Source: Nitrospirota bacterium (GTDB lineage Bacteria; Nitrospirota; UBA9217). Taken from it: DNA of 48,157 bases. Both the position numbers and the translations under genes were made by a program. Numbering within the stretch: the first letter of the stretch is position 1; each line of letters opens with the position of its first letter. Shown in pieces: positions 1 to 48,157 of the stretch. The stretch lies in assembly GCA_021814615.1 (NCBI GenBank), contig JAKAHZ010000010.1, forward strand, positions 1-48,157, written 5' to 3'. The notes under the pieces were generated by a model. The model did no database searches. It was not told where the DNA came from and was given only the letters and a program-made list of their open reading frames with translations.

Positions 1-103
1 CGAACCGGTGAAAGACCCCATCGATCTTCCTGAGCGCAGCGCCGCGGTGCGGCAGGATGGTCTCGAGACCCTTTCGGTTATAGCAGATGAAGGGCTTTTT
101 CAT
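1..103 (-). CDS. FabZ-like hotdog dehydratase, N-terminal fragment
   Basis: The ATG at 101-103 on the minus strand opens a frame that runs off the left edge, so only about 34 residues are visible. They contain ILPHRGAALRKIDGV, which resembles the N-terminal LLPHR...DRV signature of FabZ-type 3-hydroxyacyl-ACP dehydratases. These are hotdog-fold enzymes that dehydrate 3-hydroxyacyl thioesters in fatty acid synthesis. A purine-rich GGAGACGAGG segment lies about 10 bases upstream and a good promoter (209-237) drives the gene. The catalytic His/Glu region is outside the window, so a non-FabZ hotdog protein (for example an ApeP-type dehydratase) is equally possible. Confidence 0.5.
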   Translation of the reverse strand, partial: MKKPFICYNRKGLETILPHRGAALRKIDGVFHRF

Positions 104-208
104 GATGATCGCCTCGTCTCCGGCAATAACGTCAGGACGCGATCGGAAATCGCGCCGTTCAACCACTCAATTGTACCGCACGGCGGCACTCGATGCGCCG
201 ACGGCCAG

Positions 209-237
209 AGAATAATCCATTCCCCCCGTGACGTCAA
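209..237 (-). promoter_or_regulatory. Sigma-70-type promoter for the FabZ-like gene
   Basis: Read on the minus strand there is TTGACG (232-237), a 17-base spacer and TATTCT (209-214). The predicted transcript starts near 202 and has a leader of about 100 bases before the ATG at 103. The upstream DUF294 gene ends at 307, so the promoter makes this gene independent of it. Confidence 0.55.
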
Positions 238-306
238 GAGACAGAAAGATGCAGAGGTGGGGGATCGCGAGGAATGAAAGAGCACTGAGACGGGGATAAC
301 GTGCCG

Positions 307-2217
307 CTAAACGGCGGCGGTGGACTCGTAGCGTTTGCCGATCGCGGCCTGCGCTGAACGGATGATCTTGAACGATTCCGTGAGCATTCGGGAATCGAGC
401 CTGCTCAGGCCGTCAGGATCGAGAAAGTTGTCGGGACGTCGGCACTGCTCGATCTGTTGGAACTGGTGCCGGAGCCTGAGGGACATGAGGAATTCGAATA
501 CCTCCGCGAGCTCGCCGGCAAAGGGACTCGCGGCGCCGCGTTTCCCTTTCAGCTCCTCCAGCCTGGCCAGGGTGGACGACGGGTACACCTGGGCTTCAAG
601 CGCGGAGAGGCGGGCGATGTCGATGACCGGCGCAAGCGCATTGACCTTGATGTTGAAGGTCCCTTTCCGGGGCCCCTTCCGTTCCGTGACGATCCCGCCC
701 CATATGCCGAGGGGCGGTTCGTTCCGGAGCGCCGCCCCGGCCAGGCAGGCGAAGAACACGCTTCGATCCCTGACCTGCTGCGCCAGATAGGACCGGAGCC
801 GTTCGGCAAGCAGCACATTCCCGGCCACGGGCCGGAAGTCGAAGAAGATGAGGAACTGCAGAATAGCCTCGGGCGACGAGCTCTGCACCCAATCCGCGAA
901 ATACCGCTTCCAGGCGCCGAGCGGTCTGCGCCATTTCGGATTGGAGGCCATGCAGTCCGCGGCGCAGGCGGGAACGCCCAGCCGCTCCAGCGCTTCCCGC
1001 ATCCGTCCGGCGAACTCGGCAAAGTAGGATTCTGCGGCATCGGCGACGGCTCCCGCCGGGTCGTCATAGAGAATGGCGTTGTCCTGGTCGGTCCGGAAGG
1101 TCTGCTCCTTCCTTCCCTCGCTTCCGTACACGATCCAGCAATAGGACACCGGCGGCGGCCCCAGCCGCTCTTCGGTGACGGCGAGCGCCTTCTTCAGCAG
1201 CCGGTCGTTGATCTCCGATATGATCCGGGTGATATGGCCGGCCTTTGCTCCTTCGCGGACCAGGAGCGCGAGGGTCCGGTCGATCTTCCGGGACACGGGA
1301 ACGAGCCCGTCGATGGTGTCCTGGCTCTCGATCTCGCGGGCCACCGAAAGCGGCGATGTGCCCTGGAGCAGCATGAGGTCATGGTTCGTGATGATCCCGC
1401 CGAGTTCCCCCTTGTCCACGACGAGAAGATGATGGATGTTGTAGCGCATCATCTTCTGGAGCGCCTCGAAACAATAGTCCCGCGCTTCCGCCTTGATGAG
1501 CGTAGCGCTCATGATATCGCCCACCCGCCCATCCAGGTCCCGCCCCTTCGCGACGACCCGGTTGCGGAGATCGCGGTCCGTGACCATGCCCGAGGGCCGG
1601 CCGAGGGCATCGACGAGGAGGAGCGAGCTGATGCCCTTGTCCGCCATGATCTTCGCCGCCTCGCGGATCGAACAGTCTTCCGAAGCGGCAATGACCTGCT
1701 TCGCCGCCAGATTCCCCAGCACGTTCGTGAACAGAAGCTTGTCCCCGCCGCCATAGAGCAGCGTCCTGTCGTGGATCTCCCGGTAGACCTGGTCCAGCAG
1801 GCGCCGGAGCCGCGTCCGGAAGCAATAGTCGGCGAAGACGGCATTGGTCCGCAGAAGGCCGAGCACCGCCTCCCTTCCGAGGAGATAGCAGGACGTGTCC
1901 TCTTCCGCGACGATGGTGTCCCGCGACACGTCGCCGCAGGCAAAGGAGAGCAGCCCGAAGAAATCGCCGCGGGTACGGTAATCGACGAGCACTTCCTCGC
2001 CTTCGTTCGTGCGGACGAAAACCCTGACCGCCCCGCTCTTGATGATGGCGAGCTTTTGCGCTGCCGGCCCGTTCTGGCGATGGATCGTATGGCCTTGGGG
2101 ATAGAACTCAAGGGACATGCCTGCGGCAAGGGAGGCAAGATGCCCTTCGGCGAGGAGGGAAAAAGGAGGGGTTCCGCGCAGGAACGATACGGTGTCCTTG
2201 ATCAGCATCGTCGTCAC
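307..2217 (-). CDS. cNMP-binding / CBS / DUF294 putative nucleotidyltransferase regulator
   Basis: The 636-residue cytosolic protein has three parts. Residues ~10-140 form a cyclic-nucleotide-binding (Crp-like) domain. Residues ~165-295 form a pair of CBS domains, where adenine nucleotides usually bind (IREAAKIMADKGISSLLLVD, then a second repeat ending IITNHDLM). The rest is DUF294, with the nucleotidyltransferase-like motif GSEGRKEQTFRTDQDNAI (~365-385) and a C-terminal helical substrate-binding-like domain. The family is thought to sense nucleotides and perhaps transfer a nucleotidyl group; no substrate can be named from sequence. The start is a GTG at 2217 with an in-frame ATG three codons later and no strong ribosome site. 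It lies 21 bases downstream of the response regulator gene and is probably cotranscribed with it. Confidence 0.85.
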   Translation of the reverse strand: MTTMLIKDTVSFLRGTPPFSLLAEGHLASLAAGMSLEFYPQGHTIHRQNGPAAQKLAIIKSGAVRVFVRTNEGEEVLVDYRTRGDFFGLLSFACGDVSRDTIVAEEDTSCYLLGREAVLGLLRTNAVFADYCFRTRLRRLLDQVYREIHDRTLLYGGGDKLLFTNVLGNLAAKQVIAASEDCSIREAAKIMADKGISSLLLVDALGRPSGMVTDRDLRNRVVAKGRDLDGRVGDIMSATLIKAEARDYCFEALQKMMRYNIHHLLVVDKGELGGIITNHDLMLLQGTSPLSVAREIESQDTIDGLVPVSRKIDRTLALLVREGAKAGHITRIISEINDRLLKKALAVTEERLGPPPVSYCWIVYGSEGRKEQTFRTDQDNAILYDDPAGAVADAAESYFAEFAGRMREALERLGVPACAADCMASNPKWRRPLGAWKRYFADWVQSSSPEAILQFLIFFDFRPVAGNVLLAERLRSYLAQQVRDRSVFFACLAGAALRNEPPLGIWGGIVTERKGPRKGTFNIKVNALAPVIDIARLSALEAQVYPSSTLARLEELKGKRGAASPFAGELAEVFEFLMSLRLRHQFQQIEQCRRPDNFLDPDGLSRLDSRMLTESFKIIRSAQAAIGKRYESTAAV

Positions 2218-2238
2218 CGGAACGCAGGCGCCGGGAAC

Positions 2239-2610
2239 CTAGGAAGCCGCCTTGTCGAGAGCCCGGCGGACCGCGCGTTTCATTTCGTCATGCATGAGCG
2301 GCTTGATGATGAAATCGGAGGCCCCCGCCTTGATGGCCTCGACTGCCGTGGAGAGGGACGCATAGGCCGTCATGACCATGATCTTCTGCGAGGGACTGGT
2401 CCTCCGGTACCGGGTCATCAGCTCGATGCCGCTAATGCCGGGAAGGATGATGTCGGTGATGATAAGATCGTAGGACCGGGTTTCAAGAAGGGCGAAGGCC
2501 GATTCCGCGCTGTCAGCCCGGTCGACCTCATAGCCGGCATGACGGAATACGCGCTGGAGCGACTCGCAGAGCGTATCCTCATCTTCCACGATAAGCAAAC
2601 GTTCGGCCAT
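2239..2610 (-). CDS. Single-domain response regulator (CheY-like receiver)
   Basis: This 123-residue protein is a receiver domain with nothing attached. The acidic pair is in LLIVEDEDTL, the phosphoacceptor is D53 in LIITDIILPGISG, the switch threonine is in VMTAYAS and the lysine is in FIIKPL. The ATG at 2610 is chosen because GGAGGAGC lies directly upstream; the open frame extends further but into the promoter region. With no output domain it must act by protein contact or as a phosphorelay intermediate. The gene downstream is the cNMP/CBS/DUF294 protein, and no partner kinase is adjacent on this strand. Confidence 0.9.
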   Translation of the reverse strand: MAERLLIVEDEDTLCESLQRVFRHAGYEVDRADSAESAFALLETRSYDLIITDIILPGISGIELMTRYRRTSPSQKIMVMTAYASLSTAVEAIKAGASDFIIKPLMHDEMKRAVRRALDKAAS

Positions 2611-2727
2611 GCTGCTCCTCCCCCTGCCGTAAACGAAAGCGTCGATGAAAGACGACCTGAATCGGCCTCTGATGAACAAACGATCGCAGCTCAGAACACG
2701 CTGAAACATCGCCCGAGCCGATGATTT

Positions 2728-2756
2728 ATCGTAGCGCAAACGAGCGGCGAAGGCAA
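2728..2756 (-). promoter_or_regulatory. Candidate promoter for response regulator and DUF294 genes
   Basis: On the minus strand TTGCCT (2751-2756), a 17-base spacer and TACGAT (2728-2733) form a moderate sigma-70-type match. It lies in the divergent intergenic region, about 115 bases ahead of the ATG at 2610. Confidence 0.4.
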
Positions 2757-2811
2757 GCAGGAATCTGTCGGGTTCCGGCGTCTCCACCCGCGGGGAGAAG
2801 CATACCGGGGG

Positions 2812-2817
2812 TATACT
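2812..2817 (+). promoter_or_regulatory. Possible -10 element of small exported protein gene
   Basis: TATACT lies 37 bases upstream of the ATG at 2854. No convincing -35 hexamer or TG extension precedes it, so an activator would probably be needed if this is a promoter. Confidence 0.3.
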
Positions 2818-2853
2818 CAAAGCAGGTACCAGAAAGGAAAAGAGGTGGCACAT

Positions 2854-3207
2854 ATGAAACGCATCGTGACCCTTTTTGCGGGCATCGTCGTTCTGATCGC
2901 TGCGGCCGCAGCGATATATGCGGGACCGCGGACTGCCGCGTCAACCTATTCCAGCGACAAAATGATCACCAACGACGACCTGGAGAAGATCAAGCCCGAC
3001 CAGGAGCATTCGACGCTCAACCAGATGCCTTCGGCGCCGGAAGGCTCGCAGGGATCGGCAGCAGGCGGCGTGAGCAGCGAGCCCGGCACGGTGAAGGAAC
3101 AGAACAGCCGGGAAAAAGGCTCCCTGGAGACGAAACCTGCCGGCCCTGAAGAAAACCAGCGAGACAGGGAGACGAACCAGCCGGAAACCTACAGCCCGAG
3201 CTACTGA
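2854..3207 (+). CDS. Small exported low-complexity protein, function unknown
   Basis: The 117-residue product starts MKRIVTLFAGIVVLIAAAAAIYAG, a signal peptide or membrane anchor. It is followed by a hydrophilic, disorder-like tail rich in E, Q, S, P, G and N with no recognisable domain. The ATG at 2854 is preferred over an in-frame GTG nine bases earlier because GAGG is well placed for the ATG and the signal sequence then begins at the terminus. The gene stands alone between a divergent regulator and the FIST operon. A periplasmic or envelope-linked role is inferred from the leader only. Confidence 0.65.
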   Translation: MKRIVTLFAGIVVLIAAAAAIYAGPRTAASTYSSDKMITNDDLEKIKPDQEHSTLNQMPSAPEGSQGSAAGGVSSEPGTVKEQNSREKGSLETKPAGPEENQRDRETNQPETYSPSY

Positions 3208-3376
3208 TGCATATCGCGCAGCGGCCCTGGCCGTTTACCGCCGGGGCCGCAGGACTCTTTTCTCCCTGCCGGAAAGCTTCCCCGTCAGCAAACGAAGTTC
3301 CCGTGATTTCAGTGCAATTTCATCTCCTCCGCCGTCATCCCAAAGTCAGCCCTTCGATGAGCAAGAAATCTGAACG

Positions 3377-3385
3377 TGCTATGCT
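3377..3385 (+). promoter_or_regulatory. Extended -10 promoter candidate for the FIST-kinase operon
   Basis: TGCTATGCT (TG, one base, then TATGCT) lies 50 bases before the FIST ATG at 3435. No good -35 is visible, which is usual for extended -10 promoters. Confidence 0.4.
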
Positions 3386-3434
3386 TAAACTACGGGTATT
3401 TCCCAAGCGCTTCTTTTGCCAGGAGTATCCGCCC

Positions 3435-4577
3435 ATGACAACTTCTTTTCAGTATTATGAATCGGCAGGCAGCTCAAAGGCGCGGGAGCAGCTCGCTGCG
3501 TGGCGCTCGGAGCACCCCGAAATGGGTCTTCTTGCCCTCGTCACCGAGGCGGACCGGGAGCAGGAGATTCCCGCGATCCAGGAGGCCTGCGCCAGGCTGT
3601 CACTGCCTGTCATCGGTTCGGTCTTCCCATCCGTCATTTTTCAATCCCGCTTCCTGCGAAGGGGCGTGAACCTCTTCCGGTTCGATGCCATGCCTTTCCA
3701 CCTGCTCCGTTCCTCTGCGGATGCTTCCGGTGAATCCTGGCCGGAGAGTCTGGGCAAGGATATCGCCTGCCGGGTGGGCGAATCCCGCGGCGGCGCACTG
3801 TTCCTCATCTTCGACCAGATGGTCCCGAACATCGCCACGATCCTCGACGGACTCTATCTCTCCCTTGCCGATCGCGTTCGGTACCTAGGCGTGAACGCAG
3901 GCAGTGAAACCTTCCGGCCTATCCCCTGCCTTTTCGATAGCACGCGCATCGCGCAGGGCGGAGCGATCGCCCTGCTCCTTGACAATCACCCGGGAGCGGT
4001 GGTCGAGCATTGCTATCAGGCGCCGGAGCGGCTCGTCTCCGCAACGGCGACGGAGGGGAACCGCATCATCACCATCGACTGGCGTCCCGCTTTTGAGGTC
4101 TACCGCGAGACGGTGCGGTCCGAATACGGCGTCGTTATCGACGGTTCGAACTTCTACCAGTACGCCGTCCACTTCCCCTTCGGCATCGTGCGGGCGGGCA
4201 ACGAGATCATCGTCCGCATCCCCGTAGCGCTCCAGCCCGACGGCTCGCTCTTTTGCGTGGGCGAGATTCCGCCCAACTCCGTGCTCACGCTGCTGCGCGC
4301 GCCGGAAGTCGATTCCGTGCGGACCGTGGACGCCCTCGTACAGGGCCTGAAGAACCTTTGCGGCGATCCCGCCGGCGCCGACATCCTGGCGTTCTACTGC
4401 GCCGGCAGAAAGATCCATCTCGGCGACCGTGCTGACTGGGAGCTCGCCCAGCTCGGGAACCGGAGCGGCGCGGCGAACGTGGCAGGCGCGCTCTCCCTGG
4501 GCGAAATCGGCCATTCGCTCCAGTGGGGATATCCCCTCTTCCACAACGGTGCGCTGGTCTGCTGCCGGTGGGGGTAA
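3435..4577 (+). CDS. FIST-domain sensory protein
   Basis: The 380-residue protein matches FIST_N plus FIST_C proteins, a ligand-binding module linked to bacterial signal transduction and thought to bind small ligands such as amino acids. Features seen are an N-terminal alternating alpha/beta region with SLPVIGSVFPSVIF, GALFLIFDQMVPNI in the middle, and the C-terminal segment ending NVAGALSLGEIGHSLQWGYPLFHNGALVCC. The ATG at 3435 has AGGAG nine bases upstream; the longer frame back to 3207 is intergenic. It has no signal peptide and no membrane segment. The next gene, a hybrid histidine kinase, starts two bases after this stop, so the FIST protein is probably the sensory partner of that kinase. 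Confidence 0.85.
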   Translation: MTTSFQYYESAGSSKAREQLAAWRSEHPEMGLLALVTEADREQEIPAIQEACARLSLPVIGSVFPSVIFQSRFLRRGVNLFRFDAMPFHLLRSSADASGESWPESLGKDIACRVGESRGGALFLIFDQMVPNIATILDGLYLSLADRVRYLGVNAGSETFRPIPCLFDSTRIAQGGAIALLLDNHPGAVVEHCYQAPERLVSATATEGNRIITIDWRPAFEVYRETVRSEYGVVIDGSNFYQYAVHFPFGIVRAGNEIIVRIPVALQPDGSLFCVGEIPPNSVLTLLRAPEVDSVRTVDALVQGLKNLCGDPAGADILAFYCAGRKIHLGDRADWELAQLGNRSGAANVAGALSLGEIGHSLQWGYPLFHNGALVCCRWG

Positions 4578-4579
4578 CG

Positions 4580-7381
4580 ATGAACCGGGAGAAGATCCTC
4601 GCGATCCTCTACGAGATGTCCATGGTCATCGGCGGCGAGATCCGCCTCGAGCCGCTCCTGACGAAAACGCTCCAGCGCTTCCTGTTTCACACGTCCTTTC
4701 CCTGCGGCATGATCTTCCTCGAAACGTCGGAACAGCGCTTCCCCGAATATCGCCGGGAGCGGGCCGATGTGCGGCTGGCCATGGCGGTAGGCGATTTCGA
4801 ACTGACGCGGGAAAAAGGCTCCCTGGTCTCCATCCCCGCCTGCGTCATCCGGGGCGGACCCGAGCTCATCGAGGATCCCGCGCTGATCAACGAGCTGCCC
4901 TGCCGGAAGGACCACTACCGCGCGCTGCTGCGGCTGCCCATCGACGATTGCGGCGTCATGGTGCTTCTCTCTCCCGAGCTTCCGTCAAGCGACATTCCGT
5001 TCACCCGGGTTTTCCAGCCCGTGCTGGCGAACCTTGCCAAAGCGGTGCTCCTGTGCCAGAGCAATGAGGCCTACACCGAGAGCATCATCTCCGACCGCAA
5101 ACGGGCCGAGGAAGGCATCCGGCAGCTCGCCTCCATCGTCCAGTCGTCGGACGACGCGATCATCAGCAAGGATCTGGACGGAACCATCCGTTCCTGGAAC
5201 AAGGGGGCGGAAGCGATCTACGGCTATACGGCAGCCGAAGCGCTGGGACAGCACGTTTCGCTCCTGCTCCCGCCCGAGATCCCCGACGATACGATGGCGA
5301 TCCTGGAACGAATCCGCGCCGGCGGCCATGTGGACCACTACGAGACCCTGCGGCTGCGCAAGGACGGCAGGCGCATCTATGTATCGCTCACCGTCTCGCC
5401 GATCAACAGCGACGACGGCTCGATCATCGGGGCCTCCGCCATTGCGCGGGACATCACGGGCAGGTTGAAATCGGAGCAGGAACTCCAGCGCGCCAGCGCC
5501 TACAACCGGAGCCTGATCGAGGCGAGCCTCGACCCCCTCGTGACCATCGGCCCCGACGGGAAGATCACCGACGTCAACGAAGCCACCGAGACGGCCACGG
5601 GCCGCAGCCGGACCGAGCTCATCGGCACGGACTTTTCCGACTACTTCACCGTGCCCGAGAATGCCCTTGCCGGCTACCAGCAGGTGTTCCGCGAGGGATC
5701 GGTGCGCGATTATCCCCTGGAGATCCGGCACAAGAACGGCGGCGTCATGCCCGTTCTCTACAACGCATCACTCTATCGCGACGAAGAAGGATCGGTGATC
5801 GGCGTCTTCGCTGCGGCGCGCGACATCACGGAAAAGAAAACGGCGGAACAGGAGCTCAAGCGCGCCAGCGCCTACAACCGGAGCCTGATCGAGGCGAGCC
5901 TCGACCCCCTCGTGACCATCGGCCCCGACGGGAAGATCACCGACGTCAACGCGGCAACCGAGACGGCCACGGGCCGCGGCCGGGCCGAGCTCATCGGCAC
6001 GGACTTTTCCGACTACTTCACCGTGCCCGAGAACGCCCTTGCCGGCTACCAGCAGGTGTTCCGCGAGGGATCGGTGCGCGATTATCCCCTGGAGATCCGG
6101 CACAAGAACGGCGGCGTCATCCCGGTGCTCTACAACGCATCGCTCTATCGCGACGAAGAAGGATCGGTGATCGGCGTCTTCGCTGCGGCGCGCGACATCA
6201 CGGCGCGGAAAAAGCTGGAGGAGCAACTCCGACACTCCCAGAAGATGGAAGCCATCGGACGCCTCGCCGGAGGCATCGCCCATGATTTCAACAACATCCT
6301 GACTGCAATCATCGGCTATGGCAGTATCCTTCTGCGCAAAATGGACGAGGCGGACCATCTCCGGCAGAATGTGGAACTGGTGCTGGAGTCGGCAAACCGC
6401 GCCGCGGCCCTTACCCAGGGACTGCTCGCTTTCAGCCGCAAACAGGTCATGACCCTCCGCAGGATCGATCTGAACACAACGATCACCGGGCTCGAGCGGT
6501 TCCTGCGGCGGATCATCGGCGAGGACGTGGAGCTCGCCGTCTCTTGCGCTTCCCGTCCGCTCATGATCATGGCGGACAGCGGCCAGATCGAGCAGGTGCT
6601 CATGAACCTTGCCACCAACGCCCGGGACGCCATGAGCCGCGGGGGTCGCCTGGCAATCGCAACGGAACCGGCCGATATGGACGACGCCTTCCGCAAGGCG
6701 CACGGCTACGGCAAGCCTGGGCTCTACGCAATGATCACCGTCGCGGACACGGGCGCGGGCATGACCGCCGATGTGAGCGAGCGGATCTTCGAACCCTTCT
6801 TCACCACCAAGGAGACGGGCAAGGGCACGGGGCTCGGCATGTCGATCGTCTACGGCATCGTGAAGCAGCACGGCGGGTACATTAATGTGTACAGCGAGCC
6901 GGGTATCGGGACGACATTCCGGATCTATCTGCCCAGGATCGCCGCAGCAGAGGAAACGACCGAAGCGGCGAAGCCCGAACCCCTGCCGAAGGGCGGAACG
7001 GAGCTGATCCTCGTTGCTGAGGACGACGACGTGGTGCGCAGGCTGACCCAGAGCGTGCTCGAGGAGTTCGGATACCGCGTCGTGGCCGCCGGGGACGGCG
7101 AAGCGGCCCTTGCGGCCTTCGAAGAGTACCGGGAAGCCATTGACCTCTGCATCCTCGATGTGATCATGCCGAAAAAACGGGGCCGGGAGGTATGCCAGGA
7201 GATCGTCAGGAGGAAGCCGGGCGTGAAAATCCTTTTCACCAGCGGCTATGCGCTTTCCGCACTGTCGGAAGAAGGCATTCTCGATTCGGAATACGCCTGC
7301 GTCATGAAGCCTGCCTCCCCCGCGGCGCTCTTGAAGAAGGTACGGGATACGCTCGACGGACGGCATGCAGCGAAGCGATAA
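4580..7381 (+). CDS. Hybrid sensor histidine kinase (GAF-like, three PAS, HisKA, HATPase, receiver)
   Basis: The 933-residue cytosolic kinase has a GAF-like N-terminus (~1-160), PAS1 (~177-294), PAS2 (~304-417), PAS3 (~428-541), HisKA with H568 in [11 protein letters not shown], an ATPase domain ([31 protein letters not shown]) and a C-terminal receiver with D860 in LCILDVIMP. It autophosphorylates and passes phosphate to its own receiver; no HPt or output domain is attached. The ATG at 4580 lies two bases after the FIST stop with GGTGGGGG just ahead, indicating coupling. PAS2 and PAS3 are almost identical in DNA and protein. No membrane segments are seen, so the signal is cytosolic, plausibly delivered by the FIST protein. 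Confidence 0.93.
5489..5830 (+). repeat. Tandem PAS repeat, copy 1
   Basis: This 342-base unit inside the kinase gene encodes PAS2. It matches 5861-6202 at a constant offset of 372 bases with only about a dozen differences, several of them silent. The copies are far more alike than different PAS domains normally are, indicating recent duplication or gene conversion. Confidence 0.9.
5861..6202 (+). repeat. Tandem PAS repeat, copy 2
   Basis: This is the second copy of the unit at 5489-5830 and encodes PAS3. Differences cluster around the ATETATG stretch and near the PVLYNASL strand. The linker between copies ([10 protein letters not shown]) differs from the one after copy 2 ([10 protein letters not shown]). 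Confidence 0.9.
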
Positions 7382-7497
7382 ACCTTCGGCCATCCGATCC
7401 GCTGGTGTTCCGGCCGGGGTTGCCGGTCATGATGGTGCGCGTGAAGTCCGGAGCAGGCTTCCGCTGTTCTCACCATGGCGGAGCTGCTTGCTCGCCT

Positions 7498-7533
7498 AAT
7501 TAAAAAAGGCCCGCGGGATCTTTCCCGCTGGCC
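7498..7533 (-). terminator. Intrinsic terminator after the HD-GYP gene
   Basis: An imperfect GC-rich stem (7508-7533, GGCC...GGCC around TCTTTCCC) is followed on the minus strand by a T-rich run (complement of 7498-7507). It lies 52 bases beyond the HD-GYP stop codon and may also stop transcripts from the convergent kinase operon. Confidence 0.65.
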
Positions 7534-7584
7534 TTCTCTGTGCCTGGTATGTTCCGCCGGCGAATCGCGACGGAAGACGATCGA

Positions 7585-9156
7585 TCACAACGTATCGATG
7601 ACCCTGAGCAGGACCCGCGTCACTTCCGGGTCGAACTGCTTTCCGCTGCACCGCCGGAACTCCTCCTTGACCACCTCCGGCGCCAATGCCTTCCGGTACG
7701 GACGATCCGACGACATGGCATGATAGGCGTCGACCGCTGCCAGGATCCGTCCGCCGAGCGGGATCTGCTCCCCCTTGAGCCCGGCAGGATAGCCGGACCC
7801 GTCAAAATGCTCGTGATGCGTCCGGATGATGGCCAGGCTGTTGTCGAGATAGAACGTATGCTTGAGGATGTTCTCCGCCTCTTCGATGTGGGTCTTGATC
7901 TTGGCGTACTCGCCGTCCGTGAGGCTCCCCTCTTTTTTCAGGATCGACTCCGGGATGCCGATCTTGCCGATATCGTGGAGCACCGCGGCGATCTGCAGGT
8001 CTTCCTTGTCCTTTTCCGCGAAGCCGAACTGGTCGGCCATCACGGAGCAGACGCTCTCAACGCTGTCCGAATGGCCCTTCGTGTAGCTGTCCTTGGATTC
8101 GAGCGCCGCCGAAAGGGCCTTGACCGTGGAAAGGTAGGCGAGCCGGGACTCGTTATAGAACCGGGCCTTCTCGATGGCGATGGCCACGAGGTTGGAGTAG
8201 TTGATGATGGCCTCGAGCTGCTCGTCGGTGAATGCCGATCCGTCGTAGCGGTGGGTGAAGTTCAGGACGCCGATGGTGGAGACGCTCTTGAGCGCCACAT
8301 TGAGAGCATAGGGCGTCTGGTACTTGAGGTTCAACGGCACCACGATGAACGAGCCGGGCTTGTTCAGGATCTTGAACCGCCGGTTCTCCCGGTCGTCCTC
8401 GATGCTCTTGATCAACACCGGGTCCCCGGTCTTCCAGACGTACCCCGAAACGCTCTCGCCCAGCAGCCGCCGCTCCCCGACGACCGACGGATCGGTGCTG
8501 TCCTTCACCACGAGGCACGGCGATCCGTCGCCGTCCTTCTCCACGAGCATGAGCGACGACGTCTTGCAATCCAGGATCTCGGCTCCCTTGGTGATGACCA
8601 GGCGATAGACCGCGGGCAGGGAGTTGGTGAGCGAGATCTCCCGGATGATCTCGTTCACATGAAGGATCCCCTTGTTCATGCGCTCGAGCTTCAGCGCGAT
8701 GCCGCAATATTCGGCAAGCATCAGGGCAAAATGGAGGTTCTCCTCGGTGAAGCGCCCGCCGCCCGCCTTGTCGTTGATGTTGAGCACCGCGGTCGTGACG
8801 CCGCCGTCCACGATCGGGATGACCAGCGAGCTTTCGTAGCGCGAGGAATCGGTGGTAAGTTTGAGGCCGGGGAACTGACGCTTCACTTCCTCGATGTCAT
8901 TGATGAGCAGCGGTTGCTGGAGGCGCGCGACGGTGCCTGCGATGCCTTCGCCGATGGGGATCCGTGTTTCGGCGATGATATCCCGGCCGAGTCTGCGCGA
9001 GGAGTTCACCGACATCGCCACCCTGATCTTGAGCACGCCCTCTTTGTGGTCCACCACCATGAGGGAGCCGCGTGACGCGCCGAGATCCTTGAGCGATTTC
9101 TCGAGCAGCACCTCGACGCCTTCAATGAATCTATCCAGAGTGAACAGGTTGGTCAT
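7585..9156 (-). CDS. GAF-domain HD-GYP c-di-GMP phosphodiesterase
   Basis: The 523-residue cytosolic protein has two GAF-type regions (~15-160 and ~185-330) followed by an HD-GYP domain. The metal site is H394-D395 in VLHDIGKIGIPESIL, and the family signature HHEHFDGSGYP and the later AAVDAYHAM are intact, so hydrolysis of c-di-GMP is expected. The start at 9156 is chosen for its upstream GGAGGG and because a strong promoter lies 77 bases further up; the longer open frame covers that promoter. GAF domains usually bind cyclic nucleotides, haem or small ligands and probably set the activity. The gene is monocistronic and divergent from the DUF488 gene. Confidence 0.92.
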   Translation of the reverse strand: MTNLFTLDRFIEGVEVLLEKSLKDLGASRGSLMVVDHKEGVLKIRVAMSVNSSRRLGRDIIAETRIPIGEGIAGTVARLQQPLLINDIEEVKRQFPGLKLTTDSSRYESSLVIPIVDGGVTTAVLNINDKAGGGRFTEENLHFALMLAEYCGIALKLERMNKGILHVNEIIREISLTNSLPAVYRLVITKGAEILDCKTSSLMLVEKDGDGSPCLVVKDSTDPSVVGERRLLGESVSGYVWKTGDPVLIKSIEDDRENRRFKILNKPGSFIVVPLNLKYQTPYALNVALKSVSTIGVLNFTHRYDGSAFTDEQLEAIINYSNLVAIAIEKARFYNESRLAYLSTVKALSAALESKDSYTKGHSDSVESVCSVMADQFGFAEKDKEDLQIAAVLHDIGKIGIPESILKKEGSLTDGEYAKIKTHIEEAENILKHTFYLDNSLAIIRTHHEHFDGSGYPAGLKGEQIPLGGRILAAVDAYHAMSSDRPYRKALAPEVVKEEFRRCSGKQFDPEVTRVLLRVIDTL

Positions 9157-9232
9157 ATCCGAAATTCCCTCCGACCCGGCAAAGCAGCGCAGGGTACGCG
9201 ACAACGGCGTTCCCGGCGGCAGAACAGGATGA

Positions 9233-9261
9233 ATTATACCGGGAGCGCCGCGGTGAGGCAA
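9233..9261 (-). promoter_or_regulatory. Strong promoter of the HD-GYP gene
   Basis: On the minus strand TTGCCT (9256-9261), a 17-base spacer and a perfect TATAAT (9233-9238) are seen. The predicted start of transcription is near 9226, about 70 bases before the ATG at 9156. Confidence 0.7.
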
Positions 9262-9358
9262 GAGGACAGCTGCAGAAACCCTCCGGGGCAGGACCATTTT
9301 AGTTGGGGAATTTTTTGTTTCCGCCGGGACGCAGGCGAAAAGCCGCAGTCGAACACGC

Positions 9359-9367
9359 TGGTATAAT
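9359..9367 (+). promoter_or_regulatory. Extended -10 promoter of the DUF488 gene
   Basis: TGGTATAAT gives a perfect -10 with a TG extension, 19 bases before the ATG at 9386. The -35 position is poor. The leader would be only about a dozen bases. Confidence 0.55.
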
Positions 9368-9385
9368 GAACATAGCGGAGCAGCC

Positions 9386-9757
9386 ATGATCAGAATCAAG
9401 CGCGTATACGATCCACCTTCTCCGGACGACGGCATGCGCATCCTCATCGATCGGCTCTGGCCGAGAGGCCTTTCAAAAGCGGCCGCGCATATCGATGCCT
9501 GGATCAGGGACGCCGCGCCGAGCACGGAACTGAGGATGTGGTTTCATCACGACCCCGCCAGATGGCCGGAGTTCAGGAAGCGCTTCACCGCGGAACTGCG
9601 GGAGCACGAAGAAGCCGTCGAGGCGATTGTGGAGGCTGCGCGGAAGGGCACGGTGACATTCGTCTACAGCTCGAAGGAAGAAGAGCATAACAACGCCGCA
9701 GCCCTCAAGGAATTCATCGAAGCGCGGATGCATGCTTCGCGCAGGAAAGCCGCCTGA
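9386..9757 (+). CDS. DUF488 family protein (YeaO-like)
   Basis: The 123-residue protein carries the family signature IDRLWPRGLSK near the N-terminus, WIRDAAPSTELRMWFHHDP, and the later strand TFVYSSKEEEHNNAAAL. The normal length of YeaO-type DUF488 proteins is about 115-120 residues, so it is complete. The biochemical function of the family is not established. A GGAG site precedes the ATG. It converges on the DHFR-like gene with an 11-base gap. Confidence 0.85.
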   Translation: MIRIKRVYDPPSPDDGMRILIDRLWPRGLSKAAAHIDAWIRDAAPSTELRMWFHHDPARWPEFRKRFTAELREHEEAVEAIVEAARKGTVTFVYSSKEEEHNNAAALKEFIEARMHASRRKAA

Positions 9758-9768
9758 TACGACCCTTC

Positions 9769-10326
9769 TTATTTTTTCGGCACATAGGTCAGGAGCACAT
9801 TCCCGTTTCCGAATACGCGGGTCTTCGTGAGGATCAGTTCCAGGGGCCTCGTGATGCCGTCGAACATCGTTCTTCCCCTGCCCAGGGCAACGGGATTCAG
9901 GAGGATCTGGTATTCGTCGACGAGCCCCTCCTGCGCCAGCTGCGCCACGATGCTGCCGCTTCCCAGCACGGTGAGCCCCGCTCCGGTTCCTTCTTTCAGG
10001 TTCCTGACCTCGGCGATCATATCGCCCTTCACGAGCCGGGTGTTGTTCCAGGTGACGCCGTCCAGCGTGCGGGAGAAGACGATCTTTTCCGACCGGTTCA
10101 TGCCGCCGGCGACGACGGGATCGTTCTTGATCGCCTCCGGCGTCGGCCAGTAGCCCGCCATGACCTCGTAGGTTTTCCTCCCGAAGAGAAGCGTGTGCCC
10201 AGAATTGGATGCCGCCTCCGCCAGCTCCTGGAACTCCGCGTCAACGTTATGCCACGAGATGTCGCCGCCTGCGCCTGCAAAATAGCCGTCGAGGGACACC
10301 AGGTTAAAGACACTCAATCTTCGCAT
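9769..10326 (-). CDS. Dihydrofolate-reductase-like (RibD C-terminal) family reductase
   Basis: The 185-residue protein has the fold signature of the RibD-C/DHFR superfamily: N-terminal RRLSVFNLVSLDGYFAG, LLFGRKTYEVMAGYWPTP, the NADPH-binding-like LTVLGSGSIVAQL, and EYQILLNPVALGRGRTMFDG. It is a stand-alone member, as in YyaP/YwjB types, and probably an NADPH-dependent reductase of unknown substrate rather than true FolA. The ATG at 10326 has GGAGG nine bases upstream and a near-consensus promoter. A second family member is encoded at 31083-31751. Confidence 0.88.
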   Translation of the reverse strand: MRRLSVFNLVSLDGYFAGAGGDISWHNVDAEFQELAEAASNSGHTLLFGRKTYEVMAGYWPTPEAIKNDPVVAGGMNRSEKIVFSRTLDGVTWNNTRLVKGDMIAEVRNLKEGTGAGLTVLGSGSIVAQLAQEGLVDEYQILLNPVALGRGRTMFDGITRPLELILTKTRVFGNGNVLLTYVPKK

Positions 10327-10361
10327 AGCCGCCTCCTGCCGAAGAATCCTCTCATAATTCG

Positions 10362-10390
10362 ATTGTAGGTACGGTTCCCGGTATTGTCAA
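10362..10390 (-). promoter_or_regulatory. Near-consensus promoter of the DHFR-like gene
   Basis: On the minus strand TTGACA (10385-10390), 17 bases and TACAAT (10362-10367) lie ahead of the ATG at 10326. This is among the best sigma-70 matches in the window. Confidence 0.75.
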
Positions 10391-10424
10391 AAGAGAACAA
10401 GTCGATGGCGGATTTCCGGCGGAT

Positions 10425-10453
10425 TTGACAGGGCCGTGGTCTTCTGGTAGAGT
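10425..10453 (+). promoter_or_regulatory. Promoter of the membrane cytochrome gene
   Basis: TTGACA (10425-10430), a 17-base spacer and TAGAGT (10448-10453) precede the GTG at 10488. It runs divergently to the DHFR-like promoter, with the two -35 boxes about 35 bases apart. Confidence 0.6.
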
Positions 10454-10487
10454 CGTTGCAGATTGCTATTTCCTTCCCAGGTGCTCC

Positions 10488-11258
10488 GTGACGATTTTTC
10501 TTCTTAAATCCCTTCTGTCTGTCATCCTGCTTCTGGCAGGGAGTATTGCCATGTATTCGATGTATGCGCTCTTCGGCAGAACGCCCGACGCATCGCGCGC
10601 ACCATCGTACCGCAAGCGCCACCGGGCCGCCGGCTACGCCTTTCTCATCCTCCTCCTTCTCATCAGCTATCTGTGCATCGATTTCGCTGTCGGGGCCCGC
10701 GTCGAGCCCTCCCCCCGGGCCTCCCTGCACATGCTGCTTGCCTTTGTCGTCACCGGCCTGCTCATCGTGAAGATCTCGTTTCTTCGCCTCTTCAGGCAGT
10801 TTTACGATCAGGCAAAGACGATGGGGACCGTTATCGGCATCCTGACCTTTGCGCTCGTCGGCGTCTCCGCGGGATATTACCTCGCCGTGAGCCGCCTCGG
10901 GCTGGACAAAACCATGGACCGAAGCGCCAACTATTCGTTCCGCGGCCCTCTGCTCGAAGTGAAATTGACCGGCCTGCCTTCCGAAAGGATCAGAACGGAC
11001 TCCCGGAGCATTGAGCGCGGCCTCATCATGTTCGAGTCGCGGTGCGCGAACTGCCACGACGCGCACAGCGCCCGCACGATTATCGGTCCGGGCTTGCAGC
11101 GAATCCTCAAGAACCAGAAGCTGCCCGTAAGCGGCCACCCGGCAACGGCGGAAAGCATCCGTTTCCAGCTGAAGCAGCCCGCGGGGCGCATGCCGTCCTT
11201 CGCCTACCTGTCGCCTGACGAAGTGGATGATCTCATCGCCTATCTGAATACCCTATAG
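10488..11258 (+). CDS. Membrane-anchored cytochrome c with four-helix b561-like N-terminus
   Basis: The 256-residue protein has four predicted membrane helices (about 4-28, 49-68, 80-97, 112-132) and then a periplasmic c-type haem domain with CANCH (C186, C189, H190) and a C-terminal GRMPSFAYLSPDEVDDLIAYLNTL typical of class I cytochromes (axial Met in RMPSF). Histidines at residues 45 and 81 near helix ends could bind a b-type haem; that is inference. The GTG at 10488 is chosen because the promoter occupies the upstream part of the open frame. It probably passes electrons between quinone and periplasm. Confidence 0.7.
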   Translation: MTIFLLKSLLSVILLLAGSIAMYSMYALFGRTPDASRAPSYRKRHRAAGYAFLILLLLISYLCIDFAVGARVEPSPRASLHMLLAFVVTGLLIVKISFLRLFRQFYDQAKTMGTVIGILTFALVGVSAGYYLAVSRLGLDKTMDRSANYSFRGPLLEVKLTGLPSERIRTDSRSIERGLIMFESRCANCHDAHSARTIIGPGLQRILKNQKLPVSGHPATAESIRFQLKQPAGRMPSFAYLSPDEVDDLIAYLNTL

Positions 11259-11392
11259 CGCATGCGGCTGACGGACCGGAACGCCGGCGGCTTTACCGGC
11301 GCAGCAGCAGAGCCGGAGGTGCGGACTTTCAGCGCGTTCAGGGAATCACGGGAAAGACGGCAGGCGTATTCTTTGGGCCAAAGGATTCGTGA

Positions 11393-13966
11393 TCAGGCGC
11401 CTTTGGGGATCATGAGTTTGTTTAGCACATTCCGCAGCTCGACGACATCATAGGGTTTCTTGAGGAACGCCTTGAATCCCTGTTCCAGGTAGCCGGCGAT
11501 GCCTGCGTCATCGGAGTAGCCGCTCGAAACAACGGCTGCAACACGGGGATCCACTGCCAGGAGTTTCTTGACCGCTTCAGCGCCGCCCATTCCTCCCCGA
11601 ATGGTCAAGTCCAGAATAACCACGTCAAAGGGATCTCCGGCTTGTGCGGCTGCCAGGTATTTTTCAACAGCCTCGGCGCCGTGCGACGCAGTCTCCACAC
11701 GGTGCCCGAGTTCCCCGATCAACGCGGAAGCCACGTCGCGGATGACCTGCTCGTCGTCCATGACCAGCACCCTGCCGCCCCGCTTCGGCGAAACAGCTGC
11801 CGCGGTCTTCTCCTCTGCCGCAGCCCGGCGGGCTTGTATCGCGGGAAGGTAGAGCGAGAAGGTCGTCCCCTTTCCCGCCTCCGACTTCACGTTGATCGCG
11901 CCGTTGTGGTTCTTGATGATGGAGTAGGACGTCGCAAGCCCGAGACCGCTCCCCTTCTCCTTGGTCGTGAAGTAGGGATCGAAGATTTTCGCGAGATACT
12001 GCTCCGGGATGCCGACGCCCGTATCGGAGATGGAGATCACGATATAGCTCCCTTCCGCCAGCCCCTTGGGCGCGTCAGGGCCGGACACGGTCATATTCCC
12101 GGCGCGAATATCCACCTCGCCGCTTTCGGGCATTGCCTGGTCGGCATTGAGCACAATGTTCTGGATTACCTGACTGATCTGCCCTTCATCAGCATCCGCC
12201 GGCCAGAGATTCTTGTCCGCTGTTATCCGGCAATCGGTGCGCGAACCGCTCAGGGCGAACTTCGCCGCGTTCTCGATCACCGGCAGGAGGTCGATCGTCT
12301 TCTTTGCCGGCCTTCCGCCTTTCGAGAACGTGAGCAGCTGGTTCGTCAGCCTGACCGACATGTGCAGCGCCTTCTCCGCTTCCTCGAGCGCCGCAAGACT
12401 CTTTTCCCGGTCGTCACGCTTCAGTTTTGCAAGAGAGATGTAGCCAAATACGCCCTGCAGCAGGTTGTTGAAGTCATGGGCGATCCCTCCGGCGAGCGTT
12501 CCCACAGCCTCCAGCTTCTGCGTCTTGAGCCGCTCCTCCTCCAGAAGCTGCCGCTCGGTGATGTTCGAGATGACCTCGATGGCCGATGTCACCTTGCCGG
12601 AAGCGTCTTTCAGGGGAAAAGCCTTGGTTTCCACGAAGATCACCTGATCGTTCTTCCCTGCATGCTTGTGGAAGACGATATGCGGATTCCCGTCGGCGAA
12701 TACCCGGCGCACGGCGCAATCCTCGCCCTCATCGAAACAGGGATTTGTCGTCCCATGCGAAACGGCATGGCAGGTTTTCCCCAGAATATCGTCGCAGGAC
12801 CGATTAATTTGATCGCAGTAGGCCCGGTTGGCAGTCTGAATCCTGAACTCCCGGTCTACGACGATAAATCCCTGGTCAACGGTATCCAGGATCGTCCGGA
12901 TGAATGCTTCCCGTTCCCGGAGCTTTTCCTCCGCGCTTTTCCGCGACGTAATGTCCTCGTACACGCCGAGCACGCCGGTCACGTTTCCCTTTCGATCGTG
13001 AAGCGGCACTTTTGAAGTGTCGATCCAGAGCCGCGAGCCGTCTGCCTGCTGGAGCGGTTCGATGATATGCAGTTTCGGCCGGTCGCCGGTGATGACATCG
13101 TGGTCGTCTCGCCGGTACGATTCCGCTTCGGCCCGCGGCCAGGGCAGATCGTAGTCGGTCTTGCCGACGATGCTTTCCGGATTATCGAGTCCCACGGCCC
13201 GGGCAAAGACGTCGTTGCAGCCCTGGTAAACGCTGTCCCGGTCCTTCCAGAAGACGGATTGGGGCAGGGTATTGAGGACCTGCCTCAGCATGTTCTGGCT
13301 TTCAAGCAGGGCTTTCTCCGCATATTTGCGTTCTTCGATCTCTCGGGTCACATCCCGGAAGAGCTGGGCGTTTTCGATGGCAATGCTCACCTGGTTCGCG
13401 AACACCGTAAGCAAATCGAGATCATGCTGCGTGAAACATCCTCCGCCCTGTTTGCCCAAGGCCGAAAGGCCGCCGAGGATACCCTTCCGCCCGATGAGCG
13501 GGACGAGCACCGCGGATTGCTGGCCTGCTTCCCAGGGCGTCGTCTCGTCCATCCAGTGGGTGCTCGTTTCGCCGAACAGGAGGCTCCTGCCGTGCTGCAG
13601 CACCCAGCCGCACATGCCGATGTGGGACTTGAAAACGGTTCCCCGCACAGCCTCCGCATCGACTCCAGACGCCGCCACGTAGGTATACGCGTCGCGCGCC
13701 TCGTTCAGCATCGGCACGATCACGGTTTCCGCATCCACGATTTCCCGTGCGGTAACGGCGACCTGTTCATAGACCCTGGCCAGGTCCAGTTCGGAAACGA
13801 TCATCTTGCTGACCGCGAGGAGGCGGGAAAATTCCTCGTTCTGGCGCAGGAACAGCCGCCCGCTCTCCGTCTGCTCCAGGGCGGCGCGTAGCGTCCGGAC
13901 CTCTTCCTGCAGGCGGCCGACGGCAGCCTGGAGATCGAGGAGCTCCTGTCTATCCTTGTTTTCCAT
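11393..13966 (-). CDS. Hybrid sensor histidine kinase (GAF, two PAS, HisKA, HATPase, receiver)
   Basis: The 857-residue cytosolic kinase starts with a short coiled coil (~1-40), then GAF (~45-200), PAS1 (~225-345), PAS2 (~355-470), HisKA with H497 in [12 protein letters not shown], an ATPase domain (SDTGVGIPEQYLAKIFDPYFTTKEKGSGLGLA) and a receiver with D786 in VVILDLTIRGGMGG. PAS2 carries a cysteine/histidine-rich stretch, GKTCHAVSHGTTNPC followed by EDCAV, a pattern seen in redox-type PAS domains. The ATG at 13966 starts 13 bases after the DsrE-like stop. Being last in a TusA-DsrE operon suggests it senses sulfur or redox state; this is inference. Confidence 0.92.
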   Translation of the reverse strand: MENKDRQELLDLQAAVGRLQEEVRTLRAALEQTESGRLFLRQNEEFSRLLAVSKMIVSELDLARVYEQVAVTAREIVDAETVIVPMLNEARDAYTYVAASGVDAEAVRGTVFKSHIGMCGWVLQHGRSLLFGETSTHWMDETTPWEAGQQSAVLVPLIGRKGILGGLSALGKQGGGCFTQHDLDLLTVFANQVSIAIENAQLFRDVTREIEERKYAEKALLESQNMLRQVLNTLPQSVFWKDRDSVYQGCNDVFARAVGLDNPESIVGKTDYDLPWPRAEAESYRRDDHDVITGDRPKLHIIEPLQQADGSRLWIDTSKVPLHDRKGNVTGVLGVYEDITSRKSAEEKLREREAFIRTILDTVDQGFIVVDREFRIQTANRAYCDQINRSCDDILGKTCHAVSHGTTNPCFDEGEDCAVRRVFADGNPHIVFHKHAGKNDQVIFVETKAFPLKDASGKVTSAIEVISNITERQLLEEERLKTQKLEAVGTLAGGIAHDFNNLLQGVFGYISLAKLKRDDREKSLAALEEAEKALHMSVRLTNQLLTFSKGGRPAKKTIDLLPVIENAAKFALSGSRTDCRITADKNLWPADADEGQISQVIQNIVLNADQAMPESGEVDIRAGNMTVSGPDAPKGLAEGSYIVISISDTGVGIPEQYLAKIFDPYFTTKEKGSGLGLATSYSIIKNHNGAINVKSEAGKGTTFSLYLPAIQARRAAAEEKTAAAVSPKRGGRVLVMDDEQVIRDVASALIGELGHRVETASHGAEAVEKYLAAAQAGDPFDVVILDLTIRGGMGGAEAVKKLLAVDPRVAAVVSSGYSDDAGIAGYLEQGFKAFLKKPYDVVELRNVLNKLMIPKGA

Positions 13967-13979
13967 AGCGGCGCCCGGA

Positions 13980-14510
13980 TCAGATAAAGAGATTGATGTG
14001 CGCTTCCATGGTATCGCGCGCATATTCCGCCACGCCTTTCACTTCCACGTTCGGCACGATGAGGTCGTCGACGCTGATTCCCATTGCATCGAAGCAGATC
14101 TGGCACATCTTGAATTTGACTCCCAGCTCATCCGCGCTCCTGATCAGTTCCTGCAGGCCCATGATGCCCTTCTTCTTCAGCATCACGTTAAAGAGCGCGG
14201 GTCCCAGCCCCATCAGATTCAGCCGGGAAAGAGGCAGGTGCTGCGCGCCGCCGCGGTTCAGCATCTCGATCAAAGGCTGGAGCATATTGTCCGTTTCCAG
14301 CACCCGGTATGCCGATTCCTTCGCCGGATCGATCGCGCGGCGGAAGGAGAAGAGTCTTCGCCGTTTTTTGAGGCAGTTGTACCCCCAGAGCATGAACCAC
14401 ATCGTAACGTCAATGCCGAGCGACGCATAACCGTTGGCGAAGATGAATGCGCAAAGCGCCTTGTCGAGATCTCCGCTCTCCAGGAGAATCGTTACTTTCT
14501 TCGTTTCCAT
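13980..14510 (-). CDS. DsrE/DsrF-like sulfur-relay family protein
   Basis: The 176-residue protein resembles the DsrE/F/H-like family often found beside TusA: N-terminal KKVTILLESGDLDKALCAFIFANGYASLGIDVTMWF, and a C-terminal ELGVKFKMCQICFDAMGI with two cysteines (CQIC) where family members bind persulfide. Hydrophobic segments are those of the alpha/beta core, not clear membrane helices. The ATG at 14510 has GGAG just upstream and lies eight bases after the TusA stop. It probably accepts or stores sulfane sulfur from TusA. Confidence 0.85.
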   Translation of the reverse strand: METKKVTILLESGDLDKALCAFIFANGYASLGIDVTMWFMLWGYNCLKKRRRLFSFRRAIDPAKESAYRVLETDNMLQPLIEMLNRGGAQHLPLSRLNLMGLGPALFNVMLKKKGIMGLQELIRSADELGVKFKMCQICFDAMGISVDDLIVPNVEVKGVAEYARDTMEAHINLFI

Positions 14511-14518
14511 GACATCTC

Positions 14519-14749
14519 CTACCCAGTTTTTTTGATGACGATGCTGACGGTTTTCCCCTCCCGCGTTGTTTCGACTATCTCATGACAGCCTTCGCGGCAG
14601 AACTCGACGATCGATTCCTCGAAAATGGGATCATTCCCCGTGATCCGGACGGTCTGGCCCTGTTGCATGGCGCGCACTTCCTTAGCCAGAGCGATCAGGG
14701 GCATGGGGCATGCCTTGCCGAGGACATTAATTTCCTTATCAGCATGCAT
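14519..14749 (-). CDS. tusA: TusA-family sulfur carrier protein
   Basis: The 76-residue protein is of normal TusA length and has the CPxP signature (ACPMPLIALAKEV), where the cysteine carries persulfide sulfur. It ends in IVIKKTG as usual. The ATG at 14749 is chosen for a GGAGG six bases upstream; the open frame extends 21 codons further but without a ribosome site. It is the first gene of a TusA / DsrE-like / hybrid kinase operon with gaps of 8 and 13 bases. The symbol denotes family membership; a role in tRNA thiolation versus sulfur oxidation cannot be told from sequence. Confidence 0.9.
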   Translation of the reverse strand: MHADKEINVLGKACPMPLIALAKEVRAMQQGQTVRITGNDPIFEESIVEFCREGCHEIVETTREGKTVSIVIKKTG

Positions 14750-14935
14750 AGTCACCTCCGGAAAAATCATTGCTTTTCCGTACGATGGTAAGAGTCTAGC
14801 ATAACGCAACAAAATGCGAAGGATTTCTCTTCAGCGTAAGTCTTCATAACGAAATCCTTTTCCCGATTCCTACCGTTCCGTTGATTAGCAGAAGATGTCA
14901 AACCAGAAATACAGTTTAGAATAGTTCTTTTTTAC

Positions 14936-14964
14936 TTGCCTTCCGCCTTTTCTTTCGCTATACT
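14936..14964 (+). promoter_or_regulatory. Promoter of the 172-residue orphan gene
   Basis: TTGCCT (14936-14941), a 17-base spacer and TATACT (14959-14964) lie 58 bases before the ATG at 15022. The surrounding intergenic DNA is AT-rich, as is usual for promoters here. Confidence 0.6.
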
Positions 14965-15021
14965 GGGATTCAAACAGGACCCAATCGGTATTATATGGAC
15001 CCATCAAAGGAGGGACGAATT

Positions 15022-15540
15022 ATGGCGATCAAGGCAGCCGTTTCATGGGAGTACAAGAACGATTTCTTCGCTATCAGCATTCGCGAGTCCGAGCAGCACC
15101 CGGGGAACTACGTCTTCTCGAGCGGGCTCAGCCTGCCCAAGTTCAACCCGATCATCTACGGCAGAACCGGCATCTGCTCCAACGCGGCATTCAAGGGCCT
15201 GCAGCAACTCCGGGCAGACGTCTCGTACTTCGCGCTCCAGCGCGGCATCGTTACGCGGAACATCCACCCGCCCGCGTCGAAGACCAGGCACAGCCACGGC
15301 TGGTACGAGGAAGATGCGCTGCTGATCGAGAACGCTTCTCCCGAGTTCATCGAAGAGCTGCTGACATTCAGCAGCAGGAATCTTGTCCAGACGATCCTGA
15401 CCGCAAGCCATCCCGATATCGCCATGCCGGCCGGGTATCTGGATCCCAAGGCAATGCAGCGGTTCCTCGATTCCCTGGGCGTTCCCAATTACCGGGAAGC
15501 GGCTCCGCCGCCGATCGCGAAACCGCAGGCCGCAGCCTGA
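15022..15540 (+). CDS. Conserved-looking hypothetical protein, 172 residues
   Basis: I do not recognise this protein. The sequence is compositionally ordinary, soluble and has no signal peptide. Visible features are an N-terminal beta-rich part (VSWEYKNDFFAISIRESEQHPGNYVFSSGL), a His-containing middle (KTRHSHGWYEEDALLIENASPEFIEELLTF) and a proline/alanine tail. An AAAGGAGG site fits the ATG at 15022 exactly. It has its own promoter and terminator, so it is a self-contained unit and probably well expressed. No neighbour gives a functional clue. Confidence 0.75.
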   Translation: MAIKAAVSWEYKNDFFAISIRESEQHPGNYVFSSGLSLPKFNPIIYGRTGICSNAAFKGLQQLRADVSYFALQRGIVTRNIHPPASKTRHSHGWYEEDALLIENASPEFIEELLTFSSRNLVQTILTASHPDIAMPAGYLDPKAMQRFLDSLGVPNYREAAPPPIAKPQAAA

Positions 15541-15562
15541 ATCGTATTTCCAGCACATCGCA

Positions 15563-15590
15563 GGCCCGGGAGTTTACCGGGCCTTTTTTG
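15563..15590 (+). terminator. Intrinsic terminator after the orphan gene
   Basis: GGCCCGG (15563-15569), a loop and CCGGGCC (15577-15583) are followed by TTTTTTG. It starts 22 bases after the stop codon and is a textbook rho-independent terminator. Confidence 0.9.
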
Positions 15591-15647
15591 TTTCTTCCAT
15601 CCGCAGCTATACCTTGCACTTTGTCGCACTTTCCCTGACTTGTTCCC

Positions 15648-15676
15648 TTGATTCTTATCCTTTCTAATTATATAAT
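15648..15676 (+). promoter_or_regulatory. Strong promoter of the DUF4388 gene
   Basis: TTGATT (15648-15653), 17 bases and a perfect TATAAT (15671-15676) give a leader of about 95 bases before the ATG at 15777. Its position rules out translation from further upstream. Confidence 0.7.
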
Positions 15677-15776
15677 CCAAGGTGATTGTCTCTTCGGGAA
15701 GAAGAAACTTCCGAAGGGATCGGCTGTCCACCATTTCATCGCCCGGCTTCACCTTTTCTTCCCTGAGGACAAGACC

Positions 15777-17585
15777 ATGGCTTTTACCGGAGATCTGGAA
15801 CATCTGCCTATCGTGGACATCATCCAGTTGGTCCACACGACGCGGAAGTCAGGCATTTTTTCCGTAAAGAGCGAAAAGGGCGAGAGTAAGATCGTCTTCA
15901 GCGGCGGCTATATCGTCGGAGCGAACCATGTCAATGACACCGTGCGAATCGGCACCGTGCTGGTGAAGAACGGAGCCGTCACGCTCGACGATCTCAAGCA
16001 GGCATTACGGGTCACGGAGGACGAAGCAGAGAGCCATCGGCCGCTTGTGGCAACGCTCATGAAGATGGGCAAGCTCAAGGCCGAGGACGCGGTTAAAGCG
16101 CTCAAGAAGCTGGTCGAGCTGACCATTGTGGAGCTCATGAGCTGGACCAGGGGCACCTTCACCTTCGACACCGAGGCCCCGGTGTTCACGCCCGAGCCGG
16201 GCGACGCTGCCGGCGAGATGGAGCAGGACGTGGCCCTCGACGCCCAGATGGTCCTGATGGATGCGCTTCGCGTCTTCGACGAACGCGAGCGCGACCGCAT
16301 GAGCGGGAAAGAGGTGCCGGCGTTCGAGGCGCTCTACGCCGATGTGCTTCCCGGGGAGCAGCCCCGGACGCAGAAGACGGAGCCTGCCCCTGCCTCGGCG
16401 GCGATCACGGCGGACCTCCTGGGGCTCGCCGATGTCGACCGGCTGGAAAAGAAGATCCCCCGGCCCGTTTCGGAAATGGAGATCTTCGATCCCGTTGAGA
16501 TCCATCGTCAAAAGATCCGGGAGCTTCTCGCCGGCCGTTCACCGGAAGAGCAGGAGACTTTCGTTTCCTTTTTGAAAAAGTCCCTGGACCGCAAGACTGT
16601 ACCCGGCGCCGCAGCGCGGCAGGAAGGCAAGGCAGTCGTTCTCTTCAGCAGCGACAAACTGATCCGGCATTCGGTCATGACCCTCTGCAAGGAGGAGCGC
16701 ATCCCGGTCTTCGCAACTGACGATGGCGCGGATCTGGAGCGGATCATTGACCAGTGCATCTCCTCCCTCCGTACGCCGCTGGTCGTCTTTGACTGCCCGG
16801 GTTCCCTGAACGGCTTTTCCGTGGAGTCGATCTCCGGTCTTCGGAACGGCATCCGCGTGAAATACGCAGCGATCCCGCTCATCCAGCTCGCGGCTCCCCC
16901 GGAAAGCGCCTTTGCCCTTCGCGCCTACCAGGATGGCGTTCGGGCCGTGCTGCCCAAACCGCTCAAGGAGAACCGAAAAGAATCGTACGTGCAGGATACG
17001 ATCCAGTTCCTCAGCGCCCTCACAGCCTATGTCAGAAATTTCCGGGACCAGTCTACGGCCACGGACCGCTTTGTGCAGGAACTCAAGAAAGACATGCGGG
17101 CGCTCCGAGAGATCGCCACGCCCTCCGACGCTGCCCTCGTGCTTCTTGCTTCCGTTGCCGAGATGTGCGATCGTGCGGTCACCTTCATCGTCCGGCCGAA
17201 TGAGCTTGCCGGCGAGCGATCGGTCGGCGTGAGTGCGGACAAGAGCACGGGGCCCCTGCCCGCGGACCGGCTCAAGATCTCCCTGGCCCAGCCATCCGTG
17301 TTCCGCGACGTGATCGACAAGGGGCTCTCCTTCCACGGGGAAAGCAGCGATGACGCGCTCAAAAGCCTGTTCCAGGAGATCGGCAAACCGGTAAGCCCGG
17401 CCGTCGTGCTTCTGCCCCTGGTGAGCGATCGGAAGGTTGTCGCCGTCGTATACGGCGATTTCGGAAAGAAGGAATCCGGCGCGGTGCATCTCGACATCCT
17501 CGAGATCCTTGCCGCCCAGGTCGGCATCGTGCTGGAATACGCTTTGTTCCGCAGGCAGGTGACGAAAGCGGCGCAGAAAGCATAG
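15777..17585 (+). CDS. DUF4388 signalling protein with receiver-like and GAF-like regions
   Basis: The 602-residue cytosolic protein begins with a DUF4388 (PATAN-like) domain (~1-150), recognised by MAFTGDLEHLPIVDIIQLVHTTRKSGIFSV and the later GTVLVKNGAVT and GTFTFD. Residues ~284-400 look like a receiver that keeps D339 (LVVFDCPG) and K394 (VLPKP) but lacks the full acidic pair (VVLFSSDK). Residues ~440-595 look GAF-like. DUF4388 proteins are scaffolds or regulators in motility and gliding pathways. PilT follows 191 bases downstream in the same direction, so a role in pilus or surface control is plausible. Confidence 0.8.
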   Translation: MAFTGDLEHLPIVDIIQLVHTTRKSGIFSVKSEKGESKIVFSGGYIVGANHVNDTVRIGTVLVKNGAVTLDDLKQALRVTEDEAESHRPLVATLMKMGKLKAEDAVKALKKLVELTIVELMSWTRGTFTFDTEAPVFTPEPGDAAGEMEQDVALDAQMVLMDALRVFDERERDRMSGKEVPAFEALYADVLPGEQPRTQKTEPAPASAAITADLLGLADVDRLEKKIPRPVSEMEIFDPVEIHRQKIRELLAGRSPEEQETFVSFLKKSLDRKTVPGAAARQEGKAVVLFSSDKLIRHSVMTLCKEERIPVFATDDGADLERIIDQCISSLRTPLVVFDCPGSLNGFSVESISGLRNGIRVKYAAIPLIQLAAPPESAFALRAYQDGVRAVLPKPLKENRKESYVQDTIQFLSALTAYVRNFRDQSTATDRFVQELKKDMRALREIATPSDAALVLLASVAEMCDRAVTFIVRPNELAGERSVGVSADKSTGPLPADRLKISLAQPSVFRDVIDKGLSFHGESSDDALKSLFQEIGKPVSPAVVLLPLVSDRKVVAVVYGDFGKKESGAVHLDILEILAAQVGIVLEYALFRRQVTKAAQKA

Positions 17586-17776
17586 AACGCATCGGCCGTT
17601 CAGGCTGCCGGAGATACACCACGGCGCCTTGAACCGCCGAGGCCGCGGAGGAAACCGGAACAGGATATCGTCTCACTCGCCGTTCTTCGCGAACATCGCG
17701 TTGCGGTTATACGAAGTCCCGGAACCGTCATTTTTTATAGCGCAGCCCAATTGAACAGCGGAGGGATATCAGCGTC

Positions 17777-18844
17777 ATGGACCAGGCCATACTGAACCAG
17801 ATCCTCAACATCGCCTTCGAAAAGAAAGTCTCGGACATTCATTTCGAAGTCGACAACCCGCCGCTCTTCCGGGCGCGGGGCCATCTCATCCGCGGCAAGC
17901 TCGCCAATCTGACAAAACAGGATACCGAGTTCGTCGCCAATACGGTCATGGAGCAGCACAAACGCAAACTGCCCGACGACCTGAAGGAATTCGACACCTC
18001 CTACACCCTGCCGAACGTAGGCAGATTCCGCGTGAGCATTTTCCGCCAGCGCGGCAATTTGGGCGTGGTCATGCGCGTCATCCCCCACCAGATCAGTTCT
18101 TTCGAGCAGCTGAACCTGCCGTCGGTGCTCGGCAGGATCGCGCAGGTCCCGAACGGCCTGATCCTCGTCACCGGGCCCACGGGCAACGGCAAATCGACGA
18201 CGCTCGCATCGATGATGAAATATATCAACGACACCTTCGACTACAACATCATCACCATCGAGGATCCCATCGAGTTCCTCTTCACTTCGAGCAAGAGCTG
18301 CGTGATCCAGCGGGAAGTGGGCATCGACACAGAAAGCTTCAACGTCGCCCTGCGCTCAGCCATGCGCATGAACCCCGATGTGATCATGGTCGGCGAGATG
18401 CGCGACCTCGAGACCGTCGACGCCTGCGTCAAGGCGGCCGAGACCGGCCATCTCGTGCTGTCCACGCTGCACACCCACAACACGGCCTCTTCGGTCAACC
18501 GCATCGTCGGATATTTCCCGCCCGACGCGCAGGAGAACGTCCGGCAGCGGCTGGCGGAGTGCCTCACCGCCGTCGTCTCCATCCGGCTCATCCGCGGGAA
18601 GACCGGCGAGAGCATCCTGCCGGTGCTTGAGATCATGTACGCCACGACGGCCATCAAGGCCTGCATCCGGGACAACAAGCTCGACGAGATCGAGCAGTAC
18701 ATCGAGAAGGGCCGCGACGAGTACGGCATGCAGACCATGGATCAGCACCTGATCCAGCTCTGCCGGGACGAGCTCATCACCCTCGACGAAGCGAAGAGAA
18801 TCTCGCGCTCCAAGGACCTGGAACGCAAACTGATGTTCAGCTGA
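17777..18844 (+). CDS. pilT: Type IV pilus retraction ATPase PilT
   Basis: The 355-residue protein has the full PilT layout: an N-terminal PAS-like domain with KKVSDIHFEVDNPPLFRARG, Walker A GPTGNGKST (~133-141), the Asp box ITIEDPIEF, Walker B-like DVIMVGEMRDLET, the His box LSTLHTHNTASS and the C-terminal YGMQTMDQHLIQL. It is a hexameric cytoplasmic ATPase that depolymerises type IV pili for twitching motility. The family motif AIRxxIREGK appears as AIKACIRDNK. The ATG has GGAGG upstream. No other pilus genes are in the window; PilU is the alternative paralogue. Confidence 0.93.
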   Translation: MDQAILNQILNIAFEKKVSDIHFEVDNPPLFRARGHLIRGKLANLTKQDTEFVANTVMEQHKRKLPDDLKEFDTSYTLPNVGRFRVSIFRQRGNLGVVMRVIPHQISSFEQLNLPSVLGRIAQVPNGLILVTGPTGNGKSTTLASMMKYINDTFDYNIITIEDPIEFLFTSSKSCVIQREVGIDTESFNVALRSAMRMNPDVIMVGEMRDLETVDACVKAAETGHLVLSTLHTHNTASSVNRIVGYFPPDAQENVRQRLAECLTAVVSIRLIRGKTGESILPVLEIMYATTAIKACIRDNKLDEIEQYIEKGRDEYGMQTMDQHLIQLCRDELITLDEAKRISRSKDLERKLMFS

Positions 18845-18908
18845 CACGCCGCCCCGGAATTATTCGCCGCGATATCCGTCAAGCCTTCCGCGGCGCTGAA
18901 AATCAAAA

Positions 18909-18946
18909 GCCGGAGAGTTCGTCCTCTCCGGCCTTTCTTGTTTGCG
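18909..18946. terminator. Bidirectional terminator between pilT and a hybrid kinase (GGCCGG family)
   Basis: GCCGGAGAG (18909-18917) pairs with CTCTCCGGC (18924-18932), followed by CTTTCTTGTTT on the plus strand and by a T-rich run on the minus strand. The same stem recurs at 27929 and 37884. Confidence 0.85.
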
Positions 18947-19019
18947 CTCGCATAAGCGGCTGCCCGGTTTCGCTGTCCCCTGCCCTGCTGCCGACGCGCG
19001 CAGGCAGTGCCGTCCTTTC

Positions 19020-21200
19020 CTATACCGTGAGCGCTTTGCGGACCCGGATGAGAAGGTCTGCAGGCATCATCGGCTTCTGCAGGAGATCGAATCCCGGTTC
19101 GAGCAGCCCCTGCTTTCCGATGACATCGGCGGTGTAGCCGCTCATGAACAGCGCACGGAGATTCGGTTCATGTGCGCGCATGGCCTCGTAGGCCTGCCGC
19201 CCGTTCATCTTCGGCATGATCGTATCGAGCAGGACCAGATCGATACTGCCGCGGTTTTTCTCGAAGAGTCGCACTGCTTCATCGCCGTCGGCGGCCTCTA
19301 TGATGCGATACCCGTTTTCCGACAGCACGAGCTTGATCAACGCCAGCACCGCGCGATCGTCCTCGGCCACCAGAATGGTTTCGTCGCCTCCCATTGCGGC
19401 CGGAGCCGGCGCTTCCGCCGGTTCCATTGCCTGCCTACGCTGCAGCGGCAGGTATATCTTGAATGTCGTGCCCTTCCCTACCTCGCTGTAGACCGTGATC
19501 GCTCCATGGTGCTGTTTGATGATGCCGTAGGCGATGGACATGCCCAGCCCTGTCCCCCGGCCGACATCCTTGGTGGTGAAAAATGGCTCGAAAACGCTGG
19601 CCTGCGTCGCCTCGTCCATGCCCGCCCCCGTATCGGACACCGCGAGAACGGCATAATCCCCGTGGGCCGGAACACCGCGCAACCGGGCTTCCTCGGGGCT
19701 CAAGACCGTGCGTTCCGTCCGGAGGATGAACGTTCCGCCATTCGGCATGGCATCGCGGGAATTGGTCGCCAGGTTCATGAGCACCTGTTCAAGCCGCCCG
19801 CTGTCCGCATGCACGACAAGATCCTCGTCGCACAGCGCAAGGACGATGGCGACATCCTCGCCGATGATGCGGCCGAGAAGCTTTTCCACCCGCCGGACCA
19901 CGGCATTGATGTCGACGGGCTGGGGGCTCATGACCTGCTTCCGGCTGAAGGTAAGCAGGCTCTGTGTCAGACGGGCCGCACGCTGGGCCGCCTCCATAAT
20001 GTTATCGACGTTCGCCCGGAGAGGGTCGGTCGCGATCATTTTCCGCTGCAGCATGCTGCCGTAACCGATTACGGCGGTCAGGATGTTGTTGAAATCGTGC
20101 GCCACGCCGCCCGCCAGCGTGCCGATGGCCTCCATCTTGTGCGACTGGATCAGCTGCGACTCAAGCCGCTTCCGGTCCGTGATATCGATGAAGGTCACCA
20201 CGGCGCCGATCACGCCGCCGGTGCCGCCCCGGATGGGGTAGGACCAGTACTCAACGGGCATGGCGGTTCCCTCAGACCGCCAGAACACCTCGTTGTCGGA
20301 GTGGCAGCCCTGTCCGGAACGATACACGTCGTAGATGCGGCATTCCTCGAGGGGATAGGCCAAACCGTCGGGACGCTTGTGATGGAAGAGATCGTGTGTT
20401 CGCTTTCCCAGAACATCGGCCTCGCCGCTGAATCCGAGCATGCGGAGCGCCGAAGGATTGCAGAACGTGCAGAGGCCGTCGGTGTCGACGCCGTAGATGC
20501 CCTCGGCCGTCGAATTGAGCAGCAGATGAATGCGCTCTTCGCGCCGAAGAAGTTCCTGCTCAACGCGTTTGCGCTCGGCAAGCTCCTTGCGCAGGTCGGC
20601 CGTCCGTTCCTCCACGGTCGCCTCAAGCACATCATGGGACCGCTGCAGGTCGCGCTCGGCCTGGTGACGCCGCTCGATCTCCCGCTCGAGCGGCACAATC
20701 GCCGTCGAACGGAGGGTCCGCCAGAGCACGGTGCCGAGAACCACGGTGAACAGGAGCGCTCCGGCAAAAAGCCGGTTCCGGAGGGACCGGGCGATCTCTT
20801 CGGCCGCGCCGTAGCTCCCGACAAGGTCGAGGCGAAGCAGTTCCCTGCCGTTCATTGTCACGGACTTCGTGAGCTCGAAGGTGGACATGCCGGTTGGGAC
20901 CGGACGAGCGTATTCGCCGATGATGAAACCGGTCGGTGCAGTCGCGCGCACTACCAGATAGTCGGGGTGCCTTTCGCCCCACCGCTCGATAAACGTGCGG
21001 ATCGTTGCGTAGTCTGCCTTCAGCAGCGATTCGTAAGACGTATCGGCCATAAGGTCGATCTGGAGCGCCGCTTGCTGTTCTGCATCCATGGTGAGCACAT
21101 GACGCTGCTGCGCTGAAATCAGGAATGCTTCCACCAGCAGAAACGCCAGCAGAATCGCGATGAAGGCAATGAGCGCCCGCTGGGACCGGAACCCCGTCAA
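19020..21200 (-). CDS. Membrane hybrid sensor kinase coupled to a PhnD-like binding protein
   Basis: The 726-residue protein has a membrane helix (~8-28), a periplasmic region (~29-140), a second helix (~142-160), a coiled-coil linker, one PAS domain (~215-335), HisKA with H368 in [12 protein letters not shown], an ATPase domain and a receiver with D659 in LVLLDTIMPKMNG. It starts at a TTG (21200) whose last two bases lie in the TGA of the upstream gene (TTGA overlap), with GGTGGAG just ahead; translational coupling is likely. The obvious model is that the PhnD-like protein presents ligand to the periplasmic domain. There is no dedicated output gene nearby. Confidence 0.9.
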   Translation of the reverse strand: MTGFRSQRALIAFIAILLAFLLVEAFLISAQQRHVLTMDAEQQAALQIDLMADTSYESLLKADYATIRTFIERWGERHPDYLVVRATAPTGFIIGEYARPVPTGMSTFELTKSVTMNGRELLRLDLVGSYGAAEEIARSLRNRLFAGALLFTVVLGTVLWRTLRSTAIVPLEREIERRHQAERDLQRSHDVLEATVEERTADLRKELAERKRVEQELLRREERIHLLLNSTAEGIYGVDTDGLCTFCNPSALRMLGFSGEADVLGKRTHDLFHHKRPDGLAYPLEECRIYDVYRSGQGCHSDNEVFWRSEGTAMPVEYWSYPIRGGTGGVIGAVVTFIDITDRKRLESQLIQSHKMEAIGTLAGGVAHDFNNILTAVIGYGSMLQRKMIATDPLRANVDNIMEAAQRAARLTQSLLTFSRKQVMSPQPVDINAVVRRVEKLLGRIIGEDVAIVLALCDEDLVVHADSGRLEQVLMNLATNSRDAMPNGGTFILRTERTVLSPEEARLRGVPAHGDYAVLAVSDTGAGMDEATQASVFEPFFTTKDVGRGTGLGMSIAYGIIKQHHGAITVYSEVGKGTTFKIYLPLQRRQAMEPAEAPAPAAMGGDETILVAEDDRAVLALIKLVLSENGYRIIEAADGDEAVRLFEKNRGSIDLVLLDTIMPKMNGRQAYEAMRAHEPNLRALFMSGYTADVIGKQGLLEPGFDLLQKPMMPADLLIRVRKALTV

Positions 21201-22063
21201 AACTCCACCCCCGCCCGTTTCAGTTCCCGCATGATCGTCCGGAGGCTGTCGTATTCCGCATCTTCAGCCGGCACGAGCGCAGTGACGTCATTCCGGATGC
21301 CCGTGAGGATACTCCTGCCCTCAGCAGTATCCGCAAGATGCAGCATGGCATCCTGCAGCGCCCGGGTCGTATCGGCAGGAAAACCCGCCCGGACGACGAA
21401 CAGGTGGTCGGGAATGGGAGGAGTCGTCGCGAGGGAACGGAGACCGCGGGATTCGTACTGGAGAAAGACCTCTTCCTTCACCGCGCCGGCATCGAAAGTC
21501 CCTGCCAGGATGCCCATGGCGATATTGTCGTGATTCGCCAGAAACTTTACTTCCGCGAGGTCCTTCAACCGGATCCCGCTCTTGAGCAGCAGGTATCGCG
21601 GCACAACATGGCTCATCGTCGAGTTGGGATCGCCGAAGACGAATCGTTTTCCCTTGAGCTGGGAGAGCGAAGTGATGGAAGAATCCTTCCGGGCCATGAT
21701 GCGGCCGTGGAAGAACTTCCCTTCCTTGGTTTGGAACGCGGCGAGAATCGGCCGCTTCCCGTATCTCTCGGTGAGCTGAACATAGGATGCCGGCCCCATG
21801 AATGCGATGTCCACGATGCCGTTCCCGATGCGATGGATGTGCGTTTCGTAGGTATTGCCCACCTCGACCGCGACAGATTTGCCGATCTTCCGGGACAGAT
21901 ATTCGCCGAGGGGGGTGAACCGCTTCACCAGCTCAGAGGCTGCCAGGTAGGGATGAACGCACAGCTTAAGAGGCTCCTGCTGCTGGGCGGAAGCCTTTCC
22001 CGGGAGGGCAAGGGCAAGAAGAATGAAGGAAGATGTGACGAACCTGATCCAGCGATCGATCAT
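21197..22063 (-). CDS. PhnD-type phosphate/phosphonate-family periplasmic binding protein
   Basis: The 288-residue product has a signal peptide (MIDRWIRFVTSSFILLALALPGKASA) and then the PhnD/SsuA-like fold: LCVHPYLAASELVKRFTPLGEYLSRKIGKSV, NGIVDIAFMGPASYVQL, LKGKRFVFGDPNSTMSHVVPRYLL and GTFDAGAVKEEV. The ATG at 22063 is chosen for the GAGGAGG nine bases upstream; an ATG five codons earlier lies inside that ribosome site. No ABC permease or ATPase gene follows; the next gene is a membrane kinase overlapping by four bases. The protein therefore probably serves as a receptor rather than a transporter subunit. The ligand is unknown. Confidence 0.88.
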   Translation of the reverse strand: MIDRWIRFVTSSFILLALALPGKASAQQQEPLKLCVHPYLAASELVKRFTPLGEYLSRKIGKSVAVEVGNTYETHIHRIGNGIVDIAFMGPASYVQLTERYGKRPILAAFQTKEGKFFHGRIMARKDSSITSLSQLKGKRFVFGDPNSTMSHVVPRYLLLKSGIRLKDLAEVKFLANHDNIAMGILAGTFDAGAVKEEVFLQYESRGLRSLATTPPIPDHLFVVRAGFPADTTRALQDAMLHLADTAEGRSILTGIRNDVTALVPAEDAEYDSLRTIMRELKRAGVEF

Positions 22064-22379
22064 GAAGATCCTCCTCATGCCATCGAATCGGCACACTCCC
22101 CGGCTGCTTGGCGCGGCCGCTCTTAGGACGCATCTCAAGAGTCAGCCCCATTATAATGCATTTGATTTTCCGGAAGAAGAGAAATGTCGGATCGGGAAGC
22201 ATCCTGAAGTTGATGCTGCAACAGGCGCGGCAGGATGCGAACAGCGGCGTCCCGGCGCTTCGGCGGCTGCTTCGACGCTACCCGGAAAATACCCCATCGG
22301 AATCCTTGCAAATCTTCTTCTGCTATTGTAGTCTTCCAGGCGATGTTTTCCTGAACGGGAGACGCGATTCGAGGGGGCC
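22064..22379. other. Divergent intergenic region with AT-rich TATAAT core
   Basis: No gene is convincing here. The stretch ATTATAAT (22150-22157) reads as a -10 on both strands; on the minus strand it lies about 87 bases ahead of the PhnD-like ATG and is the best candidate there, although no good -35 is visible. Short open frames through this region lack ribosome sites and protein-like composition. Confidence 0.4.
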
Positions 22380-23135
22380 ATGAACGATTGGACAGGCAGC
22401 AGTGAACCGAAGGAAGCACAGGAAGCAAAGAAGGTTGTGCTCGTCATCGACAACAAGGTGAAGCGCCAGTTCTACACGAGCATCCATCTGCAGCGCATGG
22501 ACTATGACGTGATCACGGCGAGGACCGCCGAAGACGCCATGCTCTTCCTGGAACTGACCGTGCCGCTGGCGGTGATCACCAACTACGACCTGCCGGCGAT
22601 GAACGGGCTGGTCCTCCTCCAGTACATCAAGGAGAGCGAACGCACCCGGAACGTTCCGGTCATCATGTATACCTCCAACCGGGACCCCTCGCTCGAGAAG
22701 GCCTGCAGGGAATTCGGCTGTGCGGGATTCCTGCGCAATCCCTGCACCCTCGACGAGCTGTACGCCGCGGTCCAGAGCGCGGCAGCGGGCCGTCCCCGAA
22801 AATTCGTCCGGCTCTCCACGCGGCTCGAAGTGGTGGTCGAGGACATCGACGAAGACCGTCTTGATTTCATCTCCGACCTCTCCGAGGACGGTATGTTCGT
22901 GAGCACCACGAAACCGCTGCCCTACGGCAGCACGCATACCTTCACGTTCCATCTGCCGAATGCTCCGGGCTGGGTTTTTCGCGTCCAGGGCCAGATCCTG
23001 CACCAGCATTTGGGCGCCGGTTCGAGCAAGCGGCCGGGCATGGGCGTGCAGTTCCGCAAGATCGGGGACCGCGAGCGGGAATTCCTGAAGGACTTCATCA
23101 GGAAGGAAATGACCGGCGAACTCGCGCCCGAGTGA
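22380..23135 (+). CDS. Pseudo-receiver / PilZ domain protein
   Basis: The 251-residue soluble protein has a receiver-like domain (~17-130) followed by a PilZ domain (~138-245). The receiver has lost key residues: the phosphoacceptor position is N68 (ITNYDLPAMNG), the conserved lysine is N120 (FLRNP), and only one residue of the acidic pair remains. The PilZ part keeps the c-di-GMP-binding signature R140xxxR144 and D166-x-S168-xx-G171. It should therefore bind c-di-GMP but not be phosphorylated. A GAGGGGG site lies just before the ATG. Neighbours are a GGDEF cyclase downstream and a kinase operon upstream. Confidence 0.88.
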   Translation: MNDWTGSSEPKEAQEAKKVVLVIDNKVKRQFYTSIHLQRMDYDVITARTAEDAMLFLELTVPLAVITNYDLPAMNGLVLLQYIKESERTRNVPVIMYTSNRDPSLEKACREFGCAGFLRNPCTLDELYAAVQSAAAGRPRKFVRLSTRLEVVVEDIDEDRLDFISDLSEDGMFVSTTKPLPYGSTHTFTFHLPNAPGWVFRVQGQILHQHLGAGSSKRPGMGVQFRKIGDREREFLKDFIRKEMTGELAPE

Positions 23136-23686
23136 TGCCCCGGCGTCGTGATCGGTTATGCAGACTCCGAAAGAGGTGTACAACGAGAACGATCCGCGTT
23201 CCCGTTAGAAGTGAATGAGATACCGGCAAGATGATCGACGAATACGACCGGCACTGCCGGAATACCTGACGAATTCGAGCCGCATACCTTGAACGCAGGC
23301 GGCTGTCCCCGCCGGTGCACAAAGGCCTGAGAGAAATCCTCACGGCCTTTTTCGTTTTTCAGCCTTGTGATTACCCCGACAAGGAAACCGCGCTTCCGGG
23401 AACAAGAGCCTTGTGCCTGCCGCGCATTTGCTCCCTCCAACGAGACATGCCTGTGCAGCGACCTGCATTGCTTACCCTGTGAATCCGGCGACATAGTCCG
23501 GCAGAGGGATCGGCAGGCAACCGGTTGTTTTATCACGAAATGTGCAAGGCATTTAAATTGCAAAGTTTCTAAACTAATCGCCCGTTCGTCGGCGTTGAAT
23601 TGTTCACGATCGTCCCGTGGATCGACAAGACCAGGGACGCTTCTGATGGTGGTGCGGTTGTTCCGAAAGGCGGTATCAGGTCAGTC
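23136..23686. other. 551-base intergenic region with one terminator
   Basis: Apart from the hairpin at 23321-23360, nothing can be supported. Open frames here are short, lack ribosome sites and have arginine/cysteine-rich shadow-like composition. The leader of the cyclase gene is long and AT-rich around 23550-23580. I looked for a c-di-GMP riboswitch core and did not see one. Confidence 0.5.
23321..23360 (+). terminator. Intrinsic terminator downstream of the PilZ gene
   Basis: AAAGGCC (23321-23327) pairs with GGCCTTT (23344-23350), with an inner GAG/CTC, followed by TTCGTTTTTC. It sits 185 bases after the stop codon, so the transcript has a long 3' end or ends something else in between. Confidence 0.65.
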
Positions 23687-25279
23687 ATGAAAATCAGCAC
23701 GAAACTATTGTTGATCATTATCCTCGCAACAACCTTGATCGGCGCCACGGCCCTGCTGGGTGTTGTTGCAACTGCCAACCTCTTGGAGGACCAGACCAAG
23801 GAAAAATACATCGCCCTTTCCACCTATGCGATTGAGAAGGTCCACCGGCTCTTCACCCGGCGCGCCGAGGATATCGCCAGGTTCGCACGGGACCGGGTCA
23901 TCGCATCGCGAAGTTCGTCGCCGCGTCAGAAATCCGAAAAGCTGAAGAACTATCTGCAGCATGCGGGGTCCTACCTTCCCTTTGCCTCGATCTCTTTCTT
24001 CGATCTCCAGGGACGGCGTATCGCGGGCACGGAAGGGAACGCCGACGGAGCGCAGAGCCCCTTCCCGGCTTATCGGGCCGGCTTCATGCAGGGCCGCTCC
24101 TTTCTCCTGGAGGCAAGCCGCTCCGAACCATCAGGCGTCAGCGCGTTCCATTTCGCCCAGGCGGTCAAGGACGGGAGCGGCGCCCCCTTCGGCGTCATCG
24201 TCGCTGATCTCCCGGTCGAATCGCTACAGGAGATCGTCAGGCGCCCGCTGGGGCTCTTCAAGGTCGGCAGTCAATTCGCGGTGGACCTGATCGACGCGAA
24301 CGGACGCATCCTGTTTTCCTCGTACAACAAGGAGGGCGTCCTCCGGGAAATCTCGCAGATCTTCCCCGTCGTGCAGCAGGCAAGCGCGGAGAACGGCGCT
24401 ACCGGCACGGTGCTCCTCCCCGATCCCTCCGGAAAGAATGACCGCACGATCGTCGTGTTCGCCCGCGAAGCCGGGGACGCGACCTCTCCGGGCCGGGACT
24501 GGACGCTCGTCATCTCCCTGCCCGAACGCGCCGCCCTGGCACCCCTGATGGCGCTGAAGAACCGGCTCGCCTGGGTCTTCATCGCCGTCGGCTCCATTGC
24601 CGCCGGCATTGTTCTCATGCTCTCCCGGACCATTACCCGACCCCTGGCGCGATTAAGCAGCGCCCTCGCCGAAGTGGGGCAAGGCAATCTGGATGTGGTC
24701 GTGAAGGTGTCTTCCCGCGACGAGACCGGCCGCCTGTCCGCGGTGTTCAACAGCATGGTCGGTGAGCTGAAGCACCTGCATGGTCAATTGCACGAAGCCG
24801 CCTCGGTGGACAGCCTTACCGGCGCCCTCAACAGGAAAAAAATCGATGAGATCCTTCGCAGCGAAGTTGAGCGTTCACAAAGATACAACGGTCCGTTGTC
24901 GCTGATCCTCTTCGATCTCGACCACTTCAAGAGCATCAACGATACCCACGGCCACTTGAGCGGGGACGATATCCTGAGAACGTTGACCGGCGTCATCAAA
25001 GACAACATCAGGCGGACAGACTACCTCGGCCGGTGGGGAGGGGAGGAGTTCCTGCTGCTCACTCCCGGGACGACCCTGGAGCAGGCAGCGGAACTGGCGG
25101 ACAAATTGAGAAAACGCATCGAGGCATTTCGCTTTCCAGTCGTCGGGTCCGTAACCGTCAGTTGCGGCGTAGCCGCCTTCCGGGACAACGACACAGGCAA
25201 TGACCTGATCAAGCGGGCAGATGACGCGCTCTATCGGGCCAAGGACCGGGGTAGGAATTTGGTCGAGGTCTTCGGGTGA
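23687..25279 (+). CDS. Membrane diguanylate cyclase (periplasmic sensor, HAMP, GGDEF)
   Basis: The 530-residue protein has a membrane helix (~5-27), a periplasmic Cache-like sensor (~30-285), a second helix (~290-312), HAMP (~310-365) and GGDEF. The active site is GGEEF (451-455), preceded by an RRTD inhibitory-site motif (442-445) at the standard spacing, so the enzyme should make c-di-GMP from GTP and be product-inhibited. VSCGVAAF and the final ADDALYRAKDRGRNLVEVF complete the domain. The ATG at 23687 places the first helix at the terminus; its ribosome site is weak. The PilZ reader is encoded just upstream in the same direction. Confidence 0.93.
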   Translation: MKISTKLLLIIILATTLIGATALLGVVATANLLEDQTKEKYIALSTYAIEKVHRLFTRRAEDIARFARDRVIASRSSSPRQKSEKLKNYLQHAGSYLPFASISFFDLQGRRIAGTEGNADGAQSPFPAYRAGFMQGRSFLLEASRSEPSGVSAFHFAQAVKDGSGAPFGVIVADLPVESLQEIVRRPLGLFKVGSQFAVDLIDANGRILFSSYNKEGVLREISQIFPVVQQASAENGATGTVLLPDPSGKNDRTIVVFAREAGDATSPGRDWTLVISLPERAALAPLMALKNRLAWVFIAVGSIAAGIVLMLSRTITRPLARLSSALAEVGQGNLDVVVKVSSRDETGRLSAVFNSMVGELKHLHGQLHEAASVDSLTGALNRKKIDEILRSEVERSQRYNGPLSLILFDLDHFKSINDTHGHLSGDDILRTLTGVIKDNIRRTDYLGRWGGEEFLLLTPGTTLEQAAELADKLRKRIEAFRFPVVGSVTVSCGVAAFRDNDTGNDLIKRADDALYRAKDRGRNLVEVFG

Positions 25280-25430
25280 ATCTGCCCATGGGAAAGGGCG
25301 ACTATAGATTCCGGAATTTGTCTAGAAATCCCGAAGGAGATTCCTCCCGTCATTGGATTGGGGGCACAAGGAATTAGTCCTGGCCAGGAAAACGAACCGC
25401 GCGGGACCGCAATACACTATTAGCCATCTT

Positions 25431-25748
25431 TTACCGTTCCATTGGGCTTTCGGTCGTCTTCGACCTCCGCCAAGATTCCCGACGGCAGTCGCCGGCAATG
25501 GCCAGGTCCAGGCAGCGGCCGAGTCTATGCACCTCTTCAATGTCGCACCGCTCCCCCGCCTCGAGCAGCTGCAAATGTTCGATATCCACTCCTGCCCGCT
25601 GCGCCACGTCCGCAAAAGCAAGTCCCCGCTCACGTATGGTGGTCATGATCGCCACGGTTTTGGGACAAATGGCGCACTCTTCATGATAGCGGTCGAGGAA
25701 GGCCGGATCGGCGCATTTTGCCTTGAGGTAGGCCTTAAGACTCCACAT
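25431..25748 (-). CDS. HigA-like antitoxin (XRE-type) of a toxin-first TA pair
   Basis: The 105-residue protein has the usual N-terminal DPAFLDRYHEE segment of HigA-type antitoxins, then a helix-turn-helix-like region (ERGLAFADVAQRAGVDIEHLQLLEAGERCDIEEVHRLGRCLDLAI). The ATG at 25748 has AGGAGG seven bases upstream and lies inside the toxin gene, giving a 14-base overlap. It should bind the toxin and its own promoter. Cysteines in the CADP...CAIC segment are unusual and might bind metal or a redox signal. Calling it HigA is by family resemblance and order only. Confidence 0.75.
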   Translation of the reverse strand: MWSLKAYLKAKCADPAFLDRYHEECAICPKTVAIMTTIRERGLAFADVAQRAGVDIEHLQLLEAGERCDIEEVHRLGRCLDLAIAGDCRRESWRRSKTTESPMER

Positions 25749-26124
25749 CAGCGTACCTCCTGATGGCATCCGCGTCGATGCGGCTGAGAAAAACCTGGCG
25801 ATAGCGCATCGTCTCGTGGATGTATTCCTCGGGCACCCGGCTCGTGGTCTTGCGCAGCGCCCGGTACACGACGATGTAGGTTTCGAAGCAGAAGAAATAG
25901 AGCAACCGCATCTGGTCCCCCGACAATCTGATGCGCAGTTCATGGATGCCATCTTCCAGAAGGTCGGCATAGGGACGGGGCAGCGTCGGCCCCATTGCTT
26001 CGAGCAGTTCGAGGACATGCAGCACCTTCACCTGGTGCTCGGGCCGGCAGCTGTCGAGGAACTCCGAGACCGGGCAGGGCTTCAGGAAAGGATCGCAGAA
26101 AAGGATGTTCCACTTCTTCTTCAT
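25735..26124 (-). CDS. HigB/RelE-like toxin (phage Gp49-like family)
   Basis: The 129-residue protein matches the Gp49/HigB-type toxin pattern: a central ELLEAMGPTLPRPYADLLEDGIHELRIRLSGDQMRLLYFFCFETYIVVYRALRKTTSRVPEEYI. The part ELRIRLSGDQMRLLYFF is the family core; these proteins are ribosome-dependent mRNA endonucleases. The ATG at 26124 is the start that fits the domain, though its ribosome site is poor. Order is toxin then antitoxin, as in higBA. It differs from typical HigB by a longer N-terminal extension before the core. Confidence 0.8.
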   Translation of the reverse strand: MKKKWNILFCDPFLKPCPVSEFLDSCRPEHQVKVLHVLELLEAMGPTLPRPYADLLEDGIHELRIRLSGDQMRLLYFFCFETYIVVYRALRKTTSRVPEEYIHETMRYRQVFLSRIDADAIRRYADVES

Positions 26125-26187
26125 GGGACTTGGCGATAACCGCGGTGACGGGACCCGCCGTCCCGACTCTCCGACATTCGCGACCAC

Positions 26188-26217
26188 ACTATAGCATCGG
26201 GAATGAAGCGACTGCAA
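26188..26217 (-). promoter_or_regulatory. Promoter of the HigBA-like pair
   Basis: On the minus strand TTGCAG (26212-26217), an 18-base spacer and TATAGT (26188-26193) lie about 64 bases upstream of the toxin ATG. No clear inverted repeat covers it. Confidence 0.45.
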
Positions 26218-26320
26218 GCGGAAAACAATGGACGCTATGGTTTCCTTCCCGTGGCGGCGTGCGAATTGCCTTTCAGAAATATGCCGTGCCCGATGAATGC
26301 AGAAAAGCGGTGCGTGGCGA

Positions 26321-26326
26321 TATAAT
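26321..26326 (+). promoter_or_regulatory. Possible -10 of the Cys-rich small ORF
   Basis: A perfect TATAAT lies 44 bases before the ATG at 26370; the -35 region is poor. Confidence 0.3.
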
Positions 26327-26369
26327 TTGTATGATACGATCAGTTGAACAGTGCCGGGGAGAACTGCCT

Positions 26370-26591
26370 ATGAACACAGTAATAACCCTATGCCGTGATA
26401 TTAACGAAACAGCGGACACGGACTGCATCGAAGACCACGAGGGGACGGATGTGCGGCTGGTTGCGCCATGCACCGTGGAAAGGAACCCCTGCGACAAGCC
26501 GGTTGCGGCAGAGCAGGTGGGCGCAGAAGCGGAGAGCTCGGCGACGATTCAGAACGCGATGGTCATTCAGGATTGCTGCGACTGCGGCTGA
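26370..26591 (+). CDS. Small cysteine-containing protein ending CCDCG
   Basis: This 73-residue frame is acidic, has no signal peptide and contains cysteines throughout (TLCRD, TDCIED, APCTV, NPCDK) and a terminal DCCDCG. GGGGAG lies about eight bases before the ATG and a TATAAT further up, which favours a real gene. It resembles metal-binding or modified-peptide precursors only in composition; no homologue is recognised. Its last 25 bases overlap the end of the convergent AcpH-like gene, which is a reason for caution. Confidence 0.45.
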   Translation: MNTVITLCRDINETADTDCIEDHEGTDVRLVAPCTVERNPCDKPVAAEQVGAEAESSATIQNAMVIQDCCDCG

Positions 26592-27151
26592 AACTGTGCC
26601 AGGACCTGGGGGAAGAAGGCGTGAAAGTGATCTTCGAGGAGATCGTAGTTCCGTTCCAGCTCATCGATCGCTGAGTCCAGGGGATTGTCGCGTTTGATCC
26701 TCAGGGAGATCCTCTTGAAGGTCCGGTCGATCCCTTCGAAGGTCCGATAGCTTCTGAGCCAGTCCTCGCGCACCATCTTCCCGATCACCCAGGGCACGGG
26801 GTGCGGGAGGGGCGCGGAATACTGTTCCAGGTTCGCATAGACCCGTCCGACAAAGGCGTCGAGCCCTGTCGAAGAGTACCGGTCCCAGCTGGTTGCGAGA
26901 AAGTGATCATAGACCACGTCGATGATCACGCCGGCATAGCGCCGACGGCGTGGGCTCACCAGCCTGCGGCTGGCGCCGAAGACCTCGTGGGAATCGGTGA
27001 AATGATCGGCCCTGCGGTGATGGCGGATTCCCTCAACCACGTCAGGGGGGAACCTGCTTGACACATCGCCCTTCACGAAATCGGCGATAAAGTTCCCGAG
27101 CATGGACGAAGAGGTGTGGTTGCTGCAGAGCATGTGAGCCAGGTAGTTCAT
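26567..27151 (-). CDS. ACP phosphodiesterase-like protein (AcpH / DUF479)
   Basis: The 194-residue protein has the AcpH hallmarks: MNYLAHMLCS at the start, SMLGNFIADFVKG, a GIRHHRRADHFTDSH metal-binding segment, and VIIDVVYDHFLATSWDRYS. AcpH removes the 4'-phosphopantetheine arm from acyl carrier protein, using an HD-type metal site. Length matches the family (~193). An AAAGG site lies upstream of the ATG. The gene is transcribed alone from a promoter divergent to the DsrE-like gene. Confidence 0.88.
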   Translation of the reverse strand: MNYLAHMLCSNHTSSSMLGNFIADFVKGDVSSRFPPDVVEGIRHHRRADHFTDSHEVFGASRRLVSPRRRRYAGVIIDVVYDHFLATSWDRYSSTGLDAFVGRVYANLEQYSAPLPHPVPWVIGKMVREDWLRSYRTFEGIDRTFKRISLRIKRDNPLDSAIDELERNYDLLEDHFHAFFPQVLAQFQPQSQQS

Positions 27152-27173
27152 ATTTCAGCCTTTACCCGAGGAT

Positions 27174-27202
27174 ATTTTGTCACGATGTCGCTTGCCCGTC
27201 AA
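27174..27202 (-). promoter_or_regulatory. Candidate promoter of the AcpH-like gene
   Basis: On the minus strand TTGACG (27197-27202), a 17-base spacer and CAAAAT (27174-27179) precede the ATG at 27151. The -10 has two mismatches and the leader would be very short. Confidence 0.4.
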
Positions 27203-27404
27203 TGATAATTCATGTGCGATGCTGAGTAATTTCATTCCCAGGAGGCGACAAAATTGTCGAGAAAATGAATCAATTGAAATTCTTGCAGAATCCAAATGAA
27301 AAGTTTAGGATATCTGCAACGAGGCATTTCGAGGTCGACAATTCTTGCCTTGCTTTTGTCGATGTTATATTGCTGTCTTGTATAAAAAACAGCATTTTAC
27401 CGGC

Positions 27405-27421
27405 TTGGCACACATCTTGTA
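27405..27421 (+). promoter_or_regulatory. Sigma-54-like promoter of the DsrE-like gene
   Basis: TTGGCACACATCTTGTA fits the -24/-12 pattern TTGGCAC-N5-TTGC/T with a GT in place of the -12 GC. The predicted transcript start is about 50 bases before the ATG at 27478. A weak -12 makes this tentative. Confidence 0.4.
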
Positions 27422-27477
27422 TCATATACGCCGTTCAACCACATATCAATGGCCCAAGGCCAACAAGGAGGCTCCTG

Positions 27478-27864
27478 ATGGAACCGAAGAAGTTCGTGTT
27501 CGTACTCTCCCATGCCACGTCGAATCCCAAGGAAGTGATTGTCATGCTGAAGATCGTCTCCAATATGAAGGCTTTTGACGACACCGCGGAAATCGCCGTG
27601 TTCCTCGTGGGAGAAGGCGTCCAGCTTGCGAAAAAAGGGGTGGGGAAATCCATAACCATGGAACTGGAAGGCAATCAGGTCAATGTGGGCGAACTGCTCG
27701 AAATGATGCCTGAGTTCAACGTGAAGTTCTACGTCTGTCACGCCTTCATGCCGATGTTCAGCGTCAACAAGGAAGATCTCATCGAAAACGCGGAAATGAA
27801 GGGAAGCTCCTACCTCGGCGAGCTGCTGCTTGCCGGCTACGTTCCCTTCCCCATGGCGATGTAA
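27478..27864 (+). CDS. DsrE-family protein
   Basis: The 128-residue protein is a single DsrE-like domain: KKFVFVLSHATSNPKEVIVMLKIVSNMKAF, AEIAVFLVGEGVQLAKKG and a C-terminal NVKFYVCHAFMPMFSV with one cysteine where DsrE-type proteins carry the active thiol. Length matches stand-alone DsrE/YchN proteins. AAGGAGG precedes the ATG. It is monocistronic, ends at a strong terminator, and is a second DsrE-like gene separate from the TusA operon; sulfur trafficking or redox binding is inferred. Confidence 0.85.
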   Translation: MEPKKFVFVLSHATSNPKEVIVMLKIVSNMKAFDDTAEIAVFLVGEGVQLAKKGVGKSITMELEGNQVNVGELLEMMPEFNVKFYVCHAFMPMFSVNKEDLIENAEMKGSSYLGELLLAGYVPFPMAM

Positions 27865-27927
27865 CGGGGAGCCGGGCTCGGGCCGGATTTCTGCATACAA
27901 GAAAGATAAGACGGTACCAAGATAAAA

Positions 27928-27960
27928 GGCCGGAGAGCTTTCCTCTCCGGCTTTTTTTTG
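27928..27960. terminator. Bidirectional terminator (GGCCGG family)
   Basis: GCCGGAGAG (27929-27937) pairs with CTCTCCGGC (27943-27951), followed by eight T residues on the plus strand and by a CCTTTTATC run on the minus. It serves the convergent DsrE-like gene and the exported-protein gene. Confidence 0.9.
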
Positions 27961-27991
27961 CTGTGCATATTCATCTCAGCCAGCGGCAGTC

Positions 27992-28879
27992 TCACTTCCC
28001 GCCGGCAGCCGCTTTGAGCTTCTCCTCGATGGCCGACGGCGCGCCGGATATCTTCATGAACGTGCCCATGGTGAGATCGGGGAAATCCAGGGCGATGCGG
28101 AACTTGCCGTGCAGCATGTACACCGACCCGTCGGAGACGACCAGCTCATAGGGCAGGTGCGGCGTGTGCTTCAGCTCTCCCAGGTCAATGACCTTCATGA
28201 TCACGGCATCCGCCCCGTCGCCTGCGGCAAGGGACACGCCGATGACCGATTCCTTCTTGCCCGGCAGGTCCACGCGGTAGACCTTTGCCGCTCCGCCCTT
28301 CTTCGCCGCAAGGCCCGCCTCGACGGCGGCCAGCGCTTCGTCCTGGGACGGGAAGGTCGCGAGCTTCACGTGATCGTCGAAGTAAGGCATCATCATCATG
28401 TAGTGGTACTTCCTGAGCTTGGCGGCAGGTATGCCGTCCCTAGAGCCGAACTCGGCGGTCTTGCCGATCGCCTGTTCGAGCGCTGCCGCGATGTCGCTCA
28501 GGTCGTCCTTCATCCGGTAAGCGGCGGCAAAGTACCGCGGGTTCGTCGACGCCACCTGCAGCTCCTTGCCCGCCAGGGTGACGGCAACGCGCACCACGGC
28601 CCCGTAGGCGCCGAAGCCGGACTTTGCGGCCGCCGCCTTGAGCGCGTCATTCGTCGCCACGATGACCTCTGCGCCCGCGTAGGGAGCGTATTCGCCGACG
28701 ATTTGGAAGCCCTTCTGTTCCAGCGCCGCTTTCACCTCGGGCAGCTTTGCCTCCACGGTCCCGGGACCCCGAAAGCCGAGCAGATAGGGCTTCAGCGGCT
28801 GGTCAGCCGCAATGGCCGGAGCTGCCTGGATCATGGAAAGGACGAATAAACAGAATACAAGAACGCGCGAATAGAGCAT
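27992..28879 (-). CDS. Exported protein of unknown function, 295 residues
   Basis: The protein has a clear signal peptide (MLYSRVLVFCLFVLSMIQAAPAIAA) with likely cleavage before DQPLKP. The mature part has two similar-looking halves with AALEQKGFQIVGEYAPYAGAEVIVATNDALKAAAAKSGFGAYGAVVRV and a second alanine-rich half, a YHYMMMMPYFDDH segment, and a VIDLGELKHTPHLPYELVV stretch. I recognise no family with certainty. The ATG at 28879 has AAGGAGGG upstream; an earlier start is unlikely. It is monocistronic and ends at the shared terminator. Confidence 0.75.
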   Translation of the reverse strand: MLYSRVLVFCLFVLSMIQAAPAIAADQPLKPYLLGFRGPGTVEAKLPEVKAALEQKGFQIVGEYAPYAGAEVIVATNDALKAAAAKSGFGAYGAVVRVAVTLAGKELQVASTNPRYFAAAYRMKDDLSDIAAALEQAIGKTAEFGSRDGIPAAKLRKYHYMMMMPYFDDHVKLATFPSQDEALAAVEAGLAAKKGGAAKVYRVDLPGKKESVIGVSLAAGDGADAVIMKVIDLGELKHTPHLPYELVVSDGSVYMLHGKFRIALDFPDLTMGTFMKISGAPSAIEEKLKAAAGGK

Positions 28880-29010
28880 GGTGCTCCCTCCTTCCGAAGT
28901 TAGGTTGTCTGAGCATAACACGGGAAGGATCTGTGGTCAATGAGATTAGCAACTAGTTGACTGGTTATGACAGCTGCCGCGGTTGTCCCGCGCGGGAAGC
29001 ACGGGTTGGA

Positions 29011-29778
29011 CTAATCAGGAAACACAATGCCGGACAGACGGCCGCATAGCGAAAGGTACTTCTCCTGCACCGCCGGGTCCGCGGCAGCGGGGTGAAAGCT
29101 CCCGGGCCGCAGATGATGAAAATACCTTCCCGAGACCAGCGCTTCCCTGTCCCGGCTCACGGCGAGCCATACCTGTGTTCTCGATCCGTCTTCCACGCTG
29201 ACCGGAGCTCCCGCCCCTCCCATCTTTGTTGCCGCCCAGCCGGGCTCCATGGCATTGGACAATACCTCGGGCCATTTGCGCGCAACGGCAAAGGCAAGGA
29301 TGACCATATGCAGCTTCGTATCAGCGTAATTGCTTGCCACCTTCTCCGCCTCGCCCGACGCCAGGTCCCTCAGGGCGCCGTCGCCGCCTCGATGGAGGCC
29401 CGAACTCGTATAGACCAGCCGCTTCGGTCTCCTGATCAGACAGGTCAGGATATAGGGCGCCAGCGAGTTCACGGCAAAGATCTCCGGCAGTCCGTCGACG
29501 GTCCGGCTGTTGTGCGGAACATGATAGACGCCGGCGTTATGGATCACGGCATCGAAGGATCCCAGATCGTTCACCTCTTCGGCAAGAGACCTCGTCTCCG
29601 CGATGCTGGAAAGGTCGGCGGCAAGGGCGGTCACTGCTCCGGGCACGCGGGAAAGCGCATCCTTCGCACGCTGTTCGTTGCGGCCGTGCAGCACGACCTC
29701 ATGACCCTGGGCCGCCAGCATCCGGGCCTCCATGAGGCCGAGCCCGTCGGCAGAACCGGTGATGAATATGCGAGCCAT
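29011..29778 (-). CDS. Short-chain dehydrogenase/reductase
   Basis: The 255-residue protein has the SDR cofactor motif TGSADGLGL at the N-terminus, the AVIHNAGVYHVP (NAG) motif, VYTSSGLH with the catalytic serine and YADTK as the YxxxK catalytic pair. HGRNEQR after the second strand suggests NADPH preference. The ATG at 29778 (MARIFITGS) is chosen over an upstream start because AAGGGGAAG lies ahead and the Rossmann motif then begins properly. The substrate cannot be told. It lies in the same direction as the FMN-reductase gene, 115 bases downstream of it. Confidence 0.9.
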   Translation of the reverse strand: MARIFITGSADGLGLMEARMLAAQGHEVVLHGRNEQRAKDALSRVPGAVTALAADLSSIAETRSLAEEVNDLGSFDAVIHNAGVYHVPHNSRTVDGLPEIFAVNSLAPYILTCLIRRPKRLVYTSSGLHRGGDGALRDLASGEAEKVASNYADTKLHMVILAFAVARKWPEVLSNAMEPGWAATKMGGAGAPVSVEDGSRTQVWLAVSRDREALVSGRYFHHLRPGSFHPAAADPAVQEKYLSLCGRLSGIVFPD

Positions 29779-29893
29779 GGAACTTCCCCTTTCCGCGTTC
29801 AATTCCGGCCGGCGATCTGGAGCGTTCGGGAGTCGCGCTTCCCCAGGTAATACCTGTCAAGCACCCGTCCGAAGAGGGAGTCAGGCCTATGAG

Positions 29894-30670
29894 CTAATCG
29901 TTCCTTCCGCTGGTCATGCGGGCCGTGAAGGAATCGACAAGCGCGCCCGCTGCCTTTTTCAGGATGCCGAGGCGCGCCGGATAGTAGTAGTCCGCTTCAA
30001 ACCACCCCTGGTCACGGTAGTAGGTGAAGTCGCGGGAGTTCTCGTCGAGCATTACCCGCATGCTCGTCCGGGCCGCCCGGAAGGCGCAGACCCTGAGAAG
30101 CGAAGGGACCGGATATTGCTTCATGCAGAGCCCTGCATGGAACCGCCTGCTGTGTTCAGCCGCGACCGCATCGATCCGCGACCGCTCCGTTCCGTTCATC
30201 GGGTCGAGCGCCGTAGTGCAGCTCCCCTTCACCACGTTGAAGCCTAAGCCCATGCCCACGAAGTCGAGGTACTTCACGATCTTCGAACCGCCGTAGATGC
30301 CCTGGGCCACGATGCTCGTGAATGTCCTGCCGAAGAAGCGCGGCCGGTGAAACACGAAACCGAGCCGGTCCAGGAAGGCCTTCATGGTCGACGAGACCTG
30401 GTAGGAATAATTCGGCGTCGCGAAGACCACGCCGTCCGATGCCAGCATCTTCCCCATGAGTTCGTCCCGGTCGTCCTTGAACGGGCAGAACTCTTCGCCC
30501 TTCCGGAAGCAGTTCTTGCACCCTCTGCACCTCTCCACCCGGTAATCGGTGAGGGTCACGATCTCGCTTTCCACGCCGCCCGGCGCCTGCAGGCCCTCCA
30601 GGAACCGTTGAACGGCGTAATAGGTATGTTCCTTGCGTGCAGTGCCGACGAAGGCGGTGACCTTCTTCAT
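29894..30670 (-). CDS. NADPH-dependent FMN reductase / flavodoxin-like protein with Cys cluster
   Basis: The 258-residue protein has the flavodoxin-fold start KKVTAFVGTARKEHTYYAVQRFLEG, a cysteine-rich insert RCRGCKNCFRKGEEFC, the FMN-binding loop ATPNYSYQVSSTMKAFLDRLGF and a C-terminal extension of about 80 residues with YYYPARLGILKKAAG. This is the iron-sulfur-flavoprotein-like branch of the NADPH-dependent FMN reductases, which reduce FMN or quinone-type substrates. AGGAGG precedes the ATG at 30670. The CxxCxxC spacing suggests a metal or Fe-S site. Confidence 0.88.
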   Translation of the reverse strand: MKKVTAFVGTARKEHTYYAVQRFLEGLQAPGGVESEIVTLTDYRVERCRGCKNCFRKGEEFCPFKDDRDELMGKMLASDGVVFATPNYSYQVSSTMKAFLDRLGFVFHRPRFFGRTFTSIVAQGIYGGSKIVKYLDFVGMGLGFNVVKGSCTTALDPMNGTERSRIDAVAAEHSRRFHAGLCMKQYPVPSLLRVCAFRAARTSMRVMLDENSRDFTYYRDQGWFEADYYYPARLGILKKAAGALVDSFTARMTSGRND

Positions 30671-31082
30671 ACCGGGCCTCCTGCGCCAGGGTTTTTCGTG
30701 AATGTGACGGGCATCGCTGCCTGGTATGAGCATAGCACCCGACGGAAGCAGGTGAGAGGGAATTTCGGATTATTCGATATCCCCCATGATCCCATTGGTT
30801 TCCGGTACGTCCTGTATACGAAGCGGCCCTCTGCTCACGAGAAAAGCGACTGTTGCAAATTTCGGCGTTCCGGATACTAAGAGAACGTAGACGGTTGAAG
30901 CGAAAGAGGGAGGACAGAGGCTGGCGCTAAATACAAGACCTACGCTACCAGCCCGGTCTTGACATTGTCCGGGACGATGCGCTTTCATATAGATAGGGAA
31001 ACGATGATGAGTTTTTCGCGCGGTTTCAGTCTGGACGACAGGCCGATTTCCGCTCGCAGGCGCGTTTCCCGGGGAGGTTCCC
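30671..31082. other. 412-base divergent intergenic region
   Basis: Both strands contain short open frames without ribosome sites, and none looks protein-like. The left part should carry the promoter of the FMN-reductase gene; no clear consensus is visible. The right part holds the candidate promoter 30965-30993 for the DHFR-like gene. Confidence 0.45.
30965..30993 (+). promoter_or_regulatory. Candidate promoter of second DHFR-like gene
   Basis: TTGTCC (30965-30970), a 17-base spacer and TATAGA (30988-30993) lie 90 bases before the ATG at 31083. A TTGACA directly upstream (30959-30964) is too far from the -10 to be used with it. Confidence 0.4.
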
Positions 31083-31751
31083 ATGAGAAAACTCGTTGTC
31101 CTATCGTTCATAAGCCTTGACGGCGTGATGCAGGCCCCGGGCGGGCCTGATGAGGACCCCAGCGGCGGTTTCAGCCTGGGAGGCTGGACTGCCCCCTACT
31201 TTGATGACGACCTCGGCGACATGGCGAAGAAGCAACTGGACACACCCTTTTCCCTGCTGCTCGGCAGGAGGACCTACGAGATCTTCGCGGCCTACTGGCC
31301 CTATGCGGACGCCAAGAATCCCTTTACCGGTCCTTTCAACAGCGCGAAAAAATACGTCGCTTCGAGGACGCTGAGGTCGCTTGGGTGGAGCAATGCGGAG
31401 CTGATCAAGGGAGATGTGGCGAAGGAGGTCAAGAAGCTGAAGGAGCAGGCCGGTCCCGAGCTACATGTCTACGGCAGCGGGAATCTCATCCAGACGCTCA
31501 TGAAGCACGACCTGGTCGACGAGATCCGGCTGAAGATCTTCCCCATCACACTCGGCAAGGGCAAGCGCCTGTTCGCCGAGGGCGCGCTCCCGGCCGGATT
31601 CCACCTGATCGAGAGCGGCATTTCGCCCAAGGGGGTTATCGTTACCGATTATGTCCGCGCCGGCGGCGTCAAGACCGGATCGTTCGGGCAGGAAGTCCCT
31701 TCTGAAGCGGAACGTTCCCGCCGGGAAAAGCTGAAAAAGGAAGCTGCGTGA
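31083..31751 (+). CDS. Dihydrofolate-reductase-like (RibD C-terminal) family reductase, second copy
   Basis: The 222-residue protein belongs to the same family as the gene at 9769-10326: MRKLVVLSFISLDGVMQAPGGPDEDPSGGF, LLLGRRTYEIFAAYWPYAD, LHVYGSGNLIQTLMKHDLVDEIRLKIFPITLGKGKRLF. It has the longer N-terminal loop of the YyaP-like branch and a lysine-rich tail after residue 195. A GGGAGG site sits just before the ATG. It is a reductase of unknown substrate. Confidence 0.88.
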   Translation: MRKLVVLSFISLDGVMQAPGGPDEDPSGGFSLGGWTAPYFDDDLGDMAKKQLDTPFSLLLGRRTYEIFAAYWPYADAKNPFTGPFNSAKKYVASRTLRSLGWSNAELIKGDVAKEVKKLKEQAGPELHVYGSGNLIQTLMKHDLVDEIRLKIFPITLGKGKRLFAEGALPAGFHLIESGISPKGVIVTDYVRAGGVKTGSFGQEVPSEAERSRREKLKKEAA

Positions 31752-31848
31752 ACCGGGACGCGACTTCTTCCTAGCCTCTGCAGTCACCGTCAAGACGTTC
31801 ATACCGCGCCGGATAAAGTCGAGGGGAAGCCCCGGGCATCCGGTCGCT

Positions 31849-34848
31849 TTATTTAAGCGAAAAGTCGACGCGGCTGTTCTTCACGTTTTCCTTCTGCTCC
31901 GGAGACGGGGACTTTGGCTCGAGCAGATAGATGCGCTCCGGCTCGACCTTCCCGGACCTCACGATGAGCTCCTTCACGGTGCGCGCACGCTGGCCGGCAA
32001 GCTCGCGCAGATCGCCGTCCGTTACCTGGACGCTGTCGAGCAGGAGCTTCTCCATCTCGGCGTCAGGGACGTCCTTGGGAATGCCGAGGAAGTTCCTGGG
32101 CTTGCTGAACTTGCCGTTCCTGTATGCCTTCTTGAGATAGACCGGATATTCCTCATCCGTGATCTTGACCGACTCAGGCTGCACAGGTTTATTGTCCCTC
32201 CGTGCCAGGTCCTTCATCTTCTCGGCAACGATCAGCGCCTGCATCCGGTTCGTGCGCAGCGCCTCCGTATCCTTTTCCTTGTCGGTAAACCCTGTGATCT
32301 CGAGCTTAAGCGAAGGCCGCTGATAAAGCGCGTTCGCAAGGGTCTCGAGCTTCTTCTGGTTCTGCTCGGTCACCTCGGAGGTCCCGTAGTCGAACTCCAC
32401 GTATCCCAGTTCCTCGCCGCCGCCCATCAGGCTGCCGAGCAGGGCAAAGGGCGAGGTCGCGGCCTTCACGAGCAGGTTCCCGAGCACCTTCAGGACGATC
32501 CTGAGGACGCTGAACTCGGGGTTGTCGATCTCACCGGACACCGGGATGTCGAACCGGATCTCACCGTTCCGGTCCTTGAGCAGCGCCACGGCGAGTCCTA
32601 CCGGCAGCTTCGTGGCCTTCGGACTGTCCACGGACCCGCCGAGCGTAAGCTGGTCGATGAAGATATTGTTCTTTGCGTCGAGCTTCTTCCCGACGATGTG
32701 GTACTCGAAGCCGAGGAAGAGCTTGCCCTTTTCCACCGCCCTTCCGACGTAGGTGCCTGAGTAGGGTGTGAACGGGCTCAACTCCAGGTCTTTCAGGTCC
32801 GCCTTCAGGTCCACGAAAAGATTTTCCTTGAACGGATGGACCTTCCCCGCGAGCTGGAACGGCGCGGTTCCGTCAATGGACGCCTTCAGCAACAGGTCGG
32901 CCATGATGTCCTTCTTCGAGGTGAGGCCCGCCACCTTTGCCTCGATATCAGTGATGCTCGATGTGTACCGCGGCTGCACATGGTCATCGATGAGATCGAT
33001 ACGTCCTTTCGCGAGCGTCACGAGCCCGATGGCAATGTCCGGTGCCGGGCCTGCGTCTGCAGGCGGCGTCTCTTTGTTTGCGTCCTCCTGCGGTTCCTCT
33101 TTCACCGGGGCAGTCGAGGCAGGCGCTGTTCTCAAGGCTTTATTCAGTGCAGGTACGCCGTCGTCCTCCACTGCGAAGCGAACGTGCGGCTCGCTCAGGG
33201 CGATGGTCTTGATCCGCACACTGAACGGTTCCGATTTAACATCGATGCCGTCCACCGCCAGCTGCTTCCAGGACAGGATGTCCTCGTCGTTCCTGTTGTC
33301 AAGCACATCGAGGTCCCTGAGCGACATACCGCCGCGGTAGAAGACGAAGGGGGCCTTTCCTTTTCCTGCAAGGACGCGCACGTTTCCCTGCAGGAAGAAT
33401 CTCCCGTCGTTGAGGGAGATCTCCGTTTTCTGCCCGATGTAGGGCTGCAGCGCTGACAGGCCGAGTTCGCCAATTTTCACGTCCGTCTCGAACGCGAGGG
33501 GATCGATCCCGAGCGTGCCCTGGGTCTTGAGGAACCCCTTCCGATTGATGTTCAAGGAGAGCGCCAGCGTTCCTTTCCTGTCCTTCCTGGTCGAGAGGCC
33601 GGCGCCCTTGAGTCCGATCTTCTCGATCCGGATCCGCACCGGCTCAGCCTCGCCCTCGCCCGTAGCCGCGGGCGGCACCGGCGTCCAGTCGGTGAAAAGC
33701 ACGGTCCCGTCGCTCAGCGTCAGGGCGTCGATGTCCACGATCGGGAGCGCCGTCGTTTCCCCGGTTTGCTTCTCTGCCGGAGCGGCAGGCGCCTGTTCCC
33801 CGCCCTTTGCCTGCCCGACCACGAAGGCCTCGACGATCCCGAGCTTCCCTTCCCGGTCGCGGTCAACCGTCAGCTTCGGGCTCTGGAGGCTCACATCCGA
33901 GAGATGGACCTCTTTCGCCATCAGGTCGGACGGCAGGAGAGAGACCGAGAAGCGCTTGAACTCGACCAGCGCCCTGCGCCGGGTATCGACCAGTTTGATG
34001 TCCTTGACCGCCACGGTACCCTTGAGCGAGACCTGCGGCTTCCGGTCCTTGAACTGCCGGAACAACAAGGTGGTCTGGACGTCGAGCGCCCCGGACAAGA
34101 CTTTGAACCGGAGCGGCATCGGGCTGTAGGCCAGGTAGTGAGCCAGGCCGATGTCCCTGATATCGATGTCGAGCGTCGTCTCGAGGGATTCTTCGAACGG
34201 CAGGGTCCGTCCCTTGAACTCCACCTTGGTCCCGTTCACCGTTGCCGTGAAGTACGGCTCCACGTAGGATGCGAGATCATAGGGGAGATTCGACAGGAAC
34301 GGCACCGACAGGTTCACGCTCCGCACGGTGTGGCGCGTGTCCTTGGGACCGTCGAGGAAGTCAGCACTGCCGTCAATTACCTGGATATTGTTGATGGAGA
34401 ACCGAAAGGGCTCCGCGGCCTTCTCCTCTTTCTTCGACGGCGCGGGCGGCGCGGTAAGCAGGTCGCTGAAGTTGTACGAAAGGTCCTTGTTCCGTGCCAC
34501 GTTCACGTAGGGTTTGACCAGCCGCACGCTGCTCACGATCAGTCCGCGCTTCACCACGGACATGGCCTGGAGGTTCACGTAAAACTCATCGAAGGAAACC
34601 AGGACCCCGGGACCGTCCTTCTGACCGACGGTCACGCCCCGGAGCGCAGCAGAGAGTGCAAAGGGATTGAAGTAAACGGATTTGACCGTGACAGGCCGGG
34701 AGAGCGCTTCAGCAAGCTTGCGTTCCAACAGAGGGCGGAGCACCGCGGGGACAACGAGAAAGCCCGTTACCGCGATGAACGCCACGATGCCGCCAAGCCA
34801 GAAAGCGGCTTTCTTGAGAAATGCCGGTGAGAGGAAGCGTTTCAGCAT
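31849..34848 (-). CDS. DUF748 (AsmA-like) envelope protein
   Basis: The 999-residue protein has one N-terminal membrane helix (~13-35) followed by a long periplasmic beta-rich body. Recognisable parts are RPVTVKSVYFNPFALSAALRGVTV, repeated DINDIGL-like strands and the C-terminal GYVEFDYGTSEVTEQNQKKLETLANALYQRPSLKLEITGFTDKEKDTEALR, an OmpA-like closing region typical of DUF748. Such proteins are related to AsmA/TamB-type bridges that move lipids to the outer membrane. The ATG at 34848 has only a weak ribosome site. The gene lies 76 bases downstream of the MscS gene in the same direction. Confidence 0.88.
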   Translation of the reverse strand: MLKRFLSPAFLKKAAFWLGGIVAFIAVTGFLVVPAVLRPLLERKLAEALSRPVTVKSVYFNPFALSAALRGVTVGQKDGPGVLVSFDEFYVNLQAMSVVKRGLIVSSVRLVKPYVNVARNKDLSYNFSDLLTAPPAPSKKEEKAAEPFRFSINNIQVIDGSADFLDGPKDTRHTVRSVNLSVPFLSNLPYDLASYVEPYFTATVNGTKVEFKGRTLPFEESLETTLDIDIRDIGLAHYLAYSPMPLRFKVLSGALDVQTTLLFRQFKDRKPQVSLKGTVAVKDIKLVDTRRRALVEFKRFSVSLLPSDLMAKEVHLSDVSLQSPKLTVDRDREGKLGIVEAFVVGQAKGGEQAPAAPAEKQTGETTALPIVDIDALTLSDGTVLFTDWTPVPPAATGEGEAEPVRIRIEKIGLKGAGLSTRKDRKGTLALSLNINRKGFLKTQGTLGIDPLAFETDVKIGELGLSALQPYIGQKTEISLNDGRFFLQGNVRVLAGKGKAPFVFYRGGMSLRDLDVLDNRNDEDILSWKQLAVDGIDVKSEPFSVRIKTIALSEPHVRFAVEDDGVPALNKALRTAPASTAPVKEEPQEDANKETPPADAGPAPDIAIGLVTLAKGRIDLIDDHVQPRYTSSITDIEAKVAGLTSKKDIMADLLLKASIDGTAPFQLAGKVHPFKENLFVDLKADLKDLELSPFTPYSGTYVGRAVEKGKLFLGFEYHIVGKKLDAKNNIFIDQLTLGGSVDSPKATKLPVGLAVALLKDRNGEIRFDIPVSGEIDNPEFSVLRIVLKVLGNLLVKAATSPFALLGSLMGGGEELGYVEFDYGTSEVTEQNQKKLETLANALYQRPSLKLEITGFTDKEKDTEALRTNRMQALIVAEKMKDLARRDNKPVQPESVKITDEEYPVYLKKAYRNGKFSKPRNFLGIPKDVPDAEMEKLLLDSVQVTDGDLRELAGQRARTVKELIVRSGKVEPERIYLLEPKSPSPEQKENVKNSRVDFSLK

Positions 34849-34924
34849 AAGTCACATTTTGTGTATTCAAGCAACCACGGTTGAATACTAGGGAAAACTC
34901 GGGCCTGTCCGCGATTCGAACTTG

Positions 34925-35740
34925 TTATCCGTTGTTCCCGATGATCCTGACCTCCTGCTGCGGGAAGGGGATGCTGATCTTCTTCCGGCTGAACTCCTCG
35001 ATGATCGCCTCGTTCACCTCGGTCTGGGCGACGAAAAAATCAGGCACCGCGACCCAGGGAAGGACGGAGATGACGACGGCGGAATCGCCCAGGCTCGAGA
35101 CGCCCACGACCGCCGGAGGATCCTTCAGCACCCGGGGATTCCGGTCCAGGATCTCCTTGATCGTTTGGCGGGCGAGCCGGATGTCGGCGTCATAGGCCAC
35201 GCCGACGGCGAGGTTCATCTGGCGGATCTTTCCGTAGTTGTGAAGAATTTCGCCGATGATCTTGCGGTTCGGCACCACCACGCGGGAGTTGTCGGCATGG
35301 AGCAGGATCGTCGTAAAGACAGAGATGTTCTTCACCTCGCCGTACACGCCGAGCAATTCGATGTATTCGCCGACGGTGAAGGGCTTCGTGAAGATGATGT
35401 TGAGCCCGGCGACCATGTTGCCGAGCACGCTCTGCATCGCGAAGCTGATGCCGACACCTGCCACGCCCAGGCCCGCGATGAGCGGAGTGATCTGGACGCC
35501 CATCTGGCCGAGCGCCATGATGGCGAAGAACGCGATGATCGTTATCCGGAGAATTTGGGTGAGCAGCTGGCGGATCTGCGGCTCGAGCCGCTGCTTCTCG
35601 AACCACCGGTTCGCCATCTTGCCTGCCCACCGGGCAACAAGGAAGCCGGCGATGATGATGCCGATCCCGACAAGAACCTGCATGCCGTGCTCGACGAGGT
35701 ACATGATCAGCTTGTCGACCAGTTCCGTGGACTTGTCCAT
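34925..35740 (-). CDS. MscS-family mechanosensitive channel
   Basis: The 271-residue protein is a small MscS: three N-terminal membrane helices (~18-40, ~58-80, ~84-108), the pore-lining TM3 stretch IAGLGVAGVGISFAMQSVLGNMVAGL and the beta domain FTVGEYIELLGVYGEVKNISVFTTILLHADNSRVVVPNRKI, ending in the C-terminal alpha/beta domain. It opens on membrane tension to release solutes. The ATG at 35740 with GAGGAGG upstream excludes the upstream extension of the frame. Length is close to E. coli MscS (286). Confidence 0.95.
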   Translation of the reverse strand: MDKSTELVDKLIMYLVEHGMQVLVGIGIIIAGFLVARWAGKMANRWFEKQRLEPQIRQLLTQILRITIIAFFAIMALGQMGVQITPLIAGLGVAGVGISFAMQSVLGNMVAGLNIIFTKPFTVGEYIELLGVYGEVKNISVFTTILLHADNSRVVVPNRKIIGEILHNYGKIRQMNLAVGVAYDADIRLARQTIKEILDRNPRVLKDPPAVVGVSSLGDSAVVISVLPWVAVPDFFVAQTEVNEAIIEEFSRKKISIPFPQQEVRIIGNNG

Positions 35741-36044
35741 TAGGACCTCCTCGTTCCAAAACCAGCTGTCGCTTGCGGACGTCAAAATATGGTCGGGGAC
35801 CAGGGAAAGAAGGCTGTCCACTAGTTTAGCACAACAAGACAGGAACTGCTGCATCAGGCAGGGCCAAACAAGAACAGATCCCTCGTCGAGGTCTCGAAAC
35901 GGGGAACATGCGATATTTCGGTTCTGAGCAAGGTGAGCGATAATATGCGCCTGGGAATGCTCAGGGGAAGAATCTCAATAATCGGCCTCGCCTGCGATCG
36001 TCAATGTAAAACTGCAAGACGTGATCCTATGGGTCTTCAGGCGC
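35741..36044. other. 304-base intergenic region ahead of the MscS gene
   Basis: This stretch holds no gene. It contains the extended -10 candidate at 35823-35831 for the MscS gene. The remainder toward 36044 shows no terminator or recognisable element after the cysteine-cluster gene. Confidence 0.45.
35823..35831 (-). promoter_or_regulatory. Extended -10 promoter candidate for the MscS gene
   Basis: On the minus strand TGCTAAACT (TG, one base, then TAAACT) lies about 83 bases ahead of the ATG at 35740. The -35 is poor. Confidence 0.35.
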
Positions 36045-36677
36045 TCACCGCCGCGTGATCAAAAGCGTGCGCCGGTGTCCCCTCTCCGCAGCCTGTTTCA
36101 CCTGGTCGCCGCAGCCTTCGCCGTACACCCGGTCGATGGTCTCGAGGAAACCCGCGCTGATGCTGCGCGATCCCGGCGCCTTCCGCAGGTTGCAGGAAAA
36201 GAGGGACGCATCGTCGATTATGGCGAGGACTTCTTCGCCGTCCGAGAAGTGCAGGGGCCAGAGCATGCAGACCTTCGGCTTCACCTGCTCCAGCGGCAAG
36301 CCGAGTTCTCCCGCCACGGTATGCAGGGAGCAGTGCGTCCGGCCATGAGACCAGTAGGCGAAAACGCAGAGGCCGTCCTCGGTCGTGTCGAGGGAGAACA
36401 GTCCGGGCTCCACCTCCTCGAACACGTTGTCGTATCCCCCGACAGCCAGAAGATGGGGGCAGTACCGGGCCGCCGCGGGCATGACCTTGATGATCCGACG
36501 CACCTCCGCCGAGGTGGCGCAGACCTCGTAGGACGCGCAGCAGCACTTCTGGCCCTTGGCGCAGCCCCCGCAGCGATTCTCGAGCGACAGGAGCGACTCG
36601 ATGTCCACATCCACGCTGCTGCGCTGATGCTGCGGACTTTCCTGGTGATGGCGTTTTCCCTTACTGTTCTTTCGCAT
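36045..36677 (-). CDS. Cysteine-cluster protein (YkgJ-like)
   Basis: The 210-residue soluble protein begins with a basic, disordered N-terminus and then a dense cysteine region, ENRCGGCAKGQKCCCASYEVCAT, followed by conserved-looking CPH, CVFAYW, CSLH and CMLWPLHFSDG segments. The pattern resembles YkgJ-type metal-binding cysteine-cluster proteins (Fe/Zn), whose function is unknown. The ATG at 36677 has no clear ribosome site. It lies 38 bases downstream of the VapC-like gene on the same strand and may be read from that operon. Confidence 0.7.
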   Translation of the reverse strand: MRKNSKGKRHHQESPQHQRSSVDVDIESLLSLENRCGGCAKGQKCCCASYEVCATSAEVRRIIKVMPAAARYCPHLLAVGGYDNVFEEVEPGLFSLDTTEDGLCVFAYWSHGRTHCSLHTVAGELGLPLEQVKPKVCMLWPLHFSDGEEVLAIIDDASLFSCNLRKAPGSRSISAGFLETIDRVYGEGCGDQVKQAAERGHRRTLLITRR

Positions 36678-36715
36678 ATCACTGAAGTGCGGGAGAAGAA
36701 CTCGCCCGTTACGTT

Positions 36716-37138
36716 CTACCGCTTCTCCCCAATAAGCGCCAGGAATTCCTCGGGCGTCATGACAGGAAGCTGATCTGTGCGGTAATCGCCCTTGTTCCTG
36801 GTTATCAGGCAGTCCGCCTCGACATGGAGCGCGGAATAGTATTGCACGGCATCTTCAAAGTCTTTGAAGGACGACACAAGCGAAAGGTCGATCACTTTCT
36901 CGTCCACTGCAGCGACCCGGAAAATGATCCTCAGCTTTTCGAGCACCCGCATTGCCTTGTCCCGCCGCAGCTCCCTCGACAGGATATAGAACAGCGTCGG
37001 AAAACTTTGCGCCGACAGATACCCGTGCAGCTTCTTTTCCTCGATCAGGGAGAATAATCTGGCAGCAGAAGTGTAATGGGATTCACGCTTCAGGAAGATA
37101 TCGAGAATGACGTTGATATCGCAGAGAACGCTTTTCAC
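36716..37138 (-). CDS. PIN-domain toxin (VapC-like)
   Basis: The 140-residue protein has the PIN fold: CDINVILDIFLKRE with the first catalytic Asp, the helix LSAQSFPTLFYILSREL, FEDAVQYYSALHVEADCLITRNKGDY with the acidic pair and a last strand. PIN toxins are Mg2+-dependent ribonucleases acting on tRNA or rRNA. The gene starts with GTG in a four-base GTGA overlap with the antitoxin stop, so the two are translationally coupled. The family is that of ribonuclease VapC; the target is unknown. Confidence 0.88.
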   Translation of the reverse strand: MKSVLCDINVILDIFLKRESHYTSAARLFSLIEEKKLHGYLSAQSFPTLFYILSRELRRDKAMRVLEKLRIIFRVAAVDEKVIDLSLVSSFKDFEDAVQYYSALHVEADCLITRNKGDYRTDQLPVMTPEEFLALIGEKR

Positions 37139-37383
37139 CGGTACTTCTCCGCGAGATGTTTCCGGTAGCCTGCGCGCAGCTCCGCGATATCCTTTTTCCC
37201 GGTCAGGACACCGGACACCTCGTACAGGACCGGCGATTCGCGGACGGCCTGCGTATCCTGCTCCGCAACGGCCTTGAAATAGTCCTCAACCATGCGAGAC
37301 AGGCTGATTCCCTTCGCGCTTGCCTTCTTCTTCGCCTTTTTGATGACCCCATCGTCCAATCGAAGCGTCAATTTCGTGCTCAT
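37135..37383 (-). CDS. Ribbon-helix-helix antitoxin (VapB-like)
   Basis: The 82-residue protein starts STKLTLRLDDGVIKKAKKKASAKGISLSRMVEDYF, a ribbon-helix-helix DNA-binding domain, followed by a toxin-binding tail (AELRAGYRKHLAEKYR). GGAGGGGG lies just upstream of the ATG at 37383. The inverted repeat in its promoter (37402-37426) is the likely operator for self-repression. It resembles DUF6364-type antitoxins paired with PIN toxins. Confidence 0.88.
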   Translation of the reverse strand: MSTKLTLRLDDGVIKKAKKKASAKGISLSRMVEDYFKAVAEQDTQAVRESPVLYEVSGVLTGKKDIAELRAGYRKHLAEKYR

Positions 37384-37401
37384 CGTTCCCCCTCCGAGTG
37401 A

Positions 37402-37426
37402 CGTACAAAATATAATTCATTGTACG
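37402..37426 (-). promoter_or_regulatory. Operator inverted repeat of the VapBC-like pair
   Basis: CGTACAA (37402-37408) and TTGTACG (37420-37426) form a perfect 7-base inverted repeat around an 11-base AT-rich centre that contains the -10. A ribbon-helix-helix antitoxin bound here would block the promoter. Confidence 0.65.
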
Positions 37427-37438
37427 GCTACTTGTCAA
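37409..37438 (-). promoter_or_regulatory. Strong promoter of the VapBC-like pair
   Basis: On the minus strand TTGACA (37433-37438), an 18-base spacer and TATATT (37409-37414) are seen; TTATAT one base earlier gives a 17-base spacer. The leader to the ATG at 37383 is about 20 bases. Confidence 0.75.
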
Positions 37439-37465
37439 GCGATAGGGCGGATGCAAAGAGAACGC

Positions 37466-37512
37466 ATAAAGGCCGGAAAGCTTTCGCTCGCCGGCCTATT
37501 GATGTCCTCCCT
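37466..37512 (-). repeat. GGCCGG hairpin repeat, subfamily B copy 1
   Basis: GGCCGG (37471-37476) and CCGGCC (37491-37496) enclose AGC/GCT pairs. On the minus strand it reads GGACATCAATA, then the hairpin, then CCTTTATG. It is nearly identical to 40629-40675, including the flanking CAATA. It probably once terminated the antitoxin remnant. Confidence 0.7.
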
Positions 37513-37564
37513 TTGTCGAAAGGAGTTTAGAGCTCATGGGGTCGCTTGATATGTGACTTGCATG

Positions 37565-37771
37565 TCAAGAGTCAAGAAGTGACCGCCCGACCTGCATGTC
37601 CTTGTCCTTGCTTCGTATCACGCCTTGCGATGTCCCGCTGGGCGCGGCCGCGCAATCCCAGGCAGCCCCTGCCTGTTCAAAGCGTTCGTCAAAAGCCGGG
37701 TCCTTCAGCTGCTTTTCGAGATATTCATCGAAGTCCGTTTTCTTCACTTCCCTTGCCCGAAACTCCCGCAT
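37565..37771 (-). pseudogene. Degraded HigA-like antitoxin remnant
   Basis: The frame encodes KKTDFDEYLEKQLKDP and FDERFEQAGAAWD, the exact N-terminal pattern of XRE/HigA antitoxins, but then loses the family. In another frame the DNA continues with LRGRAQRDIARRDTKQ, like the start of the expected helix-turn-helix, so a frameshift and further loss are likely. There is no matching toxin upstream; in the 100 bases upstream the frames are not recognisable. The hairpin downstream looks like its former terminator. Confidence 0.45.
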
Positions 37772-37883
37772 GTGCGCTACGCGGTCTTTCTGTCACGCTC
37801 CGGAATATCCTGGCCCTTATTGCGGATCGCCTGCTTGTCCGCGATAATGGCTTGATCCTCATTCTGGGGACGGAAAAGAAAAA

Positions 37884-37912
37884 GCCGGAGAGACCCTTCT
37901 CTCCGGCCTTGA
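37884..37912. terminator. GGCCGG family terminator after the cytochrome peroxidase gene
   Basis: GCCGGAGAG (37884-37892) pairs with CTCTCCGGC (37899-37907); the minus-strand side continues into CTTTTTCTTTTCC. It lies about 45 bases beyond the peroxidase stop at 37953. Confidence 0.85.
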
Positions 37913-37952
37913 TCGATCCCGATGTCAAAGGGAGAGACCTCGCTGGATCATC

Positions 37953-38993
37953 CTAATCCAGCAAGGGTTTGGGTGTGCTGTCCGAGGAAGCGGGAAGGAT
38001 CGGATAGACGACAGACGGCTGCGTCCCGGTCGTCGTGCGGAGAAATGCCTCGATCCTGTCGACCTCTTTCTGCGCCAGGTCGATGCCGAGCTGCGAGCTG
38101 CCCATAATCGCGACCGCCTCCTTGAGGCTCCATACTTTCCCCGAATGGAAGTAGGGCGGCGTCAGGGCGATGTTCCTGAGCGTGGGCGCCTTGAAGAGGT
38201 ACTCGTCCGACTTCACGCCCGTCACCTTGAAACGTCCCTCATCTCCCTTCATGATGCTTGCGTCCGGCTTCGCAACAACGCCGAAGGGGTAGTAGGCGCT
38301 CCCTCCCATGTTCAGGCCGCCGTGGCAGCCCGCACAGCCCTTGTTCATGAAAAGCCCGAGGCCTTCCTTCTCCGAAGCGTTCAGCGCATTGGCCTTTCCG
38401 GAGAGATACTTGTCGAAGGGAGACCGGGGAGTGATCAACGTGGCCTCGAACACGGCAATCGCCTTTGCCATGTTCTCGAACGTGACCGGGTCCTTCCCTC
38501 CGGGGAACGCCTTCCTGAACATCGCCTCGTATTCCGGCATGCTCTTCAGCGTTTTCACCGCGCCTTCGGGCGTGTTGTTCATCTCCACCGATGCCTGCAC
38601 CGGTCCTTTGGCCTGCTGCTCGAGATCGGGAGCCCGGCCGTCCCAGAATTGCGCCACATTGAAGACCGAGTTCAGCACCGTCGGCGCATTTCTCGGTCCC
38701 TTCTGCCACTTATGCCCCGTCGACGTCTCCTGAAAATCGATGCCTCCCATGCCGACGTTGTGGCAGGTGTTGCAGCTGATGAGCCCACTCGCGGAGAGCC
38801 GCGGATCGAAAAAGAGGACCTTTCCCAGAAGCACCTTTTCCGGCGTGGCCGGATTGCCTGTTATCACCGGCGGCTTCGAAGGCACTGGCTTGAACATGCC
38901 CTGCGCGCGTTCGAGGACCTCGTCCGATGCGTGAGCCGCTCCCGAAAGGGCCAATACGACGGTGACTGCGAATACCCATTTTACCTTTCTCAT
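37953..38993 (-). CDS. Di-haem cytochrome c peroxidase (MauG/CcpA family)
   Basis: The 346-residue protein has a signal peptide (MRKVKWVFAVTVVLALSGAAHAS) and two c-type haem sites: CNTCH (C74, C77, H78) and CAGCH (C220, C223, H224). Other family marks are LGKVLFFDPRLSASGLISC, the GPRNAPTVLNSVFNVAQFWDGRAPDLEQQAKGP segment and FKAPTLRNIALTPPYFHSG. It reduces H2O2 to water in the periplasm using electrons from small cytochromes. AGGAGG precedes the ATG at 38993. It is monocistronic with its own terminator. Length is typical (~320-350). Confidence 0.95.
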   Translation of the reverse strand: MRKVKWVFAVTVVLALSGAAHASDEVLERAQGMFKPVPSKPPVITGNPATPEKVLLGKVLFFDPRLSASGLISCNTCHNVGMGGIDFQETSTGHKWQKGPRNAPTVLNSVFNVAQFWDGRAPDLEQQAKGPVQASVEMNNTPEGAVKTLKSMPEYEAMFRKAFPGGKDPVTFENMAKAIAVFEATLITPRSPFDKYLSGKANALNASEKEGLGLFMNKGCAGCHGGLNMGGSAYYPFGVVAKPDASIMKGDEGRFKVTGVKSDEYLFKAPTLRNIALTPPYFHSGKVWSLKEAVAIMGSSQLGIDLAQKEVDRIEAFLRTTTGTQPSVVYPILPASSDSTPKPLLD

Positions 38994-39368
38994 GGCTGAA
39001 CCTCCTGGATGACGATGACATGGCGCATACTCTTTCTGAGTATAGCACTGCATGCAACGGCAGGGGCAACGGAGCAGATTCAGGATTTCTGATCTCTTCC
39101 CTTGTTACATCCTGTGATAAATGCGATTTCTTTTGCGTTGATCTGCAATGCTGTGCGGACATCATCTTTAAAATATAGAGAAAGCAAGAGGGATGAAATG
39201 AACAGAGATTGATACTTTAGTCCCGCGTTGGCGGGCATATAGATCGCAAAGACAAACAGAGGTCTGTCCCGGGTCAGAGTTATTTCTTCCCCTGTCTCAC
39301 AGTTCGTGAACATCTTCATTGGCACCAAGAGTACAATATCCGACAGGAATGAAAATGGGTAAGAAAAG

Positions 39369-39443
39369 GCCGGAGAAGTTTTCCTCTCCGGCCTTGATCG
39401 TTCATGCGCAAAGCAACAGATGCAACAACCCCTAGGTCCTCCA
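39369..39443 (-). repeat. GGCCGG hairpin repeat, subfamily A copy 1
   Basis: The stem GGCCGGAGA (39369-39377) / TCTCCGGCC (39386-39394) is followed on the plus strand by TTGATCGTTC, TGCGCAA, GCAACAGAT, TGCAACAA and CCTAGGT. The same order of blocks recurs at 43196 and, shortened, at 44334. On the minus strand it ends in CCTTTTCTT and would act as a terminator. Confidence 0.75.
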
Positions 39444-39550
39444 GTCGATTCCTACGGGATGATTTTTTCGGCCACTACAGAATCAAGTCTGACCCCAGAC
39501 TGTACAATGTGAGAATCCTTCGGCAGGCCTGCTCGGGGTGTAAAATGACG

Positions 39551-39580
39551 AGGCCCGGAATTTTTCCGGGCCTTCTTATG
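39551..39580. terminator. Hairpin terminator near the cytochrome c gene end
   Basis: AGGCCCGGAA (39551-39560) pairs perfectly with TTCCGGGCCT (39564-39573) around a three-base loop, followed by TCTTATG. The poor T-run makes termination on either strand uncertain, but it lies about 90 bases beyond the cytochrome c stop at 39663. Confidence 0.6.
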
Positions 39581-39662
39581 ACAGGCGGCAGGCAATCGCA
39601 AAGAGGACTCTTCGAGAACAGGCCATACGAAGAGTCACCGCGTCACGACTGACCCTCGGTCA

Positions 39663-40472
39663 TCACTCGCCCCACACATCCACTGTCGCGCTCTGTCCTC
39701 CCGATGTCCGGATAGCGCGAGTTCCGGAAAGCTTCCTGCCGTCATCGGACAGCCGCAGATCAAAGGTCTCCAGCTTCCAGTATCCGGGATTGAGCGTCCA
39801 GCCCCAGGTGAGTTCCAGCTTCAAGGTCCTGTCGGCCAGGTGGAATGCGGTGACCTTCACGGTATAGTCCGTCAACCTGCTGATCAGGTCAACCGCGGGC
39901 TCGTCGTTCCCGTTCGCGGCGATCGTGAGCCGATGATAGTCAACCACTTCGCCGTCCTGCCTGCCCTTGATGGTCCAGGTCCTCGCAAAGCTCCCGTTCC
40001 ACGTTCTTTTCGCTTTCCCCGGTTTGCTCGCCGCAGGTGCCTGTACTGTCGCCGTGCTCATGCTCGTTTGAGACGGTGCTGCCGGCGTCGGTTCGACGGC
40101 GGCGGCCGGCGCAGCCGGTGCGACCTCGGGCAGGGAAACCCTCTTGCCTGCGGGGAGGATGTACTCTCCGATCGACCGCACCTCGGTATCTGACAACTTC
40201 TCTTCGCCGAATGCCGGCATCCCCGGGGGCGGCATCCTGATATCATCAACGAGTTTCCCGGGCATTTTCAGCTTAGCGGCATCGGGGTGGCAGTGAGCGC
40301 AATGTTTTCGGTAGAGTGCGCCGCCATCCTTCTGCGGATCGGCTAGGCATGGCGCAACGTTGAGGCAGAGAAAAAAGGCGGTCGCGGCCAACGACGTTCC
40401 TGCCCTGATGATGAGGCGCTGCAAGGGAAGACTCACGAGAGGGGAACAAGCAACCGTCCACATAAGGCACAT
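39663..40472 (-). CDS. Periplasmic cytochrome c with C-terminal beta domain
   Basis: The product has an N-terminal leader ending LIIRAGTSLAATAFFLCLNVAPCLA, then a class I cytochrome c domain with CAHCH and MPGKLVDDIRMPPPGMPAFGEEKLSDTEVRSIGEYI, which carries the axial methionine. A Pro/Ala linker follows and then a ~110-residue beta-rich domain (WNGSFARTWTIKGRQDGEVVDYHRLTIAANG) of unknown kind. The start is uncertain: ATG at 40472 or 40463, or a GTG nearer the signal peptide; none has a good ribosome site. The role is periplasmic electron transfer, with the added domain of unknown function. Confidence 0.75.
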   Translation of the reverse strand: MCLMWTVACSPLVSLPLQRLIIRAGTSLAATAFFLCLNVAPCLADPQKDGGALYRKHCAHCHPDAAKLKMPGKLVDDIRMPPPGMPAFGEEKLSDTEVRSIGEYILPAGKRVSLPEVAPAAPAAAVEPTPAAPSQTSMSTATVQAPAASKPGKAKRTWNGSFARTWTIKGRQDGEVVDYHRLTIAANGNDEPAVDLISRLTDYTVKVTAFHLADRTLKLELTWGWTLNPGYWKLETFDLRLSDDGRKLSGTRAIRTSGGQSATVDVWGE

Positions 40473-40780
40473 AGTAAGCCCCGAACTGAATACCGTCAAG
40501 ATAAGAGAACTGGTCGGAAAGAATCGGGATAAACCTTTGTTACAGGCATCGAAGGACAAGCAAGGCTGGATGGCGAACTATTGGCAGCAGGCGGGACGCG
40601 ACACAGCGGTAGGGCAATGTGAAAAAGAGAAAAGGCCGGAAAGCCTTCGCTTGCCGGCCTATTGACGTCCTATGTATGGCTTTTGGGCCCTGAAAAGGCA
40701 GTTTTAAGGCAATTCTGGGGCCACTTTTTCGGGATTTCGACTGTTCACCCGGGCAAGAACGGTTTCCCGGCCGGAGCGAC
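40473..40780. other. Intergenic region with the 3' end of the PPC lipoprotein transcript
   Basis: Nothing coding is supported. It contains a subfamily B hairpin repeat (40629-40675). Between that and the lipoprotein stop lies an unusual stretch with short direct motifs (AAGGCAGTTTTAAGGCAATT near 40694) and GGGCC pairs that may fold. Confidence 0.5.
40629..40675 (-). repeat. GGCCGG hairpin repeat, subfamily B copy 2
   Basis: GGCCGG (40634-40639) and CCGGCC (40654-40659) enclose AGCC/GCT. On the minus strand it reads GGACGTCAATA, the hairpin, then CCTTTTCTCTTTTTC, a good terminator for the lipoprotein gene. It matches 37466-37512 almost base for base, including the leading GGAC-TCAATA. Confidence 0.75.
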
Positions 40781-43096
40781 TTACTTGAACTCGATATCAT
40801 CCACCCAGACTGCATCCGCGCCGGTCACCGTGCCGTTATCCTTCTTATAGCACCACTTGTAGACCGTGGAGGAAACTCCCGCGAGCGACGGCGTGCTGAA
40901 CCAGGCCCTGCGCCAGGCGACCGGATCGTACCAATAGTGATAGGCGCTGCCGTTGATGTAGAACTCCAGCGCGTTCATCGAGGCCGCGTCCTGCTTGAGA
41001 CTGAAGAGAACCTCGGCCGTCCCGGTCCTTGTGTACTCAAAGCAGGTTGACTGCCCGACGGAGATCGATCCGGATTTCATGCTGGAACCCGTCCCCGGCG
41101 ATGCCCCGCCGTTGTTGGCCGCGTCGATGCCCCACTTGGTGAATTGGTTCCCCGGATAGGTCAGAACGAAAGAGGCCGGAAGGAGCCCGTCCTGGAACGA
41201 GAAACATTCGGCAGCGCCGCCGCCGCAACCGGAAGCAGGATCAAGGGGCGCCACCGTGACGGCATAAGAACTGGAGATATTGCCTGACGTATTGCTTTCG
41301 ACGGCGAGGTAGTAGGCGGTGTTCGCGTTCAGCACGCCGTAGGAGGACTGCGTCGTCGAGCAGATCTTATCTGCCGTGCCGGTTCCCATCAGGCACACGG
41401 GGCTGATATCCGTTGTGAAGACCGCGTCGGAATACAGCCGCCACCCGAGACTCGTCTGCATGTTCGTGAGGCTGATCCGGTACGTCATGGCCGAGGATCC
41501 GGTGGTGAACTTGTAATAGCTCGTTGCGTATTTGACGACGTAGCCGTTGTGCGCTGCACCCGGGGTCAGGGGATAGGGATAGTTCTTCGATCCCTCGTTC
41601 CCTCCGCCGGCAGCCGCCTGGAGCGTAAAGGAACTTGCCGCTGCCTCGGCATTCGAGACCTTGAGGTAATAGGTCGTGTTCGGATCGAGGTTGGCGGTGG
41701 CGCAGGTCTCGTCGCCCGCACCTGCGGTCGTCACCGTGTCGCAGGAGCCGAGGCTGGTAGTGAATCCTGCGTCGGAATACACCGTCCAGCTTAGGTTCGT
41801 CTGCGTATTCGTGAGGCTTACGGTATAGGAGCCGCCGACCCCGGTGTCCGCCGTGGTGAAGGCATAATAGCTGGAGCTCTTCCCGTCGACAGAGGCGGCC
41901 GTGGCCTGGCCAACGGTCAGCGCGACCGGCCCGGCAGGAGATCCCTCGCTGCCGCCCGGGATCACGACGATACTGTAGGTGCTGGACTGGCCGCCGCTGA
42001 TTGCTGTCGCGTTCATCACCTTCACATAATAGGCGGTCGCCGGTCCCAGGCCGGAGGCAAGGCACTGCGCTGACGAGTAGCAGGTTGCCACCTCGGACCC
42101 ATAGGAAAAGGCAGGATCGGAATAGACAAGGATGGTCAGCGTTGCCGTGGGCGTCACATTGCTCACCGCAATAGTATAAGACGACGTGGCGTTCGCATTC
42201 GTGGTGAACCTGTAGTAGCTCGTTCCTCCGTTTTCGATGCCGCCCACGTGACTCGTTCCGACGGTGAGATGCACGGGGCCGCTCACCGAGCCTTCGCTCG
42301 CTCCGGGCGACACGGTTATGGTGAAGAATCCGTCCTTATACCCCTGTTCCTCGACAAGCAGATAGTAGGACTGGCCGTTAACCAGGTTCGGGGTCGCGCA
42401 GATCTCGTCCCCTGCGTAGGAGGTGGTGTCGCAGGAGAAAACCACATAGGCAGTATAGCTTGCGTTGGAATAGAGCGACCATCTCAGGTCCTGGTGCGTA
42501 TCGGTCAGGCCGATGATGAACGAACCGTCCCGGTCGGCAACAAAGGAATAATAGCCTTTGCCGTCGCTCGATATGGTCGCATTGTGGGGCGTGCCGACGG
42601 TGAGCAGCACAGGGCTCCCGATGTTTCCCTCGTTCCCGCCTCCCGCAGTGACCGTTACCGTGTAGAAGCTCCCCGAGCCGGTGCTGTAATTGTTCACCAT
42701 GAGATAGTAGGCGGTCCCGCCGGTCAGGTCCGCGAAAGCAGCCAAGGTTGGGGAAGAATAACTGCTGCAGGATTTAACGGCGTTCTTGAAACCGGCATCT
42801 GAAAACAGGACCCAGCTGAGCGAGGTCGTGGCGCCGGTGACGGTGATCGTATAGAATCCGCTGGATGACGGAGTGAAGGAATAGTAGCTCACGCCTCCCA
42901 CGCCGATGCTCCCTGATGAGGGGGTCCCTACGGTGAGAGCAGCCGGGTTTGAACTAGAGCCGTCGCCGCTTCCCACGGGTATGGTCGAGGTATCGCCGCC
43001 TGATGATGCGCCTCCGCCTCCACCGCCGCACGACGTGAGCAGGAACGATAATGCCAAGATCAGTAAAACAGGCCAGAGTACGCGCAAATCCTTCAT
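40781..43096 (-). CDS. Lipoprotein with five PPC-like repeats and a C-terminal jelly-roll-like domain
   Basis: The 771-residue protein has a lipoprotein signal (MKDLRVLWPVLLILALSFLLTSC, C23 lipidated) and a glycine-rich stretch. Five ~125-residue repeats follow, each with a G-x-P-V-x-LTVGT start, SYYxFTT, a W-x-LYSDAxF strand and an AxxYYLxVxN strand. These resemble pre-peptidase C-terminal (PPC) domains. The end (CFSFQDGLLPASFVLTYPGN to VWVDDIEFK) looks like a carbohydrate-binding or MAM-type beta sandwich. No protease or other catalytic domain is attached, so a surface adhesion or binding role is inferred. AGGAGG precedes the ATG. Confidence 0.85.
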   Translation of the reverse strand: MKDLRVLWPVLLILALSFLLTSCGGGGGGASSGGDTSTIPVGSGDGSSSNPAALTVGTPSSGSIGVGGVSYYSFTPSSSGFYTITVTGATTSLSWVLFSDAGFKNAVKSCSSYSSPTLAAFADLTGGTAYYLMVNNYSTGSGSFYTVTVTAGGGNEGNIGSPVLLTVGTPHNATISSDGKGYYSFVADRDGSFIIGLTDTHQDLRWSLYSNASYTAYVVFSCDTTSYAGDEICATPNLVNGQSYYLLVEEQGYKDGFFTITVSPGASEGSVSGPVHLTVGTSHVGGIENGGTSYYRFTTNANATSSYTIAVSNVTPTATLTILVYSDPAFSYGSEVATCYSSAQCLASGLGPATAYYVKVMNATAISGGQSSTYSIVVIPGGSEGSPAGPVALTVGQATAASVDGKSSSYYAFTTADTGVGGSYTVSLTNTQTNLSWTVYSDAGFTTSLGSCDTVTTAGAGDETCATANLDPNTTYYLKVSNAEAAASSFTLQAAAGGGNEGSKNYPYPLTPGAAHNGYVVKYATSYYKFTTGSSAMTYRISLTNMQTSLGWRLYSDAVFTTDISPVCLMGTGTADKICSTTQSSYGVLNANTAYYLAVESNTSGNISSSYAVTVAPLDPASGCGGGAAECFSFQDGLLPASFVLTYPGNQFTKWGIDAANNGGASPGTGSSMKSGSISVGQSTCFEYTRTGTAEVLFSLKQDAASMNALEFYINGSAYHYWYDPVAWRRAWFSTPSLAGVSSTVYKWCYKKDNGTVTGADAVWVDDIEFK

Positions 43097-43190
43097 GAGC
43101 TAGCCTCCTGTTTTGTAAATCTAAAGTATTGCCCCGCGAGTCTACTCTCTCTGTTCAAGGAAGTCAACATGGCGGATAGAACATGAAAAA

Positions 43191-43272
43191 GAAAAGGCCG
43201 GAGATTGCCCTCCGGCCGTGATCGTTCGCTGTGCAACGCAACGGATTGCAACAAAGTCCCCTAGGTTGTCCT
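43191..43272 (-). repeat. GGCCGG hairpin repeat, subfamily A copy 2
   Basis: The stem GGCCGGAG (43196-43203) / CTCCGGCC (43210-43217) is followed by GTGATCGTTC, TGTGCAACGCAAC, GGATTGCAACAA and CCTAGGT. The conserved part begins right after the DUF3108 stop codon (43273) and on the minus strand ends in CCTTTTCTTTTTC, so it serves as that gene's 3' end. Confidence 0.8.
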
Positions 43273-44172
43273 CTACTGCACGATCCTGCGGGTCCCCGGC
43301 CTCATGTCGGCGAGTTCGAACACGAAGGACCCTACTTTGATCTTGGTCTTCATCAGCACCGGGACCTTCCTGTCGTCGTCGGTGAGCCACAGCAAGATCT
43401 CCCCTTTTTTCGTATCAGTCCCCTTCTCCCGGGAAGAGGCGCTGATCTTGACCGCATCGAAGTCCCCGGCAGCGGTCTTGATCATCTCCCGGGCCAGGAC
43501 CAGGAACTGCATGGTCCAGGTCTTGCCGCTGTCCAGCACATCGATCTCCAGCTGCTTGCCGATCAATAGGTCGCCCCTGGTCCGGAGCGCATAGAGCATC
43601 GACAGGCCGTCGTAGACCGGATCGGGAATGCCCACAGTCCTGGGCGGATCTTCATTCAGCCGGTAGACCGCCGTCCGTGCCGCGTGGTCGAACTCCGTCA
43701 CGCGAAGCCGCTTCCTCTTGCCGTAGCTTTCCCGGAGGCTGTAGGAGAGGCTTTGCATGCGCAGGGGGTCGAAGACGCTCTGGACCGTATCGTTCACCGG
43801 AAAGACCTTGTCAATCGCGCCCGTGGTCCGGCCCTGCACCACGAACTTGAGGACCTCCCGGCCGCCGGGCAGTTCTTCCCTCTCCACCGTCATGGTCACG
43901 GTCCCTGCCGAGACCATCTTCGACCAGCTGGCAACGTAGGTCAGGACCTCTCCGGGATGGAACGCCCGGATGCCTGTTGGCGGCAGGGCAAGCGTTGGCG
44001 GGGTCGCAGACGGGGGCGAGGCGATCGTCGGGATCCCGGACGGCTTGGGAGAAATGGTCGTTTCCGACGCGCCGGACAGCGGGAAGGCAAGCAGCAGCCC
44101 GAAGGCGAGCATGCAGGACGCCGCGGCCGACAGAAAGAGACGGCGGGATGCTGTTTTCTCAGAGAGCGTCAT
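43273..44172 (-). CDS. DUF3108 family exported protein
   Basis: The 299-residue product has an N-terminal basic region and hydrophobic leader (RRLFLSAAASCMLAFGLLLAFPLSGAS), a proline-rich linker and then a DUF3108 domain: FHPGEVLTYVASWSKMVSAGTVTM, FDPLRMQSLSYSLRESYGKRKRLRVTEFD, PDPVYDGLSMLYALRT and GEILLWLTDDDRKVPVLMKTKIKVGSFVFEL. DUF3108 proteins are periplasmic or outer-membrane-linked with unknown function. The ATG at 44172 is chosen; a TTG fourteen codons earlier is less likely. Confidence 0.85.
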   Translation of the reverse strand: MTLSEKTASRRLFLSAAASCMLAFGLLLAFPLSGASETTISPKPSGIPTIASPPSATPPTLALPPTGIRAFHPGEVLTYVASWSKMVSAGTVTMTVEREELPGGREVLKFVVQGRTTGAIDKVFPVNDTVQSVFDPLRMQSLSYSLRESYGKRKRLRVTEFDHAARTAVYRLNEDPPRTVGIPDPVYDGLSMLYALRTRGDLLIGKQLEIDVLDSGKTWTMQFLVLAREMIKTAAGDFDAVKISASSREKGTDTKKGEILLWLTDDDRKVPVLMKTKIKVGSFVFELADMRPGTRRIVQ

Positions 44173-44327
44173 AGGACCCGCGAGCGGAGCGCGTTCCGGT
44201 AGCGCAAAAAGCAAGGACCGGAATTGAAGATCATCATGGTAGGTATATTATAAATTACTCTCCGTTCTTCGCACAATAGAGGATCAGCGGCGGCCTGCAC
44301 GGTTGCGTTCGCCATGAGACTGGGAAA

Positions 44328-44400
44328 AGAAAAGGCCGGCGAGATTCTTCTCTCCGGCCTTGTCGTTCGTGCGCAATAGGTGCAACAACGTCCCTTTATA
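44328..44400 (-). repeat. GGCCGG hairpin repeat, subfamily A copy 3
   Basis: GGCCGG (44334-44339) / CCGGCC (44354-44359) with inner GAGA/TCTC is followed by TTGTCGTTCGTGCGCAA and GTGCAACAACGTCCC. The blocks match copies at 39369 and 43196 but lack CCTAGGT. On the minus strand it lies directly after the AT-rich giant gene and ends in CCTTTTCTTTTCC. Confidence 0.75.
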
Positions 44401-44466
44401 TTTCCGTTCTGATGTCAATCAGCTCAGTTGGAATGCAGCATAGAAACGACGTCCCCAGGGTGTTCG

Positions 44467-47400
44467 CTACGATGTCTTGTGACGGTGCTTCCTTTTTTTC
44501 TTACTCTTCTTTAAGCTATTAGGACTGACAATGCTAGACGAGCAATCAAGAATTATAACTTCAATGAGAACCCGATCATCTTCTGGAATAACCGTCAGAA
44601 GCGCATTCTGCAATTCAGAAGGTGTAACTGGTTGACTTATGCCCATTGGCGGTTTCCGAATATTCTTTTCTTTCGTTCCGAACCAAAATACAAGATAGAT
44701 CCCACGGCCCTGAGTACCTGGATCTCGGACATATAATTTCTGAAGTTGTTCAACTGGAGCAGTCCACAGGTCGGGGTGATAGTGCCGTTTGATTTCAATT
44801 GGAACATTCATTGAACCAAACAGCGCTTTAATATCGGCCCTTTTATCCTGGGCGTAATGACCTTCTGGCTCGGCATTGACTCCTACGCGAGATAATCTAG
44901 GTCGAATTATCTCCAAGAGTCGATCACGACAATCATTTTCCGGCCGGGGTTTTGTTGGTTTATCGTGCGGATCAACGTTCCAAAAAGCCTTATAGCCATC
45001 AGTAGGTCCGTGACGCAGTTCTTCACTTATTGCATTCAAATGATCAACTAATAATGCTTGAAGATCTGCTGAGTTAGAAGGTTGACCGCCCTGTAATGTC
45101 GAAATAACTTTCGCAACCGTGGGGAACTGAAATTCTGTTTCACGTCGTTGCTGCATTTGAGATGCGCGTGCCCGCGCTATAGACTCTTTCCATGACGATA
45201 ATGCTGGATTGTTATAAAGTTCGTTCAAGGTATTGACAGCCGCTTGGCTTATATCATTGCCTAACACAGTCAATAGGCCATCTATAGACCGCGATCGCTC
45301 TTCCTCAGCATTGATATCACGCACCCATTCACTTTCATTGCCCCGATAATGTGGGAAAACACTACCTGCAATGGATATCGGCAATGTAAGATCCAATGGC
45401 CTTTTCTTTAGCCTTTCTAAACCAATTTGCGAAATATAATTGAGAAAATGTGCTGCCTTATCTTTATTTCTATTCACATATTTCGCAAGCTTCTTCTTAA
45501 ATTTATCAGCGTTTAATAAATAACCTGTGGCAAGCCAGTAAATTCGCTGCACGCCGCTAACGAGGCCAGCCCTTGAAAGGACATCATCAACAAGCTTGAG
45601 CAGTAAGCTCTGATCAACGTGGTTGAGCGCCACTCTCATCAGATGTCTAAGATTTTGTTCAGTGCAACATGGATATTCACTCAGCAATAAGGGCGAGAGA
45701 AGTCTTCCAACATCTTTCATTTTATCGTCGTGTGCAAGACTGTAGAGCCCAGGGATATCCGCTGCGTCTTTTGCAAAATGCGGTTTCCAGAAAGCCCCCA
45801 AAGCTTCTACAGCGAGAGCGGGCCGTTCGACCATAATGCGAGTAACCCATTCTCTTTCTCCGCCAGTTGAGCTTGCATAATGATACGCAATTGCGGACCG
45901 CAATATTTCATCTGCCAAAGTCAATAGATCGTCTATCGAATTACTGGCAAATAAATCCATTGCTGCAAGAATTACGATGCCATAGGTGTAATGACGCGAT
46001 GAATCCGCGTGAAGCTCTCCAATTTGACTCGGTGTATATACGGGCTTCTTCCTGACAATGTAGCCAAAGCCCTCCTTAGCAGCACTAGCAAGCTCATCAC
46101 CCACAAAAGCTATTAGCCGGGCCTCAGGCGGCAGATCACGGTCAATCTCTACATATCTACCGAAATATATATTGGCCAGAAAAACTAAGGAACTTATATC
46201 CTCTCCTGATCGAATATCGTCCATTTTCGTCTTTATGTTTTCAATAAGTGTGGCTCGTTTTTCAAGCCGTTGACGCTCATCCTCTATGTGTTGTATCTGG
46301 TGTTCTATATGGTCAGTACTTAATCGTGCGATAAGTAGCGATTCTGATAAATTGCGAAATTGAGGATGTCTGTCCACGAAAGCATGTATCTCTTCAACCG
46401 CTTGGGTAACGTCTTGATCACTCCGATAATTTATTCGGATAGCCTTCTTTAACAGGAATTCCGCTTTTAGAGAATTTGATTCAATTGCCGCTTGTTCCAG
46501 CATCCGTCGCGTAATATCTTCCGGATACTTCACACCTGTTAAAGCGTACGAGAACCTATATTCCTCATGTTCCACTCTTTCTGGAGGGGAGACCATAATG
46601 AGATTAAAAAACAGTTGAGCAACTATCGTCGGCCTCGTCTTTAGCCAATCGATTACTTCTTGTGATTTCTCACGTTCGATCAGTATTTCCCCATATTCAC
46701 CAGCTATTAACATTATCCAGGTATAGAGACGATTGACCGATACTGCTTCTCCATGATCGGCCAAGCCGGCTACTAGAAGATCGCCAACAAATCTTTTGCA
46801 CGAATAACATTCCTCAGATGATCGCAGAAAGTTTGCCCCTACTACCGCGTCAAGAAGCACTGGTATCTGTTGTAAATCAGTTTTCTTAACCAAATAGGTA
46901 TCAAGAAATCTGTTGTAGTCGCTATATATGTTTGAATGCTCAGGAATCAGATAATCAACTATCTGTGGCACGCCAATTACCAAAGGATAAAGGGTGTGCA
47001 GTAAGTTCCCCAGCAAACCATTATCATCATCCTTGACGCGACCATTATTAATATCGTTAAGAAGTTGTTCAAGGTCCTTCATGCGGTCTGGGCATGCATG
47101 TATAAATGCCCGAAGTCCATTAACTCGAAGATAGTCGCGCCGTGTCTTATCACGAACAACATTAAGCAATAAATCTCCAAGTCGCGGTAGCGGCGTTCCA
47201 TAGCGGATTGCATCTAAAACACAACTCACAGCAACCGGATGTTGAGATGAATCTTCGATTATTTTTCTAAAGGCAAGTTCCATATCCTCTGAAGCAAGCC
47301 CTCCGAGTGGGCGCGAAGCCCAATTTTCTGCCGACCGGAACCAAGGATTTCTCTGTGCAAGATCAACGAGGTTCTTTATGACCAACTTTTTAGCAGATAG

Positions 47401-48157
47401 TGATAGCTGCGCGGGATCGCCATATAGCACGACACCGAATGGGTCTCGCGGTATTAAGGATTCAACATGCTCCGGACACTGGCATGCAAGCCACGCAAAA
47501 AGCCCTCTGAGATCGGATAAAGTACCACCATCATTTCCAGTAACCAGTGCTATTACACGCCCAATTGGCAGCCCTTCGCGAATGCGGGTTACGAGATATC
47601 GAGCAGCCACGAACTCTGCTATAGTTCTATGCGTCGGCACAACCCTTTCAAAACCGTCAGCACGAAATATCCTACGACGCGCAGCCAAGCTCAATTCATC
47701 TTGTTTGCCTGGTAACTCACCTATAAATGGAAAACTCTGATCAGCACTCTTTTCTGTTAGTGCAAACCCCTCAGATCCACCACATAAGATAACAGCACTT
47801 AAATAGCCAGCTGCGCTTAGCATCATATCTATATTTACATCAGCCGGCAGAGCCCTATTATGCTCTTCTCTCTCTTTTACTAATATTCGACATGCGCTCT
47901 CGTAAAGCTCCAATCGAGTATGAGGCCAGTCCCCTGTATGAACAACCGTCATAATGAGATCCAGAGTCTGAGGATTCGTTAACAGCTCATAAATACCACG
48001 ACGTCTTGCCTCCTTGACAAATAATCGCGCATCTGAAACCTTATCATATGCAATTGTGAGTATGTCTTGCTCTGAAAGGGGTTCAAGGGACAAAGCGATT
48101 ACAGACTTGTCCTGCGAAACCAGTTTTAGCCTTTCTATATCCGATGATCCAGATCGG
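44467..48157 (-). CDS. Giant NACHT/STAND-like protein with C-terminal PD-(D/E)XK nuclease (5' end outside window)
   Basis: The frame is open to the right edge, giving at least 1230 residues; the true start is beyond the window. The first visible residues carry ELLTNPQTLDLIMTV, a TRLELYESAC segment and HRTIAEFVAARYL, typical of the helical part after a NACHT/AAA-like NTPase core. A ~750-residue alpha-helical region follows, then a nuclease-like end with RADIKALFGSMN, VPIEIKR and QLQKLYV (D codon 44833-44835, E 44794-44796, K 44788-44790, QxxxY 44731-44748). This fits an effector of PD-(D/E)XK type. A lysine/arginine-rich tail ends it. GC content is visibly lower than in all neighbours, suggesting horizontal acquisition. 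The likely role is anti-phage defence. Confidence 0.75.
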   Translation of the reverse strand, partial: RSGSSDIERLKLVSQDKSVIALSLEPLSEQDILTIAYDKVSDARLFVKEARRRGIYELLTNPQTLDLIMTVVHTGDWPHTRLELYESACRILVKEREEHNRALPADVNIDMMLSAAGYLSAVILCGGSEGFALTEKSADQSFPFIGELPGKQDELSLAARRRIFRADGFERVVPTHRTIAEFVAARYLVTRIREGLPIGRVIALVTGNDGGTLSDLRGLFAWLACQCPEHVESLIPRDPFGVVLYGDPAQLSLSAKKLVIKNLVDLAQRNPWFRSAENWASRPLGGLASEDMELAFRKIIEDSSQHPVAVSCVLDAIRYGTPLPRLGDLLLNVVRDKTRRDYLRVNGLRAFIHACPDRMKDLEQLLNDINNGRVKDDDNGLLGNLLHTLYPLVIGVPQIVDYLIPEHSNIYSDYNRFLDTYLVKKTDLQQIPVLLDAVVGANFLRSSEECYSCKRFVGDLLVAGLADHGEAVSVNRLYTWIMLIAGEYGEILIEREKSQEVIDWLKTRPTIVAQLFFNLIMVSPPERVEHEEYRFSYALTGVKYPEDITRRMLEQAAIESNSLKAEFLLKKAIRINYRSDQDVTQAVEEIHAFVDRHPQFRNLSESLLIARLSTDHIEHQIQHIEDERQRLEKRATLIENIKTKMDDIRSGEDISSLVFLANIYFGRYVEIDRDLPPEARLIAFVGDELASAAKEGFGYIVRKKPVYTPSQIGELHADSSRHYTYGIVILAAMDLFASNSIDDLLTLADEILRSAIAYHYASSTGGEREWVTRIMVERPALAVEALGAFWKPHFAKDAADIPGLYSLAHDDKMKDVGRLLSPLLLSEYPCCTEQNLRHLMRVALNHVDQSLLLKLVDDVLSRAGLVSGVQRIYWLATGYLLNADKFKKKLAKYVNRNKDKAAHFLNYISQIGLERLKKRPLDLTLPISIAGSVFPHYRGNESEWVRDINAEEERSRSIDGLLTVLGNDISQAAVNTLNELYNNPALSSWKESIARARASQMQQRRETEFQFPTVAKVISTLQGGQPSNSADLQALLVDHLNAISEELRHGPTDGYKAFWNVDPHDKPTKPRPENDCRDRLLEIIRPRLSRVGVNAEPEGHYAQDKRADIKALFGSMNVPIEIKRHYHPDLWTAPVEQLQKLYVRDPGTQGRGIYLVFWFGTKEKNIRKPPMGISQPVTPSELQNALLTVIPEDDRVLIEVIILDCSSSIVSPNSLKKSKKKRKHRHKTS

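Follow-up and report, generated by a model that had tools for sequence, protein, structure and literature searches.

A hairpin, GGCCGGAGAG, is preceded on its 5' side by a conserved extension of approximately 45 nt at three places in a Nitrospirota contig, which raises the question of what kind of sequence is being repeated. The window analyzed was the whole stretch of 48,157 nt. An earlier note on this DNA had proposed either a function in RNA (a small RNA derived from a 3' UTR, or a protein-binding site) or a REP-like mobile sequence. The copies are probably terminal inverted repeats (TIRs) of a TIRtron/TIRYT-type element, IS200-like and with a Y1 tyrosine transposase, each standing solo with the 3' end of a gene on one side and an intrinsic terminator on the other. 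No obvious gene was present on the 5' side of the copy at 39369. It is very probable that the extension is debris of mobile DNA and not a new regulatory RNA. The features of the region are given below.

39368-39393, minus strand: intrinsic terminator hairpin of copy 1, GGCCGGAGAGGAAAACTTCTCCGGCC, then TTTTCTT (fold z -3.9)
39394-39403, minus strand: terminator leader of copy 1, GAACGATCAA, which whole or in part also precedes GGCCGG hairpins that have no TIR
39404-39434, minus strand: TIR-like repeat, copy 1, degenerate and without ACG (profile R1, E 0.015; solo-copy profile, 13.9 bits, E 0.0019)
39474-39496, minus strand: solo repeat of a second TIR type, GGGGTCAGACTTGATTCTGTAGT, upstream of copy 1
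43196-43217, minus strand: intrinsic terminator hairpin of copy 2, GGCCGGAGGGCAATCTCCGGCC, then TTTTCTTTTT
43230-43264, minus strand: TIR-like repeat, copy 2 (profile R1, E 3.9e-5; solo-copy profile, 20.9 bits, E 1.2e-5)
44334-44359, minus strand: intrinsic terminator hairpin of copy 3, GGCCGGAGAGAAGAATCTCGCCGGCC, then TTTTCTTTTC, with one A-G mismatch in the stem
44370-44398, minus strand: TIR-like repeat, copy 3 (profile R1, E 0.0013; solo-copy profile, 24.7 bits, E 7e-7)
44425-44457, minus strand: fourth TIR-like repeat, without a hairpin of its own (9.6 bits with the profile of transposase-bracketing ends, against 8.1 bits for the best shuffle)

The units at 39369, 43196 and 44334 were found as previously described, all on the minus strand and with the extension 5' of the hairpin. 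Read on that strand, the unit at 39369 is CCTAGGGG, a gap of three positions, TTGTTGCATCTGTTGCTTTGCGCATGAACGATCAA and the hairpin. The units at 43196 and 44334 are CCTAGGGGACTTTGTTGCAATCCGTTGCGTTGCACAGCGAACGATCAC and TAAAGGGACGTTGTTGCACCTATTGCGCACGAACGACAA, respectively, each followed by the hairpin. With copy 1 as the query, copies 2 and 3 aligned at 80% identity over 63 to 77 nt with E values of 6e-12 and 5e-10, respectively, in the 3.49-Mb genome. The similarity therefore stands far above what chance would give, and the observation is real. In copy 1 the ACG of GGGGACGTTG is missing. A search of the 3.49-Mb genome for the complete unit of extension and hairpin gave no fourth place, and the control pattern gave 0 matches.

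For a solo-copy profile, only copies from other contigs and other genomes were used. The top three places in the 48-kb window were copies 3, 2 and 1, in that order, and the best score in 963 kb of shuffled window was 9.5 bits. With a profile of transposase-bracketing ends the best places in the window were copy 3 (10.0 bits), copy 2 (9.7 bits) and the fourth repeat, all above the best score from the same 963 kb of shuffled sequence. Copy 1 was the weakest copy and scored 3.2 bits with this profile, inside the shuffle noise. The E values of the profiles are somewhat optimistic because the profiles descend from matches first found with patterns derived from the window, and the bracketing of transposase genes is a criterion independent of this ancestry. 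The TIR of copy 2 begins 8 nt past the stop codon of a DUF3108 gene (43273-44214). The fourth repeat has the same orientation as the other copies and lies 9 nt past the stop codon of a 1208-aa ORF (44467-48093). The extension might have been the 3' part of a DUF3108 gene that had been duplicated; this was rejected, since the similarity upstream of copies 1 and 2 is faint and ends within approximately 25 nt, and copy 3 shows none.

The hairpin, GGCCGG...CCGGCC followed by TTTTCTTTT, is a predicted intrinsic terminator, having a GC-rich stem-loop and then a T-rich tract. Hairpins of the form GGCCGGA...TCCGGCCTTNT were present in 9 of 14 genomes of the same bacterial family, and the reversed control pattern gave 0 matches. 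These terminators stand after unrelated genes and mostly lack the extension. Such hairpins follow groEL-like genes (with a GGM-repeat tail) at three loci (L209, L210 and L215), at the latter two of which the TIR is absent. A leader, (GA)ACGATCAAA, is retained at several terminators in the family. The last 10 nt or so of the supposed extension, GAACGATCAA, are part of the terminator because they are found before such hairpins without the rest. Extension and hairpin had been taken as one family, and this was not borne out; they are separable modules, and the hairpin type occurs without the extension. In their GC-rich stem and T run at gene ends the hairpins resemble any intrinsic (Rho-independent) terminator, the sole peculiarity being a sequence type common to this bacterial family. 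A second type of leader, close to TTGACATCGAGCGCGATCAA, was seen before GGCCGG terminators at 37868-37940 of the window and twice in the genome G001, at 3250-3320 and 8310-8365 of L034. It is another recurrent sequence fused to these terminators.

A regulatory RNA or protein-binding site in the 3' UTR, kept for its function, would agree with the conserved order of motifs and with the position of two copies between a stop codon and a terminator. An Rfam scan of the window gave no match, however, and the consensus fold contained no pairs within the extension. The core of the TIR folds at -1.5 to -3.2 kcal/mol, no better than shuffled sequences, and self-folding as a REP hairpin was rejected on the same comparison. 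The earlier note had asked for compensatory changes. Only 1 of 13 hairpin pairs was changed on both sides, in one sequence, and none were found in the extension; the covariation term was unfavorable (+1.61) and the stem of copy 3 is mismatched. The unit is not conserved at the orthologous gene, and homology to a TIR explains the extension. A function in RNA is thus highly improbable. The lack of folding and covariation in the extension, together with an orthologue of the DUF3108 gene that has no unit, supports the REP-like mobile reading and not the RNA reading.

On sequence comparison the core of the extension, approximately 32 nt (CTAGGGGACGTTGTTGCAnncGTTGCGTTGCG), corresponds to the TIR of Y1 transposase elements of the IS200-like kind. 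Searching with 15 bases located two exact matches in the window's own genome, on contig C134, inverted, at 13929 and 14994. These flank a Y1_Tnp (PF01797) gene on both sides. The two ends, TAGGGGACGTTGTTGCTA and TAGCAACAACGTCCCCTA, are 100% complementary over 18 nt and lie 1,044 nt apart. On contig C123 of the congeneric genome G001, TIRs of 33 nt with 91% identity, GAATACTAGGGGACGTTGTTACTTACGTTGCGT, surround a Y1 gene which is 62% identical to that of C134. The same ends were found around more Y1 genes (G001:C44, G005:C254, G006:C76, G007:C61, G009:C13 and G018:C182), which are 59 to 84% identical to the C134 and C123 genes. All five Y1 genes of the genome that contains the window are bracketed by inverted repeats. 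These are of two related types, GGGGACGTTGTT and (G/A)GGGTCA.

Profile R1, of 38 positions, gave 86 matches at E<=0.1 in 19 of the 41 genomes searched, where approximately 4 would be expected by chance. Many matches formed inverted pairs that enclose a Y1 gene at a distance of about 1.1 kb, others formed inverted pairs 70 to 100 nt apart and the rest were solo. The inverted TIR pairs approximately 70 to 100 nt apart are REPIN-like (L146, L147, L153, L157, L166, L168 and L171). Within these pairs the GTTGTGTCC subtype has a GGAC-GTTGT-GTCC palindrome inside the repeat itself. The exact subtype of the window, GTTGCACCCGTTGCGTTGC, was found around no transposase gene and occurred only as solo copies, in 3 of 396 genomes of the phylum sample. 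An exact search of viral contigs gave 0 matches. The repeat of the second TIR type upstream of copy 1 (GGGGTCAGACTTGATTCTGTAGT, two substitutions allowed) occurs again on contig C44 of the window's own genome (G000), not far from the Y1 transposase gene there, and L034 has three copies.

The proposal of a REP-like mobile sequence was thus supported in that the extension matches the terminal repeat of Y1 transposase elements of the RAYT/TIRYT type. A lack of further copies, which had been named as grounds for refutation, applies to the whole unit, with three copies in the genome. It does not apply to the extension alone, of which more copies exist. Searches for an empty insertion site found none for any copy in the window, and insertion was not seen directly. 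An empty-site comparison at C134 was also set aside. Judged by eye, its flanks are a partial IS-type transposase and a partial transporter, and there is no clean empty site because the two flanks belong to different genes.

RAYT-like genes flanked by terminal inverted repeats rather than REPs have been termed TIRtrons, and their transposases TIRYTs (PMC3733652). Many TIRtron repeats described there have a GGGGWSAS motif and occur as solo, dimeric and grouped copies (PMC3733652, Di Nocera et al. 2013). A later phylogenomic study places most TIRYTs in TnpA-REP subclass 2.1, with C-terminal HTH domains (PMC6006769). The present elements are similar in having a Y1 (PF01797) gene and inverted repeats that start with GGGG, and their transposase may have a C-terminal HTH-like domain. 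The repeats that bracket the Y1 gene are inverted, and solo copies and inverted dimers also occur. Bracketed Y1/PF01797 genes were found on C134, on C123 of G001 and in the further elements, and the repeats also occurred as solo, dimeric or grouped copies. The HTH_23 match in the G001 Y1 protein had an E value of 7e-4, below the curated cut-off. Against the GGGGWSAS motif as given in that source, the end found here, GGGGACGT, fits 6 of 8 positions and the sister type, GGGGTCAG, fits 8 of 8. Pairing with intrinsic terminators at a fixed distance has no counterpart in the portions of the TIRtron descriptions consulted. REPs and REPINs with their RAYTs are also similar, being short extragenic repeats which are related to the ends of Y1 elements, often lie 3' of genes and also form inverted pairs. 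They differ in having a GTAG head with a palindrome and hundreds of copies per genome, compared to about ten here. The classical REP definition is GTAG plus a palindrome (PMC2817692). No GTAG with a GC-rich palindrome was found in the present repeats, whose ends are mostly (C/T)T(A/T)GGGGAC. The elements fit the TIRtron/TIRYT kind and fall outside the classical GTAG definition of a REP.

The TIR profile match ends 12 to 15 nt before the hairpin at six loci in four genomes, namely the three in the window and one each in G001:C89, G007:C61 and G012:C94. Under random placement this spacing would be expected approximately 4e-6 times per TIR, assuming about 10 such terminators per genome. A linker, GAAC[GC]ATCAA, is common to the six loci. 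Directly upstream of the G007 locus (L096, 1395-1475) there is a short inverted repeat, AAAGGACAC ... GTGTCCTTT. The G001 locus has the TIR subtype of that genome's own transposase element (23 of 24 bases). The window copies are of the GCACCC subtype, as in solo TIRs on C197 and in G013. The difference in TIR subtypes favors repeated landing beside terminators over one ancient composite, as far as the sequences can indicate. The best orthologue of the DUF3108 gene (G006, 67% identity) has neither TIR nor terminator. The kinase upstream of the G007 locus has orthologues that are likewise without the unit. The unit was therefore not inherited along with the genes it lies beside.

Alternatively, TIR and terminator may move together, which would also give a constant distance between them. 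A terminator would have been captured a single time beside a TIR, after which the TIR, approximately 13 nt and the stem-loop were copied as a block that carries its terminator along. Constant spacing with the common linker at six loci in four genomes is in keeping with this, as are the three copies inside 5 kb. The joint absence of TIR and terminator beside the DUF3108 orthologue is also expected from a composite mobile unit. There is a precedent in the TIRs of Pseudomonas putida and P. fluorescens, which are reported to be degenerate REPs joined to unrelated stem-loops and present hundreds of times (PMC3733652). Block copying is nevertheless rather unlikely, since leader and hairpin occur without the TIR in several genomes, TIR subtypes differ between the composites of different genomes and composite ends were not seen around any transposase gene. 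Local duplication alone, in which recombination copied one TIR and terminator twice within this 5-kb stretch, is improbable. The composites of this genome are all on one contig, on one strand and within 5 kb, and the region contains other duplicated pieces. Against it, three more composites lie in other genomes, two of these in other genera, and no convincing homology extends past the unit into the flanks of all three copies. Synteny of copy 1 with G001:C89 was considered and rejected. The matches are on the opposite strand with their order unchanged, so this is not a simple inverted segment.

For the preferred reading, solo TIRs beside terminators, a mechanism can be proposed. A TIRYT transposase, acting through HUH/Y1 single-stranded DNA chemistry, would have dispersed short TIR units. 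These would preferentially land, or be kept, at a fixed 12 to 15 nt 5' of a terminator hairpin. Plausibly, this is because the terminator hairpin, in single-stranded DNA, mimics the stem-loop which RAYT-type transposases read beside REPs. The TIR DNA, TAGGGGACGTTGTTGC, is a putative substrate for binding or cleavage by the transposase. Any transcript that runs through the TIR would simply carry it in the 3' UTR. The more general suggestion, that TIRYT transposases use terminator hairpins as landing marks for insertion into single-stranded DNA (approximately 12 to 15 nt on the 5' side), terminators thereby serving as safe and structure-directed integration sites, or that the unit is a mobile terminator cassette, is put forward tentatively.

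With the transposon-end explanation, what looks like a conserved element of the 3' UTR becomes debris of transposon ends, and a false annotation as a small RNA is avoided. A poorly studied branch of the single-stranded-DNA transposases also gains a family of TIRYT repeats in which transposase-linked ends, solo copies and REPIN-like pairs occur in the same genomes. If the fixed terminator spacing reflects targeting, it would be a concrete and testable case of structure-guided insertion.

Other repeats are present in the same part of the window. A 771-aa lipoprotein-like ORF on the minus strand (40781-43096), for which no Pfam match was found, contains repeated modules of approximately 115 aa, with DNA repeats approximately 345 nt apart. 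Hairpins at 37468-37508 and 40631-40671 have a common flank, CTATTGA(T/C)GTCCT, and are 93% identical over 41 nt. Related hairpins adjoin PIN-domain toxin-antitoxin-like genes in G001:C89.

Follow-up and report, generated by a model that had tools for sequence, protein, structure and literature searches.

A divergent EruA-like NACHT protein with a predicted C-terminal nuclease at the end of a Nitrospirota contig

The gene at the right end of the window (the whole stretch of 48,157 nucleotides analyzed here) very probably encodes an EruA-type single-protein phage sensor, in which a NACHT ATPase and a solenoid would switch on a C-terminal DNase. What we observe directly is homology to EruA, the order of the domains, conservation of the nuclease residues and, in relatives, of the ATPase residues, and carriage of the relatives on mobile elements. 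The reading frame, on the minus strand, stays open up to the contig's final base. The contig measures exactly 48157 bases, and the gene runs off its right end; because the contig stops where the window stops, the cut is one of assembly, with no visible mutation. The gene and its parts are as follows.

44467-48157, minus strand: eruA-like gene, 5' end missing; 1,229 residues of an expected ~1,340 (open frame, contig end, and NF058535 match)
44467-44469, minus strand: stop codon of the eruA-like gene
44470-44541, minus strand: lysine-rich C-terminal tail (KKSKKKRKHRHK), read from the sequence and modeled with low confidence
44542-44943, minus strand: predicted PD-(D/E)XK nuclease domain, with the E of PENDCRD (alpha1), the D of KRAD, the E-x-K of IEIKR, and the Q-x4-Y of QLQKLY (invariant residues and predicted fold)
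45010-47517, minus strand: all-helical HEAT/importin-like solenoid, the presumed sensor (AlphaFold, Foldseek, and conservation)
47593-48157, minus strand: end of the NACHT/STAND ATPase module and winged-helix-like region, with LEPLSEQDI, LLTNPQTLDLI, and HRTIAEFVAARYL (alignment with full-length relatives)

The window protein matches the NCBIfam model NF058535, “NACHT domain-containing antiphage protein EruA,” with 874 bits (E 2.7e-262). The alignment is colinear, runs over profile positions 115-1318 of 1318 (1,204 positions), and covers the entire window protein, which supports the proposal of the first-pass annotation that this is a NACHT/STAND-type NTPase of defense. The curated cut-off for EruA is 1,000 bits, a whole-protein score, and the N-terminally incomplete window protein falls under it. 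When the N terminus of the plasmid-borne relative L015 was trimmed similarly, its score against the model dropped from 1,131 to 1,022 bits, a loss of 109, which places the full window protein near the cut-off; judging from trimmed relatives, it would probably score about 960-985 bits if complete. Above the cut-off lie L015 itself, an Escherichia coli protein (L062, 1,130 bits) whose annotation reads just “NACHT domain-containing protein,” a protein from a viral contig (L055), and one from the same phylum (L019). The E. coli protein shows the ATPase-solenoid-nuclease layout as well, and the above-cut-off members likewise end in a PD-(D/E)XK domain. The window protein is 26% identical to the E. 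coli EruA and at most 41% identical to any relative found, the nearest complete one being L019 (41%). HyoA (NCBIfam NF058534), another NACHT antiphage protein, is related to it over residues 15-902, but the match of 164 bits is far under the HyoA cut-off of 1,200 bits, and the window protein is clearly nearer EruA. In PADLOC, the window protein matched no family at E values up to 10; a Pfam search gave no match.

With EruA the window protein shares the ATPase-solenoid-nuclease order, the catalytic residues, and colinearity over all of its available length; it differs in being without the N-terminal 112 residues, in its divergence, and in a score under the curated cut-off. We regard it as EruA-like but divergent, lying close to the boundary of the curated family; it adds breadth and is not a new system. 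The family already has a name and an entry in NCBIfam, and its members as a rule carry the nuclease at the C terminus; the window protein does not stand out in this. The layout had been called unusual; it is uncommon among such sensors at large, yet standard for EruA. A literature search for EruA and HyoA returned only unrelated uses of the names, one of them EruA as the name of an E. coli regulator, and the DefensePredictor paper names neither. Antiphage activity is predicted for EruA, and hence for the window protein, from the NCBIfam family label.

A second group of proteins (L025, L026, L027, L017, L028, and L029), ~1,400 residues long, has the same ATPase-solenoid-nuclease order and just ~16% identity to the window protein. 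The two members that were scored are both far under the EruA and HyoA cut-offs, and the group is possibly an unnamed sister family.

All motifs quoted in the first-pass annotation were located in the window protein: LLTNPQTLDLI at residues 58-68 (47953-47985), HRTIAEFVAARYL at 176-188 (47593-47631), KRADI at 1105-1109 (44830-44844), IEIKR at 1120-1124 (44785-44799), and QLQKLY at 1137-1142 (44731-44748). The last three belong to the putative C-terminal nuclease, for which we aligned 15 sequences, namely the window protein and 14 relatives that are 22-59% identical to it over the domain. Among the columns without any variation are E43, D78, E91, K93, and Q107, that is, the E, D, E-x-K, and Q. 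An AlphaFold model of the domain, made from an input of six sequences and with local pLDDT near 90, has the predicted core alpha-beta-beta-beta-alpha-beta and places the conserved residues in helix 114-130, at the start of the strand after the D, in strand 157-165, and in helix 174-185. The motif is beyond chance because its residues are invariant across divergent relatives and are located on the helix and strands where they are expected. A Foldseek comparison of the nuclease domain alone with the PDB reached a best E of 0.06, which is non-significant; its top matches, equally non-significant, included Hjc resolvases (probability 0.54-0.66), PspGI, and Mus81, and a profile search of PDB sequences with the domain gave nothing meaningful. 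The claim of a C-terminal PD-(D/E)XK domain is thus borne out by the invariant residues and by a predicted core of the restriction-endonuclease type; the assignment draws on motif and topology, with the fold search suggestive. The lysine-rich tail that follows the domain is presumably disordered, and L015 carries a longer basic C-terminal tail than the window protein.

Upstream of the nuclease, roughly residues 214-1049 are all helical solenoid in an AlphaFold model (1,176 residues, mean pLDDT 78.6, pTM 0.60), in agreement with the large helical region read from the sequence. Foldseek with this model returned CAND1, CRM1, importin-beta, and FANCI at E of about 1e-5 to 1e-3, and also condensin Ycg1. 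The likeness is one of class and not to any particular protein, because the TM-scores are low. Across eight representatives the ATPase and nuclease ends are highly conserved, and conservation reaches its minimum between them: residues 551-1100 of L019 contain not one invariant column. A diverging middle is as expected of a region that would recognize a target and evolve with it.

At the other end, about 112 N-terminal residues are missing from the window protein, and Walker A and B fall beyond the contig end, as had been stated for the NTPase core. Full-length relatives carry GxPGxGK, LDxLDE, and RxxCRxxxW immediately upstream of the window protein's first residue, and Walker A, Walker B, and RxxCRxxxW are invariant or nearly so in 14 of them; in these relatives, the P-loop sought in an extended N terminus is present, with Walker B, directly upstream of the part that corresponds to the window protein. 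A search of the organism's own genome with the whole model did not find the missing piece elsewhere in the assembly. Weak P-loop matches near other contig ends proved to be ClpC, adenylate kinase, and FtsH, none of which joins the window gene, and a profile search of PDB sequences with the ATPase half returned generic P-loop proteins only.

The missing N terminus leaves space for two other readings. First, an N-terminal effector could lie in the ~112 residues off the contig, which would make this a protein with two effectors or an Avs-like protein. We consider this extremely improbable because in the aligned relatives, in the EruA group and the second group alike, about 35-60 residues separate the gene start from the P-loop, and there is therefore no room for a folded N-terminal effector. 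Second, the gene could be a nonfunctional leftover in this genome, decaying or truncated, given that its N terminus is absent from the assembly and that one relative (L024), apparently a pseudogene, has three in-frame stops. This seems very unlikely, as 1,229 codons are open, no nuclease residue has been lost, and the frame is cut exactly where the contig ends. This copy, whose ATPase core is off the contig, could carry defects within its first 112 residues.

An EruA-type sensor is the reading that we prefer, with an N-terminal NACHT (STAND) ATPase and winged-helix region, then a HEAT-like solenoid of ~800 residues, and then the predicted C-terminal PD-(D/E)XK nuclease. By analogy with the STAND family, the solenoid would recognize something made by the phage or a host process that infection perturbs, upon which the NACHT ATPase would exchange nucleotide and oligomerize. 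Oligomerization could gather the C-terminal nuclease domains or free them to degrade DNA, and degradation would stop phage replication and probably the cell too, by death or arrest. Ligand, oligomer, DNA substrate, and cell fate are all taken over here from that family.

Two sets of known systems bear on this proposal. Avs1-Avs5 (AVAST) join a STAND ATPase to a large helical sensor, and several types use a nuclease as their effector; in these proteins, as in most described STAND immune sensors, the effector precedes the ATPase. The window protein resembles them in combining a STAND ATPase, a large helical region, and a nuclease, but its nuclease is at the C terminus and its relatives' P-loop is close to the start. 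Five relatives matched no Avs-type PADLOC family. With no PADLOC match for the window protein and an effector on the C-terminal side, we reject its identity as an Avs; the layout and the likely defense role given in the first-pass annotation are supported. The bNACHT25 and bNACHT32 proteins likewise join a NACHT module to a PD-(D/E)XK nuclease, as in the EruA-type layout, but there the nuclease is N-terminal and the C terminus is an NCH1 helical region (PMC12169576). In both, the nuclease active site is needed for defense, and DNA is degraded upon infection (PMC12169576). By analogy with these two proteins, NACHT assembly triggered by infection, followed by nuclease activation, is the most likely course for the window protein as well.

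A family in which the effector comes after the sensor poses a structural question, namely how oligomerization of an ATPase hub activates a nuclease at the far end. It is conceivable, though less likely than not, that the window protein represents a divergent EruA-like lineage whose fast-evolving solenoid sees a novel phage target and whose C-terminal nuclease needs an assembly geometry unlike that of Avs or bNACHT. In that case the effector would lie not at the hub but at the sensor arm's outer end.

GC content is 44.2% in the gene and 59.8% in the remainder of the window, as the first-pass annotation had described in calling it AT-rich. Relatives (E below 1e-20) are present in 20 of 396 genomes of the phylum and in 0 of 13 other genomes of the same family, and a scan of genome_contigs gave a single relative. 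The window supplies a divergent member of the EruA family, and the survey brought in further ones from Mu-like and P2-like prophages. A full-length EruA-like gene at L052:4500-8582 (IMGVR_UViG_3300035005_000003) lies in reverse orientation amid Mu-like phage head genes, as cargo in what looks like a Mu-like phage; in L054 the gene adjoins tail genes in a P2-like phage, and in L055 it is beside type I restriction genes, the phage and restriction identities at these last two loci being read from the sequences without a family search. The E. coli eruA is in an island with integrases and tRNA-Asn genes, and the relatives on conjugative plasmids are near integrases, restriction endonucleases, and a TrlF ATPase. 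Low GC and the carriage of relatives on plasmids, prophages, and islands fit a horizontally moved defense gene.

Such surroundings also bear on whether the protein acts as a restriction-like enzyme, in which the nuclease would attack incoming DNA seen by the solenoid or by the nuclease itself, with the NACHT module as regulator and with neither sensing of phage proteins nor cell killing. Many restriction enzymes contain a PD-(D/E)XK domain, HEAT-like solenoids are capable of binding DNA (the Foldseek matches included Ycg1 and FANCI), the C-terminal tail is basic, and some relatives adjoin type I restriction genes or restriction endonucleases. However, no methyltransferase partner is conserved beside the relatives examined, and a NACHT module with a fast-diverging middle suits sensors of the STAND class better. 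We therefore consider such an enzyme unlikely here.

Several relatives have recurrent neighbors. In four of them the eruA-like gene is immediately preceded, or overlapped, by a same-strand gene for an AAA_14/DUF4143 ATPase (L055:1985-3280, L064:4398-5669, L065:10951-12279, and L066:11862-13187), which is a possible partner of the EruA-like protein in part of the family; a search of the window's own genome for AAA_14/DUF4143 gave one weak match, on another contig and with no link to the window. A gene for an LA2681-type HEPN protein (L062:17148-18752) starts a few bases after the E. coli eruA, and a similar-looking gene (L051:4664-6277) comes after eruA in a P2-like prophage contig. There, eruA (L051:1353-4660) is split by a transposase gene; the same gene is uninterrupted in nine E. 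coli genomes.

In the window itself, the neighbors of the eruA-like gene are ordinary (DUF3108, a cytochrome, and DUF748), and no defense gene was recognized beside it. An empty site was not demonstrated: DUF3108 relatives occur in 14 of 14 family genomes, with no conserved neighbors in the three stretches examined. Farther along the minus strand, 40784-43099 encodes a 772-residue lipoprotein-like protein with several degenerate repeats (SYYxFT...YTVTV) and no Pfam match, and 36719-37285 encodes a protein with a PIN_3 domain that may be the toxin in a toxin-antitoxin pair.
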